DNA of 50,949 nucleotides from Corallococcus llansteffanensis (GTDB lineage: Bacteria > Myxococcota > Myxococcia > Myxococcales > Myxococcaceae), in contig NZ_RAWB01000007.1 of NCBI RefSeq assembly GCF_003612055.1, positions 1 to 50,949 on the forward strand. Reading direction: 5' to 3'. A model generated the notes under the pieces. That model was not told the origin of the DNA, made no database searches, and saw only the letters and a list, made by a program, of their open reading frames with translations. This document shows, piece after piece, positions 1-50,949 of the stretch. The position numbers were made by a program, and so were the translations under genes. Numbering within the stretch: position 1 is the first letter of the stretch; each line of letters opens with the position of its first letter.

Positions 1-1668
1 GGGGCTCAGGCGCGGTGAGGAGGGCGGCGAGGTGCGAAGGCACCACCTTCATGCAGTCGATGGGGTGACGCGCGAAGTAGTCGGCGAAGGCGGCGGGGCT
101 GGAGGCGCACTCCTGGGAGAGGACGTGGAGCAGGCCGCCGGTGGTGAGGGCGGGGAAGAGGACGGTGTTGCCCAGGTCCGCGACGAAGGTGGAGACAAGG
201 GCAAAGCTTGAGCAGGCCTCCAGCCCAAGCCGCTGCGTCACCGAGGCGACGTAGGAGGACAACTGCGAGTGGGCGACGGCGACGCCCTTGGGCCTGCCGG
301 TGGAGCCGGAGGTGAAGAGGACGTAAGCGAGGGAGTCCGCCAATGCCTCACCCGGAGGCGCGTCGGTGCGCAGGCGCGGAAGCAGTGAGGCGTCCTCATC
401 CAGGCGAACGATGTGCGCGCAGGAAGAGGCAAACGCGGAAGCGTGGCGCGCCACCGTGACGACGACAGGCGCAGCGACTTCCTGCACGAGGGACTGCAAG
501 CGCAGGGCGGGCTGGTTCGGGTCGAGCGGTACGTAGGCGCCGCCTGCCTTCCAGACGCCGAGCAGGGCGACGACGGTTTCAACGGAGCGCTCCAAGCAGA
601 GGGCGACGCACGAGTCGGTGCCGACGCCGAGCGAGCGCAGGTGCCAGGCCAACTGATTGGCACGTGCATCGAGTTCCCCGTAGGTGAGCACCTGACCGTC
701 GCAAGCCACGGCGGGCGAGTGAGGATTCAGAGCCGCCCGCTGCTCAAAGAGGGAGTGCACGGCGAGAGGCTGGCGACGCGGCGCCTCCGTGGAGACGAAG
801 TCCTCGAGCAGCAGCTTCCGCTCGGCGTTCGTCAGCAGCGGCAACTCACTGACAAGCCTCTCCGGCGAAGCGAGCGCGGCCTCCAGGAGGATGCGCAGGT
901 GCTCGACCATGCGAGCGACGGTGGACTGCTCGAAGAGGTCGGTGCGGTAGCCCAGGGCTCCCGTGAGGCCCTCAGGTGTCTGCGTCAGCGAGAGCCGCAG
1001 ATCGAACTTGGTCGACTCGAAGTCCTGATCCAGGGGCCGGAAGGACAGGCCGGAGAGGCTCAGCTCCGTGGCAGGCATGTTCTGCAGCACGAGCATGACC
1101 TGGAAGAGGGGCGAGTGGCTCAGGCTGCGCTGGGGCTGCAGTTCCTCGACGAGCTTCTCGAAGGGCAGGTGCTGGTGCTCGTACGCGGCGAGGGTGGTGT
1201 CGCGCACCTGCTGGAGCAACTGGCGGAACGAAGCCCTGGGTTGCACGTTCGAGCGCAGCACGAGGGTGTTGACGAAGAAGCCGATGAGGCCCTCGGTCTC
1301 CGCGCGAGTGCGGCCGGCGATGGGAGAACCGACGCTGACATCCTCCTGGCCGGAGTAGCGGGAGAGGAGCACCTGGAAGGCGGCCAACAGGGCCATGAAG
1401 GGGGTGACGCCTTCGCGGCGGCAGAAGTCGGTCAGCGCCGCGGAGAGCGCTGGCGGAAGCTGGACGGGCAGGGAAGCACCGCGCTGCGATTGCACGGCGG
1501 GGCGAGGCTTGTCGGTGGGCAGCTCCAGCAGGGCGGGAGCGCCGGAGAGCTGCTGCTTCCAGTAGCCCAGCTGCGCTTCGAGCGCCTCGCCTTGCAGCCA
1601 CGCGCGCTGCCAGACGGCGTAGTCGGCATACTGCAGGGGCAGCTCGGCAAGCGGTGAAGGCCTGTCCT
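1..1668. repeat. Duplicated NRPS segment, copy in module 4
   Basis: Positions 1 to about 1668 match 3199-4866 at a constant offset of 3198 bp, covering the A-domain N-half and most of the preceding C domain. Long stretches are identical or differ at scattered bases. A more divergent patch lies near 700-800, at the C-A linker, and a second near 990-1060. The copy probably continues left of the window. Confidence 0.88.
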
Positions 1669-2160
1669 GGACGAAGGCTGAATAGAGGGTGGCCACCTCG
1701 CGCACGAGCACGCCGCGAGACCATCCGTCGGAGACGATGTGGTGCAGCGTCACGAGCAGCACGTGCTGATGCTCGGTGAGCTTCAGGAGCGAGGCGCGCA
1801 GCAGCGGGCCACGGGTGAGGTCGAAGGGATGTAGCGCTTCAGCGGCGGCGAGCCGCTGCGCCTCGACCTGACGTGCGTCCTCGGTGAGGTGCCCCAGGTC
1901 CACCCTGTTCAGGAAGAAGTCCACGGTGGAGTGGAGGCGCTGGACGGGCTCGCCTGCGCGCGCATGGAAGGTGGTGCGCAGGGACTCGTGACGGCGGATC
2001 AGCTCGCGGAAGGCGTGCTCCAGAGCGGAGACGTCGGCCGCGCCCTCCAGGCGCAGGGCGTACGGCATGTTGTACGTGGCCGACCCGGGCTGGAGCTGAT
2101 CCAGGAACCACAGCCGCTGCTGAGCGAACGACAGCGGCAGCTCCCCCGTGCGCGGAATCG
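1..2160 (-). other. NRPS module 4, partial (C and N-terminal A), probably aspartate
   Basis: C4 spans about 2150-820 and A4 runs from about 800 to the window edge. The visible part of A4 gives D235 L236 T239 K278, the same as A3, and the surrounding residues are almost identical to A3, so a second Asp is likely. Positions 299, 301, 322, 330 and 331 lie outside the window, so Asn cannot be excluded. Confidence 0.62.
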
Positions 2161-5100
2161 CGACAAGGGGCGGAGCCTGAAGCCCGGACGCCCGCGCCCT
2201 GGCGTCATCGATGCGTCGCGCGAGGCCCGTCAGGCTCGGCGCTTCGAAGACGGAGCGCAGGGGCAGCTCCACGTCGAAGGTCGCGCGCACGCGAGCCACG
2301 AGCTGCGTGGCCAGCAGCGAGTGGCCGCCCAGCTCGAAGAAGTGGTCGGTGGCGCCCACGCGGGGAAGGCGCAGCACCTCGGCCCAGAGGGAGGCGAGCA
2401 GCTCCTCGGTGGGAGTGCTCGGGGCGACGTATCCGGTGGAGGAGGAGGTGGCGTCGGGAACGGGCAGGGCCTTGCGGTCGACCTTGCCGTTGGGGGTGAG
2501 GGGCAGGGCCTCCAACACGACGAAGGCGGAGGGCGCCATGTACTCGGGCAGCCGCTGCTGGAGCGAGGCGCGCAGGGCTGGAAGGTCCAGCTTCGCCTGT
2601 CCATTCGCAGCGACGACGTAGGCGACAAGGCGGGCATCGCCGGGGGAGTCCTGGCGCGCGACGACAACGGCCTCGTGCACGAAGGGAAGCGAACGCAGCA
2701 CGGTGGCGACTTCACCGGGCTCGACGCGGAAGCCACGCACCTTCACCTGGAAGTCGGTGCGGCCGAGGAACTCCATGCGGCCGTCGGGCAGCCAGCGCAC
2801 GCGGTCGCCCGTGCGGTACATGCGAGCGCCGGGAGCGGGGCTGTAGAGGTCGGGCACGTAGCGCTCGGCCGTCAAGTCAGGGCGGGCGAGGTAGCCGCGA
2901 GTCACCTGGGCGCCACCGACGAAGAGCTCGCCCGGGACGCCCAGGGGCGTGGGCCGCAGTGAAGCGTCCAGGACGTAGAGTCGGGAGTGGGCCAGGGGCC
3001 AGCCCAGGGGCACGGAAGTCGAAGCGGAGTGCGAGGCGGGCAGTTGCACGCGGCCGGCGAGCACTCCGACAGTGGTTTCGGTGGGGCCGTAGTGGTTGTG
3101 CACCTCGCAGTCCGGAGCGAGAGCGTGCACGGTTTGCAGCAGGGCCCAGGTGGAGGACTCACCGCCGAGCACCAATCGCTTACGAGGCAGGACGTGGCGG
3201 GGCTCAGGCGCGGTGAGCAATGCGGCGAGGTGCGAAGGCACCACCTTCATGCAGTCGATGGGGTGACGCGCGAAGTAGTCAGCGAGGGCCGCGGGGCTGG
3301 AAGCGCACTCCTGGGAGAGGACGTGAAGCAGGCCGCCGGTGGTGAGGGCAGGGAAGAGGACGGTGTTGCCCAGGTCCGCGACGAAGGTGGAGACGAGGGC
3401 GAAGCTTGAGCAGGCCTCCAGCCCAAGCCGCTGCGTCACCGAGGCGACGTAGGAGGAGAGCTGCGAGTGGGCGACGGCGACGCCCTTGGGCCTGCCGGTG
3501 GAGCCGGAGGTGAAGAGGACGTAGGCGAGGGAGTCCGCGAGTGCCTCACCCGGAGGCGCGTCGGTGCGCAGGCGGGAAAGCAGTGAGGCGTCCACATCCA
3601 AACGAACGACGTGCGCGCTGGAAGAGGCAAACGCGGAAGCGTGGCGCGCCACCGTGACGACGACGGGAGCGGCGACTTCCTGCACGAGGGACTGCAAGCG
3701 CAGGGCGGGCTGGTTCGGGTCGAGCGGCACGTAGGCGCCGCCGGCCTTCCAGACGCCGAGCAGGGAGACGACGGTTTCAACGGAACGCTCCAGGCAGAGG
3801 GCGACGCACGAGTCGGTGCCGACGCCGAGCGAGCGCAGGTGCCAGGCCAGTTGGTTGGCGCGAGCGTCCAGCTCCCCGTAGGTGAGCACCTGTCCGTCGC
3901 AGGCCACTGCGGGGGCATCCGGATGGAAGGCGACCCGCTGCTCGAAGAGGGAGTGCACGCTGCGAGGCTGGGGAAGGGGCGAATCAGTAGAGACGAAGTC
4001 TTCGAGCAGCAGCTTCCGCTCGGCGTTCGTCAGCAACGGCAACTCACTGACAAGCCTCTCCGGCGAAGCGAGCGCGGCCTCCAGGAGGATGCCCAGGTGC
4101 TCGACCATGCGGGCGACGGTGGACGGCTCGAAGAGGTCGGTGCGGTAGCCCAGCGTGCCGGTGAGGCCCTCAGGCGTCTGCGTCAAGGAAAGGGTGAGGT
4201 CGGACTTGGTCGACTCGGAGTCCTGCTCCAGGGGCTGGAAGGAGAGACCCTGCAGACTCAACGCCGCAGCCGGCGCGTTCTGCAGCACGAGCATGACCTG
4301 GAAGAGGGGCGAGTGACTCAGGCTGCGCTGGGGTTGCAGCTCCTCGACGAGCTTCTCGAAGGGCAGGTGCTGGTGCTCGTAGGCGGCGAGGGTGGTGTCG
4401 CGCACCTGCTGGAGCAGCTGACGGAATGATGCGTCGGGCGCGACATGGGAGCGCAGCACGAGGGTGTTGATGAACAGGCCGATGAGGCCTTCGGTCTCTC
4501 CCCGGATGCGGCCGGCAATGGGGGATCCTACCGAGACATCCTCCTGGCCAGAGTAGCGGGAGAGGAGCACCTGAAAGGCGGCCAACAGGGCCATGAAGGG
4601 CGTGACGCCCTCGCGCTGGCAGAAGTCAGACAGCGCCTCGGAGAGCGCAGGCGGCAGGTGGACGGGCAGGGAAGCACCGCGCTGGGACTGCACGGCGGGA
4701 CGCGGCTTGTCGGTGGGCAGCTCCAGCAGGGCGGGAGCGCCGGAGAGCTGCTGCTTCCAGTAACCCAGTTGCGCTTCGAGCACCTCCCCCTGCAACCATG
4801 AGCGCTGCCAGGCGGCGTAGTCGGCGTACTGGACAGGCAGGGGGGCCTCATGGGGCGACCGACCCTCGCGGAGCGCCTCGTAGGAGGCGACGAGCTCGCG
4901 CACGAGCACGCCCATGGACCAGCCGTCGGAGACGATGTGGTGCATCGTCAGCAGGAGCACGTGCTCGGTGGGCGCGAGCCTCAGCAACTGCACGCGCAGC
5001 AGCGGTCCGCGTTCGAGGTCGAAGGGGCACAGGGCCTCGGCGGACGCCAGGCGCCGCGCCTCCTCCGGGGCTGCTTCCCCCCGAGCGCTCAGGTCCACCA

Positions 5101-8100
5101 CGGGCAGGGAGAAGTCGACGGTGGCGTGGATGACCTGGACGGGCTCGGGCTGCCGTGGGGCGAAGGTGGTGCGAAGGGGTTCGTGCCGCTCGATGAGGGC
5201 GCGGAACGCCTGCTCCAGGGCGGCGACGTCCACGGCACCCTGCATCCGCAAGGCGGTGGGGATGTTGTAGGCGAGGCTTCCGGGGTCCAGCTGATCAATC
5301 AGCCACAGCCGCTGCTGCGCGAAGGACAGCGGCAGATCCTCCGTGCGAGGAACTGGCGTCAACGGAGGCCCCTCCGGCAGGGAAGCCCGGGGCCCGGCCT
5401 CGTCAATGCGCCGGGCGAGCGCCGCCAGGGTCGGCGCCTCGAAGACAGAGCGCAGCGGAAGCTCCACGCCGAAGGCCGCGAGCACGCGCGAGACGAGCTG
5501 GGTGGCCAGCAGCGAGTGGCCCCCCACCTCGAAGAAGTCGTCCTCCGCGCCGATCCGCTGAACGCGGAGCACCTCGGTCCAGAGGGCCGCGAGCTTCTGC
5601 TCGGTGGGCGTCGTCGGGGGCACGTACCGTCCCCGCTCCAGCGTGGCCGTGGTGGGGACGGGCAGGGCCTCCCTGTCCACCTTGCCGTTGGGCGTGAGGG
5701 GCAGGGCCTCCAGCACGACGAAGGCGGACGGCACCATGTGCCCAGGCAACTGCTGCTGGAGGTGCGTTCGCAGCTCCGCGGCGTCCAGCGTCGGTCCACC
5801 GGATCCGGAAGGGAGCGCGACGTAGGCGACGAGGCGTTTGTCGCCGGGCACGTCCTCGCGCAGGAGTACGCGGGCCTCGGAGACGCCGGAGAGCCGGAGC
5901 AGGGCGGACTCGATTTCGCCGGGCTCGATGCGGAAGCCACGCAGCTTCACCTGGAAGTCGGTGCGGCCCAGGAATTCCAACGTGCCGTCCGCGCGCCAGC
6001 GGGCCTTGTCGCCGGTGCGGTAGAGGCGCTCACCGGGCGTGGAGGAGAAGGCGCTCGGAACGAAGCGCTCGGCGGTGAGGTCGGGGCGGCGCAGGTAGCC
6101 CCAGGCGAGGCCCGCGCCACCGACGAAGAGCTCTCCGGCCACGCCGACGGGCACGGGCCGCAGGGCCGCGTCCAGTACGTAGACGGTGGACTGCCCGATG
6201 GGCTTGCCGATGGGTACCGCATGCCCGACGGAAGCCGCCGGGTGCATGACGTGGGTGGTGGAGACGGTGGTGTTCTCGGTGGGACCGTAGCCGTTGATGA
6301 GCACCGAGCCGGGAGCCAGCCTGGCCAGGTGCTGACGGGCACGTTCGGCGGGCATCGCGTCGCCACCGACAATGAGCTGGGACACCTGCGCCAGGGTCTC
6401 ACCCTGGTGGAGCGCCATCTGCTCGAAGAGCGCCGTGGTGAGACTGACGCTGGTGGGGGCGTGGCGGCGGAAGAAGGCCGCGAGCTCCTCGAGCGAGAGG
6501 GAATGCGGCGGCGCGAGCACCAACTGGGCCCCGTGCAGCAGCGCGCCCCAAATCTCAATCGTGGAGCCGTCGAAGGCAGTGGGAGCGAGCTGGAGGTAGC
6601 GGTGCTCCGGGCCGAAGCGGAAGTAGGACGCGCCGCACACGAGGCGCACGATGCCGCGGTGGGGCACCATGACGCCCTTGGGCCGGCCGGTGGAGCCGGA
6701 GGTGAACATGACGTAGGCGAGGCTGTCCGCCGACGAGGGCACTGCGGGCGCATGCGTGGGCTTGCGCGCGAGGAGAGGGGCCTCGTCGTCCAGCAGCAGG
6801 GTGGCGCCGAAGAACGACGGGAGGCTCGACTCCCAGTCGGAGCGGGTCACCAGCACGGGAGCGCCGGAGTCCTCCAGCAGCAGGGCGAGGCGCTCGTGGG
6901 GGTAGCTCATCTCCAGCGGGACGTAGGCGGCGCCGGCCTTGAGGACACCCAGGATGGCCACGATGAGGTCGAGCGAGCGCCCCAGGCCCAGGGCCACGGG
7001 AGTGCCCGGACGCACGCCCAGGCCGATGAGGGCATGGGCGAGCTGGTTGGCGCGCTCATCCAGCTGCCGGTACGTGAGGCTGTCGTCACCGAAAACCACG
7101 GCCACCGCATCCGGCGTCTCGCGCGCCTGGTCCGCGAAGCGCTGGTGGATGGAGGTCTCGGCGGGGAAGGGCGACCGCGTGTCGTTCCAGTCGAGGAGCA
7201 CCTGGCGCTGCTCGGCCTCGTCCATCAGGGGCAGCGCGGACAGGGGCTGCCGCACATCCCGGACGACCGCCTGGAGCAGGCAGCGCAGATGGCCGAGCAT
7301 GCGCGCGATGGTGGACTCGTCGAAGAGGGCGGTGCGGTACTCGGCGGTGAGGCGCAGGCCGCGAGCCTCCTCGGACGCCACCAGCGTCAGGTCGAAGCGG
7401 GCCACGCCGCCGTCCAACGGCAACGTGTCCATGCGCAGGCCGGGCAGCGGCACGAGCGACAGGGGCGCGTTCTGCAGGACGAACATCACCTGGAACAGCG
7501 GTGAGACGTTCAGCCAGCGCGAGGGCTGGAGCACCTCCACCAGCTTCTCGAAGGGCACGTCCTGGTGGGCAAAGGCGCTCAGGGCGGAGTCATGCACCTG
7601 GCCCAGCAGCTGGCGGAAGGACGGATCACCAGACAGGTCCGAGCGCAGGACGAGCGTGTTGACGAAGAGGCCGATGAGGCCCTCGAGCTCGGAGCGGGAG
7701 CGCCCCGCGATGGGGGTGCCGACGGCGAGGTCATCCTGGCCGGAGTAGCGCTGGAGCAGGACGTTGAAGGCCGCCAGCAGCACGGAGAACAGCGTGCGGC
7801 CCTCGCGCAGGGACATGAGCTTGAGGCGCTGGACGAGCGGAAGGGGCAACAGCAACTCGTAGCGAGCCCCCCGTCCGTCGGGCATCGCCTGGCGCGGCCG
7901 GTCCGAGGGCAGCTCCAGCACGGCGTGCGGATCCAACCGCTGGCGCCAGTACGACAGCTGCGCTTCGAGCGCGTCCCCCTGCGACCCCTGCCGCTGCCAG
8001 GCGGCATAGTCCGCGTACTGCAAGGGCAGTGGCGCCAGGGACGACGGCCGGCCAGACGCGAAGGCCTGGTACAGCTCCGCCACTTCGCGGACCAGCACGC

Positions 8101-11100
8101 CCAGGGACCAGCCGTCGGACACGATGTGGTGGACCGTCAGGAGCAGCACGTGCTCCTGCTCCTCCAGCACCAGGAGGGCCGCGCGCAGCAGGGGGCCGGT
8201 GGTGAGCGCGAAGGGGCGAAGGGCTTCGGCGGTGGCGCGGCGGCGTGACTCGGCCTGGCGCTCCTCCGGGGGGAGGGCGCGCAGGTCGGTGAGGTCCAGC
8301 GTCAGGACGGACGGCGGCGCGATGACCTGGACGGGGCCCTCGGGAGCGTCGCGGAACGTGGTGCGCAGGGCCTCGTGTCGGTGCACCAGCGCCTCGAGCC
8401 CCCGGCGCAGGGACTCGACGTCCAGCGCCCCGGACAGCCGCAGGGCGACGGGCATGTTGTAGGTGGCCGTCCCGGGCTCCAGTTGATCGATCAGCCACAG
8501 TCGCTGCTGGGCGAAGGACAGCGGCGGGGCGTCCAGGCGCGGCACCGGCACCAGGGGCGGCAACGCGGGCGCCGGCTCCACCGTGCTGGCCGCGTCGAGG
8601 TGCCGGGCGAGGCCCTCCAGCGTCGGGGCCTCGAAGATGGTGCGCAGGGCCAGCTCCACGCCGAAGGCCGCACGCACGCGCGAGACCAACTGCGTGGCCA
8701 GGAGCGAGTGTCCGCCCAGCTCGAAGAAGTGGTCGGTGGCGCCCACGCGGGGCACGTGCAGCACCTGGGCCCAGAGGGCCGCGAGCTTCTCCTCGGTGGG
8801 CGTGCTCGGGATGACGTACCCGGCGGTGGAGGCTTGAGCCTCTGGTGCGGGCAGGGCCTTCCTGTCCACCTTGCCACTGGGCGTCAGCGGCAGGACGTCC
8901 AGCAGCACGAAGGCGGAGGGCACCATGTACTCCGGCAGCTTCTCGTGCAGGCGCGAGCGCAGCGCGCGGACGTCCACCGCCTCCGCGCCGCCGCGGCATG
9001 CCACGTAGGCCACCAGCCGCTTGTCGCCCGCCGCGTCCTCGCGGGCCACCACCACCGCCTGTTGCACGGCGGGGTGCTGCTCCAGCGTGGCTTCAATCTC
9101 TCCCAGCTCGATGCGCAGGCCGCGCACCTTCACCTGGAAGTCGGCGCGGCCCAGGTACTCGATGACGCCGTCCGGCAGCCAGCGGGCCACGTCGCCCGTG
9201 CGGTACAGCCGCGCGCCCGGCGTGTCGCTGAAGCCATCCGGGATGAAGCGCTCGGCCGTCAGCTCCGCGCGGCCCAGGTAGCCGCGCCCCACCTGCACGC
9301 CGCCGATGAACAGCTCCCCCGGCACGCCCACCGGCACGGGCCGCAGGTGCGCGTCCAACAGGCGGATCCGCGTGTTGGCCACGGGCCGGCCAATGGGCAC
9401 CGAGCGCCGCGACTCGCCGCGCACGCATTCATACCCGGTGACGTCGACCGCGGCCTCCGTGGGGCCGTAGAGGTTGTGCAGCCGGGCCCCTGGCAGCAGT
9501 CGCAGGCAGCGCTCGGCGAGCTCCAGCGGCAGGGCCTCGCCGCTGCACACCACCCGGCGCAGCGACGTGCATGCCTCCAGCCCCGGCTCCTCCAGGAAGA
9601 CCTGGAGCATGGAGGGCACGAAGTGCAGCGTGGTGATGCCCGCGTCGGAGATGAGCCGCGCCAGGTACGCCGGGTCCTGGTGTCCCCCGGGCCGCGCGAG
9701 CACGAGCCGCGCGCCCGTCATGAGGGGCCAGAAGAACTCCCACACGGACACGTCGAAGCTGAAGGGCGTCTTCTGCAGGACCGCATCCTGGGGCCTCAGG
9801 TCGTAGGCCTGCTGCATCCACAGCAGCCGGTTCACCACCGCGCCATGGGCATTCATCGCGCCCTTGGGGCGGCCCGTGCTGCCCGAGGTGAAGATGACGT
9901 AGGCCAGGCTGTCGTGCGTGGCGCGCGGTGGCGGCGCGTGCCGGGGTTGGAGCGCGACGTCCTCCCATTGCGTGTCCAGGCACAGCACCGGGGCCTCCTG
10001 CGCGGGCAGGCGCGACAGCAGGTGCTCCTGGGCCAGCAGCACCGCGGGGCGCGCGTCCTCCAACATCCAGGTGAGGCGCTGCGCGGGATAGGCGGGGTCG
10101 AAGGGGACGTAGGCGCCGCCCGCCTTCAGCGTGGCGAGCAGGGCCACGACGAGCTCCAGGGAGCGCTCCAGCAGGAGGCCGACGCGGACCTCCGGCCCCA
10201 CGCCCCGCGCGATGAGCGCGTGGGCGAGCTGATTGGCCCGCGCGTCCAGCTCCCGGTAGGTGAGCGTGCGGTCCTCGAAGACCAGCGCGACCGCGTCGGG
10301 GGTGCGCTCCACCTGCGCCTGGAGCAGCTCCGGCAGCGTGGCCTCGCGAGGGAAATCCGCGTGCGTGTCGTTCCAGTCGAGGAGCACCTGGCGCTGCTCG
10401 GCCTCGCCCATCAGGGGCAGCGCGGACACACGCTGTCCGGCGTCCAGGACGACGGCCTGGAGCAGCGAACGCAGGTGTCCCAGCATGCGCGCGATGGTGG
10501 ACTCGTCGAAGAGGGCGGTGCGGTACTCGGCGGTGAGGCGCAGGCCGCGGGCCTCCTCGGACGCCACCAGCGTCAGGTCGAAGCGGGCCGCGCCCACGTC
10601 CACCGGCTGCGTGTCCATGCGCAGGCCGGGAAGGGGAGTGAGGGACAGGGGCGCGTTCTGCAGGACGAACATCACCTGGAACAGCGGTGAGACGTTCAGC
10701 CGGCGCGAGGGCTGGAGCACCTCCACCAGCTTCTCGAAGGGCACGTCCTGGTGGGCGAAGGCGCCCAGGGCGGAGTCATGCACCTGGGCCAGCAGCTGGC
10801 GGAAGGACGGATCACCAGACAGGTCCGAGCGCAGCACGAGCGTGTTGACGAACAGGCCGATGAGGCCCTCGAGCTCGGAGCGGGAGCGCCCCGCGACGGG
10901 GGTGCCGACGGCGAGGTCGTCCTGGCCGGAGTAGCGCTGGAGCAGGACGTTGAAGGCCGCCAGCAGCACGGAGAACAGCGTGCGGCCCTCGCGCAGGCCC
11001 AGCTCCTTGAGCGCCTGGGTGAGCGCCGGGGGCAGGACGATGGAGTGGCGCGCGCCCTGGACGTCCAGGTGCGCGGGGCGCGTCCGGTCCGAGGGCAGCT

Positions 11101-11788
11101 CCAGCACGGCGTGTGGATCCAACCGCTGGCGCCAGTACGACAGCTGCGCTTCGAGCGCGTCCCCCTGCGACCCCTGCCGCTGCCAGGCGGCATAGTCCGC
11201 GTACTGCAAGGGCAGTGGCGCCAGGGACGACGGCCGGCCAGACGCGAAGGCCTGGTACAGCTCCGCCACCTCGCGGACCAGCACCCCCATGGACCAGCCG
11301 TCGGACACGATGTGGTGGACGGTCACGAACAGCAGGTGCTCGTCCTCGGAGAGCCGGTAGCGCACCGCGCGGAGCAGGGGGCCCCGCTCCAGGTCGAACG
11401 GAACGCGGACGTCTTCCCGCAGTCGGCGCCAGGCCTCGGGTTCACGCTGGGGCTCAGGCAGGCTCCCCAGGTTCACTTCCGGTACGGACAGCTCGAGGTC
11501 CGAAGCGATCTGCTGGAGCGGCCGGCCCTCCGCTTCCGGGAAGGTGGTGCGCAGGGCGTCGTGGCGGTCCACGACGGCCTGGAAGGCCCGGGAGAGCGCC
11601 ACGGGGTCGAGCTGCCCGGAGAGGCGCACCGCGACGGCCATGTGGAGCGCGGCGTTGCCGGGCGACAGCCGCTCCTGGAGCCACATCCGTTCCTGCCCGG
11701 AGGATGCGGCCACGCGTGGAGACGGACGGGTCTTCCCACGCAGCAGTTCGGCCAGCCGCGAGCGCTTCTCATCAAAGGGGAGGGTCAT
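1..11788 (-). CDS. Non-ribosomal peptide synthetase, 5' part (C-A-T, C-A-T, C-A-T, C-A...)
   Basis: Multimodular cytoplasmic enzyme that builds a peptide on carrier-protein thiols; at least 3,929 residues are in the window and the C-terminus lies outside it. Order: C1-A1-T1-C2-A2-T2-C3-A3-T3-C4-A4(partial). All four condensation domains carry HHIVSDGWS. The three complete A domains have FTSGSTGRPKG and end in an NGKVDR/SGKVDR motif. The three carrier domains share LGGHSL or VGGHSL with the pantetheine serine. No epimerase, methyltransferase, ketosynthase or thioesterase is visible, so release and any late tailoring lie to the left. The protein begins directly with a C domain (SSGQERMWLQ near residue 28), so it either extends a chain from another protein or uses C1 as a starter (acyl-accepting) domain; this cannot be decided from motifs. 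Start at 11788 is the first ATG before C1; no strong Shine-Dalgarno is seen and no in-frame start is nearby upstream. Product unknown. Confidence 0.96.
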   Translation of the reverse strand, partial: MTLPFDEKRSRLAELLRGKTRPSPRVAASSGQERMWLQERLSPGNAALHMAVAVRLSGQLDPVALSRAFQAVVDRHDALRTTFPEAEGRPLQQIASDLELSVPEVNLGSLPEPQREPEAWRRLREDVRVPFDLERGPLLRAVRYRLSEDEHLLFVTVHHIVSDGWSMGVLVREVAELYQAFASGRPSSLAPLPLQYADYAAWQRQGSQGDALEAQLSYWRQRLDPHAVLELPSDRTRPAHLDVQGARHSIVLPPALTQALKELGLREGRTLFSVLLAAFNVLLQRYSGQDDLAVGTPVAGRSRSELEGLIGLFVNTLVLRSDLSGDPSFRQLLAQVHDSALGAFAHQDVPFEKLVEVLQPSRRLNVSPLFQVMFVLQNAPLSLTPLPGLRMDTQPVDVGAARFDLTLVASEEARGLRLTAEYRTALFDESTIARMLGHLRSLLQAVVLDAGQRVSALPLMGEAEQRQVLLDWNDTHADFPREATLPELLQAQVERTPDAVALVFEDRTLTYRELDARANQLAHALIARGVGPEVRVGLLLERSLELVVALLATLKAGGAYVPFDPAYPAQRLTWMLEDARPAVLLAQEHLLSRLPAQEAPVLCLDTQWEDVALQPRHAPPPRATHDSLAYVIFTSGSTGRPKGAMNAHGAVVNRLLWMQQAYDLRPQDAVLQKTPFSFDVSVWEFFWPLMTGARLVLARPGGHQDPAYLARLISDAGITTLHFVPSMLQVFLEEPGLEACTSLRRVVCSGEALPLELAERCLRLLPGARLHNLYGPTEAAVDVTGYECVRGESRRSVPIGRPVANTRIRLLDAHLRPVPVGVPGELFIGGVQVGRGYLGRAELTAERFIPDGFSDTPGARLYRTGDVARWLPDGVIEYLGRADFQVKVRGLRIELGEIEATLEQHPAVQQAVVVAREDAAGDKRLVAYVACRGGAEAVDVRALRSRLHEKLPEYMVPSAFVLLDVLPLTPSGKVDRKALPAPEAQASTAGYVIPSTPTEEKLAALWAQVLHVPRVGATDHFFELGGHSLLATQLVSRVRAAFGVELALRTIFEAPTLEGLARHLDAASTVEPAPALPPLVPVPRLDAPPLSFAQQRLWLIDQLEPGTATYNMPVALRLSGALDVESLRRGLEALVHRHEALRTTFRDAPEGPVQVIAPPSVLTLDLTDLRALPPEERQAESRRRATAEALRPFALTTGPLLRAALLVLEEQEHVLLLTVHHIVSDGWSLGVLVREVAELYQAFASGRPSSLAPLPLQYADYAAWQRQGSQGDALEAQLSYWRQRLDPHAVLELPSDRPRQAMPDGRGARYELLLPLPLVQRLKLMSLREGRTLFSVLLAAFNVLLQRYSGQDDLAVGTPIAGRSRSELEGLIGLFVNTLVLRSDLSGDPSFRQLLGQVHDSALSAFAHQDVPFEKLVEVLQPSRWLNVSPLFQVMFVLQNAPLSLVPLPGLRMDTLPLDGGVARFDLTLVASEEARGLRLTAEYRTALFDESTIARMLGHLRCLLQAVVRDVRQPLSALPLMDEAEQRQVLLDWNDTRSPFPAETSIHQRFADQARETPDAVAVVFGDDSLTYRQLDERANQLAHALIGLGVRPGTPVALGLGRSLDLIVAILGVLKAGAAYVPLEMSYPHERLALLLEDSGAPVLVTRSDWESSLPSFFGATLLLDDEAPLLARKPTHAPAVPSSADSLAYVMFTSGSTGRPKGVMVPHRGIVRLVCGASYFRFGPEHRYLQLAPTAFDGSTIEIWGALLHGAQLVLAPPHSLSLEELAAFFRRHAPTSVSLTTALFEQMALHQGETLAQVSQLIVGGDAMPAERARQHLARLAPGSVLINGYGPTENTTVSTTHVMHPAASVGHAVPIGKPIGQSTVYVLDAALRPVPVGVAGELFVGGAGLAWGYLRRPDLTAERFVPSAFSSTPGERLYRTGDKARWRADGTLEFLGRTDFQVKLRGFRIEPGEIESALLRLSGVSEARVLLREDVPGDKRLVAYVALPSGSGGPTLDAAELRTHLQQQLPGHMVPSAFVVLEALPLTPNGKVDREALPVPTTATLERGRYVPPTTPTEQKLAALWTEVLRVQRIGAEDDFFEVGGHSLLATQLVSRVLAAFGVELPLRSVFEAPTLAALARRIDEAGPRASLPEGPPLTPVPRTEDLPLSFAQQRLWLIDQLDPGSLAYNIPTALRMQGAVDVAALEQAFRALIERHEPLRTTFAPRQPEPVQVIHATVDFSLPVVDLSARGEAAPEEARRLASAEALCPFDLERGPLLRVQLLRLAPTEHVLLLTMHHIVSDGWSMGVLVRELVASYEALREGRSPHEAPLPVQYADYAAWQRSWLQGEVLEAQLGYWKQQLSGAPALLELPTDKPRPAVQSQRGASLPVHLPPALSEALSDFCQREGVTPFMALLAAFQVLLSRYSGQEDVSVGSPIAGRIRGETEGLIGLFINTLVLRSHVAPDASFRQLLQQVRDTTLAAYEHQHLPFEKLVEELQPQRSLSHSPLFQVMLVLQNAPAAALSLQGLSFQPLEQDSESTKSDLTLSLTQTPEGLTGTLGYRTDLFEPSTVARMVEHLGILLEAALASPERLVSELPLLTNAERKLLLEDFVSTDSPLPQPRSVHSLFEQRVAFHPDAPAVACDGQVLTYGELDARANQLAWHLRSLGVGTDSCVALCLERSVETVVSLLGVWKAGGAYVPLDPNQPALRLQSLVQEVAAPVVVTVARHASAFASSSAHVVRLDVDASLLSRLRTDAPPGEALADSLAYVLFTSGSTGRPKGVAVAHSQLSSYVASVTQRLGLEACSSFALVSTFVADLGNTVLFPALTTGGLLHVLSQECASSPAALADYFARHPIDCMKVVPSHLAALLTAPEPRHVLPRKRLVLGGESSTWALLQTVHALAPDCEVHNHYGPTETTVGVLAGRVQLPASHSASTSVPLGWPLAHSRLYVLDASLRPTPLGVPGELFVGGAQVTRGYLARPDLTAERYVPDLYSPAPGARMYRTGDRVRWLPDGRMEFLGRTDFQVKVRGFRVEPGEVATVLRSLPFVHEAVVVARQDSPGDARLVAYVVAANGQAKLDLPALRASLQQRLPEYMAPSAFVVLEALPLTPNGKVDRKALPVPDATSSSTGYVAPSTPTEELLASLWAEVLRLPRVGATDHFFELGGHSLLATQLVARVRATFDVELPLRSVFEAPSLTGLARRIDDARARASGLQAPPLVAIPRTGELPLSFAQQRLWFLDQLQPGSATYNMPYALRLEGAADVSALEHAFRELIRRHESLRTTFHARAGEPVQRLHSTVDFFLNRVDLGHLTEDARQVEAQRLAAAEALHPFDLTRGPLLRASLLKLTEHQHVLLVTLHHIVSDGWSRGVLVREVATLYSAFVQDRPSPLAELPLQYADYAVWQRAWLQGEALEAQLGYWKQQLSGAPALLELPTDKPRPAVQSQRGASLPVQLPPALSAALTDFCRREGVTPFMALLAAFQVLLSRYSGQEDVSVGSPIAGRTRAETEGLIGFFVNTLVLRSNVQPRASFRQLLQQVRDTTLAAYEHQHLPFEKLVEELQPQRSLSHSPLFQVMLVLQNMPATELSLSGLSFRPLDQDFESTKFDLRLSLTQTPEGLTGALGYRTDLFEQSTVARMVEHLRILLEAALASPERLVSELPLLTNAERKLLLEDFVSTEAPRRQPLAVHSLFEQRAALNPHSPAVACDGQVLTYGELDARANQLAWHLRSLGVGTDSCVALCLERSVETVVALLGVWKAGGAYVPLDPNQPALRLQSLVQEVAAPVVVTVARHASAFASSCAHIVRLDEDASLLPRLRTDAPPGEALADSLAYVLFTSGSTGRPKGVAVAHSQLSSYVASVTQRLGLEACSSFALVSTFVADLGNTVLFPALTTGGLLHVLSQECASSPAAFADYFARHPIDCMKVVPSHLAALLTAPEP
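2220..5350 (-). other. NRPS module 3 (C-A-T), predicted aspartate
   Basis: C3 spans about 5345-4010, A3 about 3990-2475 and T3 about 2440-2230. The specificity residues read D235 L236 T239 K278 V299 G301 H322 V330 G331 K517 (DLTKVGHVGK), one conservative change from the established Asp code DLTKVGHIGK. The A4 region is VADLGNT, the form usual for the Asp/Asn group, and H322 favours Asp over Asn (Asn has E322 in DLTKLGEVGK). The C domain and N-terminal half of A3 are nearly identical at DNA level to the corresponding part of module 4. Confidence 0.86.
3199..4866. repeat. Duplicated NRPS segment, copy in module 3
   Basis: This is the partner of 1-1668, at an offset of 3198 bp. The constant offset shows that no indel changes the overall spacing, so whole modules were duplicated in tandem or homogenised by gene conversion. 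Confidence 0.88.
5420..8540 (-). other. NRPS module 2 (C-A-T), predicted aliphatic residue, Val-like
   Basis: C2 spans about 8525-7240, A2 about 7205-5665 and T2 about 5630-5420. The specificity residues read D235 G236 I239 L278 I299 G301 G322 T330 V331 K517 (DGILIGGTVK). This shares six of ten positions with the valine code DAFWIGGTFK, including the I-G-G-T core, but is not an exact match to a code I know. A small branched aliphatic residue is the best guess; alanine or isoleucine are possible. The A4 region is FDGSTIEIW rather than the FDxSVWE of module 1, so A2 belongs to a different A-domain lineage from A1 and A3. Confidence 0.6.
7181..8110. repeat. Duplicated NRPS segment, copy in C2
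   Basis: It matches 10367-11296 at a constant offset of 3186 bp, checked at four places (7181/10367, 7623/10809, 7735/10921, 7929/11115). A divergent patch of roughly 100 bp near 7820-7905 is flanked on both sides by near-identical DNA. Confidence 0.86.
8600..11788 (-). other. NRPS module 1 (C-A-T), predicted serine
   Basis: C1 occupies about 11710-10390 (HHIVSDGWS near 11300-11320), A1 about 10380-8850 and T1 about 8815-8600 (Ser codon of GGHSL at 8705-8707). Residues at the ten GrsA-numbered specificity positions read D235 V236 W239 H278 V299 S301 L322 V330 D331 K517, i.e. DVWHVSLVDK. This differs only conservatively from known serine codes such as DVWHLSLIDK, so serine is a strong prediction. 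The alignment was made by eye using A4 (FDVSVWE) and A5 (LYGPTEAAVD). Confidence 0.87.
10367..11296. repeat. Duplicated NRPS segment, copy in C1
   Basis: This is the partner of 7181-8110, at an offset of 3186 bp. It covers most of condensation domain 1; the equivalent divergent patch lies near 11006-11091. Confidence 0.86.
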
Positions 11789-12117
11789 GTTGGCGCCAGC
11801 TCTTTCGTGTCGCGCGGACGGGGCCGACTCCTCCTGCGGAGCGGCGTCTTCCTGAAGTGCGCGACGACGTGAACTGGAGTCAGCTATGTCATCGAATTGA
11901 TACCTTGTCCAAACCGTGAGCCCTCGCCAGGGGCTCAAGGGAGAGCCAGGAGCGCCCTTGTGCGGGGAGAACGGGTGTGTTCACGGGCCGGGCGGTCCGT
12001 CCTGCCCCACCCGCTGACGCCCCGGGGCTGGCAATGATTGCTTCACGCGGTGTCTCGCCAAGGTTGGGTTGTCTGTGATTGCGAGTGCGGGTGGCCGCCG
12101 GGCCCCGGGAGCCGGAT
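11789..12117. other. Gene-free stretch upstream of the NRPS
   Basis: About 330 bp with no convincing gene. It must hold the NRPS promoter. The most AT-rich part is 11880-11915, where the minus strand has TTGGAC followed by AT-rich sequence, but no good -10 hexamer at 16-18 nt spacing. A short inverted repeat (GAGCCC, 7-nt loop, GGGCTC) lies at 11918-11936 with no U-tract on either strand. The rest shows nothing I can name. Confidence 0.5.
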
Positions 12118-12603
12118 TCAGACGGGGCGCCGCCAGAGCTCGCGCAGGTCCTCGGGCAGCTGGCCCATCACGTCCTCGGCTTCGCCCTCGCTCACCTGGG
12201 TGCGCAGGAGCGCGAACACGGTGCGCACGATGGGTTCGGCGTCCGCGCTCGAGTCGAGCCCCAGGTCCTGTGACACCATCTCCAGGAAGCCGTGGCGGTC
12301 GAGCTTCAGGGGAGGCCCGCTGCTTTCGTGGCGCTCGCAGCGCCAGAGCATCTCCTGCAGCCGCTGCGGCAACTGGTCCGCGAGCTGCTCGGCCTCCCCT
12401 CCGAGAAGCCGCTGCTCGAGCGCGCAGAGCACCGCGCTCGCGGCGCGCTCGGCCTCGTCGTTCGTCATCGTTCCGGCGGTGGCCAACTCGTGCAGGAAGG
12501 TCCGGTAGGACTGGGTGCGGCGGGCCTCGCGCCGCCGCAGCGCTCGCTCCCCTTGCTGCGGAAGGGCGCGGTCGGCCTGTGGGGGTGGGGTGTCCTGGGC
12601 CAT
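12118..12603 (-). CDS. DUF2267-domain protein
   Basis: 161-residue soluble protein. Residues from about 45 onward hold the pattern of DUF2267, with two helical halves each containing a GEAExxADQLP-like or GEAEDVMGQLP segment followed by a Leu-rich helix. The first 35 residues are charged and probably disordered. DUF2267 proteins are small helical proteins of unknown function, often found near stress or envelope genes. The start at 12603 has AAGGAGG seven bases upstream; an open frame continues further upstream, but its residues look like non-coding translation. It lies 80 bp downstream of the LysR gene on the same strand, so co-transcription is possible, and 330 bp before the NRPS. No functional link to the NRPS is evident. 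Confidence 0.85.
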   Translation of the reverse strand: MAQDTPPPQADRALPQQGERALRRREARRTQSYRTFLHELATAGTMTNDEAERAASAVLCALEQRLLGGEAEQLADQLPQRLQEMLWRCERHESSGPPLKLDRHGFLEMVSQDLGLDSSADAEPIVRTVFALLRTQVSEGEAEDVMGQLPEDLRELWRRPV

Positions 12604-12683
12604 GGAAGGGCCTCCTTGATGCCAAGGTGGACACGGTCCGGGCCAGGGACAGGGCTCGGACGGCGGCGCACCCCCGGCTGCGT

Positions 12684-13640
12684 TCACACCGGCAGGGCGA
12701 CAGCCCGCCCTCCAGCTGGCCGCGGCGCCTCGCCCCCGCCCTCCAGGAGCCAGTGGCGGACGGCGAGGAAGCGCGCGGTGGGCGCGGCCGCCCGGCGCCA
12801 CGCCACCCAGAGCGTTCCCCGGGGGCGCCTCGCGGAGCGGCGGGCCGACTCGGGCGTGAGCGTCACGACCCGGCCCGCGCGCACCGACGGTTCCACCAGG
12901 TAGTCGGGCAGCACGGACAGGCCCACGCCGGCCTCCACCAGCGCCAGCATCTCATCCAGGTTGGCGATGCGGCACACCACCTGCGCCGGCGGGCGCTCCT
13001 TCGGACCGAAGGCCGCGCGCCACCACGGCGCCAGCATGGCCAGGTCGGCGTCGAAGGCGATGAAGCGATGCGCCCCGAAGTCGCGGGCGCCGCGCGGCGT
13101 CCCCCAGCGCTTCAGGTAGGCGGGGGAGGCCACCGCCACGAAGCCCTCCTGCGCCACCGGTCGCACCTCCAGGCCGGGGGCTTCGGGCAGCAGGCCGATG
13201 ATGCCCAGGTCCAGCTCCCCGTCCATCAGCCGCCGCACGATGCGGCTCGGCACGTCGAACCGGACGTCCAGCCGCAGCTCCGGGTGACGCGCCAGCAGGC
13301 CGGGCAGCCGGGGTCGGAACCATGAGCGGAAGAAGGGCCAGGGCCCCCCCAGCGACACCTCGCCGCGCACCGTGCGCTGGGCTTCGGACGCCTCCTCCAG
13401 CGCCGCGTCCAGGGCGGGCAGGTGCTCTCCCAACCGCGCGACCAGCGCCGCCCCCGCCGGGGTGAGCCGGGCCCGGCGTCCCACCCGTTCGAACAACGCC
13501 ACGCCCGCGTGCCGCTCCAGCGCCTTGAGCTGCTGTCCCACGGCGGAGGCGGTGATGCCCAGGCGCGCCGCCGCGGCGGCGTGCGTCCCCGCGCGACTGA
13601 CCTCCCACAGCGTCCAGAGCGCTTCGTGATTGCCAAGCAT
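12684..13640 (-). CDS. LysR-family transcriptional regulator
   Basis: 318 residues, the usual LysR length. The N-terminal winged helix-turn-helix (about residues 5-65) includes GTHAAAAARLGITASAVGQQ and LFERVGRRARLTPAG. The remainder is the periplasmic-binding-protein-like effector domain, with typical LRLDVRF and ELDLGIIG strands. It is divergent from the DJ-1/PfpI gene with about 100 bp between starts, the classic arrangement in which a LysR protein controls the neighbour and itself. A CTTC-N9-GAAG site lies directly upstream of its start. The ligand is unknown. The last 20 or so residues (rich in Pro, Arg and Ala) are an extra tail. Confidence 0.93.
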   Translation of the reverse strand: MLGNHEALWTLWEVSRAGTHAAAAARLGITASAVGQQLKALERHAGVALFERVGRRARLTPAGAALVARLGEHLPALDAALEEASEAQRTVRGEVSLGGPWPFFRSWFRPRLPGLLARHPELRLDVRFDVPSRIVRRLMDGELDLGIIGLLPEAPGLEVRPVAQEGFVAVASPAYLKRWGTPRGARDFGAHRFIAFDADLAMLAPWWRAAFGPKERPPAQVVCRIANLDEMLALVEAGVGLSVLPDYLVEPSVRAGRVVTLTPESARRSARRPRGTLWVAWRRAAAPTARFLAVRHWLLEGGGEAPRPAGGRAVALPV

Positions 13641-13642
13641 GG

Positions 13643-13659
13643 CTTCACCTTATGCGAAG
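13643..13659. promoter_or_regulatory. Candidate LysR box (CTTC-N9-GAAG)
   Basis: An interrupted palindrome in the divergent LysR/DJ-1 intergenic region, directly upstream of the LysR ATG. It contains the T-N11-A core expected of LysR binding sites. Assignment rests on symmetry and position only. Confidence 0.4.
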
Positions 13660-13743
13660 ACCCTCTCGGTTTTCTGGGCCCTGCTCCGGGCGTACTCATG
13701 GGCCCATCGCCTCCGTCCGTGGGGGCCATGAAGGAGTCACGCC

Positions 13744-14436
13744 ATGAAGGTCCTGACCGCCGTGAAGATCCTGCTGATTGTCACCAGCCACTCGCAGTTC
13801 GGAACGACCGGGGAGCGCACGGGCTTCTGGCTGGAGGAGCTCGCCGCGCCCTACGAGGCGTTCACCCAGGCCGGAGCGCAGGTGGACATCGCGTCGCCCC
13901 TGGGCGGCAAGGCGCCCGCGGATCCGCGCAGCGAGAAGGAACCGAGCGCGGAGACGAAGGCCTTCCTCGCCGACGCGCAGGCCACGAAGAAGCTGGCGAA
14001 CACGCTCAAGCTGTCCGACGTGAAGGACACCTACGACGCGTACTTCGTGGTGGGCGGGCACGGCGTGATGTGGGACCTGGCGACGCACACGCCCCTGCAC
14101 CAGCTGCTGTCGGCCGGCTACGCGCGGGGCTCGGTGGTCGCGGCGGTCTGCCATGGACCGGCGGCGCTGGTGGGCGTGAAGGGGCCGGACGGCAAGCCGC
14201 TCGTGGCCGGCAAGCGCCTGGCGGCCTTCAGCAACGCCGAGGAGAAGGCGGCGAAGTTCGACACCGTCGTTCCCTTCGCGCTGGAGACCCGGCTGCGCGA
14301 GCTCGGCGCCCGCTACGAGTTCGGCCCGCTGTGGGGCAGCTTCACGGTGCGCGACGGGCGGCTCGTCACGGGCCAGAACCCGGCGTCGTCCGCCGCCACC
14401 GCGCGCGAAGTGCTCACGGCCCTGCGCGAGAAGTAG
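13744..14436 (+). CDS. DJ-1/PfpI-family protein (class I glutamine amidotransferase-like)
   Basis: 230-residue cytoplasmic protein. The nucleophile elbow AAVCHGPAAL places the catalytic cysteine at residue 136, followed by the conserved His; an acidic residue that would pair with it is in GERTGFWLEEL near residue 25. GGHGVMWDL matches the oxyanion loop of the Hsp31/glyoxalase III-like subgroup. Family members are cofactor-free glyoxalases, deglycases or chaperones for damaged proteins; which applies here cannot be told. Start 13744 has AAGGAG upstream. It is divergent from the LysR gene, which probably regulates it. Confidence 0.92.
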   Translation: MKVLTAVKILLIVTSHSQFGTTGERTGFWLEELAAPYEAFTQAGAQVDIASPLGGKAPADPRSEKEPSAETKAFLADAQATKKLANTLKLSDVKDTYDAYFVVGGHGVMWDLATHTPLHQLLSAGYARGSVVAAVCHGPAALVGVKGPDGKPLVAGKRLAAFSNAEEKAAKFDTVVPFALETRLRELGARYEFGPLWGSFTVRDGRLVTGQNPASSAATAREVLTALREK

Positions 14437-14636
14437 GGCGAGCAGATCCCTGCCTCGGAAGTCGGTGCTGAACACTCCGTCTGTCCGAACCTCCACGTCA
14501 CGTCGCGGGGGCTCGGACGCTGGGGGCATGCAAGCGTCCTGTCCTGGAAGCGCGTCTGTTCCCTGGGGGGCATTGGGACGGCCCCCGAGCGCACCTACCC
14601 TTCCACGGCACCCTGAACCGACCAGAGGCCGCCTCG

Positions 14637-15872
14637 ATGTCGAACACCCGCAGCCCATGCCCCTCTCGCTTCGCCAGGCCCCCGGTCCTGCTGCTCGCGC
14701 TGTTGCTGTGCGCCGCATGTGAGACCGTGGGAAGAATCGAGGAGGCCCCCGGTGAGCGGGTCCTTCCAGGGGAGCCTTCGCCGGACGTGGAGCCGCCTCC
14801 TTCACCCACGCCCCCACCGCCGGTGCCTCCAGCCCCCGCGGGGCTTCGCACCGTCGGGGCCTGGGAGCGGCTGTTCCTGTCGGAATGGGGGCGTGAGCAC
14901 GCCCGGGACTTCCTGCCCTGGAGCAACTCGCGCGACAGCTGGGACTTCTACAACCTGGCCTACGGCATCGACGCCAACACCGCGATGTACCGGGCCACCA
15001 GGAGGACGCCGTACCTCGACCGGGCCCTGCTCTACGTCAACAACCTGGTGGCCAGCGCCAGGCCCTCCTCGGCGCTTTCCCAGAGCCAGTTCAAGGACGG
15101 GTACCTGGGCTGGCCCTCGAGGCTCTCGGAGCCACCGGGACAGGAGGTGCCGCTGTATGAGAGCTATTGCTGGCGCTACGTGACACGGATGCTGCGCGTC
15201 ATCCGCGAGACGCCCGAGCTCTACACCTCCGACGTCTACCGCTCGCAGTACGAGCGGCTGCTGGCGTTCACGGAGAAGAACCTCTTCGAGAAGTGGTTCC
15301 TGCGCGGGTCGAACGAGTACCTCTATCGCAACCGCACGCACATGGCCGCGCACTGGGCCTTCATCGCCATGGACCTGTCGAAGATGACCACGGACCCCCT
15401 GCGCAAGGCCCTCTACATGGAGGTCTTCAACAACATCAACCAGGGCCTGCCGAACTTCCCGTCGTCCCTGCGCGCGCAGCTGGAGCTCAACCCCGACCAC
15501 CCGAAGGCCTACTTCTGGAGCGAGAAGTGGGGCTCGTACTCCCAGCCCGGTCAGGACGTGGCGCACGCGAACGGCGTGCTGGCCTTCATCGTCGAGGCGC
15601 ACGCCGCGGACATGATGTGGACGGACAATGACATCCGCCGGTTCATCGTGACGCTCGACACCATCATCTGGCCCGCGGCCAAGAGCTATGCGGAGTACGT
15701 GGATGGCTCGGGAGCCGGAGACGGCTGGTTCAATGACGGGCTGATGAAGCTCGGCCGCTACGACATCAGCCTCCAGCGCCGCCTGGAGGCGCACACCGTG
15801 GGGCGCAACAGCCAGTTCTTCGCCAACGGCGCGCTCAACGTGCGGCTGCTGTCCGAGCAGGCCACGCAGTAG
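14637..15872 (+). CDS. Probable lipoprotein with alpha/alpha-toroid-like domain, function unknown
   Basis: 411 residues. The N-terminus has a basic segment, a hydrophobic stretch and a lipoprotein-like cysteine (LLLCAAC, atypical Cys at -3), then a Pro-rich linker (about residues 40-68) that would hold the body away from the membrane. The body is rich in Trp, Tyr and helix-forming repeats (SWDFYNLAYG, LYESYCWRYVTRML, HMAAHWAFIAMDL, DVAHANGVLAFIVEAH), the look of an alpha/alpha-barrel such as carbohydrate-active lyases or six-hairpin glycosidases. I do not recognise the exact family and no catalytic residues can be assigned. An SD-like AGAGG lies about 10 bases before the ATG. It stands alone, with about 200 bp of featureless DNA upstream; YihY begins 21 bp after its stop. 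Confidence 0.8.
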   Translation: MSNTRSPCPSRFARPPVLLLALLLCAACETVGRIEEAPGERVLPGEPSPDVEPPPSPTPPPPVPPAPAGLRTVGAWERLFLSEWGREHARDFLPWSNSRDSWDFYNLAYGIDANTAMYRATRRTPYLDRALLYVNNLVASARPSSALSQSQFKDGYLGWPSRLSEPPGQEVPLYESYCWRYVTRMLRVIRETPELYTSDVYRSQYERLLAFTEKNLFEKWFLRGSNEYLYRNRTHMAAHWAFIAMDLSKMTTDPLRKALYMEVFNNINQGLPNFPSSLRAQLELNPDHPKAYFWSEKWGSYSQPGQDVAHANGVLAFIVEAHAADMMWTDNDIRRFIVTLDTIIWPAAKSYAEYVDGSGAGDGWFNDGLMKLGRYDISLQRRLEAHTVGRNSQFFANGALNVRLLSEQATQ

Positions 15873-15893
15873 GTCCCCTCCGGTGCCTGCTCG

Positions 15894-16820
15894 ATGAGGC
15901 CTCACCACGTTGGGTCCCTGCTGAAGCAGACCCTCTCGGAATGGGTGGACGACAACGTGCCCGCGCAGGCGGCGGCGCTCGCGTACTACACGCTGTTCTC
16001 CGTGGCGCCGATGCTCATCATCGCCATCGCCGTGGCGGGCCTCGTGTTCGGGCAGGAGGCGGCGCAGGGGGAGATCCAGAAGCAATTGCAGAGCCTCATC
16101 GGGGATGCGGGCGCGAAGGTCATCGAGGACCTGGTGGCCAGCGCGAGCAAGCCCCGCTCGGGCATCCTCGCCACCGTCGTCGGCCTCCTCGTGCTCGCCT
16201 TCGCCGCCACGGGTGTCTTCGCCCAGCTCCAGGACTCGCTCAACACCATCTGGAAGGTGAAGAAGAAGCCGATGAACGGGGTGCTCGCCTTCGTGCGCCA
16301 GCGCCTGCTCTCCTTCGCGATGGTGCTGGGCATCGGCTTCCTGCTGCTCGTGTCGCTCGTGCTGAGCGCGGCGCTGTCCGCCGCCGGCACCTTCCTCATG
16401 GGCCTGATGCCCGGCTGGGAGACGGTGCTGCAGCTGGTGAACCTGGCCATCGCCTTCTGCGTGACCACGGTGCTCTTCGCGATGATCTACAAGGTCCTGC
16501 CCGACACGCGCGTCGCCTGGAAGGACGTGTGGCTCGGCGCGGCGGTGACGAGCTTCCTCTTCAGCCTCGGCAAGCTCGGCATCGGCCTGTACCTGGGCAA
16601 GAGCAGCGTCTCCTCCGCGTACGGGGCCGCCGGCTCCTTCGCGGTGCTGCTGCTGTGGGTCTACTACTCCTCGCAGCTGCTCTTCCTTGGGGCGGAGTTC
16701 ACCCAGGTGTACTCGCGCTGGCTCGGCAGCCGGCGCGCGGAGCGCCAGTCAGCGCAGGCTTCCCAGGAATCCCAAGCTGCCAGGCGAGCCGGCCCTGACA
16801 GGACCGAGCGGCCTGCCTGA
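15894..16820 (+). CDS. YihY/virulence factor BrkB family membrane protein
   Basis: 308 residues. The N-terminal signature NVPAQAAALAYYTLFSVAPM and the central VFAQLQDSLNTIWKV are diagnostic of the YihY/BrkB (formerly RNase BN) family of polytopic inner-membrane proteins. Six hydrophobic segments are visible (around residues 30, 95, 140, 180, 215 and 250), ending in GAEFTQVYSRWLGS. The C-terminal 40 residues are hydrophilic and cytoplasmic. The function of the family is unsettled; roles in envelope integrity and transport have been proposed. It follows the toroid lipoprotein by 21 bp and may be co-transcribed with it. Confidence 0.95.
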   Translation: MRPHHVGSLLKQTLSEWVDDNVPAQAAALAYYTLFSVAPMLIIAIAVAGLVFGQEAAQGEIQKQLQSLIGDAGAKVIEDLVASASKPRSGILATVVGLLVLAFAATGVFAQLQDSLNTIWKVKKKPMNGVLAFVRQRLLSFAMVLGIGFLLLVSLVLSAALSAAGTFLMGLMPGWETVLQLVNLAIAFCVTTVLFAMIYKVLPDTRVAWKDVWLGAAVTSFLFSLGKLGIGLYLGKSSVSSAYGAAGSFAVLLLWVYYSSQLLFLGAEFTQVYSRWLGSRRAERQSAQASQESQAARRAGPDRTERPA

Positions 16821-16906
16821 GGTTGCCAGGACCCAATACATCCAGCGACTCGAATCCGTCATCATCGCTGTCTCAGGATGTATCACGCGCACCGCGCGTG
16901 GGGGGG

Positions 16907-17419
16907 ATGGTTCACATGGCGGGACAGTTGCTCGGGGCGTATTTCAAGGCCGTCATCGGATCCATGTTGGGCGCGAGCACCGCGCTGCTCTTTCCGCAGC
17001 AGCGCAAGCGCATCGACGCGATGCGGGATGACGTCTGGTACGAGTGGGATGAGTACGTGAAGGTGGTGGGGGAGTTCCACGCGAAGCTGGGCGACCAGAC
17101 CCTCGCCGCCATCGGCCAGACGTCGGCGCTCCAGACGCTGCCGCTCAGCAAGGCGGCAGGCTTCGACTCGCTGGAGAAGATCTTCGGCAACTTCGAAGCG
17201 CTGACGCGGGACGTGGTGCGCGACGTGCCAGCCGCCGAGTTGATCCGCACCATCAGCTTCACCCGCGACAGGGTGGTGCTGGAGTGCGACACGCGCGTGC
17301 CGCCCGCGCTGCTCACCGGTGTGTTCCGCGGCTTCCTGCTCGGCTTCGGGAAGATCGTCACGACCGAGCAGGTGGAGCGCCGGGGCGCCACCGTGCGCTT
17401 CACCCTGGGCTACGTGTGA
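16907..17419 (+). CDS. Conserved hypothetical protein, possibly a myxobacterial-restricted family
   Basis: 170 residues from the chosen start. No signal peptide; the N-terminus has a short Gly/Ala-rich hydrophobic stretch (MAGQLLGAYFKAVIGSMLGA) followed by a basic segment, then a mixed alpha/beta body and a C-terminal strand pair (GATVRFTLGYV). The size and the layout (helical front half, then LECDTRVP and a Gly-rich GVFRGFLLGFGK helix) recall the roughly 180-residue Myxococcales-only families such as TIGR02265, but I cannot confirm membership. A longer frame opens at a TTG at 16823, two bases after the YihY stop; its first 28 residues are Ser/Pro-rich and look non-coding. ATG 16907 follows a G-run; ATG 16916 is also possible. 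Confidence 0.7.
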   Translation: MVHMAGQLLGAYFKAVIGSMLGASTALLFPQQRKRIDAMRDDVWYEWDEYVKVVGEFHAKLGDQTLAAIGQTSALQTLPLSKAAGFDSLEKIFGNFEALTRDVVRDVPAAELIRTISFTRDRVVLECDTRVPPALLTGVFRGFLLGFGKIVTTEQVERRGATVRFTLGYV

Positions 17420-17456
17420 ACCCCGAACTCCGCCAGGTCTCTCTATGCTGGGGGCC

Positions 17457-17975
17457 ATGATCCAGGACTTCGAACGCGCGACCACTGAACGGCTGCTGCT
17501 GCGCGCCGTCCGCGACAGCGACCTGGAGGCGGTCTTCGCCCTCCATGCGGATCCGGCGACGAACCGGTTCAGCCGCGCCGGCTACATGCGCACCCGGGAG
17601 GACGCGCGCAAGATGCTCGGCCTCTGGCTGGAGGACTGGGCGCGCGAAGGCGTGGGCTACTGGTTGGTGGAGCGGCTCGAGGCCCCCGGCGTCGTCGTGG
17701 GCCTGGGCGGCGTGCGCCACAAAGAACTTGAAGGCCAGCGCGTGCTCAACCTCGCCTACCGCTTCAGTCCCCAGACCTGGGGCTCCGGGTACGCGACGGA
17801 GGTGTCCCGCGTCGCCCTGGCGCTGGCGGCCCGGCACCTTCCGCACGTTCCCCTGGTGGCCATCATCCACCCGGAGAACTCCGCGTCCATCCGCGTGGCG
17901 GAGCGGCTCGGGATGCGCCTGGAGCGCGTCATCGACTCCGAGGGCATCCCGAACCGCTTGTATGTGATCGGCTGA
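17457..17975 (+). CDS. GNAT-family N-acetyltransferase (RimJ/RimL-like)
   Basis: 172 residues covering one complete GNAT domain. TERLLLRAVRDSDLEAVFAL is the usual opening of the RimJ/RimL subgroup; the acetyl-CoA loop is PQTWGSGYATEVSRVAL and the C-terminal motif is HPENSASIRVAERLGMRLE. Such enzymes transfer acetyl from acetyl-CoA to amines of proteins or small molecules; the substrate is not predictable. Start 17457 sits just after GGGGG; an in-frame ATG at 17445 would add four residues. It converges on the neprosin-type gene across a 6-bp-stem hairpin. Confidence 0.93.
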   Translation: MIQDFERATTERLLLRAVRDSDLEAVFALHADPATNRFSRAGYMRTREDARKMLGLWLEDWAREGVGYWLVERLEAPGVVVGLGGVRHKELEGQRVLNLAYRFSPQTWGSGYATEVSRVALALAARHLPHVPLVAIIHPENSASIRVAERLGMRLERVIDSEGIPNRLYVIG

Positions 17976-17977
17976 GC

Positions 17978-17992
17978 CGCCGGCCTCCGGCG
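17978..17992. terminator. Hairpin between convergent genes
   Basis: A perfect 6-bp stem (CGCCGG / CCGGCG) with a 3-nt loop fills nearly the whole 18-bp gap between the convergent GNAT and neprosin stop codons. There is no U-tract. Position suggests a bidirectional terminator. Confidence 0.5.
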
Positions 17993-17993
17993 A

Positions 17994-19001
17994 CTACCCG
18001 CCGCCGTTGCCGCCGTAACGGAGCGACGCGCCGCCCGGGTAGGAGAGGCTGTAGTAGGCGGCGTGGGTGGTCGACGTCCACGCGCCGCTCATGAGGTAGC
18101 AGGTGGTCCCCGAGTGGGTGCACATCTCGTCGATGGCGGAGGCGGCCGGGTCGGCGGCGAACAGGCCGTTGCCCATGTCGGTGATGGGCGGCACCCGCGC
18201 GCCATAGTCAAACACCTCGCCGTACCAGTGGGCCATGTCGCCCGACGTGAAGCTCCCGCCCCACAGCGAGCCGGGGAAGTAGCCCATCCAGCCGTCGTTG
18301 AACCACACCCACCAGTTCCCGCCCGAGTAGAGGATGTAGAAGCGGACCTTCACCCCCACATACGCGGTCAGGTCCATGCCCGGGTAGTAGCTGGGATGGG
18401 TCTGCACCCAGCCGGTGACGTGCTTGAACACCCCGCCCACCCAGTTGCCGAGCAGCAGGGTCGGGTACGTCGTCTGCCATTTGCGATAGCCCACCTCCAC
18501 GAGCGACGTGTTGGCGCCCTGGACGATGGCCGTCTCCGCCGTGACCTGGTCGCCCCAGTTGGCGACCGCCGGGTTGGCGATCTGGATGAGCGCCCCCACG
18601 CCGAGCCGGAAGCCGGTGTCCGCCGTCGGCTTCATCACGCCCGCGTAGTAGTAGGCGTCAGCGCTCGCCGACACGGGGCGGCTGGCAGGCACGTTCGCGG
18701 CCAGCATGGGTGCGCGGTGGTGCCGCGGCTCCGGATGGCTCACCGCCCGGGGCACCTGCCCGGTGGGACAGGGGCGCGCCCCGGAGGGCGTGACGGCGCT
18801 CGCGGACGGCCCGACCCCCCACGCGGCCGGGGGCGCGGGAACTCGCAGCGCCTCGGCGGACAGCGGCTCGCAGCGGAAGTCGCTTTCGACCGACGCCGAC
18901 GCGGCTGGAGCAGCGGGTTCCTCCCGCTCCGGCGCGCCACAGCCGAGCGAGGCGAGGGAGAAAAGGCAGACAAAACGAAGGGACAGCGCCGCGAGCTTCA
19001 T
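17994..19001 (-). CDS. Neprosin-domain (DUF239) secreted lipoprotein
   Basis: 335 residues. Signal peptide with lipoprotein-like cysteine (SLGC near residue 22), then a linker of about 90 residues rich in Ala, Pro and Ser. From about residue 120 the neprosin fold begins: DAYYYAGV, TSLVEVGYRKWQ, WWVWFNDGWMGYFPGSLW, MAHWYGEVFDYG. Two glutamates in VEVGY and WYGEVF occupy places equivalent to the catalytic pair of the glutamic peptidase neprosin, so prolyl-directed peptidase activity at the cell surface is plausible but unproved. ATG 19001 is preferred over upstream ATGs because GGAGGT sits five bases before it and the signal peptide begins there. Convergent with the GNAT gene; divergent from the HAD gene. 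Confidence 0.88.
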   Translation of the reverse strand: MKLAALSLRFVCLFSLASLGCGAPEREEPAAPAASASVESDFRCEPLSAEALRVPAPPAAWGVGPSASAVTPSGARPCPTGQVPRAVSHPEPRHHRAPMLAANVPASRPVSASADAYYYAGVMKPTADTGFRLGVGALIQIANPAVANWGDQVTAETAIVQGANTSLVEVGYRKWQTTYPTLLLGNWVGGVFKHVTGWVQTHPSYYPGMDLTAYVGVKVRFYILYSGGNWWVWFNDGWMGYFPGSLWGGSFTSGDMAHWYGEVFDYGARVPPITDMGNGLFAADPAASAIDEMCTHSGTTCYLMSGAWTSTTHAAYYSLSYPGGASLRYGGNGGG

Positions 19002-19166
19002 CGTGACCTCCATGGCTCCACCAGGGAAGACCCGGTGGAGGACAATCCAAGGCGCCAAGATGCTTAGACAGTTTTAATGGGATAGCCAGAGATACTTGAG
19101 GACCCCCTCCGTCCTATGCTCGGCATGCCGCGCGCACCCGCGAAGACCTGGCACGAGAAGGAACCC

Positions 19167-19796
19167 ATGGGATACAGGCTGGTCATCTTCGACTTCGACG
19201 GCACGCTCGCGGACAGCGCGGACTGGATGCGCGGCGTCTTCCACGACGTGGCCCGGCGCTACGGCTTTCGCAGCGTCAGCCCGGAGGAACTCGAGGCGCT
19301 GCGCGGGCAGGACAACCGGGCCATCGTCGCGCGGCTCGGCGTGCCCGTCTGGAAGATGCCCTTCATCGCCGCGCACATGCGCAAGCTCGTCATGCGCGAC
19401 GCGCACCGCATCCCGCTCTTCCCGGGCGTGGAGGCGCTGCTCGAGCAGCTGCAGGCGCGGGGCATCATCCTCGCCGTGGTGAGCTCCAACTCGGAGCAGA
19501 ACGTGCGGCGCGTGCTGGGGCCGGTGGCGTCCGTGCGCATCCATCACTACGCGTGCGGCGCGGGTGTCTTCGGCAAGCGCGCGAAGTTCCGGAAGGTGCT
19601 GAAGGCGGCGGGTGTGCATGCCACGGAGGCCCTCTCCGTGGGCGACGAGGTGCGCGACATCGAGGCCGCCGCGGCCGAGGGCATCCCCACCGCCGCGGTG
19701 ACGTGGGGCTACGCGACGGAGGCGCTGCTGCGCTCGCGCGCGCCCACGCTCGTCCTCACCCGCCTCGACGAGCTGCTGCGGGTCGTCGCGGCGTAG
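19167..19796 (+). CDS. HAD-superfamily hydrolase (phosphoglycolate phosphatase-like)
   Basis: 209 residues. Motif I is FDFDGTLADS with both aspartates, motif II is AVVSSN, motif III is the Lys of GKRAKFRKVLK, and motif IV is SVGDEVRDIEAA. The small helical cap between motifs I and II (about residues 15-85) is that of subclass I phosphatases such as Gph. It should hydrolyse a small phosphate ester; the substrate is unknown. Start 19167 follows GAAGGA at good spacing; a longer frame from 19116 adds 17 residues without family similarity. Convergent with the M20 peptidase gene. Confidence 0.93.
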   Translation: MGYRLVIFDFDGTLADSADWMRGVFHDVARRYGFRSVSPEELEALRGQDNRAIVARLGVPVWKMPFIAAHMRKLVMRDAHRIPLFPGVEALLEQLQARGIILAVVSSNSEQNVRRVLGPVASVRIHHYACGAGVFGKRAKFRKVLKAAGVHATEALSVGDEVRDIEAAAAEGIPTAAVTWGYATEALLRSRAPTLVLTRLDELLRVVAA

Positions 19797-19805
19797 GCGC
19801 GGGTG

Positions 19806-19838
19806 CCGCGCGCTGACGCGGGGGCGTGGCGCGCGCGG
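19806..19838. terminator. GC hairpin between convergent HAD and M20 genes
   Basis: An 8-bp perfect stem (CCGCGCGC / GCGCGCGG) with a 17-nt loop in the 66-bp gap between two convergent genes. No U-tract. Inferred terminator. Confidence 0.4.
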
Positions 19839-19862
19839 AGGTCTGCTGCTGCCGCTGTCGCG

Positions 19863-21311
19863 CTAGCGCGTGATGTTGCGCAGGTACTGCGCGTAGAAGC
19901 GGATGGCGGCTGCGTGATCCTCGACGGACACCCGCTCGTCGCGGCCGTGCATGCGCGCGAGATCCTCGCGGGTCATGCGCACCGGCATGAAGCGGTACAC
20001 GCTGTCGCTCAAGGGGTAGAAGTGGCGCGCGTCGGTGTACGCCACGGTGAGGAAGGGCGCCACCAGCACGTCCGGGAACACCTGGCGGATGCTGCGCTGC
20101 AGTTGCCGCCAGCCCTCCGTGTCCAGGCGCGACACCGGCGAGGCCTCGTGGCCCTCGGCGTGCAGCTCCACGCGCGCGTCGTCCACCACCTCGCGCACGT
20201 GGGTGCGCACGTCCTCCAGGCTGTCGCCCGGCAGGGGGCGAATGTTGAGCACCGCGCGCGCTTGCGAGGGCAGCACGTTGGGCTTGGGGCTGCCCTCGAG
20301 CATGGTGGCCGCGGTGGTGGTGCGGATGCTGGCGTCCGTGGAGGGCACCGCGGCCATCCGCCGCTCGATGAGGGGCGCGAAGAGCCAGGTGTTGGCGAAG
20401 AGCAGGCGCATGCCGAAGGCCATCTCCGGCCCCACGTACTCGAACAGCGACTGCGTCCCGCCGCGCAGCCCGGGCTCGAAGGGGTGCTCCTCCAACTGCA
20501 CGAGGGCGCGGGAGAGGATGCCCACAGCCGTCTGCCGCGGCGGCATGGACGCGTGCCCGCCCGCGCTCCGCACCACCAGCTCCACGCGCGCCGAGCCCTT
20601 CTCCGCCACGCCCACCAGCGCCACCGGTGCGGTCACGCCGGGCACGAGCCCCTCGCCGATGGGGCCTCCCTCGTCCAGCACCGACTCGAGGCGCACGCCG
20701 CGCTCGCGCAGCAGCGCGGCCACGCGGACGGCGCCGTCGTGCCCGCCCACCTCCTCGTCCGCGCCGAAGGCGAGCAGCACCGTGCGTCGCGGGCGGTGGC
20801 CCTGGGCGAGCAGGCCCTCCACGGCCTCGAGGATGGCGAGCACGCTGCCCTTGTCGTCCAGCGCGCCGCGCCCGTGGACGTAGCCGTCCGCCACCCCACC
20901 GCCGAAGGGCGGGTGGCTCCAGGTGGCCTCCGCCTCCACGGGCACCACGTCCAGGTGGCCCATGAGCAGCACGGGAGGCAGTCCGGGCTCCGTCCCCTTC
21001 CACGTATAGAGGTGCGCGTGCGCGCCCACGGCCTCGTGCCCGAGCTGCGCGTGCACGCGGGGGAACCCGGTGACGAGCTGGGCGTGCAGCGCCTGGAAGG
21101 CGGCGTCCTCCGTGCCCGTGCCGTCGGAGGCGGCGATGGTGCGGTGGCGCAGCGCCTCGGCGAGGCGGCCCGCGGCCGCGGTGGCGTCCACCGGGAAGGA
21201 TTCGGCGGGCTCGGTGGGCACCTGCCGCGAGCCGAAGCGCAGCGTGCGGACGACGAGGACGCCCACGAGGAGCAGCAGGAGGACCAGCAGGGCGAGGAGG
21301 ACACGCTTCAT
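19863..21311 (-). CDS. M20-family metallopeptidase, membrane-anchored (PM20D1/carboxypeptidase S-like)
   Basis: 482 residues. One N-terminal membrane segment (residues 5-23, Leu/Val-rich) without a clear cleavage site anchors the catalytic part outside. Zinc-binding landmarks are intact: MGHLDVVPV, VHGRGALDDKG (bridging Asp), FGADEEVGG (general-base and metal Glu), VLDEGG and, at the C-end, YTDARHFYPL. The dimerisation lid contains RSAGGHASMPP. Length and N-terminal anchor match the PM20D1/carboxypeptidase S branch, which cleaves or condenses N-acyl amino acids or removes C-terminal residues. Start 21311 is the ATG just before the membrane segment; a longer frame starts 48 bases upstream. Divergent from the acyltransferase gene. 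Confidence 0.94.
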   Translation of the reverse strand: MKRVLLALLVLLLLLVGVLVVRTLRFGSRQVPTEPAESFPVDATAAAGRLAEALRHRTIAASDGTGTEDAAFQALHAQLVTGFPRVHAQLGHEAVGAHAHLYTWKGTEPGLPPVLLMGHLDVVPVEAEATWSHPPFGGGVADGYVHGRGALDDKGSVLAILEAVEGLLAQGHRPRRTVLLAFGADEEVGGHDGAVRVAALLRERGVRLESVLDEGGPIGEGLVPGVTAPVALVGVAEKGSARVELVVRSAGGHASMPPRQTAVGILSRALVQLEEHPFEPGLRGGTQSLFEYVGPEMAFGMRLLFANTWLFAPLIERRMAAVPSTDASIRTTTAATMLEGSPKPNVLPSQARAVLNIRPLPGDSLEDVRTHVREVVDDARVELHAEGHEASPVSRLDTEGWRQLQRSIRQVFPDVLVAPFLTVAYTDARHFYPLSDSVYRFMPVRMTREDLARMHGRDERVSVEDHAAAIRFYAQYLRNITR

Positions 21312-21443
21312 CGGCTCGGAGCTCCCGGGGAGGGCGCCGCCGAGCGTAGCAGCTGGCACGCCGGGAACGCAGACGGTGCTCGGCCCGCCGCACCGTCGGC
21401 GACTGCTTCTTCTGGCCTATCGCGCGCCAAGGAATCGAGCGGC

Positions 21444-21460
21444 AGGCCCGCGGCGGGCCT
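21444..21460. repeat. Perfect GC palindrome in divergent intergenic region
   Basis: 8-bp arms (AGGCCCGC / GCGGGCCT) around one base, in the 287-bp space between the divergent M20 and acyltransferase genes. It could be an operator or a leader hairpin. The rest of that space shows nothing recognisable. Confidence 0.4.
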
Positions 21461-21598
21461 CCGACGCGAGGGCCGACGGGTGCGGAGAATGAGACACCTG
21501 TCCGCGACCTCCGGGGTCGTGGTGATAACACAGGGCGGCACCCACCTTGCGACACGCTCCGAGCGCTGGCTGGAGAAATCCAGGAAGGGTGAATTCGG

Positions 21599-22648
21599 AT
21601 GACAGGCATTGCCGCCACCTCGGATGCGAGCCCCCCGCGCCTGGTTGAGCTGGACGCACTCCGGGGGATCGCGGCACTGGCTGTCGCGCTGTATCACTTC
21701 ACGACCGAATACAGCGACCTCTACGGTCACTCCGTCCCCCTCTGGGGGCAGGTGCCCATCGGGAAGTATGGGGTCCAGCTCTTCTTCGCCATCAGCGGCT
21801 TCGTCATCCTGATGTCGCTGGAGCGCATCACGCGGGCCCGGGACTTCGTGTGGAGCCGCGCGGCCCGGCTCTATCCGTCCTATTGGACGGCCGTCGTGCT
21901 CACCTTCACGGTGGTGGCGCTGTTCGGGCTGCCGGATCGCGAGTTCAGCCTCCAGACGGCTTTGATCAACCTGACCATGTTTCACGAGCTCCTTCGCGTC
22001 CCGCATGTGGACACCGTGTACTGGACGCTGACCATCGAGCTGTCCTTCTATCTGTTGATGTTCGTGCTCGCGTCCGCGCGGGCGCTCCCCAAGGTCATCC
22101 CCATCTTCATCGCGCTCGTCGCGCTACAGACCCTGGCCGAGCTGGCCGCTCAGGCGATGGGAATGCTCTTCGTCGCGCGCCTCGCGAGCCGGCCGCACCT
22201 GCAGTTCTTCGCGCTGGGAGTGCTGGCCTTCCAGCAGAGCCGCGGCAGGGTCTCCGTCCCCTCCGCGCTGGCGCTGGTGGGGGTCTGCTTCGCTCACGAG
22301 GTGCTCGTCGGGAGCAACGCACCCCTCCCCGTGTTCGGGGTCGTGCTCGGCCTTGCCCATGCGCTCTCCCGGGGCTCGTTGCGCTGGCTCAACTGGCGCC
22401 CCCTGCTCTTCATGGGGTTCATCTCCTATCCGTTCTACCTGGTCCACCAGAACATCGGCTACGTCGTCATCCGGCGGCTCGAGGCCGCGGGTTGGCGCCC
22501 CGAGGCAGCCATCGCGGTCGCGTTCGCCGTCGGGCTCCTGCTGGCGACCTTCATCACCTACCGCGTCGAGCAGCCCGCGCTGCGCGGCTACCGCCAGTGG
22601 CGGCGGAAGGCCCAGGTCCGGACGGCTGTCTCGCCACACGTCGCATGA
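21599..22648 (+). CDS. Acyltransferase 3 family membrane protein (OafA/YrhL-like)
   Basis: 349 residues. The opening LVELDALRGIAALAVALYHF holds the family hallmark R-G-hydrophobic segment and the catalytic-type His; FFAISGFVI and WSRAARLYPSYW follow as in OafA. About ten membrane segments are visible. The C-terminus ends in YRVEQPALRGYRQW, the usual VExP motif. Members O-acetylate or O-acylate surface polysaccharides or lipids across the inner membrane. AGGAAGG lies just upstream of the ATG. A FemAB/GNAT-like gene follows after 72 bp on the same strand, suggesting a joint role in modifying an envelope polymer or amino-sugar. Confidence 0.95.
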   Translation: MTGIAATSDASPPRLVELDALRGIAALAVALYHFTTEYSDLYGHSVPLWGQVPIGKYGVQLFFAISGFVILMSLERITRARDFVWSRAARLYPSYWTAVVLTFTVVALFGLPDREFSLQTALINLTMFHELLRVPHVDTVYWTLTIELSFYLLMFVLASARALPKVIPIFIALVALQTLAELAAQAMGMLFVARLASRPHLQFFALGVLAFQQSRGRVSVPSALALVGVCFAHEVLVGSNAPLPVFGVVLGLAHALSRGSLRWLNWRPLLFMGFISYPFYLVHQNIGYVVIRRLEAAGWRPEAAIAVAFAVGLLLATFITYRVEQPALRGYRQWRRKAQVRTAVSPHVA

Positions 22649-22720
22649 GGGCCTCCGTGCGCCCGAAGCGGGCGCACGGGGGCGGGGGCTCCGCGCCACT
22701 CATTGAAAGGATGCGCTCGA

Positions 22721-23710
22721 ATGATCAACCAATCCGAAGTCTCGCGGGGCAGTCCTTCGCGCCTGAAGCAGTGCCACGCCGTCCTGGTGTCTGACGAAGG
22801 AATGTCAGCCCTGTCGGAGGACTACTTCCGCTCCGCGCACCACCTGCGGGCCGAGGGGGTGACGCATACGCTTGTCATCGAGGATGGCGAGGGTGGCGCG
22901 CTGCGGTTGCCGCTCATCGTGCGGCCCATCGAGGGGACGCCGTACCGCGATGCCGTCTCCCCCTACGGCTTCCCCGGCGGGTTGCTGGAGGGGTTGAGCG
23001 AGGTGCCGAAGGGCGGCGTGGACTGGGCAGGCACCGGGCTCGTCAGCCTCTTCGTGCGCGACCGCGTCGCCGGTCCCCGCTGCTTCGCGGGTGGGACGGA
23101 GCGCAACGAGGTGTTCTTCATCGACCCCCGCCGGCCCCTCCAATTCCAGGCGGAGGCCCGCCGGCAGATGCGGCGCAACACCCGGCTGGGCTTCGTGAGC
23201 ACCTGCTGCCCGGTGCGCGAGGCCTCGCACGAGGAGCGGGAGGGCTTCAAGGACGTCTACCGGCAGACCATGGTCCGCGACGGGGCGCTCTCCCGGTACT
23301 TCTTCTCCGACACGTACTTCGAGGAGCTGTTCTCCTCCCCCGCCGCCTGGCTCGCGACGACCCGTGCAGCGGACGGCCACATCGCCTCCGCGGGGGTGGG
23401 GGTCTCCAGCGACGGGCTGCTGCACCACTACCTGGGCGGGACGGCGGATGCGGACCTGGCGCGCTCGCCGGCCAAGAACACCGTCTTCGGGGCGCTGGTG
23501 GAGCTCAGCACGCGGCTTGGGCTGCCGCTCCACCTGGGCGGCGGCGTCCGGCCGGGCGACGGCCTCGAGCAGTTCAAGCGGAGCTTCGCGAACGCGAGTT
23601 CCCACTTCTACACCCACGAGCTGATCTGCGACCCCCTGGTGTATGACCGCCTCTCGGCGAGCAGCAGCGACACGGGCTACTTCCCGGCCTATCGCGCGCC
23701 CGGGAGCTGA
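22721..23710 (+). CDS. FemAB/BioF2-like GNAT-superfamily acyltransferase
   Basis: 329 residues with no signal or membrane segment. The layout is that of FemAB-type double GNAT folds: an N-terminal lobe with DAVSPYGFPGGL, a central QAEARRQMRRNTRLGF segment (many basic residues), a helix ending in YRQTMVRDGA, and the C-terminal lobe with LLHHYLGGT and a segment before LGLPLHLGGGVRPGDGLEQFK that matches the acyl-CoA/acyl-tRNA loop. Such proteins transfer amino acids or acyl groups to peptidoglycan precursors or nucleotide sugars. Chosen start: ATG 22721; the frame also opens at a TTG at 22703. Follows the acyltransferase-3 gene by 72 bp, probably in the same transcript. Confidence 0.78.
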   Translation: MINQSEVSRGSPSRLKQCHAVLVSDEGMSALSEDYFRSAHHLRAEGVTHTLVIEDGEGGALRLPLIVRPIEGTPYRDAVSPYGFPGGLLEGLSEVPKGGVDWAGTGLVSLFVRDRVAGPRCFAGGTERNEVFFIDPRRPLQFQAEARRQMRRNTRLGFVSTCCPVREASHEEREGFKDVYRQTMVRDGALSRYFFSDTYFEELFSSPAAWLATTRAADGHIASAGVGVSSDGLLHHYLGGTADADLARSPAKNTVFGALVELSTRLGLPLHLGGGVRPGDGLEQFKRSFANASSHFYTHELICDPLVYDRLSASSSDTGYFPAYRAPGS

Positions 23711-23860
23711 TGGCGCTGGCTCCCTGCCGCATCGCCCTTCCGAGCCCCCTCGGTGTCACGCTCCGGGCAGCGCGCTGCCACCCCCGGGGGGGAAGCCGTC
23801 TGGAGCGCCGTGTCTAGCCTGTCTGCTTGTGGCCGGGCACCTCCGGCCCGGGGAGGCAGC

Positions 23861-25033
23861 ATGCAGCAGACTCGCGGATTCGTCGTCATGGCCCTGAGCA
23901 CCTTGCTCATGGGAACAACCACGGCCCAGGCCAGCGCCGCGGTGCCGTTCGATGCGAATGCCAAGGTTGCGTACAGCCTCAGTGGCGCCACCGTCCAGTG
24001 CGGTGACACCCTCACCCACCACACGAAGCTCACGCGCGATCTCAACTGTCCGGGCACGGTCCCCTACGCGCTCCGCGTCGCCGCGGCAGGCGTCGTCCTC
24101 GACCTGGGAGGCTACACCGTGCGCCGCACCGGCCCGCAGGTGGACGGCTCGCAAGGCATCGTGGTCGAGGCCGACAGCATGGTCCGCAATGGGACCATCC
24201 AGGGCTTCAACTACGGGCTCGTGGGCCAGTTGAGCGCGCTTCATGTCCGGCTGCACAAGCTCGCGCTCCTCGACCACATCCGCGCCGTCTACGACCGGGG
24301 TGCTACGAACTTCCTCATCACGGAGTGCCGCCTGAGCGGAAACGTCGCCGGGTTGGGCAATGAGTTCGATGCGTCCAACGGTACGTTCGACGTGAGGTCG
24401 TCGGTCTTCACCCACAACGGGACCGCGATGTTCGCGGACTTCCATAACATCGACGTGCTCGACTCCACCTTCACGTCCAACGGGAACGTCGTCTATTGCT
24501 GGCAGGGCAACGTCCGCTTCAGGTCGAGCATGCTCGCGTGGAACGCCTCCGTGAGCACGATCCCGAACGACGGCGCCGGCCCCCGTATGTGCAGCCAGAT
24601 GCGGTTCGAGAACACGCTCATCGCGAACAACACCGCGTTCGCGCCCCCGACCGTCCCCGTCTGGGAGCCGCTCAGGCTCTCGATGATCAACTCGATGGCC
24701 GTCAACAATGGCTCAAGTCTCCAGGCCGCGGCCGAGACGGTCTACATCGATGGCAACACCTTCTATGACAACGCGGGCGGCCTGATCCTGTCCGACCGCC
24801 CGGGGGTCGTCACCGTCCCGCTCACGGGCATTGTCCGGGGCAACCAGTTCCTGAGCAATGACGGGGACGGTCTCCGGGTCCTGGCTCCCAGCACCCCCAC
24901 GGTGATTGGCAATGTCGCCCTGGGCAATACGGGCTTTGGCATCTACGCGCCGACCGCCTTCGACGGAGGCGGGAACGTCGCGCGAGACAATGGCGCGGGC
25001 GACTGCGTGGGCATCTTCTGCACCCCCTACTGA
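23861..25033 (+). CDS. Secreted right-handed parallel beta-helix protein
   Basis: 390 residues. Signal peptide with cleavage predicted after AQASA. The body has repeating short strands spaced about 22-25 residues apart, with Asn/Gly/Ser turns (GTIQGFNYG, NFLITECRLSGN, VRSSVFTHNGT, LDSTFTSNGN, INSMAVNN, VYIDGNTFYDN, VRGNQFLSNDGDG, VIGNVALGNTGFG), the pattern of PbH1/NosD-type parallel beta-helices. These are often polysaccharide lyases, but no lyase triad can be assigned, so it may be a structural or adhesive surface protein. The C-terminal AGDCVGIFC suggests a disulfide-capped end. GGGGAGG precedes the ATG. Its last 7 bases overlap the end of the convergent regulator gene. Confidence 0.87.
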   Translation: MQQTRGFVVMALSTLLMGTTTAQASAAVPFDANAKVAYSLSGATVQCGDTLTHHTKLTRDLNCPGTVPYALRVAAAGVVLDLGGYTVRRTGPQVDGSQGIVVEADSMVRNGTIQGFNYGLVGQLSALHVRLHKLALLDHIRAVYDRGATNFLITECRLSGNVAGLGNEFDASNGTFDVRSSVFTHNGTAMFADFHNIDVLDSTFTSNGNVVYCWQGNVRFRSSMLAWNASVSTIPNDGAGPRMCSQMRFENTLIANNTAFAPPTVPVWEPLRLSMINSMAVNNGSSLQAAAETVYIDGNTFYDNAGGLILSDRPGVVTVPLTGIVRGNQFLSNDGDGLRVLAPSTPTVIGNVALGNTGFGIYAPTAFDGGGNVARDNGAGDCVGIFCTPY

Positions 25034-26058
25034 CGACCCGGAGCTGCTGGCTCCGTCGCGAACCGCTTCCGGTAGTCCCTCGGTGAGACGGAGAGGTTGC
25101 GCTGGAAGGTCACGCGCATCCTCTCCTCCGTCCCGAAGCCGCACCTCCGGGCGACCTGGTCGACGTTGTGCTTCGAATCCTCCAGCAGCCGTCTGGCCGC
25201 CTCCAGCCTCAGGACTTCCACCGCCTTCGCTGGAGTGCGGCCGGTCTTCTGCTTGTAGACGCGCGCGAAGTTGCGCGGGCTCATGCGGGCCCTGTCCGCC
25301 AGCGTTTCGACGGTGAGGTCGTCACTGTCCAGGTGGTCCGAAATCCACAGGTGCAGCTCATCGAAGTCGGCGCTGTCCCGGGTCTGTGATTGCAGCAGCT
25401 CGCTGAACTGCGATTGCCCGCCAGGACGCTTCAAGAAGACGACCAGCTCCCGCGCCACCTTCAGGGAGAGATCGCGTCCATGGTCCGCCTCCACCAGGGC
25501 GAGGGCGAGGTCGATGCCCGCGGTGACTCCGGCGGAGGTCCACACCGGGCCTTCCCGGACGAAGAGCGCGTCGCGGTCGATCTGGATGGAAGGGAAGCGC
25601 TCGCGCAGCAGGTCGCACAGGGCCCAATGCGTGGCCGCGCGCTTGTCGTGAAGCAGCCCGGCCTGCGCCAGCAGGAAGGTGCCGCTGCAGACCGCGGCGG
25701 TGCGGCGGGTCGCTTTCGCCTTCCGCCGCAGCCATCCAATCAGCGGCTCCGAGCGGGCCAGCACCTGCTCGATGTTCGGCGAGCCGGGAACGACGACGGT
25801 GTCCACCGGGACGTTCGTGAACGCGGCGAGCGGCACCGTCTGGAGCGCGACGCCCTCCGCCGTCTGCACCAGCCCGCCGTCCAGGCTCACCGTGTGGCGG
25901 ACGTACCCCGGCGCTCCGCGCTCGGCCAGGGCCTTCGACGCGGCCCAGAACACCGTCTGGGGGCCCGTCAGGTCCAGGAGCCCCATGTCCGGAAAGGCGA
26001 CGAAGAGCACGGTGCGCGGTCCGCCGGGGGTTGGCAGAAAATCAGGGTTGGATGGCAT
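25027..26058 (-). CDS. GlxA-family AraC-type regulator (DJ-1/PfpI domain plus HTH)
   Basis: 343 residues. Residues about 15-200 form a DJ-1/PfpI-like sensor domain (PDMGLLDLTGP, TVVVPGSP, TAAVCSGTFLLAQAGLL with an elbow Cys). Residues about 235-335 form an AraC/XylS DNA-binding domain with two helix-turn-helices (LADRARMSPRNFARVYKQKTG and VARRCGFGTEERMRVTFQR). This is the GlxA/FtrA architecture, in which the DJ-1 domain senses a ligand rather than acting as an enzyme. Divergent, 52 bp apart, from an NAD(P)-binding protein it likely regulates. The ends of this gene and the beta-helix gene overlap by 7 bp. Confidence 0.94.
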   Translation of the reverse strand: MPSNPDFLPTPGGPRTVLFVAFPDMGLLDLTGPQTVFWAASKALAERGAPGYVRHTVSLDGGLVQTAEGVALQTVPLAAFTNVPVDTVVVPGSPNIEQVLARSEPLIGWLRRKAKATRRTAAVCSGTFLLAQAGLLHDKRAATHWALCDLLRERFPSIQIDRDALFVREGPVWTSAGVTAGIDLALALVEADHGRDLSLKVARELVVFLKRPGGQSQFSELLQSQTRDSADFDELHLWISDHLDSDDLTVETLADRARMSPRNFARVYKQKTGRTPAKAVEVLRLEAARRLLEDSKHNVDQVARRCGFGTEERMRVTFQRNLSVSPRDYRKRFATEPAAPGRQ

Positions 26059-26110
26059 GGCTGCCAGAACCTTTCATCGGTACCTTCCCGCCGTCAACGG
26101 AAAGGCAATC

Positions 26111-26860
26111 ATGAAAATCGTGGTCATTGGCGGCACCGGCCTCATCGGAACGAAGCTGGCGAACAGGCTTCGAGGGCAGGGGCATGAGGTGGTGGCGGCG
26201 GCCCCCAGCTCGGGCGTCAACACCCTCACGGGCGAGGGGCTCGCGGAGGCGCTCGCGGGCGCGCAGGTGGTCGTGGATGTGGCCAACTCGCCGTCGTTCG
26301 AAGACGGCGCCGTGCTGGCGTTCTTCGAGACCTCGGGGCGCAATCTCCTCGCGGCGGAAGAGAAGGCCGGCGTGAAGCACCACGTCGCGTTGTCCGTGGT
26401 GGGCACCGAGCGGCTTCTGGGCAGCGGCTACTTCCGCGGCAAGATGGCGCAGGAGAACCTCATCACGGCCGGCAGGATTCCGTACACCCTCGTGCGCTCG
26501 ACGCAGTTCTTCGAGTTCATGGGCGGCATCGCGCAGGCGGGAACAGAAGGGGACACGGTGCGCCTCTCCACGGCGCTCATGCAGCCCATCGCGTCGGACG
26601 ACGTGGCGGACGCGGTGGCCGGAGTGGCGCTGGGCGCACCCGTCCAGGGCATCGTCGAAGTGGCCGGGCCGGAGCGCATGCGCCTGGTCGACGCGGTCGA
26701 ACGCCACCTGCGCGCGAAGCAGGATGGGCGCAAGGTCATCGCCGACGCGCACGCACGCTACTTTGGCGTGGAGCTGGACGACACCGCGCTCACGCCGGCG
26801 GGCACACCGCGGGTCGGGACGACGCGGTTCGAGGAGTGGCTCCGCCGTTCCGTGTCATAG
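26111..26860 (+). CDS. NAD(P)-binding NmrA-like / atypical SDR protein
   Basis: 249 residues. It begins with the Rossmann motif VVIGGTGLIGTKLA, immediately at the N-terminus, followed by VVDVANSP and HHVALSVVGTERL, typical of NmrA-like or SDR_a5 proteins that bind NAD(P)H but often lack the Tyr-Lys catalytic pair; no YxxxK is obvious here. Probable roles are redox sensing or reduction of a small carbonyl compound. GGAAAGG lies just upstream of ATG 26111. It is divergent from the GlxA-type regulator with only 52 bp between starts, so regulation by it is likely. Confidence 0.9.
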   Translation: MKIVVIGGTGLIGTKLANRLRGQGHEVVAAAPSSGVNTLTGEGLAEALAGAQVVVDVANSPSFEDGAVLAFFETSGRNLLAAEEKAGVKHHVALSVVGTERLLGSGYFRGKMAQENLITAGRIPYTLVRSTQFFEFMGGIAQAGTEGDTVRLSTALMQPIASDDVADAVAGVALGAPVQGIVEVAGPERMRLVDAVERHLRAKQDGRKVIADAHARYFGVELDDTALTPAGTPRVGTTRFEEWLRRSVS

Positions 26861-26950
26861 CCGCGCCTCGGCGCGCGCCCCGCCTTCGGGCTTGGGATTC
26901 CCTGGGAGGCTGGGCCAGACTGGCGGCCGCATCCACATCTGGAGGAGCGC

Positions 26951-27361
26951 ATGGGACTCGCAGAGCGCAGGGCCGCGAAGAAGTTCGAGGACACGGTGTA
27001 CCCGAAGCTGAAGCAGCAACTGGACGCGGCGGCGCACCATGAGGTGCAGGTGGAGGTCAACTGGCAGAGCCTCGCCATCGATGGAAGCGCTGACCTGTAC
27101 GAGGAGGCCTTCACCAAGGTGTACTTCACCCCGCTCATCGAGGCCTTCGAGGCCATCTGCATCGACGACATGGGGCGCGAGGCGCTCCAGTCGAAGCTCA
27201 AGCGCGTGGTCATCCGCAACACGGCGGACGTGTCGTCCGGAAGCTCCATGGTGACGTTCGAGGACGGCGTGCTGACGCTGGACCACAGGCCCACCACCAA
27301 CATCGACGACATCCGGGAGCGCAAGAACAGCATCCAGCAGACGCTGGAGGCGGCGCTGTAG
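26951..27361 (+). CDS. Conserved hypothetical protein
   Basis: 136 residues, soluble, acidic. No signal peptide, membrane segment or family that I recognise. The N-terminal third is a charged helix (ERRAAKKFEDTVYPKLKQQL), followed by strands (EVQVEVNWQSLAID, KRVVIRNTAD, SMVTFEDGVLTLDH) and a C-terminal helix, so it is a compact alpha/beta fold. A good GGAGGAG precedes the ATG and coding periodicity is clear, so the gene is real. Stands alone; convergent with the tetR gene over 52 bp. Confidence 0.85.
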   Translation: MGLAERRAAKKFEDTVYPKLKQQLDAAAHHEVQVEVNWQSLAIDGSADLYEEAFTKVYFTPLIEAFEAICIDDMGREALQSKLKRVVIRNTADVSSGSSMVTFEDGVLTLDHRPTTNIDDIRERKNSIQQTLEAAL

Positions 27362-27413
27362 TCAGCCCAGGGGGCCACGGAGCCGGGCCAGGCTCATACG
27401 GCCGGAGCGGGGC

Positions 27414-28058
27414 TCAGGGCCTGCCCTGGACCCCCAGCAGTCGCAGCGCCAGCTCCACGTGCAGCTCCGCCAGCGTGTCGACGTCGAGCGCGGGGGAGGG
27501 CTCGTACCAGTACGGCAGCCGCACTCCCATGGTGGAGATCGCCGCGGCGGTCACCACCGCGTGCGGCACCGAGAACACCCCCTGGGCCCGGCCCCGCTCG
27601 ATGACCGCGAGCAGCAGGGCGGAGGACTGCTCTCGCAGGGCCAGCGCCGGCGCCGCCAGCTCAGGGGGCAGCGCGTGGATCTCCTCGTTCACCACCACCG
27701 CGAGCTGGGGATGGTTCGCGTGCAGGAGCGTGTGCGCGCGGACGAGCGCCCGGAGCTGTTCGGTGGGCTCGGAGCCCGCGCCGAGCAACGCCGTGCGCAG
27801 CCCCTCGTGGTGCGCCTCGTGGCCCATGCGCACCAGCTCCGCGAGCACGTGCTCCTTGGAGGCAAAGTGCGCGTAGAGCGCGCTGGGCCGCAGCTCCAGC
27901 GCTGTCGCCAGGTCCCGGATGGAGGCGCCGTGGAAGCCCCGGCTCGCGAAGAGCTGGAGCGCCGCTTCCAGGATGCGCCGACGGGTACCGTCAGGGACCG
28001 CCGAGGACGGAAGCACCGCCTTGCGCGCGCGAAGCCGGGACGGAGGGAGGGAGGACAT
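27414..28058 (-). CDS. TetR/AcrR-family transcriptional repressor
   Basis: 214 residues. The HTH is at about residues 25-75: ILEAALQLFASRGFHGASIR, then LATALELRPSALYAHFASKE. The C-terminal ligand-binding domain is helical, Ala/Leu-rich. It is divergent from an alpha/beta-hydrolase gene; two palindromic sites (28073-28086 and 28134-28147) lie between the two starts, so the protein very likely represses both genes. The N-terminal extension of about 22 residues is basic. The inducer is unknown; a hydrophobic ester or acyl compound fits the neighbour. Confidence 0.94.
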   Translation of the reverse strand: MSSLPPSRLRARKAVLPSSAVPDGTRRRILEAALQLFASRGFHGASIRDLATALELRPSALYAHFASKEHVLAELVRMGHEAHHEGLRTALLGAGSEPTEQLRALVRAHTLLHANHPQLAVVVNEEIHALPPELAAPALALREQSSALLLAVIERGRAQGVFSVPHAVVTAAAISTMGVRLPYWYEPSPALDVDTLAELHVELALRLLGVQGRP

Positions 28059-28072
28059 GGGTGGCCTTGCGA

Positions 28073-28086
28073 AACGAACGTTCGTT
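28073..28086. promoter_or_regulatory. TetR operator candidate 1
   Basis: Perfect 14-bp palindrome AACGAACGTTCGTT, 15 bp upstream of the tetR start codon. The GAACG/CGTTC half-sites are typical of TetR-family operators. Confidence 0.72.
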
Positions 28087-28133
28087 CAGATAGCCTGCAT
28101 CGACGTCAGTGGCAGCGCAGTCTAACGCGCCTC

Positions 28134-28147
28134 TGAACGGTCGTTCA
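28134..28147. promoter_or_regulatory. TetR operator candidate 2
   Basis: 14-bp inverted repeat TGAACGGTCGTTCA (symmetric except for the two central bases), 32 bp upstream of the hydrolase start. It shares GAACG/CGTTC half-sites with candidate 1; centres are 61 bp apart. Confidence 0.68.
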
Positions 28148-28179
28148 TCCCGAAGTGGCCGGGCCCCGAGGCTCCGACG

Positions 28180-29013
28180 ATGCCTACGTTTCGCACCCCG
28201 GAAGGCGTCACCCTCCACTTCGAGGAAGCGGGCAAGGGTGTGCCCGTGCTGCTGCTCCACGGGCTGGGGTCGTCGGGGAGCGACTGGGAGGGCGTGCTGC
28301 CGCGGCTGTCCGCGCACCACCGCGTGCTCGTCCCCGACGCCCGGGGCCACGGCCGCAGTGACAAGCCGGCCGGCGCGTATGGCGTGGCGCTCTTCGCTTG
28401 CGACATCGCCGCGCTGTGTGACGGGCTGGGCCTGACGGGGGTGCACGTCGTCGGGTTGTCCATGGGCGGAATGATGGGCTTCCAGCTCGCGGTGGACCGG
28501 CCGGACCTGGTGCGCAGCCTGGTCGTCATCAACAGCGGGCCGGACATGGTGCCGCGCACGCTGCGTCAGAAGCTCACGTTCGCGACGCGACTGCTGGCGT
28601 TGAAGGTGCTGGGGCCCCGGGGGCTGGCGAAGCTGCTGGCACCGAAGTTGTTCCCCCGGCCGGAGCAGGAGGCGCTGCGGAAGAGGGCGCGCGAGTCGCT
28701 GGGCGCCAACGATCCGGACGTGTACCTGCGCGCGACGCGGGGGCTGCTCGGGTGGAGCGTCCTCACGCGGCTGAAGGACGTGGCCTGCCCCGTGCTGGCG
28801 CTGCACTCCGAGCGGGACTACACGCCCCAGGCCCAGAAGCAGGCCTACGTGGACCAGCTCGCGAAGGCCCGGCTCCAGGTGCTGACGGACTCCGGACATG
28901 CCGCGCCCGTGGACCAACCCGGACAGGTCGTGGAGGCGGTGGAGGGGTTCCTCCGGGAAGTCGAAGCCGACGCATCCGCAACTTCCCGAGGGCGCATGTC
29001 GCGTCCTCGTTGA
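28180..29013 (+). CDS. Alpha/beta-fold hydrolase
   Basis: 277 residues. Oxyanion-hole motif LLLHGLGSSG, PDARGHGRSDKP, nucleophile elbow GLSMGG with Ser94, an acid in HSERDYTP and the catalytic His in DSGHAAP. This is the esterase/haloperoxidase-like branch, cytoplasmic, acting on esters, lactones or C-C bonds; the substrate cannot be read from sequence. Divergent from tetR with two shared operators. The last 18 residues, after the family domain, are basic and poorly structured. A secreted esterase gene follows after 16 bp. Confidence 0.93.
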   Translation: MPTFRTPEGVTLHFEEAGKGVPVLLLHGLGSSGSDWEGVLPRLSAHHRVLVPDARGHGRSDKPAGAYGVALFACDIAALCDGLGLTGVHVVGLSMGGMMGFQLAVDRPDLVRSLVVINSGPDMVPRTLRQKLTFATRLLALKVLGPRGLAKLLAPKLFPRPEQEALRKRARESLGANDPDVYLRATRGLLGWSVLTRLKDVACPVLALHSERDYTPQAQKQAYVDQLAKARLQVLTDSGHAAPVDQPGQVVEAVEGFLREVEADASATSRGRMSRPR

Positions 29014-29029
29014 AGCAGGAGGCAGTCAG

Positions 29030-30031
29030 ATGTCGGTGACTCGGATGGTCAGCGCCCTTTCACGGGCGGCCGTGGGGTTGTGCGTGGTGTTCGCGGTGCT
29101 GGCGGCGGCCCCGGCCCAGGCAGGCTCGTGGGTTCATGGCAGCTACAGCAGCGTCTGGGGCACGCGGAGCTTCCAGCTCTGGGTTCCCACCGGCTACCAG
29201 CCGGGTGAGAAGCTTCCGCTCGTCGTTGGATTGCATGGCTGTCTCCAGAACCCGGACCAGTTCGCCGGCCTCTCCCGCCTGAACGAGAAGGCGGACGCGG
29301 AGCGCTTCCTGGTGCTCTATCCCAACCAGGCGCTCTTCTCCAACGCCACCCAGTGCTGGAACTTCATGTTCTCCGTCAACCAGGAGCGTGGGGTGGGTGA
29401 GCCGTCATTGATTGTCGGCATGGTGCAGTGGGTGAAGAGCCATTACGCGGTGGATGAGCGCCGCGTCTACGTGGGAGGCGTCTCCGCGGGCGCGGTCATG
29501 ACGAGCATCCTGATGGCCTGCTATTCGGACGTGTTCACCGCCGGGATGGTGGGCGCAGGAGCGATGTACAAGGCGGCCACCACGGCGTCGGGCAGCCTGT
29601 ACGCCATGACGTTTGGCAGCATCTATTCGCCGGATGACCGGGGATATGACGCCTGGGCCTGCTCGGGACGGCCGCGCAGGACGGTACCGGTGCTCGTCGT
29701 TCACGGCACGAACGACAACGTCGTCAACCCCATCAATGGCACGCAGACCGTGCGACAGTTCCTCCAGACGAACGACTACGGGGACGACGGCGCGGACAAC
29801 AACAGCGTGTCGAACCAGCCCACCCGCGTGGTGAACGCCACCTCGCCGGGAGGCCGCGACTACACCGTGAGGGACTACGTCACCGGCGGCGTGCTGCTGC
29901 TCCAGCAGTATGAAGTCAAGGGGATGGGGCACGCATGGCCGGGCGGAGACCCGGCCTTCCCGTTCGCCGACCCCGCGGGGCCCGACGGCACCACCCTCAT
30001 GTGGGACTTCTTCAAACAACACTCGCGCTGA
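29030..30031 (+). CDS. Secreted esterase, PHB depolymerase / LpqC family
   Basis: 333 residues. Signal peptide ending APAQA/G. The body has VVGLHGCLQNPDQFAG (oxyanion region typical of PHB depolymerases and feruloyl esterases), nucleophile elbow GVSAGAVM, an acid in VVHGTNDNVVNP and the catalytic His in GMGHAWPGG. Such enzymes hydrolyse polyhydroxyalkanoates, acetylated or feruloylated polysaccharides outside the cell. AGGAGG precedes ATG 29030 at good spacing; a longer frame upstream overlaps the hydrolase gene and is not credible. It lies 16 bp after the hydrolase gene, so it may share the TetR-controlled promoter. Confidence 0.94.
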   Translation: MSVTRMVSALSRAAVGLCVVFAVLAAAPAQAGSWVHGSYSSVWGTRSFQLWVPTGYQPGEKLPLVVGLHGCLQNPDQFAGLSRLNEKADAERFLVLYPNQALFSNATQCWNFMFSVNQERGVGEPSLIVGMVQWVKSHYAVDERRVYVGGVSAGAVMTSILMACYSDVFTAGMVGAGAMYKAATTASGSLYAMTFGSIYSPDDRGYDAWACSGRPRRTVPVLVVHGTNDNVVNPINGTQTVRQFLQTNDYGDDGADNNSVSNQPTRVVNATSPGGRDYTVRDYVTGGVLLLQQYEVKGMGHAWPGGDPAFPFADPAGPDGTTLMWDFFKQHSR

Positions 30032-30074
30032 GCCGCAGGCCGGGCTCTCTCCCAGCCCATCAAGTCGACCCATC

Positions 30075-30095
30075 CCCAGGCGCTCGTCGCCTGGG
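30075..30095. terminator. Hairpin between convergent esterase and Cys-rich lipoprotein genes
   Basis: 8-bp perfect stem CCCAGGCG / CGCCTGGG with a 5-nt loop, midway in the 78-bp gap between convergent stops. No U-tract on either strand. Inferred bidirectional terminator. Confidence 0.6.
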
Positions 30096-30109
30096 ATGAC
30101 GCGCGAGCG

Positions 30110-30355
30110 TCAGGGGGGACACTGGGAGATGCAGAACGCCTTGTAGCTGTCGCAGGTGGGCTTCGGGGTGCCGCCAGTGCCATAGACGCACTGCATCCAC
30201 TTGATGTCACAGTCGTTGACGCACTCCCAGCGCGTCACCCCCTGGTGGACCTGCCCCTGCTCCTCCGGGCTGGCCGTCTCCTCCACTCCTTCCGCGCCGC
30301 CACAGCCCGCCAGCAGTCCGACCGCCATCAGCCCGGCAATGATTGCCACTCGCAT
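30110..30355 (-). CDS. Small Cys-rich lipoprotein
   Basis: 81 residues. Signal with clear lipobox VGLLAGC; the mature part is about 62 residues. After an acidic linker (EGVEETASPEEQ) come six cysteines in a mirrored arrangement: C-x3-C-x6-C, a Gly/Thr/Pro loop, then C-x6-C-x3-C. This suggests a small two-helix or hairpin domain closed by three disulfides. Not a family I recognise. ATG 30355 has AGGA nine bases upstream and starts exactly at the signal peptide; a longer frame exists to 30421. Its 208-bp upstream region is shared with the divergent lipoprotein at 30564. Confidence 0.82.
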   Translation of the reverse strand: MRVAIIAGLMAVGLLAGCGGAEGVEETASPEEQGQVHQGVTRWECVNDCDIKWMQCVYGTGGTPKPTCDSYKAFCISQCPP

Positions 30356-30512
30356 GTGCTTGTCCTGGTTCGAAGGTTTGTGCTGCCTCGCCAGGATAGT
30401 CCGCTTTCCAACGGATGGCACCTGCCCATGGAATTACCGTGAGAGAACTTGAATTCCTGTCAAGGTGAAATAGTCAGGGAATCTGTCCATTGACGTATAT
30501 CCGGGGTCGTCA

Positions 30513-30532
30513 GGTCCGGCCTCGGCCGGACC
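30513..30532. repeat. GC-rich inverted repeat upstream of 30564 gene
   Basis: 9-bp perfect arms (GGTCCGGCC / GGCCGGACC) around 2 bp, ending 31 bp before the start codon, in an otherwise AT-richer intergenic region. A TTGACG -35-like hexamer lies at 30490-30495. It could be an operator or a leader hairpin. Confidence 0.5.
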
Positions 30533-30563
30533 GTCAAACCCTCTCTTCACCCCCGGGCCCTCC

Positions 30564-32198
30564 ATGTCCTTGCGTCGCTTGTCCTTGTTGCTCGTTCCCG
30601 TCTGCGCGGCCTGGCTGGGCTGCGCGGGAGGAGACCCCTCCGCCGATGAAGTGAACCCGCAGGAGGTCGTGCAGGCGGACCCTCGCGAAGGGGAGGCGGT
30701 CTTCACCGACGACCCACTGCTGCCGGGCTGCGGTGACGCCGACGGGGGCACGGATGCGGGGACGCCGGACACCTCCGTGCTGGTGACGGCGGACAGCCGC
30801 TTCCACGCGAGCAACGGGACGGTGACGGTGGTGCCCCAGAGCCTGGCCGGCCAGGACCTGGAGCTGCTCATCCCCAACGGCATCGGCTTCGACAGGCGCA
30901 CGGGCACCCCGGTGACGGGTGGCATGCGCTTCGACAACGTGCCCCAGGTGGAGTACTTCCTGCGCTCGAATCGGAGCTACTACCTGACCCACGAGCGCCG
31001 CTTCGACCTGGGCGTCAACCGCGTGGGCCGCGCGGACGCCGTCTATCCCCCCATGGTGGAGATGCCCGCGCAGGTGAACCTCTCCCAGTTCGCGCCGTGG
31101 CAGACCTACGAGTCCGTCACCAGCCCGGGCAGCTCCTTCGAGGTCACCAGCGGCGACGTGGACTTGTTCGCCTACCTGTCCTTCTATTCGAGCGAGCCGC
31201 CCGTGGGCAGCACGTCCTACAGCACCTCGGATGGCTACGTGCAGAGCGGCACCGGCTACCCGATGCCCGCGCTGAGCGCGGCCAAGGGGGACCGGCTCTA
31301 CATCAACCAGCTCAGCGTGACGACGGCCGGGACGACGCCGAGCAGCGGTGCGCCGCTGACGTACGCCGCCGTGTCGAAGAGCCTGCGCATGCCGGCGTTC
31401 GACTACACGCCGGACAGCGCGTCGTTCCTGTCGCTGAGCGGTTTGATGCAGCAGGCGCCGCAGACCTCGTTCTCCCTGGAGTGGCGCCTGGCGGAGTTCA
31501 CGCGCTGGCGCACGGACGCGAACCCGAACGCGTCGCTCAACTACCCCTCGTTCTCGGTGGTGCCCTCGGCGAACGGGCTCCAGGACGGCTGGGTGGGCTA
31601 CCAGGGGGAGCTGCTCGACATGTACCTGCCCAGGGGCGAGGACGGGGTCCTCACGCGCCGGCTCACCTTCGGCAATCCCTACCCCTCCACCTGGGGTGTG
31701 GTGAGCAGCGCGTCCTATTCGTTCCGGGCCTCCTCCCCGGTGGTCGTGAACGGCCGCAGCTTCTTCCCGAGCGGCACCTTCAACGTGACCGACCGGCTGG
31801 ACCGCCTCATCGCCGGGCCCATCCAGCCCGGCATCTCGCCGCCGCGGGAGCTGCGCATCGATGGCGTGGACGCCTACGTGTCGCGCCAGGTGGGCACCAA
31901 CCAGCCGGTGATGAGCTGGCGGCCGCCCACCCTGGGGACGCCCCGGGCCTACATCGTGACGCTCGTGCTGCTGCCCACCACCTCCTTCACCACCGTGCAG
32001 ACGCGCTTCACCGTGCCGGGTGACCGCACCGAGCTGCGCCTGCCGCCGGGCCTCCTGGTCCCCGGCTCCACGTACTACCTGCGCGTGGCAGCGGACGGCT
32101 CTCCGAACTACGAGCCCTGGCGCGCGCCCTTCGTCAGCGGGGAGCTGCTGCCCTTCACCCGCGCGGAGACGTTCAGCGCCGCGTTCACCACGCCGTAG
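30564..32198 (+). CDS. Large surface lipoprotein, function unknown
   Basis: 544 residues. Signal with lipoprotein cysteine (AAWLGC). The N-terminal linker is acidic and Gly/Asp/Thr-rich (GDADGGTDAGTPD), typical of myxobacterial exported proteins. The rest is beta-rich with many Ser, Thr, Tyr and Pro residues; the last 100 residues (RAYIVTLVLLPTTSFTTVQT through LPPGLLVPGSTYYLRVAADG) look like one fibronectin type III-like beta-sandwich, and LELLIPNGIGFDRRTG near residue 95 begins another sheet-rich region. No catalytic motif was found. It stands alone, followed by a strong hairpin. Confidence 0.78.
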   Translation: MSLRRLSLLLVPVCAAWLGCAGGDPSADEVNPQEVVQADPREGEAVFTDDPLLPGCGDADGGTDAGTPDTSVLVTADSRFHASNGTVTVVPQSLAGQDLELLIPNGIGFDRRTGTPVTGGMRFDNVPQVEYFLRSNRSYYLTHERRFDLGVNRVGRADAVYPPMVEMPAQVNLSQFAPWQTYESVTSPGSSFEVTSGDVDLFAYLSFYSSEPPVGSTSYSTSDGYVQSGTGYPMPALSAAKGDRLYINQLSVTTAGTTPSSGAPLTYAAVSKSLRMPAFDYTPDSASFLSLSGLMQQAPQTSFSLEWRLAEFTRWRTDANPNASLNYPSFSVVPSANGLQDGWVGYQGELLDMYLPRGEDGVLTRRLTFGNPYPSTWGVVSSASYSFRASSPVVVNGRSFFPSGTFNVTDRLDRLIAGPIQPGISPPRELRIDGVDAYVSRQVGTNQPVMSWRPPTLGTPRAYIVTLVLLPTTSFTTVQTRFTVPGDRTELRLPPGLLVPGSTYYLRVAADGSPNYEPWRAPFVSGELLPFTRAETFSAAFTTP

Positions 32199-32211
32199 CC
32201 CCCGGCTTGAA

Positions 32212-32243
32212 GCCCGCTACCGCGAAGCCTGGCGGTGGCGGGC
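32212..32243. terminator. Strong hairpin between convergent genes
   Basis: 12-bp stem with a single T-G wobble (GCCCGCTACCGC / GCGGTGGCGGGC) and 8-nt loop, in the 74-bp gap between the convergent lipoprotein and propeller/TPR genes. No U-tract, but it is one of the strongest stems in the window. Likely bidirectional terminator. Confidence 0.68.
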
Positions 32244-32272
32244 GGGGCCTCTGTGAGAGGACTGCTCCAAGC

Positions 32273-35200
32273 TCATCGGGCCAAGGGGGCCTGAGCCGGA
32301 GTTTCCCCCGCAGCCGGCGTGGGCCCCTGCGTTACGCCGAGCGCCAGGTAGATGTCGAACCACGCCCGATAGGCGCGCCAGACGGGGTCGCGCTGCTCGA
32401 TGAGGGTGCGCCGCGCCTGGCCCAGGCGCTGGGGCACGTCGAAGGGCAGCCGCGTGCTGCCTTGTGCGTGCAGCTGCGCCGCGAACCAGAGCACATCCAA
32501 CTGATTGGCATCGACCGGTGCGTGGGTGCGCTCCCTCAGCGCGTCGGCGTGCTCCAGCGCCGTGCCCAACCATTGGGCCGCCCGCGCCGGGTCCTGGCGG
32601 TCCACGGCGTTCTCGGCCAGCCGCAGCTCCGCCAGCGTCGCCGCGCGGATGTCCTCGTCGCGGTCCGTCTCGTCGAACTGCTCCAGGAACAGCGCGCGCC
32701 GCTGCTCGAGCGCGCGGGCCGCGGCGTCCAGGTGCCCGAGCCGCGTCTCCGCGTTGGCGCGCAGGCCCGCGGCGATGATGCGGTAGGCGCGCTGGACCTG
32801 CCGGGGCGTGGCCCGCGCCTGGTTCAGCGTGGCCCGCACGGCGGGGAGCGCCAGGTCGCGCTCCACCTGATCCAGGTCCTCCAACGCCCGCTGGGGCTGA
32901 CCCGCGCCCAACGCGGCGGCGCTGCGGGACAGGCGCACCACCAGCCGGTTGCGCAGCCCCTCCGTGTCGCGGGGGCCTGCCTCCACGGCGGGCAGCTCGC
33001 GGCCGTAGAGCGCCAGCGCCCGCTCGAACCGGCCCGCCGCGAGGTTGTAGAGCGCCGCGCGATCCAGGGCCAGGGGGGCGAACCGGGCCAGCTTCGGCGC
33101 GGCGTCCACCAGGGCCAGAGCCTGATCCGCCGCCTGCGCGGACTCCGCCTCCCGGCCGACGTGCAGCAGCGCCCGGGCGCGGGCCAACGACACCGCCACC
33201 CCCGCCGCGTTGTCCACGTAGGGATACGCGTCCCGTTGATCCAGGTAGCCCAGGGCGATGTGGAAGTTGCCCACCTGCGTGTGCAGCAGCCCCAACGCGC
33301 CGAGGATCATCGCCTTGTAGCGGACGTTGTTGCGCACCAGATCCAGGGCGACCAGGTAGTGCCGGTTGGCGCGCTCGGCGGCGGCGGGATCGTGACCGCG
33401 GAGGAAGTCCTCGTGCTGGATGGCGCCATACAGGGCCCGTGCCGCGCGCTGGTTCTTGAGCTCCGGCCAGGCCGCGCGCAGCTCCTTCACGGCCGCCGCC
33501 ACCGCCTGCGCATGGGCGCCGTCCTCCAGCTTCGGCAACTGGCGCGCCAGGAGATACGCCTTCACGAAGTGCGCGAGCGGCCCGCGCATCTTCGCGGCGG
33601 TGGTGGTGACCTCCTGCTCCACGACCTCCGGGCTGACGCCGGCACGCAGGCGCAGGCTCATGGATTCGACGGCGCTCTCCAGCGAACCCGTCCGCCGCGT
33701 CACGAGGTCGAAGTCGGCACGGGCCTCGTCCTGGCGCTGCCTGCCCAACCGGCGGTAGGCGCGGCCCATCATCGTGCGGCGGAACAGCCGCTCCGCGCGG
33801 CGGCCCTCCTCGGTGCCAGCCGGGGCGTCCTCGACGTAGGCCGTCGCCAGGGCCTCCAGCACTCCATCCGCGCCCAGGCCCGCCGCGCGCTCGACGGCGT
33901 CCTGCACCAGCGCACGCCGACGGAGCGGGTCCGTCTGCTGATGGTAGAACGCCATCAGCGCATCCCGGACGGGGCGGGGCGGGCGCTCTTCGTGCAACGC
34001 ATTGACGTGCCGGCCCAGCTCCAGGGCGAACGCCAGCGCGGAACCGGCGGGCGCCGTCCCGAGCGCCTGGGCCATCGCGGCATCCGCCTCGGCGTAGGGG
34101 CGTCCCCGGTACAGCGCGCGGACGGCGGCGCGGGCGAAGTCGAGCTGGTCGTCGTCACGGAAGACCTTGTTCGTGGACAGCCTGCGGCCGGCGTCGAGCA
34201 GGGCCTCCCGGTCGTCGAGCGCCCGGTACAGCGCGTCCGCTCGATCGAACCACGCCTCCAGCACCGCGCGCGGCGTGGTGTCCGTCACCTGGGCCGCCTC
34301 CAGCTCCTGGCGCGCCTGGGTGAAGTCACCCGCGGCCTGCGCCAGCTCACTGCGCACGACGTGCTGGAAGACGGCGGAGGGCGGGCTGGGCGCGCCTGCC
34401 GGATCCAACGCGGCCATGCGTTGCCGTTCGGCTTCGTTCAGCTCGTCCACCATGCGGCCGCGCTCGCGCTCCTTCATGTCCCGCCGGTGGTCGATGAGGA
34501 TCCGCAGCGGCTCCGACAGGCCCCGGGTGGCGGGGTCCTCCACGGCGGACATGTGGCGGGCGTAGAAGGCCGCCGTGCCGAAGTCCTCGAACGCCAGGTG
34601 GAGCAGGCTCAGGCGCATCATCAGCAGCCGGCGGGGCTTGGGCCGTGCTTCGCGCAGCAGGCGCTGACGGTAGAGCAGGAGCAGGTCCGCGCGCCGCCCC
34701 ACCATCTTCAGCTCTTCACTGAGGCGCGGCACGTCCCAGTCGCTGGGGACCAGGCCGTCCAGCGGCAGTTGATACACATCCAGCGAATGGTCGCGCGAAC
34801 AGGTCGCGATGAGGGTCGTGGCTGCTGGCGCCGGGTACTGGCAGCTCCAGGTCTCGTTGGTGAGCTGATCCGGGCTGGAGGCCGCGGCCCGCTCGGGCGC
34901 ATCCTCGCGCTCGGACGCGAAGGGCACCCGGAACAACACCCCGCTGTCGCTGGCGTCAATCACGCCGTCCGCGTTGGAGTCGGTGAAGAACTGCACCACG
35001 TACAGCGACCGCCCATCGCGTGCGAACACCGGCTGCCCGGTCTGCCCCGGGAGGTCGAGTGCCAGCGGGATGGGGGCCGCGCCGGGACGGTCCAGCCGGA
35101 GGGCCTCCAGGTGGGGCGCGGCGCGCGCGGCGAAGCCCGGGCCCACCTGCCGCACGGAGCGCTCGATGGGGACGTACACCAGCCAGCGTCCATCGGGAGA

Positions 35201-35746
35201 GAGGGTGGGGCTGGTCAGGTTGCGCTCGAGCAGCGGGCTCACGCTCCACTCGCGCTCCACCGCGACCCGTGACAGGCGCAGGTCTCCCTGGATGGTCGCG
35301 CGGCTCACCAGCGCGATGTGCGAGGCGTCGATCCACTCCGCCTGCAGCGCGCTGGTCTCTTCCTCCAGGCAGCGGCGCTCCTCGGCAGCCGGCAGGTCCC
35401 TCACGCACAGCTGTCCGCTGGCCTGGGTGCGGAACGAGATGTAGAGCAGGTGCTTGCCATCAGGGCTGATGCGCGGCCACGTCACGTCCGCGCCCTCATC
35501 GAAGAGGCGGCGCTCGCGGCCCTGCTCCAGGTCCTGGACGTAGATCTCGGTCGCGATGTTGCGGTTGGACACGAAGAGCAGCGTGTTTCCGTCCGGCCCC
35601 AACTGTCCCAGGAACTGGTCCCCCACGCCCACGGTGAGCCGCGAGAGCGTGCGCAGGCCTCCGTCGTTGTCCTCCTCCTGGGCCAGGGCCGCGCCCGCGA
35701 TGAGCACGGCCAGGGCCACGCACCACCGGCCACCGGGTGTCAGCAC
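32273..35746 (-). CDS. Exported beta-propeller (PD40/TolB-like) plus TPR protein
   Basis: 1157 residues. Signal peptide ending ALAQ. Residues about 35-330 contain PD40-type propeller blades (TLLFVSNR, ISPDGKHLLYISF, LSPDGRWLVYV, FARDGRSLYVV) as in TolB; a DSNADGVIDASDSG segment near residue 265 resembles a dockerin/EF-hand calcium loop. From about residue 360 the protein is almost all helix with paired-helix tetratricopeptide-type repeats, rich in Ala, Leu, Arg and Glu, so a large periplasmic scaffold is expected. It starts with GTG at 35746, overlapping the stop of the preceding lipoprotein gene by 7 bases, with GGGGAG upstream; translation is coupled. Third gene of the AsmA-DUF1318 operon. 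An open frame of similar length on the opposite strand is a shadow. Confidence 0.9.
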   Translation of the reverse strand: MLTPGGRWCVALAVLIAGAALAQEEDNDGGLRTLSRLTVGVGDQFLGQLGPDGNTLLFVSNRNIATEIYVQDLEQGRERRLFDEGADVTWPRISPDGKHLLYISFRTQASGQLCVRDLPAAEERRCLEEETSALQAEWIDASHIALVSRATIQGDLRLSRVAVEREWSVSPLLERNLTSPTLSPDGRWLVYVPIERSVRQVGPGFAARAAPHLEALRLDRPGAAPIPLALDLPGQTGQPVFARDGRSLYVVQFFTDSNADGVIDASDSGVLFRVPFASEREDAPERAAASSPDQLTNETWSCQYPAPAATTLIATCSRDHSLDVYQLPLDGLVPSDWDVPRLSEELKMVGRRADLLLLYRQRLLREARPKPRRLLMMRLSLLHLAFEDFGTAAFYARHMSAVEDPATRGLSEPLRILIDHRRDMKERERGRMVDELNEAERQRMAALDPAGAPSPPSAVFQHVVRSELAQAAGDFTQARQELEAAQVTDTTPRAVLEAWFDRADALYRALDDREALLDAGRRLSTNKVFRDDDQLDFARAAVRALYRGRPYAEADAAMAQALGTAPAGSALAFALELGRHVNALHEERPPRPVRDALMAFYHQQTDPLRRRALVQDAVERAAGLGADGVLEALATAYVEDAPAGTEEGRRAERLFRRTMMGRAYRRLGRQRQDEARADFDLVTRRTGSLESAVESMSLRLRAGVSPEVVEQEVTTTAAKMRGPLAHFVKAYLLARQLPKLEDGAHAQAVAAAVKELRAAWPELKNQRAARALYGAIQHEDFLRGHDPAAAERANRHYLVALDLVRNNVRYKAMILGALGLLHTQVGNFHIALGYLDQRDAYPYVDNAAGVAVSLARARALLHVGREAESAQAADQALALVDAAPKLARFAPLALDRAALYNLAAGRFERALALYGRELPAVEAGPRDTEGLRNRLVVRLSRSAAALGAGQPQRALEDLDQVERDLALPAVRATLNQARATPRQVQRAYRIIAAGLRANAETRLGHLDAAARALEQRRALFLEQFDETDRDEDIRAATLAELRLAENAVDRQDPARAAQWLGTALEHADALRERTHAPVDANQLDVLWFAAQLHAQGSTRLPFDVPQRLGQARRTLIEQRDPVWRAYRAWFDIYLALGVTQGPTPAAGETPAQAPLAR

Positions 35747-36279
35747 TTCTTCTCTCCCCAGGTGCCGTCACCCGCTTCCACCCAGCCGCCGCAGACCACC
35801 CCTTCCGCGTGCGCCTGCTGCCAGCCCTGCCGCAGCGTTGCTTCAGGCACGCCCGGGCGGACCGTCCGCATCCACTGCCACAATTGCATCCGGCCGCGGT
35901 TCACCCGCTCCACCAGCGCGACGTCGTCGGAGGACATGCGCCCGGCCTGACACTGGCGCCGGGTGACCACCAGCAGCCCATCCCGGCCCTCGCCCACGCA
36001 GTGGCGCCGCAGCAGGTCGTCGACGCGGTCCGCCGGCGTCTTGCCGAGGTTCTCGACGAGCGGCGTGGGCTGGATGCCCAGATCCTCCAGTTGGTTGGGC
36101 GTGAGCGGCACTGGCGTGGGGCTCATGCCCGCGCGGGCCAGCCGCTGCTCCACGTCCTTGAACGAACCCGAGGCCTGCTCCTCGAGCGCCGTCGCGCGGT
36201 CGACCATGACGATCTCCGGAGCGCGGATGCAGCCGGGCGCGGCGAGGGTGGCAAGGAGCAGCAACCCGCGGTGTTTCAT
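35740..36279 (-). CDS. DUF1318 (YdbL-like) lipoprotein
   Basis: 179 residues. Signal with lipobox LAAPGC. Residues 20-45 (IRAPEIVMVDRATALEEQ) follow the cysteine as in other Deltaproteobacteria-type DUF1318 lipoproteins. The C-terminal half matches the order of landmarks in E. coli YdbL: CVGEGRDGLLVV (compare RVGETLNGYLVA), VALVERVNRGRMQLW (compare LVAEINRARKASY) and GDGTWGEKKC (compare INGQWVRKF). In E. coli, YdbL is a periplasmic chaperone-like partner of the AsmA-like protein YdbH and the lipoprotein YnbE, which together move phospholipid to the outer membrane. Here the lipid anchor and the DUF1318 part are one chain. Its ATG overlaps the AsmA-like stop (ATGA), and the next gene's GTG overlaps its own stop, so the three genes are translationally coupled. 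Confidence 0.82.
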   Translation of the reverse strand: MKHRGLLLLATLAAPGCIRAPEIVMVDRATALEEQASGSFKDVEQRLARAGMSPTPVPLTPNQLEDLGIQPTPLVENLGKTPADRVDDLLRRHCVGEGRDGLLVVTRRQCQAGRMSSDDVALVERVNRGRMQLWQWMRTVRPGVPEATLRQGWQQAHAEGVVCGGWVEAGDGTWGEKKC

Positions 36280-39200
36280 GGCGTGGCCTCGGGAGGAGTC
36301 AGGGGGAGGAGCATCCGGTCGACGAGGGGGCCCAGGGGGATGCCGCGGATCTCATCGATGCTGACCAGCCTGGCCAGGCCGCCCATGGTGATGCTCAGGC
36401 TGCCGAAGCCGTGATTGAAGCTCACCCGCACGTGCTCCGGGTAGCCCAGGCCCAACGCGTAGCGGACGCGGTTGGTGGCGGGGTCCACGTGGCGCGGATC
36501 CTCCAGGTCCAGCAGGTCCAGCAGGTGCCGGTTGCCGATGCGCAGGATCTCCGCACGCCCGTTGACGCTGCGATCCCTGGCGGAGATGACCACGGCGGCA
36601 TTGCCGTCGAAGGGCTCGCCCCGGGACGACTTCACGCCCGTCGCCCGCACGTGGGCCTCCAGCGTGGAGTGCCTTCCCTGCCAGTTCAGCAGGCACTGGC
36701 CGGTGATGCGCCCGCCCCGGACGCCCATCTCCAACTGGCTCATGGACACCACGTTCTGGTTGATGGACAGGTTGCCGGCCAGGGGCGCGATGGTGAAGCG
36801 CGGCGTGGTGATGCGTCCCACCGACACGAAGCTGCTGCCCGAGAACAGGGGATGCTGGTCGGCGAAGCGAAGCATTGAATAGGGATTGACGTCGATGTCG
36901 CTCAGGAGCTGCACCTGGCCTTCGCTGAACTCCACGTTCTCCGCCAGCGGCACGTCGCCATCGAGCGTCTCGACCGCGATGCCGGATTCGGGCAGCCGCA
37001 GGTTCACGTTCTGGAAGACCAGGTGGGAGAGGGTCCGGAAGATCACGAGGTCGGGTGATGACACCCGGAAGTCCACGGAGACCTTGCCGCTGCTCTCGAT
37101 GCGGCCTGCTTGCGCGAGCCGCGACAGGTCCTGCTCCAGCTCCCCCCGGAAGGCCAGCCGGCGCCGGCCATCGCTGAGGTCGAGCCGCCCCTGCACCTTG
37201 AGCTCGGTCCCGGTCCCCGGGTTGATCAGCTTCAGGTCGGGGACGTGGACGATGCCGTGGGGTTGGTGGCGGACGGTGAACGACGCCTCCAGGTCCTGGG
37301 CGGGGTAGGGCAGCGCCGGATTCTGTTCGAGGGTGCGGACCTTGATCTGGTGGCTGCCTTCCATCTCCGCCGCTTCCAGCTTGTCGGTGAAGTTGACGGT
37401 GGTGTCGCTCGACAGGCCTGCGAATGACAACCGGCGGTCGCTCAGGCCCACGGAGAGCTTCTCCGCCGTCAGGTGGCTGTGGACGCGGCGACGGGGCCCG
37501 TCGACATGTGACTCGGCCTGCCAGTGCGCCTCGGGGAGGTGGATGGACAGGGCATCCTGTCTCCAGCGGAGACCGCGTCCGTCCACCACCGCGGTTCCCT
37601 CGAAGGCGCCGGTGCGCAGCGGATTGGGAGTCAGGCGCGGGGTCCCGTCCGCGGCGATGCCCGTGAGCACGCCGAAGAGCGTGCCGTGGAGTTCGCCATT
37701 GAAGGACAGCTTTGACGGATCCACCTCCCTGGGGACCCCGGCCCGGGCCAGGAGGGGCGAGAGGGGACCTAGCGGTGGAAGGTCGCCCTTCACATCCACG
37801 CGAAGCGCCCGGGCCTTGCGGTCGAAGGCCAGCGCGGCGTCGACGTTGGCCTTCAGCCCCGCGTGGCCGGTGAGTCCCAGTCGCAGTGACGGCTTGCGGC
37901 GGTCGAGGTCCAGCGTGAGGCGCTGATGCTGGGGGCCCGCGTCGCTGTCGCCGATGCGCAGCCCTTCGAGCTGGAGGTCCAGCTCGCCCTGGTGCCGCCA
38001 GGCATCGCCCTGGGAGCGCAGCACGAGGATGGCTTCGTGCGCCGTCACATCGTCCCAGCCTGGCCGCTGCAAGCGCAGCTCCGTCTGGTGCTCCAGCCGG
38101 GGCGAGGCGGAGAAGAGCGCCGTCAGCCTGCCCTTGGACGCCAGGAGCACACCCAATCCCTTCCAGGGAACATGCGCGGCGACGGAGTCCGGGATGAAGG
38201 GGCGGGCGGCGACGAGGTCCGGGGTCTGGACGTCGAGCGTGTAGGCGACGTCGTCGGTCCCCTTGGTGGCTTCGACAGACGCGTGCAGCGTGTCGATGTC
38301 GACCTTCAGGCGGGCGCGGGCGCGGCTGAGGCGGGGCTCCTCCCATTCGGGGTACGCCTCCGACACGTGGAGCTTCACGTCCACCGGGCCCTTCAGCAGC
38401 TCGCGTCCCTCCGCCGTGACGACCTGGAGCGTGCCCACGGGCATGTCTGCCTTCAGCGTGAAGGGCGGTTTGCTCGCGAGGGGCGCCTGGAGATGGAGTC
38501 CCAACTGCTCCGCCATCACCTGGAGCCCGGAGGCGCGGACGTCCAGGGCCTCCACCTTCCCAGACAGGTCCACGTCCCCGGCGACCTGGAGGGGGGAGGC
38601 GAGGTCGGGCCGCAACTGGTGACCCTTCAGTTCACCGGAGGCCATGGGGATGCGGAGCGCGGTGGGCCCCTGGACCTCCAGCCCCTGGAGCGCGAAGGCA
38701 AGCCGGGCGGTGAGCCCCTGCTGGGGATCCGGGGTCGCCGTCAGGGTGATGCGTCCTGCGCGGAGTGACAGCCGGAGCGTGTCCTGGAGGCGCTGGAGCG
38801 CCGCGACCTCCACCTCCAGCCCGAGCCTGCCCCGGGCCCCCAGTTGGGGCATGGCGCTGAGCGTGACGTCCTGGGCGTCCAGGTGCACCTTGCCGCGCTC
38901 GAGGGAGAAGGGACGCAGGTCCGCGGGAATCGCCTGCGACAGCCTTTCGAGATCCACGTCCGCCAGGGCCCGGATCAGGATGGGCGGAAGCTCCGCCGCA
39001 TCCGGGAGCACCAACTGGGCCTGCACTTCGGCGCTGTCGGTCAGTCGGGTGCGGTCCAGGTCGACGGCGATGTGCTGCTGCTCGCTCTCGAACTTCGCAG
39101 ATACCGCGCCGTGCAGCAGCGTGCTGACGGCGAACCGGGGATCGAACGTCTGCCGTGTGACGTCGAGGTCCACCTGTGCGCGTGCGGCGGAGGCACCTAC

Positions 39201-39962
39201 CTCCGCCGAGAGGGCCAGCGCCAGCTCGGCCAGGGCCGGCGGCGTGGCAGGACCTTCACGGCCCAGCACGAGCGGCAGGGGCCTTCCGGGCTGGCCCAGC
39301 TCCGCGAAGAGCTTCCATGCCCCGTCGTGACGTCTCGCTTCCACCACGGCCGCGAGCCCGCGCAGGGACCAGCGGTCGACCACGGCTCCGTTCCGGACGC
39401 GGACGTAGCCCACCGACACGCCCGACAGTTCAATCCTCCCGAACGGCGGGGCGGAGGCCAGGAAGTCCGCGGCCTGCCGCGAGGCTCCGAGGGGGGCTTT
39501 GGGGGGCGTCGGCTCGGGGGCCTCCGGTCCCGTCACCGCATCGAGGGACGTGGGGCCCGCGTCATCGGCCACCTGGGTGAAGGCCACGTCCCGCGCCACC
39601 ACCCGCTCCACGCGGGGAGTCCGGCTCAGCAGGGCACCCGGCGACCAGTGCACCTCCAGCGTCCCGACGCGCAGCAGCTCCGGCGCGGCACCCTCGAACG
39701 GCGACGGGGTCCGCACCACCAGCGCTTCCAGGTACAACCCCGTGAGCACCGCGACGCGGGCGGCCTGGTAGTCCAGCCGCAGGCCCGTCTCCGCTTCCAC
39801 CCGGGAGACGATGCGCTGCTTCAGCCAGGGCTGGTCCAGGTGGTGCAGCACGACCACCCCGGCGGCGAGCACCAGCACGACGAGCGCGACGAGCCCGAGC
39901 AGCGCGCCCGCGAGGATCCGCTTCAATCGCCGACGAGGCCGTCCAGCTCCGGGGGATTCCAT
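36276..39962 (-). CDS. AsmA/TamB/YdbH-like envelope protein
   Basis: 1228 residues. One N-terminal inner-membrane helix (about residues 15-42, after a basic RRRLKR cluster), then ARVAVLTGLYLEALVVR and SPGALLSRTPRVERVVARDV, the opening of AsmA-like proteins. The whole remaining chain is regular short beta strands, as in the periplasm-spanning hydrophobic groove of TamB, YhdP and YdbH, which carry phospholipids between membranes. The C-terminal 250 residues (VETLDGDVPL, PLAGNLSINQNVVSMSQLEM, RGGRITGQCLLNWQ) resemble the C-terminal region of YdbH-type proteins. First gene of a three-gene operon with a YdbL-like lipoprotein. The ATG 39962 is the first methionine before the membrane helix. Confidence 0.9.
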   Translation of the reverse strand: MESPGAGRPRRRLKRILAGALLGLVALVVLVLAAGVVVLHHLDQPWLKQRIVSRVEAETGLRLDYQAARVAVLTGLYLEALVVRTPSPFEGAAPELLRVGTLEVHWSPGALLSRTPRVERVVARDVAFTQVADDAGPTSLDAVTGPEAPEPTPPKAPLGASRQAADFLASAPPFGRIELSGVSVGYVRVRNGAVVDRWSLRGLAAVVEARRHDGAWKLFAELGQPGRPLPLVLGREGPATPPALAELALALSAEVGASAARAQVDLDVTRQTFDPRFAVSTLLHGAVSAKFESEQQHIAVDLDRTRLTDSAEVQAQLVLPDAAELPPILIRALADVDLERLSQAIPADLRPFSLERGKVHLDAQDVTLSAMPQLGARGRLGLEVEVAALQRLQDTLRLSLRAGRITLTATPDPQQGLTARLAFALQGLEVQGPTALRIPMASGELKGHQLRPDLASPLQVAGDVDLSGKVEALDVRASGLQVMAEQLGLHLQAPLASKPPFTLKADMPVGTLQVVTAEGRELLKGPVDVKLHVSEAYPEWEEPRLSRARARLKVDIDTLHASVEATKGTDDVAYTLDVQTPDLVAARPFIPDSVAAHVPWKGLGVLLASKGRLTALFSASPRLEHQTELRLQRPGWDDVTAHEAILVLRSQGDAWRHQGELDLQLEGLRIGDSDAGPQHQRLTLDLDRRKPSLRLGLTGHAGLKANVDAALAFDRKARALRVDVKGDLPPLGPLSPLLARAGVPREVDPSKLSFNGELHGTLFGVLTGIAADGTPRLTPNPLRTGAFEGTAVVDGRGLRWRQDALSIHLPEAHWQAESHVDGPRRRVHSHLTAEKLSVGLSDRRLSFAGLSSDTTVNFTDKLEAAEMEGSHQIKVRTLEQNPALPYPAQDLEASFTVRHQPHGIVHVPDLKLINPGTGTELKVQGRLDLSDGRRRLAFRGELEQDLSRLAQAGRIESSGKVSVDFRVSSPDLVIFRTLSHLVFQNVNLRLPESGIAVETLDGDVPLAENVEFSEGQVQLLSDIDVNPYSMLRFADQHPLFSGSSFVSVGRITTPRFTIAPLAGNLSINQNVVSMSQLEMGVRGGRITGQCLLNWQGRHSTLEAHVRATGVKSSRGEPFDGNAAVVISARDRSVNGRAEILRIGNRHLLDLLDLEDPRHVDPATNRVRYALGLGYPEHVRVSFNHGFGSLSITMGGLARLVSIDEIRGIPLGPLVDRMLLPLTPPEATP

Positions 39963-40141
39963 GGTGTTCCGTCGAGGAGAGCGGCCACCCGCGTCCTACC
40001 ATGTGGCGGAATCGGGCTTCAATCCGAGCCCCCTTGGAGACGGAGGGCGAGCGGGGCGGAACCGTGCGCCCGATGAATCATTCCCGAGGAGCGCGATGGT
40101 AGGTTCGTCCTTCCGTCGCGCTCGCGAAAGGATCGCCTGCC

Positions 40142-40789
40142 ATGCTGTCCCTGGTCGCCGCCGTCCTGCTGGCCTCGCTTCCCACCGCTTCCTCCTTGTC
40201 CCTGGTGTCGCCCGCGCCGTCCTTCAATGGGCGACCTCTGTCCGCGCGGCTGCTCGTGGCGCAGGCGCCCACGGGGTCGGAGCCGGAGCTCTTTCCCACG
40301 GCGCCGTTTCCGGACCGGGAGGCGCAGGACACGCAGCAGCTGGGCACGGACGAGGGCCTGGACGCGCGCATCGAGGAGCTGGCGCAGCAGGTGAGCCTGC
40401 TCGATGGGCAGATCCGCTCCATCCGCCTGGGCCGCCCCGCGGGCTACAAGGTCATGACCATCATCGGCTTCATCCTCGCGCCGCTGCTGCTCATCGGCAT
40501 TCCCGTCTTCGCCGCGGGCCTGGACACGGCGGGAAACACCGGGGACGCGCTCGTGACCGTGGGCCTGGTCTTCGCGCTGCCTGGCGCGGCGGGGGTGGGG
40601 CTCATCATCGGCGGCTTCACCGGAGGTTCGCGGGCGGCCCATGCCCGGAAGGACCAGCGCGACGCGCTCATCCAGGAGCGCACCCTGCGGGAGGAGGAGC
40701 TGCGCGAGCTCCAGGCCCGCCGCGACGGCCTGCGCACCCGGCGGTGGCAGACCCACCCCTCCATTCCTCTCTTCGCCGTGCGCTTCTGA
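40142..40789 (+). CDS. Membrane protein with coiled coils, function unknown
   Basis: 215 residues. N-terminal signal peptide or membrane segment (residues 1-20), an acidic linker, then a coiled coil (about 75-100, LDARIEELAQQVSLLDGQIR), two membrane segments (about 105-125 and 135-160; the second ends GAAGVGLIIGGFTGG), and a second charged coiled coil (ERTLREEELRELQARRDGLR) before the C-terminus. Topology would place the two coiled coils on the same side. Not a family I recognise; similar two-helix proteins are frequent in myxobacteria. AAAGGA precedes the ATG. Divergent from the AsmA operon by 179 bp, which may hold promoters for both. Confidence 0.83.
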   Translation: MLSLVAAVLLASLPTASSLSLVSPAPSFNGRPLSARLLVAQAPTGSEPELFPTAPFPDREAQDTQQLGTDEGLDARIEELAQQVSLLDGQIRSIRLGRPAGYKVMTIIGFILAPLLLIGIPVFAAGLDTAGNTGDALVTVGLVFALPGAAGVGLIIGGFTGGSRAAHARKDQRDALIQERTLREEELRELQARRDGLRTRRWQTHPSIPLFAVRF

Positions 40790-40867
40790 CGGCAGTGCGA
40801 AGGAGCGCAAGGAGCAGGCCTCGATGGACAGCGAGGAGCGCGGCGATCAACGGAGGTGTTTGACTCC

Positions 40868-40886
40868 GTCAATCAATTCAGTTGAC
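40868..40886. promoter_or_regulatory. Candidate MarR operator (GTCAA-N9-TTGAC)
   Basis: Inverted half-sites GTCAA and TTGAC spaced by 9 bases, ending 10 bases before the ATG of the MarR-GNAT gene; in one of the few AT-rich patches nearby. It may serve autorepression by the MarR domain. Confidence 0.4.
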
Positions 40887-40896
40887 GATAGCAAGC

Positions 40897-41817
40897 ATGT
40901 CGTCACCGTCGCCCGTCGAGTCCGTCCGCCGCTTCACCCGCTTCTACACGCAGCACATGGGGGTGCTTCAGCGGCAACTGCTGGGCAGCCCCTTCTCGCT
41001 CTCCGAGGGACGCGTCCTCTACGAACTCGCGCAGCGTGAGCGCACGTCCGCCGTGGAGCTGGGCAAGGAGCTGGGGCTGGATGCGGGCTACCTCAGCCGC
41101 ATCCTGCGCGGCTTCGAGCAGAAGGGGCTCTTGCGCAAGGAGCGCTCCCAGGAGGACGCGCGCCGCAGCCTCCTCGCCCTCACGCGCAAGGGCCAGCAGG
41201 CCTTCGCGGCCATCAACGCGCGCTCCTCGCACGAGGTGGGCGAGCTGCTCGGACGGCTCGCGCCGGCCGAGCGCACGCGGCTGGTGGAGGCGATGGGGAC
41301 CATCGAGGGGCTCCTGCGGCCCGCACCCCTGCGCCGCGCGCCCTTCATCCTGCGCCCGCCGCAGCCCGGTGACCTGGGATGGGTGGTGCAGCGCCACGGC
41401 GCGCTCTACGCGCAGGAGTACGGCTGGGACGAGCGCTTCGAGGCGCTGGTGGCCAGCATCGTGGCGGACTTCGGAAAGGGGCATGACCCGAAGCGCGAGC
41501 GCTGCTGGATTGCCGAGCTGGACGGGGCGCCGGTGGGCTCGGTGTTCGTCGTGCGCAAGAGCGACACGGTGGCGAAGCTGCGGCTGCTGCTCGTGGAGTC
41601 GAGCGCCCGCGGCCACGGTATCGGCGCCCGGCTCGTGGAGGAGTGCATCCGCTTCGCGCGCCAGGCGGGCTACCGCAAGCTCACGCTGTGGACGAACGAC
41701 GTGCTCGTCTCCGCGCGCCGCATCTACGAGGCGGCCGGCTTCCAGCTCGTCGACTCCGAGCCGCATGAGAGCTTCGGCAAGCGGCTGGTGAGCCAGACCT
41801 GGGAGCTCAAGCTCTGA
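40897..41817 (+). CDS. MarR-type HTH fused to GNAT acetyltransferase
   Basis: 306 residues. Residues 1-145 are a MarR-type winged helix ([57 protein letters not shown]). Residues about 150-306 are a GNAT domain: [19 protein letters not shown], acetyl-CoA loop [20 protein letters not shown] and [19 protein letters not shown]. This fusion is a known architecture in many bacteria; the regulator half may respond to the substrate acetylated by the enzyme half. ATG 40897 is preferred over a TTG at 40882. A MarR-type operator candidate directly precedes it. Convergent with the flavin reductase. Confidence 0.95.
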
Positions 41818-41839
41818 GGCCCGGCTCCTTCTTCGCGCC

Positions 41840-42403
41840 CTACGGCTTGCGCGCCTGCATCCGCTCGCCCGTGGCGAAGAACACGCCGCCCGCCAGGTGG
41901 TGGATGGGGCGGTAGTCGTCTCCGGCGCTGAAGTCCCACCCCCCGTCCTTCCACACCGAGTCCTCGACCCAGGCCGCGACGACCTCGGCGATGAACAGGT
42001 CGTACTTGCGCTGGACGTCCGGCTCGGGAAGCACGCGGCACTCCAGCCATCCCACGCAGCCCTCCACGAGCGGCGCCTGCACGCGGGAGGCGGGAACCGC
42101 CTTCAGCCCCGACGACGCCCACTTGTCCTCGGCATGCCCGGAGGCCGAGCCCGCGACGTACACGTGCTCCAACTGCGCGCGCGTGGGGACGCAGAGGGTG
42201 AACTCTCCCGAGGCGGTCACCAGCTCGTGGGTGAAGGTGCCCTCGGCGATGACCACGGCGACCTTGGGCGGCTCGAAGTCGATGGGCATGGCCCAGGCCG
42301 CGGCCATGACGTTGGTGCGGCCCTTCGCGGCGCTCGTGATGAGCGTGGTGGGGCCGTGGTTGAGCAGCTTGTAGGCGCGGCGGAGCTCGAGCGGGACTCT
42401 CAT
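41840..42403 (-). CDS. Flavin reductase-like domain protein
   Basis: 187 residues, one complete flavin reductase-like FMN-binding split-barrel domain. Landmarks: GPTTLITSA near the start, VMAAAWAMPIDFEPPKVAVV (FMN phosphate region), TFTHELVTASGEFTLCVPT, a short insertion containing SASGHAEDKW and then WLECRV and DLFIAEVVAAWVE. Members reduce FMN using NAD(P)H or are FMN-containing oxidoreductases. The start is the first ATG, and the divergent TPR gene begins 121 bp away. Confidence 0.9.
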   Translation of the reverse strand: MRVPLELRRAYKLLNHGPTTLITSAAKGRTNVMAAAWAMPIDFEPPKVAVVIAEGTFTHELVTASGEFTLCVPTRAQLEHVYVAGSASGHAEDKWASSGLKAVPASRVQAPLVEGCVGWLECRVLPEPDVQRKYDLFIAEVVAAWVEDSVWKDGGWDFSAGDDYRPIHHLAGGVFFATGERMQARKP

Positions 42404-42524
42404 GGGCCAGGCACTCTAGCTGAGTGGACAGTGATTACAGTGCCAATGACAAACGCACTGTGGTGTCAAAACAGCCCTTCAGGGCGATCCGGGGGCGGGA
42501 GGTCGGGTGGTATCTTCCGCGCCC

Positions 42525-43289
42525 ATGGACCTGCGAATCGTGCTCGGCCTCGCGCTGATGCTGGTGTCGCCCGCCTGGAGCCAGCCGGCGGCCTCCGCGG
42601 GCCCGGACTTCCAGGCCCGGATGTCCGCCGCAGCCCACGCCTACGAGGAGCTCGACTACGAGCGCGCCCTCGAGCAGCTCGACGCGGCGAAGGCCGTGGC
42701 GCGCGACGACAGGGAGTGGGGCAGGGTGGCCACCTTCCGGGGCCTCGTGCTCGCGGACCTGGGACGCCGTCAGGAGGCACTGGACGCCTTCAAGGAAGGG
42801 CTGTCGCTGCTGCCCGATGCAAACCTTCCGGTGAAGGTGTCACCCAAGGTGTCACGCGACTTCGAGGAGGTGCGCCGGACCGTGCAGCGTGACCTGGCAC
42901 GCAGTCCCCGACCGCCCCCGGACGCCCCGCGTGCGATGACGGACGCGCCGCCCGAGCAGCCTCCGCCGCCCGCCTTCGTTCCGTCCGCGGCGCAGGCGGA
43001 GGTGCGCCCCACGCGCTCCCTGCCCGTGCTTCCGCTGGCCTTGCTGGGAGGGGGCGTGGTGCTCGGTGGCGTTGGTGGCTACCTGGGCCTCCAGTCGCGG
43101 AGCAACGTGAACGCCGCGCGCGACGATGTCTTCTACAGCGACCGGACCGCGCACCTGGACAGCGCGCGGGGCCAGTCGCTCGCGGCCAACGTCCTGCTGG
43201 GCGCGGCCGTCACCGCCGCCGCCGGAGCCGCCGTCACCTGGCTCCTCACGGACAGTCCGCCCTCGCCGCGGACGGAGGTGTCTCCATGA
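42525..43289 (+). CDS. TPR-containing membrane protein
   Basis: 254 residues. Signal peptide (ends SPAWSQ). Residues about 30-100 contain TPR-like helix pairs (AAHAYEELDYERALEQLDAA and GLVLADLGRRQEALDAFKEG). A Pro-rich linker (residues about 120-160) follows, then two hydrophobic Gly-rich segments (LLGGGVVLGGVGGYLGL and NVLLGAAVTAAAGAAVTWLL) separated by a short loop. The layout is common in myxobacterial proteins that sit beside lipoproteins. The stop codon overlaps the start of the MopE-type lipoprotein (ATGA), so the two are translationally coupled and likely work together. Confidence 0.87.
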   Translation: MDLRIVLGLALMLVSPAWSQPAASAGPDFQARMSAAAHAYEELDYERALEQLDAAKAVARDDREWGRVATFRGLVLADLGRRQEALDAFKEGLSLLPDANLPVKVSPKVSRDFEEVRRTVQRDLARSPRPPPDAPRAMTDAPPEQPPPPAFVPSAAQAEVRPTRSLPVLPLALLGGGVVLGGVGGYLGLQSRSNVNAARDDVFYSDRTAHLDSARGQSLAANVLLGAAVTAAAGAAVTWLLTDSPPSPRTEVSP

Positions 43290-44746
43290 TGCGCGCCGTG
43301 GCCGTGGGACTCGGGCTGCTCTGCATCACCTGCACGGTGCCGGACATCGAGGAGCTCGAGGAGGAGCGCCCCAGCGGGTGCGACGCGAGCCACCCCTGCC
43401 AGGTCCGGGTGCTGCTGACCTACGACGGCTTCCGTCCAGGCTGCGTCACGCTGCGACTGGTGGACGCGGCGGATGGCTCCAGGACCCTGGAGCTGCCCGT
43501 GCTTGAGGGGACGGCGGAGGTGGGGTTCATTCGCCGGTCCGGGTGGAGTGACACCGTGAAGGTGACGGCCTCCGCCTATGAGCGCTCGTGCGCGGTCCAG
43601 GAGGTGGCCACCGCGTCGGATCAGGCGGTGGTTCCCGAGGAGGGGACCGCCACCGTCGAGCTGAAGCTGAGCGCGCGGGATGAAGACGGTGATGGCTTTG
43701 TGAGCACCGGCACCCGGGGCACGGACTGTGATGACCGCTCCGTCTCCATCTCCCCGGGCGTGGCGGAGCGCTGCGACTTCCTGGACAACAACTGTGACGG
43801 CCGGGAGGATCCGGCGCCCGTCTGTGACGGCGTCGAATGGCGGACGACCGGGACGCTGACGGGCGCGAGCTTCCGGGACGTGGCTCCCCATGCGCGCAAC
43901 CAGGCCTGGCTCGTGAGCGACAGCAACGACGTGCTCGCCCACGTCCGACAGGGGACCGACGGCGGGTTCGACGTGGAGCCGTTCACCGACTGCCACGGGG
44001 CGTGGTCCACCGCGTGGGCGCGGCCGAGCGACGGGCGTGTGTTCCTGGGCTCCTGGGAGGGGCAGCTCGCCACGCGGGCGCTGGCCGCCGGGGGGCCCTG
44101 CTCGCTGACGTCCTTCGACGGGGGCGGGGCGGCCATCCAGGACCTCGTGGGCTTCGAGTCGGACGGAGGCACGACGCTCTACGCGGTGAGTGAGACCGGG
44201 GACATCCTCCGCTGGGACTACCCGGCGGAGCCGGTGCGGATGGCGCACGTGGACGCGGACCTCCGCTCCATCCACGGCCTCGACCCGAGAACGCTCATCA
44301 CCGTGGGCTCCACGGGCGAGCTGCCCGTCGCGTACCACGTCAACGCGGACGGAGGCCCGTGGCTGCGGGAGACGCTGCCGCCGCCCTCCGGAGGGCAGCT
44401 CGCCCTGCACACCGTGCATGTCGTGGCGCCGGGCCTCGCCTACGCGGCCGGAGACCAGGGGCTGTTCCTGGAGCGTGCGGCGGGCTCCTGGAGCACGAAG
44501 CCCGCGTACCCCATCTACGTGGACGGGGGCGTCTCGCCCGACATCCTCGACGTGGTGTCCTTCGGACAGGGCTCCGTCTTCGCGCGCCTGGACACGGACG
44601 ACCTTGTTCGCTTCGACGGAGAGGAGTGGAGGGACTTCCTCTTCGGCACCCAGGGCTTCACGACCCTCGAGGGGCTGTCGTCGGATGAGCTGTGGAGCGC
44701 CACGCTCGATGGGACCGGATTCCACTGGGGCCCCCGGGCCCCGTAA
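43286..44746 (+). CDS. Lipoprotein with MopE-type metal-binding motif
   Basis: 486 residues. Signal with a probable lipoprotein cysteine (LCITC). Residues about 130-180 hold DEDGDGFV, TDCDDRSVSISPGVAERCD and DNNCDGRED, the MopE/PF11617 motif (DxDGDG, DCDD, PGxxExCDxxDNxCDG) found in the copper-binding protein MopE and in many myxobacterial surface proteins. The N-terminal 125 residues form a beta-sandwich-like domain with disulfide cysteines. The remaining 300 residues look like irregular beta-propeller blades (VAPHARNQAWLVSDSNDV, DGRVFLGSWEGQL, GGTTLYAVSETGDILRWDY, GLAYAAGDQGLFLE). Overlaps the upstream TPR gene by 4 bases (ATGATG). Confidence 0.88.
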   Translation: MMRAVAVGLGLLCITCTVPDIEELEEERPSGCDASHPCQVRVLLTYDGFRPGCVTLRLVDAADGSRTLELPVLEGTAEVGFIRRSGWSDTVKVTASAYERSCAVQEVATASDQAVVPEEGTATVELKLSARDEDGDGFVSTGTRGTDCDDRSVSISPGVAERCDFLDNNCDGREDPAPVCDGVEWRTTGTLTGASFRDVAPHARNQAWLVSDSNDVLAHVRQGTDGGFDVEPFTDCHGAWSTAWARPSDGRVFLGSWEGQLATRALAAGGPCSLTSFDGGGAAIQDLVGFESDGGTTLYAVSETGDILRWDYPAEPVRMAHVDADLRSIHGLDPRTLITVGSTGELPVAYHVNADGGPWLRETLPPPSGGQLALHTVHVVAPGLAYAAGDQGLFLERAAGSWSTKPAYPIYVDGGVSPDILDVVSFGQGSVFARLDTDDLVRFDGEEWRDFLFGTQGFTTLEGLSSDELWSATLDGTGFHWGPRAP

Positions 44747-44789
44747 TGTCTTGCCATCGCGTACTCACCCCCAACCCAGGATCCCTGCC

Positions 44790-45143
44790 ATGAAGACCTC
44801 TCATTCCTTCGCCCTTATCGCTCTCTCGTGTGCCGTGTTCGGGCTTGCTGGCTGCGGCACCGACTCCGCGTCGGAGCCCTCTCCCGACACCGCCATCTCG
44901 CACGAGGGGACCACGGGACTGGTGGACCCCTCGACCGTGAACATGGATGAGCTCGTCCCGGTCGAGACCGAGAGCGGCACCGTGACCGCCTCCGCCTGTA
45001 CGAACTACTCGACCCGGTACGTGCAAAACGGCTGCTGCACCCAGACGGCCACGAAGTTCCAGCAGCAGATCTGCATCTACGGGGCCTGGTATTGGCAGAC
45101 TCCGTACAAGTGCGAGTACCCGACTTCGTACTGCCTGCCGTAG
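44790..45143 (+). CDS. Small Cys-rich lipoprotein
   Basis: 117 residues. Signal with clear lipobox FGLAGC; mature part about 95 residues with an acidic Ser/Thr linker. The last 50 residues have six cysteines (including a CC pair) with many Tyr and Trp: ACTNYSTRYVQNGCC, ICIYGAWYW, KCEYPTSYCLP. This looks like a small disulfide-stabilised domain that could bind a ligand or polymer. No family recognised. Starts 43 bp after the MopE-type lipoprotein and may be co-transcribed with it. Confidence 0.83.
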   Translation: MKTSHSFALIALSCAVFGLAGCGTDSASEPSPDTAISHEGTTGLVDPSTVNMDELVPVETESGTVTASACTNYSTRYVQNGCCTQTATKFQQQICIYGAWYWQTPYKCEYPTSYCLP

Positions 45144-45239
45144 GCGCACGTGGGTCGATGAGGGCTCGCGCGTTCTCCAGGGGCTGACGCATGATGCGCG
45201 GTCTTCCGTCTCCCAAGGGGGGCGGGGACCCTGGTGACC

Positions 45240-46619
45240 ATGAGCGACCTCCTCTCCCGTGACCTCTCCCGGCTCCCGGACCTGCTCGAGCAGGCCCGCG
45301 CGAGCGCCCTCGAGTTCCTCACCACGCTGCCCGAGCGCCCCGCGGGCATTCGGCCCGAGCCGCCCGCGCCGCTCGGGCTGCCCGACGCGGGCCTCGGCGC
45401 CGAGGACGCGCTCGCGCTCTTCCGCCGCCGCTACGAGGCCGGGCTCTCCGGCTCCGCGGGGCCGCGCTACCTCGGCTTCGTCACCGGCGGCACCACCCCC
45501 GCGGCGCTCGTGGGCGACTGGCTCGTCTCCGCGTACGACCAGAACCTGAGCAACAGCGGCGACTCGCTCGCCACCAGCGTGGAGCGCGAGGCGCTGGGAC
45601 TTCTGCGCTCCCTCTTCGGCCTGCCCGAGGACTTCGAGGGCGCCTTCGTGAGCGGCGCGACGGCGGCGAACCTCGTCTCGCTGGCCACCGCGCGGCAGTG
45701 GGCGCTGGAGCGCCTGGGCCACGACGTGAGCGAGGAGGGGCTGTGGGGGCTGCCGCGGGTCGCGGTGCTGGGCAGCGCCCCGCACGCGAGCGTGCTCAAG
45801 GCGCTCTCCATCCTCGGCATGGGGCGGCGCGCGGTGCAGGCCATCCCCAGTCTTCCGGGCCGCCCCGTCATGGATCCGAAGGCGCTCGAGGCTCGGCTCG
45901 AGGCACTCGGCGGTGCCCCGGCCATCGTGCTCGCGAGTGCGGGGGAGGTGAACACCGGGGACTTCGACGACCTCGAGGCGGTGGGGCAGTCGTGCCGCCG
46001 CCACGGGGCCTGGCTGCACGTGGACGGCGCCTTCGGCATCTTCGCGGCCTGCAGCCCGGCGCACGCGCACCTGCTGCGGGGGCTCGAGCACGCGGACTCG
46101 GTCGCGGCCGACGGGCACAAGTGGCTCAACGTCCCCTACGACTCCGGCATCGTCTTCACGCGCCACCTCGCGCGGCAGGAGAGCGTCTTCCGGGCGGTGG
46201 CCGCCTACCTTGGCAAGGGGCCGGACCTGCTGCACCGCACGCCGGAGAACTCGCGCCGCTTCCGGGCGCTGCCCGCGTGGATGACGCTCATGGCCTACGG
46301 CCGCGACGGGCACCGCGCCCTCGTCGAGCGCAGCTGCGCGCTCGCCCGCGGCCTGGGGGAGGGGCTCGCGGCGTCCCCGCACTACGAGCTGCTCGCCCCG
46401 GTGATGCTGAACATCGCCTGCTTCGCGCTGCGCTCGGGGGACGCCGCGCGGCGCGACCGCCTCCTCGCGGCGCTGCAGGCCGACGGGCGCGTACACTTCA
46501 CCCCCACGCAGTACGCCGACCGCCCCGGCCTGCGCGCGGCCTTCTCCAACTGGCGCACGGCGGAGGCGGACCTCCCCGTCATCCTCGCGGCGCTGGAGGC
46601 CGCGGCCTCCAGGGTCTAG
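45240..46619 (+). CDS. PLP-dependent decarboxylase (group II / DDC-like)
   Basis: 459 residues. Fold-type I PLP enzyme: the PLP lysine is Lys294 in VAADGHKWLN, the ring-stacking His is in SAPHASVLKAL, the Asp contacting the pyridine nitrogen is in WLHVDGAFG, and the N-terminal domain has PRYLGFVTGGTTPAA, seen in the aromatic/glutamate/diaminobutyrate decarboxylase group. A substrate such as an aromatic amino acid, glutamate or 2,4-diaminobutyrate cannot be chosen from sequence alone. ATG 45240 is preferred; an in-frame GTG lies two codons upstream. Convergent with the ferritin-like gene; a hairpin at 46632-46666 separates them. Confidence 0.92.
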   Translation: MSDLLSRDLSRLPDLLEQARASALEFLTTLPERPAGIRPEPPAPLGLPDAGLGAEDALALFRRRYEAGLSGSAGPRYLGFVTGGTTPAALVGDWLVSAYDQNLSNSGDSLATSVEREALGLLRSLFGLPEDFEGAFVSGATAANLVSLATARQWALERLGHDVSEEGLWGLPRVAVLGSAPHASVLKALSILGMGRRAVQAIPSLPGRPVMDPKALEARLEALGGAPAIVLASAGEVNTGDFDDLEAVGQSCRRHGAWLHVDGAFGIFAACSPAHAHLLRGLEHADSVAADGHKWLNVPYDSGIVFTRHLARQESVFRAVAAYLGKGPDLLHRTPENSRRFRALPAWMTLMAYGRDGHRALVERSCALARGLGEGLAASPHYELLAPVMLNIACFALRSGDAARRDRLLAALQADGRVHFTPTQYADRPGLRAAFSNWRTAEADLPVILAALEAAASRV

Positions 46620-46631
46620 GTGCGGGAAGGC

Positions 46632-46666
46632 GCACGGCTTCGCCCGGGACGGTGGAGAGGCCGTGC
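46632..46666. terminator. Hairpin between convergent decarboxylase and ferritin-like genes
   Basis: 7-bp perfect stem GCACGGC / GCCGTGC with a 21-nt loop, in the 74-bp gap between convergent stops. No U-tract. Weak terminator candidate. Confidence 0.35.
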
Positions 46667-46693
46667 AGCGCCTGGGGGCCCGCGCCCGCCACT

Positions 46694-47524
46694 TCAGGGG
46701 ACGCGGATGCCGTGGCGCAGGAGCGGCGCCTTCACCTGGGCCTCCACGGTTTCGTGGGTCACCGCGATGTAGTCCTGGGACTCCATCCAGCCCAGCGCGT
46801 TCACGTGCTCCAGGAGGAAGCCCTCGCGCGTGACGCCGTCCTTCGTGGTGCTGCGAAGCTTCTCCCAGAGCGGCGCCTGGGCATCCAGCGTCTGCCGGGC
46901 GATGCGCCCCAGCCGCTCCTTCTCCGCGGGCCCCAGCTCCGGGGCAATCCAATCCAGATACAGGTACCCGAGCCGCCCGTGCAGGGCCTCCTCCTGCACG
47001 AGCGTCGTGAGCACGGCCCGCGTCAGGGGATGCGTCGTCGCGCGCAGGCAGCCTGACAGCAGCGCGAAGGAAAGCGTCTCCCCCACGCAGCACTCCCGGA
47101 CGATGAGCTCGTTGGCGCGCTGGAGGAAGGTGAGCGACGGGTCGAACGCCACGGCGAAGGCCCCTGGGTCGTACGTGAGCGGGGTGCCTCCGCCCAGGCT
47201 CATCGCCATCCGTGCGCACAGCTCCACATGGTGGATCTCCTCCGCGGGAAAACGCGCCGCGAGGCTCCACAGGTCCAGCGGGACGCGCGCTTCGCCCAGC
47301 ACCTGCACGAGCTGCCCCATGACCGTGGCGCTTCCGAACTCGTTGAGCGCGCGCAGGGTCCAGGAGTGCCGGGCCCGCTCCACGAGCAGCGGCGGGTAGC
47401 AGGACGGATCCATCGAGTCCCAGGGATAGCGCTGGGCGATGTCCCCCGTGGCCCGCTCGTGCAGGGTCAGCGCTGGGCCGTCCGTCAGGTCGATTTCAAA
47501 GAGTTCGGAGGTCATGGCTCGCAT
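46694..47524 (-). CDS. Ferritin-like superfamily protein (probable di-metal)
   Basis: 276 residues, all helical, no signal peptide. Two ExxH motifs typical of di-metal carboxylate four-helix bundles are visible: EEIHHVELC near residue 95 and VQEEALHGRLG near residue 185; additional glutamates in LNEFGSA (helix 1) and IVRECCVGE (helix 3) complete the expected E, ExxH, E, ExxH order. This is the layout of ferritin-like di-iron oxygenases or oxidases. The substrate is unknown. The start ATG at 47524 follows the stop of the Asp-rich lipoprotein gene by 3 bases; ATG 47515 is an alternative. Together the two form a two-gene operon, so the small protein is a plausible partner or substrate. Confidence 0.82.
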   Translation of the reverse strand: MRAMTSELFEIDLTDGPALTLHERATGDIAQRYPWDSMDPSCYPPLLVERARHSWTLRALNEFGSATVMGQLVQVLGEARVPLDLWSLAARFPAEEIHHVELCARMAMSLGGGTPLTYDPGAFAVAFDPSLTFLQRANELIVRECCVGETLSFALLSGCLRATTHPLTRAVLTTLVQEEALHGRLGYLYLDWIAPELGPAEKERLGRIARQTLDAQAPLWEKLRSTTKDGVTREGFLLEHVNALGWMESQDYIAVTHETVEAQVKAPLLRHGIRVP

Positions 47525-47527
47525 GCC

Positions 47528-47824
47528 CTACGGCACCAGGATGGACCCGGCATCCGCCCCGGCGTCGGGGCCCGCGTCGGAGGGCTTGTCCCGGTCCTCG
47601 TTCGTGCCGTTGCTCGGGTCACAATCGTCGTCGTAGAAGCCACCGTCGTAGATGCAGGGCGCCGGGTTGGTGGTCATGAAGGGGTCGCATGCGGCCATCG
47701 ACAGGGCCGCGCCGGCCGCGGAGGCGGCCAGGAGCACCCGTCCCCTGCGGCGGCGCTCCGGCGCTGCGGGCTCGGACGGCATGGGAGGAGACGACGGGGC
47801 GTGCTTCGGGGGGAGATCGCTCAT
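47528..47824 (-). CDS. Small Asp/Gly-rich lipoprotein with Tat-like signal
   Basis: 98 residues. The N-terminal 27 residues are hydrophilic (Pro/Ala/Glu), then RRRRGRVLLAASAAGAALSM and a lipoprotein cysteine (MAAC), which resembles a twin-arginine type lipoprotein signal. The mature part is about 50 residues long with Cys in PAPCIYDGG and DDDCDPSN, then Asp-rich (DKPSDAGPDAGADAG). No family recognised. Followed after 3 bases by the ferritin-like gene. A short acidic, metal-binding-looking tail next to a di-metal protein invites a metal-donor or substrate hypothesis. Confidence 0.78.
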   Translation of the reverse strand: MSDLPPKHAPSSPPMPSEPAAPERRRRGRVLLAASAAGAALSMAACDPFMTTNPAPCIYDGGFYDDDCDPSNGTNEDRDKPSDAGPDAGADAGSILVP

Positions 47825-48193
47825 GGTGCGCTCGCGTTTCGCCGGCCCGACAGCTCGGACGCGACACTACCCGAAGCGCCCATGACATGTCATTCCACGC
47901 GGGCCCTCCAGCCCCACTCCAGACGGTCCCGGGAAGGTTTCAGGCGTTCGTCTCGGATGAGGCTCGCGGTCTTGATCCGCGGGTTCACCTTCATCCGGAG
48001 CTGGCCACCCGGCTGAGGCCAGACGCCCTCGCTGAAGAGCCTCCTGGGCCTGGTGCGCAGCCAGTTGGACCTCAGCCTCCACTGTCTGCTGGGCTGAAGC
48101 ACAGGCCTTGGTGGCGATGGCGCTCCCGCGTCTCCAGGAATGACAGACGCCACCCCTTGATTCCCTGTCGAATCCGGGTCTTCATGGCCAGCC
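47825..48193. other. Gene-free stretch upstream of the RCC1 gene
   Basis: 369 bp with no credible gene on either strand: long open frames crossing it are shadows of the RCC1 gene on the other strand. It should hold the promoters of the divergent Asp-rich lipoprotein and RCC1 genes. I see no clear promoter hexamers, no inverted repeat of note and no homology I can name. Confidence 0.5.
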
Positions 48194-50949
48194 ATGAAAA
48201 TGACTCTTTTGCTGACGCAGCTGCTGCTGGGATTGGCGCTGCTGCCAGCCTGCGACCTGGAAGCTCCCCCTGCCGCCGGGACGCCCGCACAGTCGACCTC
48301 GCCCCTGGATGTGCGGGCCCGGCCGGCGCGGGTGGCCGGGGGCGCACGCCACTCCTTGAGCCTCACCCCGACCGGCAATGTCTGGGCCTGGGGCGACAAC
48401 GCCCAGGGCCAGCTGGGTGACGGCACCGCGACCGGGCGCGCCCTCCCGGGGCCCGTTCCGGGGCTGGGGACCGTGAAGGCCGTGGCCGCGGGAGGCCAGC
48501 ACTCCCTGGCGTTGCGCGCCGACGGCACGGTCCGGGCCTGGGGCGACAACCTCCATGGCCAGCTGGGCGACGGTACGAACAGCCCACGGTCCACGCCGGT
48601 CCCGGTGCAGGGCCTGACGGGCGTGGTGCACCTGGCCAGCGGTCTGGAGTTCTCGCTCGCCCTGCGCGAGGACGGGACCGTCTGGACCTGGGGGGCCAAC
48701 GCCTTCGGCCAGCTGGGCGACGGTACCTCCGCCGACCGGACCCTCCCCGCGCCCGTCCCCACGCTCACCGGGGTGGTCTCCATCGCCGCGGGCGACACGC
48801 ACGGGATTGCGCTGCGCTCCGATGGCACCGTCTGGGCCTGGGGCCGGAACACCGAGGGCCAGCTCGGGGACAACACCACCGTCAACCGGAGCGCGCCCGT
48901 CCAGGTTCTGGGCCTGAGCACCGTCGTCGCGCTGACGGGGGGCGGGCGTCACTCGCTGGCGCTGCGCGCGGACGGCTCCGTCTGGGTGTGGGGCGACAAC
49001 ACCCAGGGCCAGCTGGGCCTCGGCACCGTCAACAACAAGCGCCTGAAGGCGGTGAAGCAGACCACCCTCTCGGAGGTGACGGCGCTGGCGGCGGGGAGCG
49101 CGCACTCGCTGGCGCTGCGCTCGGACGGCACCGTCTGGGCCTGGGGCCACAACGCCTCCGGCCCCCTGGGGGACGGCACGACCAGCACGCGGTCCACGCC
49201 GGTCCCGGTGACGGGCTTGAGCGGGGTCCTCGCGCTTGGAGCGGGGGCCTCCCACTCGCTGGCGCAGCGGACGGACGGCGCCCTCTGGACGTGGGGTGAC
49301 AACGCCCAGGGCCAGCTGGGCGACGGACAGCTCACCCCGCGCACGACGCCCGGGCTCATCGGTGCCGGCTCCGGCGTCCTGCGCTTCTCCGCGGGCGGGA
49401 GCTCCTCCCTGGTCGTGAAGCCGGACGGCACCGTCTGGGCCTGGGGGGAGAACCTCTACGGCCAGCTCGGGGATGGCACCACCACCACCCACCGCGTTCC
49501 CGTCCAGGTGCCAGGCCTGAGTGACGTGGTCGCCGTCTCCATGGGCTCCTCCCACGCCCTGGCGCTCCGGGCCGACGGCACCGTTTGGGCCTGGGGCTCG
49601 AACTTCCGGGGCCAGCTGGGCGACGGCACCTTCGTGGACCGCCTCACGCCGACGCAGGTGCGCTTCCTGAGCGGCGTCGTGGCCATCTCCGTGGGCTACT
49701 ACCACTCCTCCGCGCTGCGCTCCGACGGCACCGTCTGGGCCTGGGGCGACAACGCGAGCGGACAGCTCGGCAACAACTCGACGACCAACACCGTCGACCC
49801 CTCGCAGGTGTTGAGCTTGATCAACGTCACCGCGCTCTCCACGGGGGACGCCCACTCGGTGGCGCTGCGCTCCGACGGCACTGTCTGGGTCTGGGGCGAC
49901 AACTCCTCGCGGCAGCTGGGGGACGGCACCCGGACCAACCGGCTGCTTCCCAAGCGGCTGACCACCCTGAGCGGCGTGGCGGAGGTCTCCGCGGGCAGCA
50001 TCCACTCGCTGGCCCGGCTCACGGACGGCACGGTCTGGGCCTGGGGTGACAACGCCGACGGCGCGCTGGGGGATGGCACCACCACCTCTCGGGCCGTGCC
50101 CACGCGCGTGACGGGCCTGAGCGGCGCGACGACGATCCTCGCGGGCGACAGCTACTCGCTGGCGCTGCGCTCCGACGGCACTGTCTGGGCCTGGGGCGAC
50201 AACTCCCGGGGCGAGCTGGGAGACGGCACCGAGGCCGACCGCACCACCCCCACGCAGGTGCCGGGGTTGAGCGATGTGCGGGCCCTTGCCGGGGGCGACC
50301 TCCACGTGCTGGCCCAGGGCGCGGACGGCGAGCTCTGGAGCTGGGGCTCCAATGAGTACGGTCAGCTCGGAACCGGCGAGGTTCCCTACCACCTCACGCC
50401 CTTCCGGCTCCCGGACCTGGACGCGGTGGTGGCCCTCTACGCGAACACCGGCCGCTCCCTGGCGCTGCGTTCGGACGGCACCGTCTGGGCCTGGGGATGG
50501 AAGCAGGGGACGGGGACCCCGGCGGACCGCTCCTTCCCCGAACCGGTGCCCGGCGTGAGCGGCGCGGCGGCCGTCGCTCCGGGGAGCACCCACACCGTGG
50601 TGCTGGGCACGGACGGCACCGTCCAGGCCTGGGGAGAGAACTACTGGGGGCAGCTCGGCAACGGCTCCACCACCCCGAGCGACACGCCCCTCCCGGTGCC
50701 GGGGCTGAGCGGGGTGGTGGCCATCTCCGCGGGCTACGCCCACACGCTGGCGCTGCGCTCGGACGGCACCGTCTGGGCCTGGGGGTGGAACGGCTCCGGC
50801 ATCCTCGGGGATGGCACCTCGTTCAACCGCTCCAGCCCGGTCCAGGTGCTGGGGCTGAGCGGGGTGGTCGCCGTGTCGGCGGGGGTGGTCCACTCGCTGG
50901 CACTGCGCTCCGACGGCACCGTCTGGGCGTGGGGCGCGGACCACTACTC
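48194..50949 (+). CDS. RCC1-repeat lipoprotein, 5' part
   Basis: At least 918 residues; the C-terminus lies outside the window. Signal with lipobox ALLPAC (near residue 20). From residue about 45 the protein is a series of RCC1/BNR-type units of about 50 residues, each with a version of AGxxHSLALRxDGTVWAWG and GQLGDGT. Eighteen units are visible, the last cut by the edge, so at least two and a half seven-bladed propellers are present. In eukaryotes RCC1 is a Ran exchange factor; bacterial versions are surface or secreted binding scaffolds, so no GEF role is implied. Two units (those containing GADGELWSWG and GWKQGTGT) deviate most. An open frame of the same length on the other strand is a shadow. 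The start at 48194 is the first ATG of the signal peptide; ATG 48200 is in frame too. Shine-Dalgarno is weak. Confidence 0.95.
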   Translation, partial: MKMTLLLTQLLLGLALLPACDLEAPPAAGTPAQSTSPLDVRARPARVAGGARHSLSLTPTGNVWAWGDNAQGQLGDGTATGRALPGPVPGLGTVKAVAAGGQHSLALRADGTVRAWGDNLHGQLGDGTNSPRSTPVPVQGLTGVVHLASGLEFSLALREDGTVWTWGANAFGQLGDGTSADRTLPAPVPTLTGVVSIAAGDTHGIALRSDGTVWAWGRNTEGQLGDNTTVNRSAPVQVLGLSTVVALTGGGRHSLALRADGSVWVWGDNTQGQLGLGTVNNKRLKAVKQTTLSEVTALAAGSAHSLALRSDGTVWAWGHNASGPLGDGTTSTRSTPVPVTGLSGVLALGAGASHSLAQRTDGALWTWGDNAQGQLGDGQLTPRTTPGLIGAGSGVLRFSAGGSSSLVVKPDGTVWAWGENLYGQLGDGTTTTHRVPVQVPGLSDVVAVSMGSSHALALRADGTVWAWGSNFRGQLGDGTFVDRLTPTQVRFLSGVVAISVGYYHSSALRSDGTVWAWGDNASGQLGNNSTTNTVDPSQVLSLINVTALSTGDAHSVALRSDGTVWVWGDNSSRQLGDGTRTNRLLPKRLTTLSGVAEVSAGSIHSLARLTDGTVWAWGDNADGALGDGTTTSRAVPTRVTGLSGATTILAGDSYSLALRSDGTVWAWGDNSRGELGDGTEADRTTPTQVPGLSDVRALAGGDLHVLAQGADGELWSWGSNEYGQLGTGEVPYHLTPFRLPDLDAVVALYANTGRSLALRSDGTVWAWGWKQGTGTPADRSFPEPVPGVSGAAAVAPGSTHTVVLGTDGTVQAWGENYWGQLGNGSTTPSDTPLPVPGLSGVVAISAGYAHTLALRSDGTVWAWGWNGSGILGDGTSFNRSSPVQVLGLSGVVAVSAGVVHSLALRSDGTVWAWGADHY
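48335..50949 (+). repeat. Tandem RCC1-coding repeats, about 150 bp period
   Basis: Eighteen direct repeats of the RCC1 unit, with high DNA identity in the GACGGCACCGTCTGGGCCTG core. Copies are close enough in sequence for recombination to change copy number. Confidence 0.85.

Follow-up and report, generated by a model that had tools for sequence, protein, structure and literature searches.

The known characterised relatives of AurF act on small molecules. AurF (Pfam PF11583), the R2-like ligand-binding oxidase (R2lox), the aldehyde-deformylating oxygenase and VlmB share with the enzyme described here the same fold and an E, ExxH, E, ExxH set of ligand-type residues, but the present enzyme differs from AurF in having a dedicated peptide-like partner encoded next door. 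It also resembles Ferritin_2 (PF13668) in its ferritin-like helical bundle, and one outer-ring relative (L113) gives a weak match to that profile (17.4 bits versus 24.7); unlike Ferritin_2, the ferritin-like protein has here no evident signal, and it is the partner that bears one.

The organization of the locus recalls RiPP pathways, since a short precursor gene is conserved beside a candidate modifying enzyme, and the precursor has a conserved leader and a conserved, often repeated core motif. It departs from them in that the leader is an export signal with a lipobox, the candidate enzyme is AurF/ferritin-like, and neither a protease nor a transporter appears among the 14 flank clusters listed. 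By sequence and model evidence, the system would work like a RiPP pathway, which is a likeness and not an identification. The linaridin RiPP cluster of corynaridin is reported to contain an HTTM membrane protein as putative maturation protein (PMC9927463), and an HTTM protein is also found in the wider loci described here. A report on the SdpABC and YitPOM systems likewise describes a signal-bearing precursor that is encoded with maturation partners (PMC6818787); the present loci differ from these systems by a soluble diiron-type enzyme and by the presence of a lipobox. In a search covering mostly open-access papers we found neither a paper linking AurF/ferritin-like enzymes to precursor peptides or to the term 'ribosomally synthesized', nor the trio of enzyme, partner and HTTM protein.

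The gene pair and its candidate diiron enzyme

The window, i.e., the whole stretch of 50,949 nucleotides from Corallococcus llansteffanensis that was analysed, carries on its minus strand a 98-aa ORF (47824-47528) followed by a 276-aa ORF (47524-46694), and the ORF coordinates confirm the spacing of 3 bases from stop to start given in the initial annotation. The flanking ORFs are on the plus strand, and thus the pair stands alone in the window; the one at 45234-46619 we take to be a PLP-type decarboxylase, and the one beyond 48.2 kb is presumably an RCC1-like repeat protein (both labelled by eye). The features of the pair are the following:

47528..47824, minus strand: small exported lipoprotein-type partner, candidate substrate or precursor, 98 aa (ORF; found before the enzyme in L002-L008 too)
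47687..47752, minus strand: basic-hydrophobic signal with [RK]-x-L-L and lipobox-like AAC (Cys46) (partner alignment)
47654..47674, minus strand: TTNPAPC, residues 51-57, with Asn53, counterpart of GNLxPP in other lineages (pN/pS and alignment)
46694..47524, minus strand: AurF/ferritin-like candidate diiron oxygenase, 276 aa, no signal by eye (Pfam, model, structure comparison)
47339..47341, minus strand: Glu62, first predicted metal ligand (invariant in 47 rows; helix 45-78 of the model)
47228..47239, minus strand: Glu96-x-x-His99, predicted metal ligands (invariant in 47 rows; helix 92-109)
47078..47080, minus strand: Glu149, predicted metal ligand (invariant in 47 rows; helix 133-162)
46979..46990, minus strand: Glu179-x-x-His182, predicted metal ligands (invariant in 47 rows; helix 166-196)

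The small protein shows ERRRRGR, a hydrophobic stretch, SMAAC with Cys46, the further cysteines C57 and C68 and an Asp/Ala/Gly tail; the RR-containing basic n-region, the lipoprotein-type cysteine, the two additional cysteines and the Asp-rich tail described initially are all present in the sequence. Both ExxH motifs attributed to the larger protein (E96-H99 and E179-H182) are found at conserved positions, and a signal is absent by eye. Elsewhere in the window, a plus-strand ORF (43286-44746) encodes a lipoprotein-like product with a DEDGDGF...DCDD...DNNCDG stretch resembling MopE-type metal-binding repeats, directly followed by an ORF for a small Cys-rich lipoprotein-like product (~44778-45143), both as judged by eye.

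Against the Pfam AurF profile (PF11583), the enzyme of the window scores 21.4 bits (E 1.6e-4), below the curated cut-off of 29.6, and it is thus not assigned to that family. The same profile matches 29 of the 47 family members compared below at E <= 0.1 (best E 1.3e-5), and the outer-ring relative L111 passes the cut-off with 32 bits. NCBIfam gave zero matches for the window enzyme; over the 47 members, its matches were isolated ones to single members, with E 0.02 at best. The best match of the enzyme in a PDB sequence search was to tRNA hydroxylase chains (E 0.05).

The residues E62, E96, H99, E149, E179 and H182, which form the E, ExxH, E, ExxH set, are invariant in 47/47 aligned members, and in the AlphaFold2 model of the enzyme (pLDDT 92.5, pTM 0.90) these six predicted ligands sit on four separate long helices. 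Model and alignment together give a four-helix bundle with one element of the set per helix, i.e., the fold of a diiron-carboxylate oxidase. Foldseek against the PDB returned a single match at E <= 0.001, the phenylacetyl-CoA monooxygenase PaaA. When VIA-align was applied to the chains ranked highest by Foldseek, the 50 rows listed had Z values of 15.8-17.4 over 193-237 residues, among them R2lox (Z 17.4, 237 residues, 3.6 A), aldehyde-deformylating oxygenase (17.2), methane monooxygenase hydroxylase (16.7), the azoxy synthase VlmB (16.4) and PaaA (16.1). These values are tied or close across several chemistries, and thus the reaction is not fixed by the fold. The diiron-oxidase-type fold and the invariant ligand-type set agree with the earlier description of this protein as a di-metal oxygenase-type partner, metal binding being a prediction, and a catalytic oxidase centre appears more likely than iron storage. 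Within the window's clade, the pN/pS of the enzyme is 0.16 (14 orthologues, all pairs counted without correction).

Conservation of the pair and of an Asn motif in the partner

A first search of 39 genomes gave 20 with some match to the enzyme and eight with a full-length match at 83% identity or more, i.e., the window's own genome and seven of the same genus, the closest named relative being Corallococcus terminator (93% over the enzyme). The small gene lies directly upstream in 7/7 of the same-genus full-length orthologues (L002-L008, 83-93%), and it is therefore kept in 8/8 when the genome of the window is included. A remnant was also observed in the same-genus genome G009, where only the last 29 residues of the enzyme (93%) are left, in one frame with an apparent small-gene start (L017, G009:C673, first 265 bases of the reversed locus); by eye, one deletion apparently took most of both genes there.

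The wider set comprised 48 loci from the genome collection, 47 of which were used (L056-L102), L103 with its 38-residue match being left out. A signal-plus-motif profile found the partner in 41/47 loci, and directly upstream, i.e., on the same strand at -30 to +100 nt, in 39/47, with a median gap of 13 nt; this profile contains the motif, and both adjacency counts depend on it. The small protein of the window matches the profile with E 2.3e-14 in its own genome (G000), its own row being included in the profile. Six loci gave no match (L065, L084, L091, L094, L098 and L101). The upstream ORF has a signal but not the motif in L065, L091, L094 and L098, L101 is an enzyme fragment, and in the L084 genome a partner carrying SSGNLVAPA is located past the HTTM gene, at a distance of 4.8 kb from the enzyme. 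An unrelated minus-strand ORF (L084:2909-3919; transposase/nuclease-like by eye) occupies the expected partner place in that locus.

Pair and motif persist where the identity of the enzyme to that of the window is only 29-45%. The pairing is above chance and widely conserved in myxobacteria, which contradicts the possibility, considered in the initial annotation, that the two genes would not be kept together. The loci and partners share descent (14 of them are in the window's clade), and thus the counts do not represent independent events.

Two or three partner genes per enzyme are found in 11/47 loci, and in the L096 genome three partners stand in tandem before the enzyme. Such a surplus suggests that the partner is a client or substrate and not a fixed subunit. 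The profile was also run on 20 genomes chosen for having the enzyme and, because its rows were drawn from the same loci, this search tests where else partners occur and not whether they occur here. Up to 150 candidates were scored in each genome, and at least 29 matched at E <= 2.1e-6. Among the matches listed, the enzyme is within ~1.5 kb of 25, shares a contig with L157 and L162 at distances of 3.6 and 4.8 kb, and is missing within 1.5 kb of L166, which adjoins an HTTM gene; L152 is cut by the end of its contig. The weaker matches listed are six (E 0.001 to 0.008), including L172, a partner-like ORF beside an enzyme paralogue, and L173, from the window's own genome, in which the motif is absent in the stretch shown.

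The motif follows the signal and reads [GA]N-L-x-[AP]-P in most lineages and TTNPAPC in the window's clade, and it is often repeated. When partners were chosen solely for their position and a signal-like stretch (50 proteins), 33 had N[LP]x0-1[AP]P and 29 had [GA]NLx[AP], and 45 contained the loose form [GATS]N[LP]. Five partners missed by the automatic rule (L034, L042, L071, L072 and L080) were added by eye and, since these carry the motif, the counts without them are given too; with them, the first two patterns occur in 38/55 and 33/55, respectively, and in 1000 shuffles of the 55 partners the first pattern averaged 2.3 (maximum 7) and the second 0.5 (maximum 4). The automatic choice in L076, a TPR-like protein, was excluded from the partners, and proteins from L063 (two) and L076 entered the free-Asn motif scan only. 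When the Asn position was left free in that scan, it was occupied by Asn in 53/53 matches, coming from 28 of the 58 proteins searched, and the partner alignment has Asn in 28/28 rows. The 54 profile-matched partner genes carry one (20 genes), two (20), three (7), four (3), five (3) or no (1) copies of [GATS]N[LP]; the profile includes the motif, and so the resulting 53/54 is circular and not evidence.

The scaffolds that carry the motif vary by eye. Some have short tails, L070 and L087 have a longer domain-like stretch between two copies, and L096 has one before both copies. The partners of L048 and L097 are without N[LP], the former having a Ser/Thr-rich stretch devoid of the motif.

The motif is under selection in the window's clade, where the pN/pS of TTNPAPC is 0.023 versus 0.59 for the n-region and 0.60 for the tail (14 orthologues; uncorrected, all pairs). 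The conserved element of the small protein is the TTNPAPC block, or its GNLxPP equivalents, and not the RR or the Asp tail. For the metal-loading of the small protein suggested initially no evidence was found in this comparison, the acidic tail and the n-region being its least constrained segments. The extra cysteines were also considered as the key feature and rejected: the window's clade retains them, but they are absent from many GNLxPP partners.

The leader is unusually uniform for a signal peptide, with [RK]-x-L-L in 27/28 rows and fixed-place Ala, Gly and Ala in 25, 20 and 20 of them, respectively; the rows were selected by a pattern (basic residue, L-L/L-I, [AGS]C), and thus the Leu pair and the Cys partly reflect selection. 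Perhaps this leader doubles as an enzyme-binding element. By pattern, a lipobox-like [AGS]C is present in 49/55 partners, and the AAC of the window protein makes it a predicted lipoprotein. The six misses have no Cys at that place (L043, L053), a Cys after N or R (L052, L075) or a shorter stretch (L065, L087). The Tat-like export proposed for the small protein was not borne out: RRx-phi-phi occurs in 3/55 partners (L071, L075, L090) and is absent from the window's own, and the looser [RK][RK]x-phi-phi occurs in 13/55. On the count of 3/55 we discard Tat export, or hitchhiking on it, as a general rule. The sequences suggest export with lipidation, for which Sec would be likelier than Tat.

HTTM neighbours and distant relatives of the enzyme

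A divergent HTTM-domain protein is encoded in 22/47 loci, within 100 nt in 13 of them, and is absent from the other 25 within flanks of at most 4 kb. Three of these neighbours were compared with the Pfam HTTM cut-off (27.7 bits), and that of L083 is over it (42 bits) and those of L084 (25.1) and L089 (17.8) are under it; NCBIfam gave no match for four HTTM neighbours. This subfamily is linked to the enzyme: with the L083 protein as query, 195 genomes of the window's phylum gave matches in nine, eight of which (8/9) have it beside the core enzyme, and the exception, G016, is the weakest match (75.7 bits). Conversely, among the 31 genomes with a core enzyme above 230 bits, the subfamily stands beside the enzyme in eight and is missing from 23.

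In the genus of the window the same query (E <= 1e-20) found the subfamily in 0/16 genomes, including the window's own, and no HTTM protein was detected in the window with the L084 query (E <= 1e-4), so that an SDP-like placement of HTTM beside the precursor is not seen here. A single HTTM gene of the ordinary kind is present at another place in the window's genome (G000:C519). Among the control genomes, that of B. subtilis matches HTTM.

A quick tree of 61 enzymes, in which several long branches make the deep joins unsure, placed the window's enzyme in a clade of 15 rows (SH-aLRT 99). The NP-type motif is found in 14 of these rows and none in L065; ten of the 14 are labelled, and L057, L058, L060 and L062 share the partner sequences of L042, L037, L039 and L052. 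In thirteen rows of the clade no HTTM was found within flanks of 1.5 to 4 kb, and two are unscored. The other 46 rows are mostly NL-type, many of them with HTTM neighbours, and the switch between NL and NP requires at least three changes on the tree.

A wider ring of 48 further loci contains mostly distant enzymes (of the enzyme frames at 60-253 bits, 40 were hand-picked). An Asn-Pro repeat protein lies within ~1 kb of the enzyme in 10/48 of them, with the following repeats:

VNPAP: L014, L113 and L115
Other Asn-Pro repeats: NPMPNP in L023, NPNMNPP in L111, NPLPEP in L112 and LNAP in L120
Further Asn-Pro repeats: VNSPP in L109, VTNPPPP in L116 and VTNPAPEDYDEDG in L108

The ORFs with at least five copies in 70 residues are six among these 48 loci, all directly upstream of the enzyme; six other loci have 3-4 copies in seemingly unrelated ORFs, and 32 loci have none of note. 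Some of the wider-ring partners are without an evident signal, which fits modification or docking better than enzyme export. The L108 protein (L108:567-1532), beside an outer-ring enzyme, combines its VTNPAPEDYDEDG copies with putative metal-binding repeats of the MopE type (Pfam PF11617, E 8.5e-24). Ferritin-like domains also occur as fusions in L020, L026 and L027, where a lipoprotein-type signal and a spacer precede them; L027 belongs to the genome of the window itself (G000:C774).

A proposed modification pathway and its alternatives

On balance, we lean slightly towards a minimal RiPP-like protein-modification system, in which the oxygenase would modify the Asn motif before export. The small protein would be the precursor, made of a signal/leader ([RK]xLLxAxxGxA...C) and at least one short Asn motif, which is TTNPAPC in the window and [GA]NLx[AP]P in other lineages. 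In the cytosol, the AurF/ferritin-like protein would bind a dimetal centre, recognise leader and motif, and oxidise a motif residue prior to export, the likeliest targets being the invariant Asn and the Leu or Pro next to it. The modified precursor would then be exported, probably via Sec, and receive its lipid. In many of the wider loci the maturation would also involve a dedicated HTTM membrane protein, and the window's clade would manage without it.

The conservation of the motif would equally fit a docking site, by which the enzyme would be carried or tethered with the lipoprotein, through hitchhiker export or at the membrane, and would act on some other substrate. This reading is unlikely in our opinion, although a short motif in repeated copies on differing scaffolds suits binding, and the related ferritin-like domains that follow a lipoprotein-type signal within one fused protein (L020, L026, L027) indicate that an exported form exists. 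Hitchhiking needs Tat, and the twin-arginine pattern is found in only 3/55 partners; moreover, an export of the enzyme is required neither by the several partner genes per enzyme (11/47 loci) nor by the repeat partners without evident signal near distant relatives (L023, L111 and L113; by eye).

More doubtful still is that the partner would be the precursor of a secreted bioactive peptide, a bacteriocin or a signal, in the manner of SdpC and SdpAB, with the oxidation as one making step. SdpB is an HTTM protein, and the HTTM neighbour in 22/47 loci speaks for such a precursor, but no immunity-type gene is found among the 14 flank clusters listed, the lipobox in 49/55 partners suggests membrane retention, and the window's genus is without the HTTM subfamily at E <= 1e-20. 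According to the report cited above, the SDP and YIT operons make secreted toxins from signal-bearing precursors with the help of partner proteins (PMC6818787). Finally, that two unrelated housekeeping genes would be chance neighbours in Corallococcus is highly improbable since, even if the small protein, with its DAG-type tail, resembles ordinary lipoproteins, pair and motif persist at 29-45% enzyme identity and the profile matches cluster at the enzyme.

If the modification pathway proposed above is true, it would assign peptide substrates, with a first substrate motif, to a branch of the AurF/ferritin-like superfamily that has no name, and would provide a compact two-gene system in which to test the oxygen-dependent modification of a bacterial lipoprotein, as well as an HTTM subfamily with a defined partner for testing its role. 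More broadly, we consider it possible, rather than probable, that the myxobacterial AurF-like diiron oxidases form an unrecognised peptide/protein-modifying class that targets an invariant Asn in proline-flanked motifs, each lineage having its cognate exported or repeat precursor, with HTTM in nearly half of the 47 core loci. The motifs of such a class would be GNLxPP and TTNPAP and, outside the core family, VNPAP, NPLPEP, VNSPP and VTNPPPP.

Other small proteins were seen upstream of ferritin-like relatives. In L016, L138, L142 and L143, small lipoproteins with a GGGxxGW-type C-terminus stand before the ferritin-like paralogue, and a separate branch (L025, L123) has one or two Cys-rich lipoproteins upstream that end in GPLPPPDLP or GPLNPPNLP. 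In yet another branch (L126, L128, L129, L130, L134 and L136) the upstream small protein ends in DALWG plus a Lys-rich tail and has no obvious signal.
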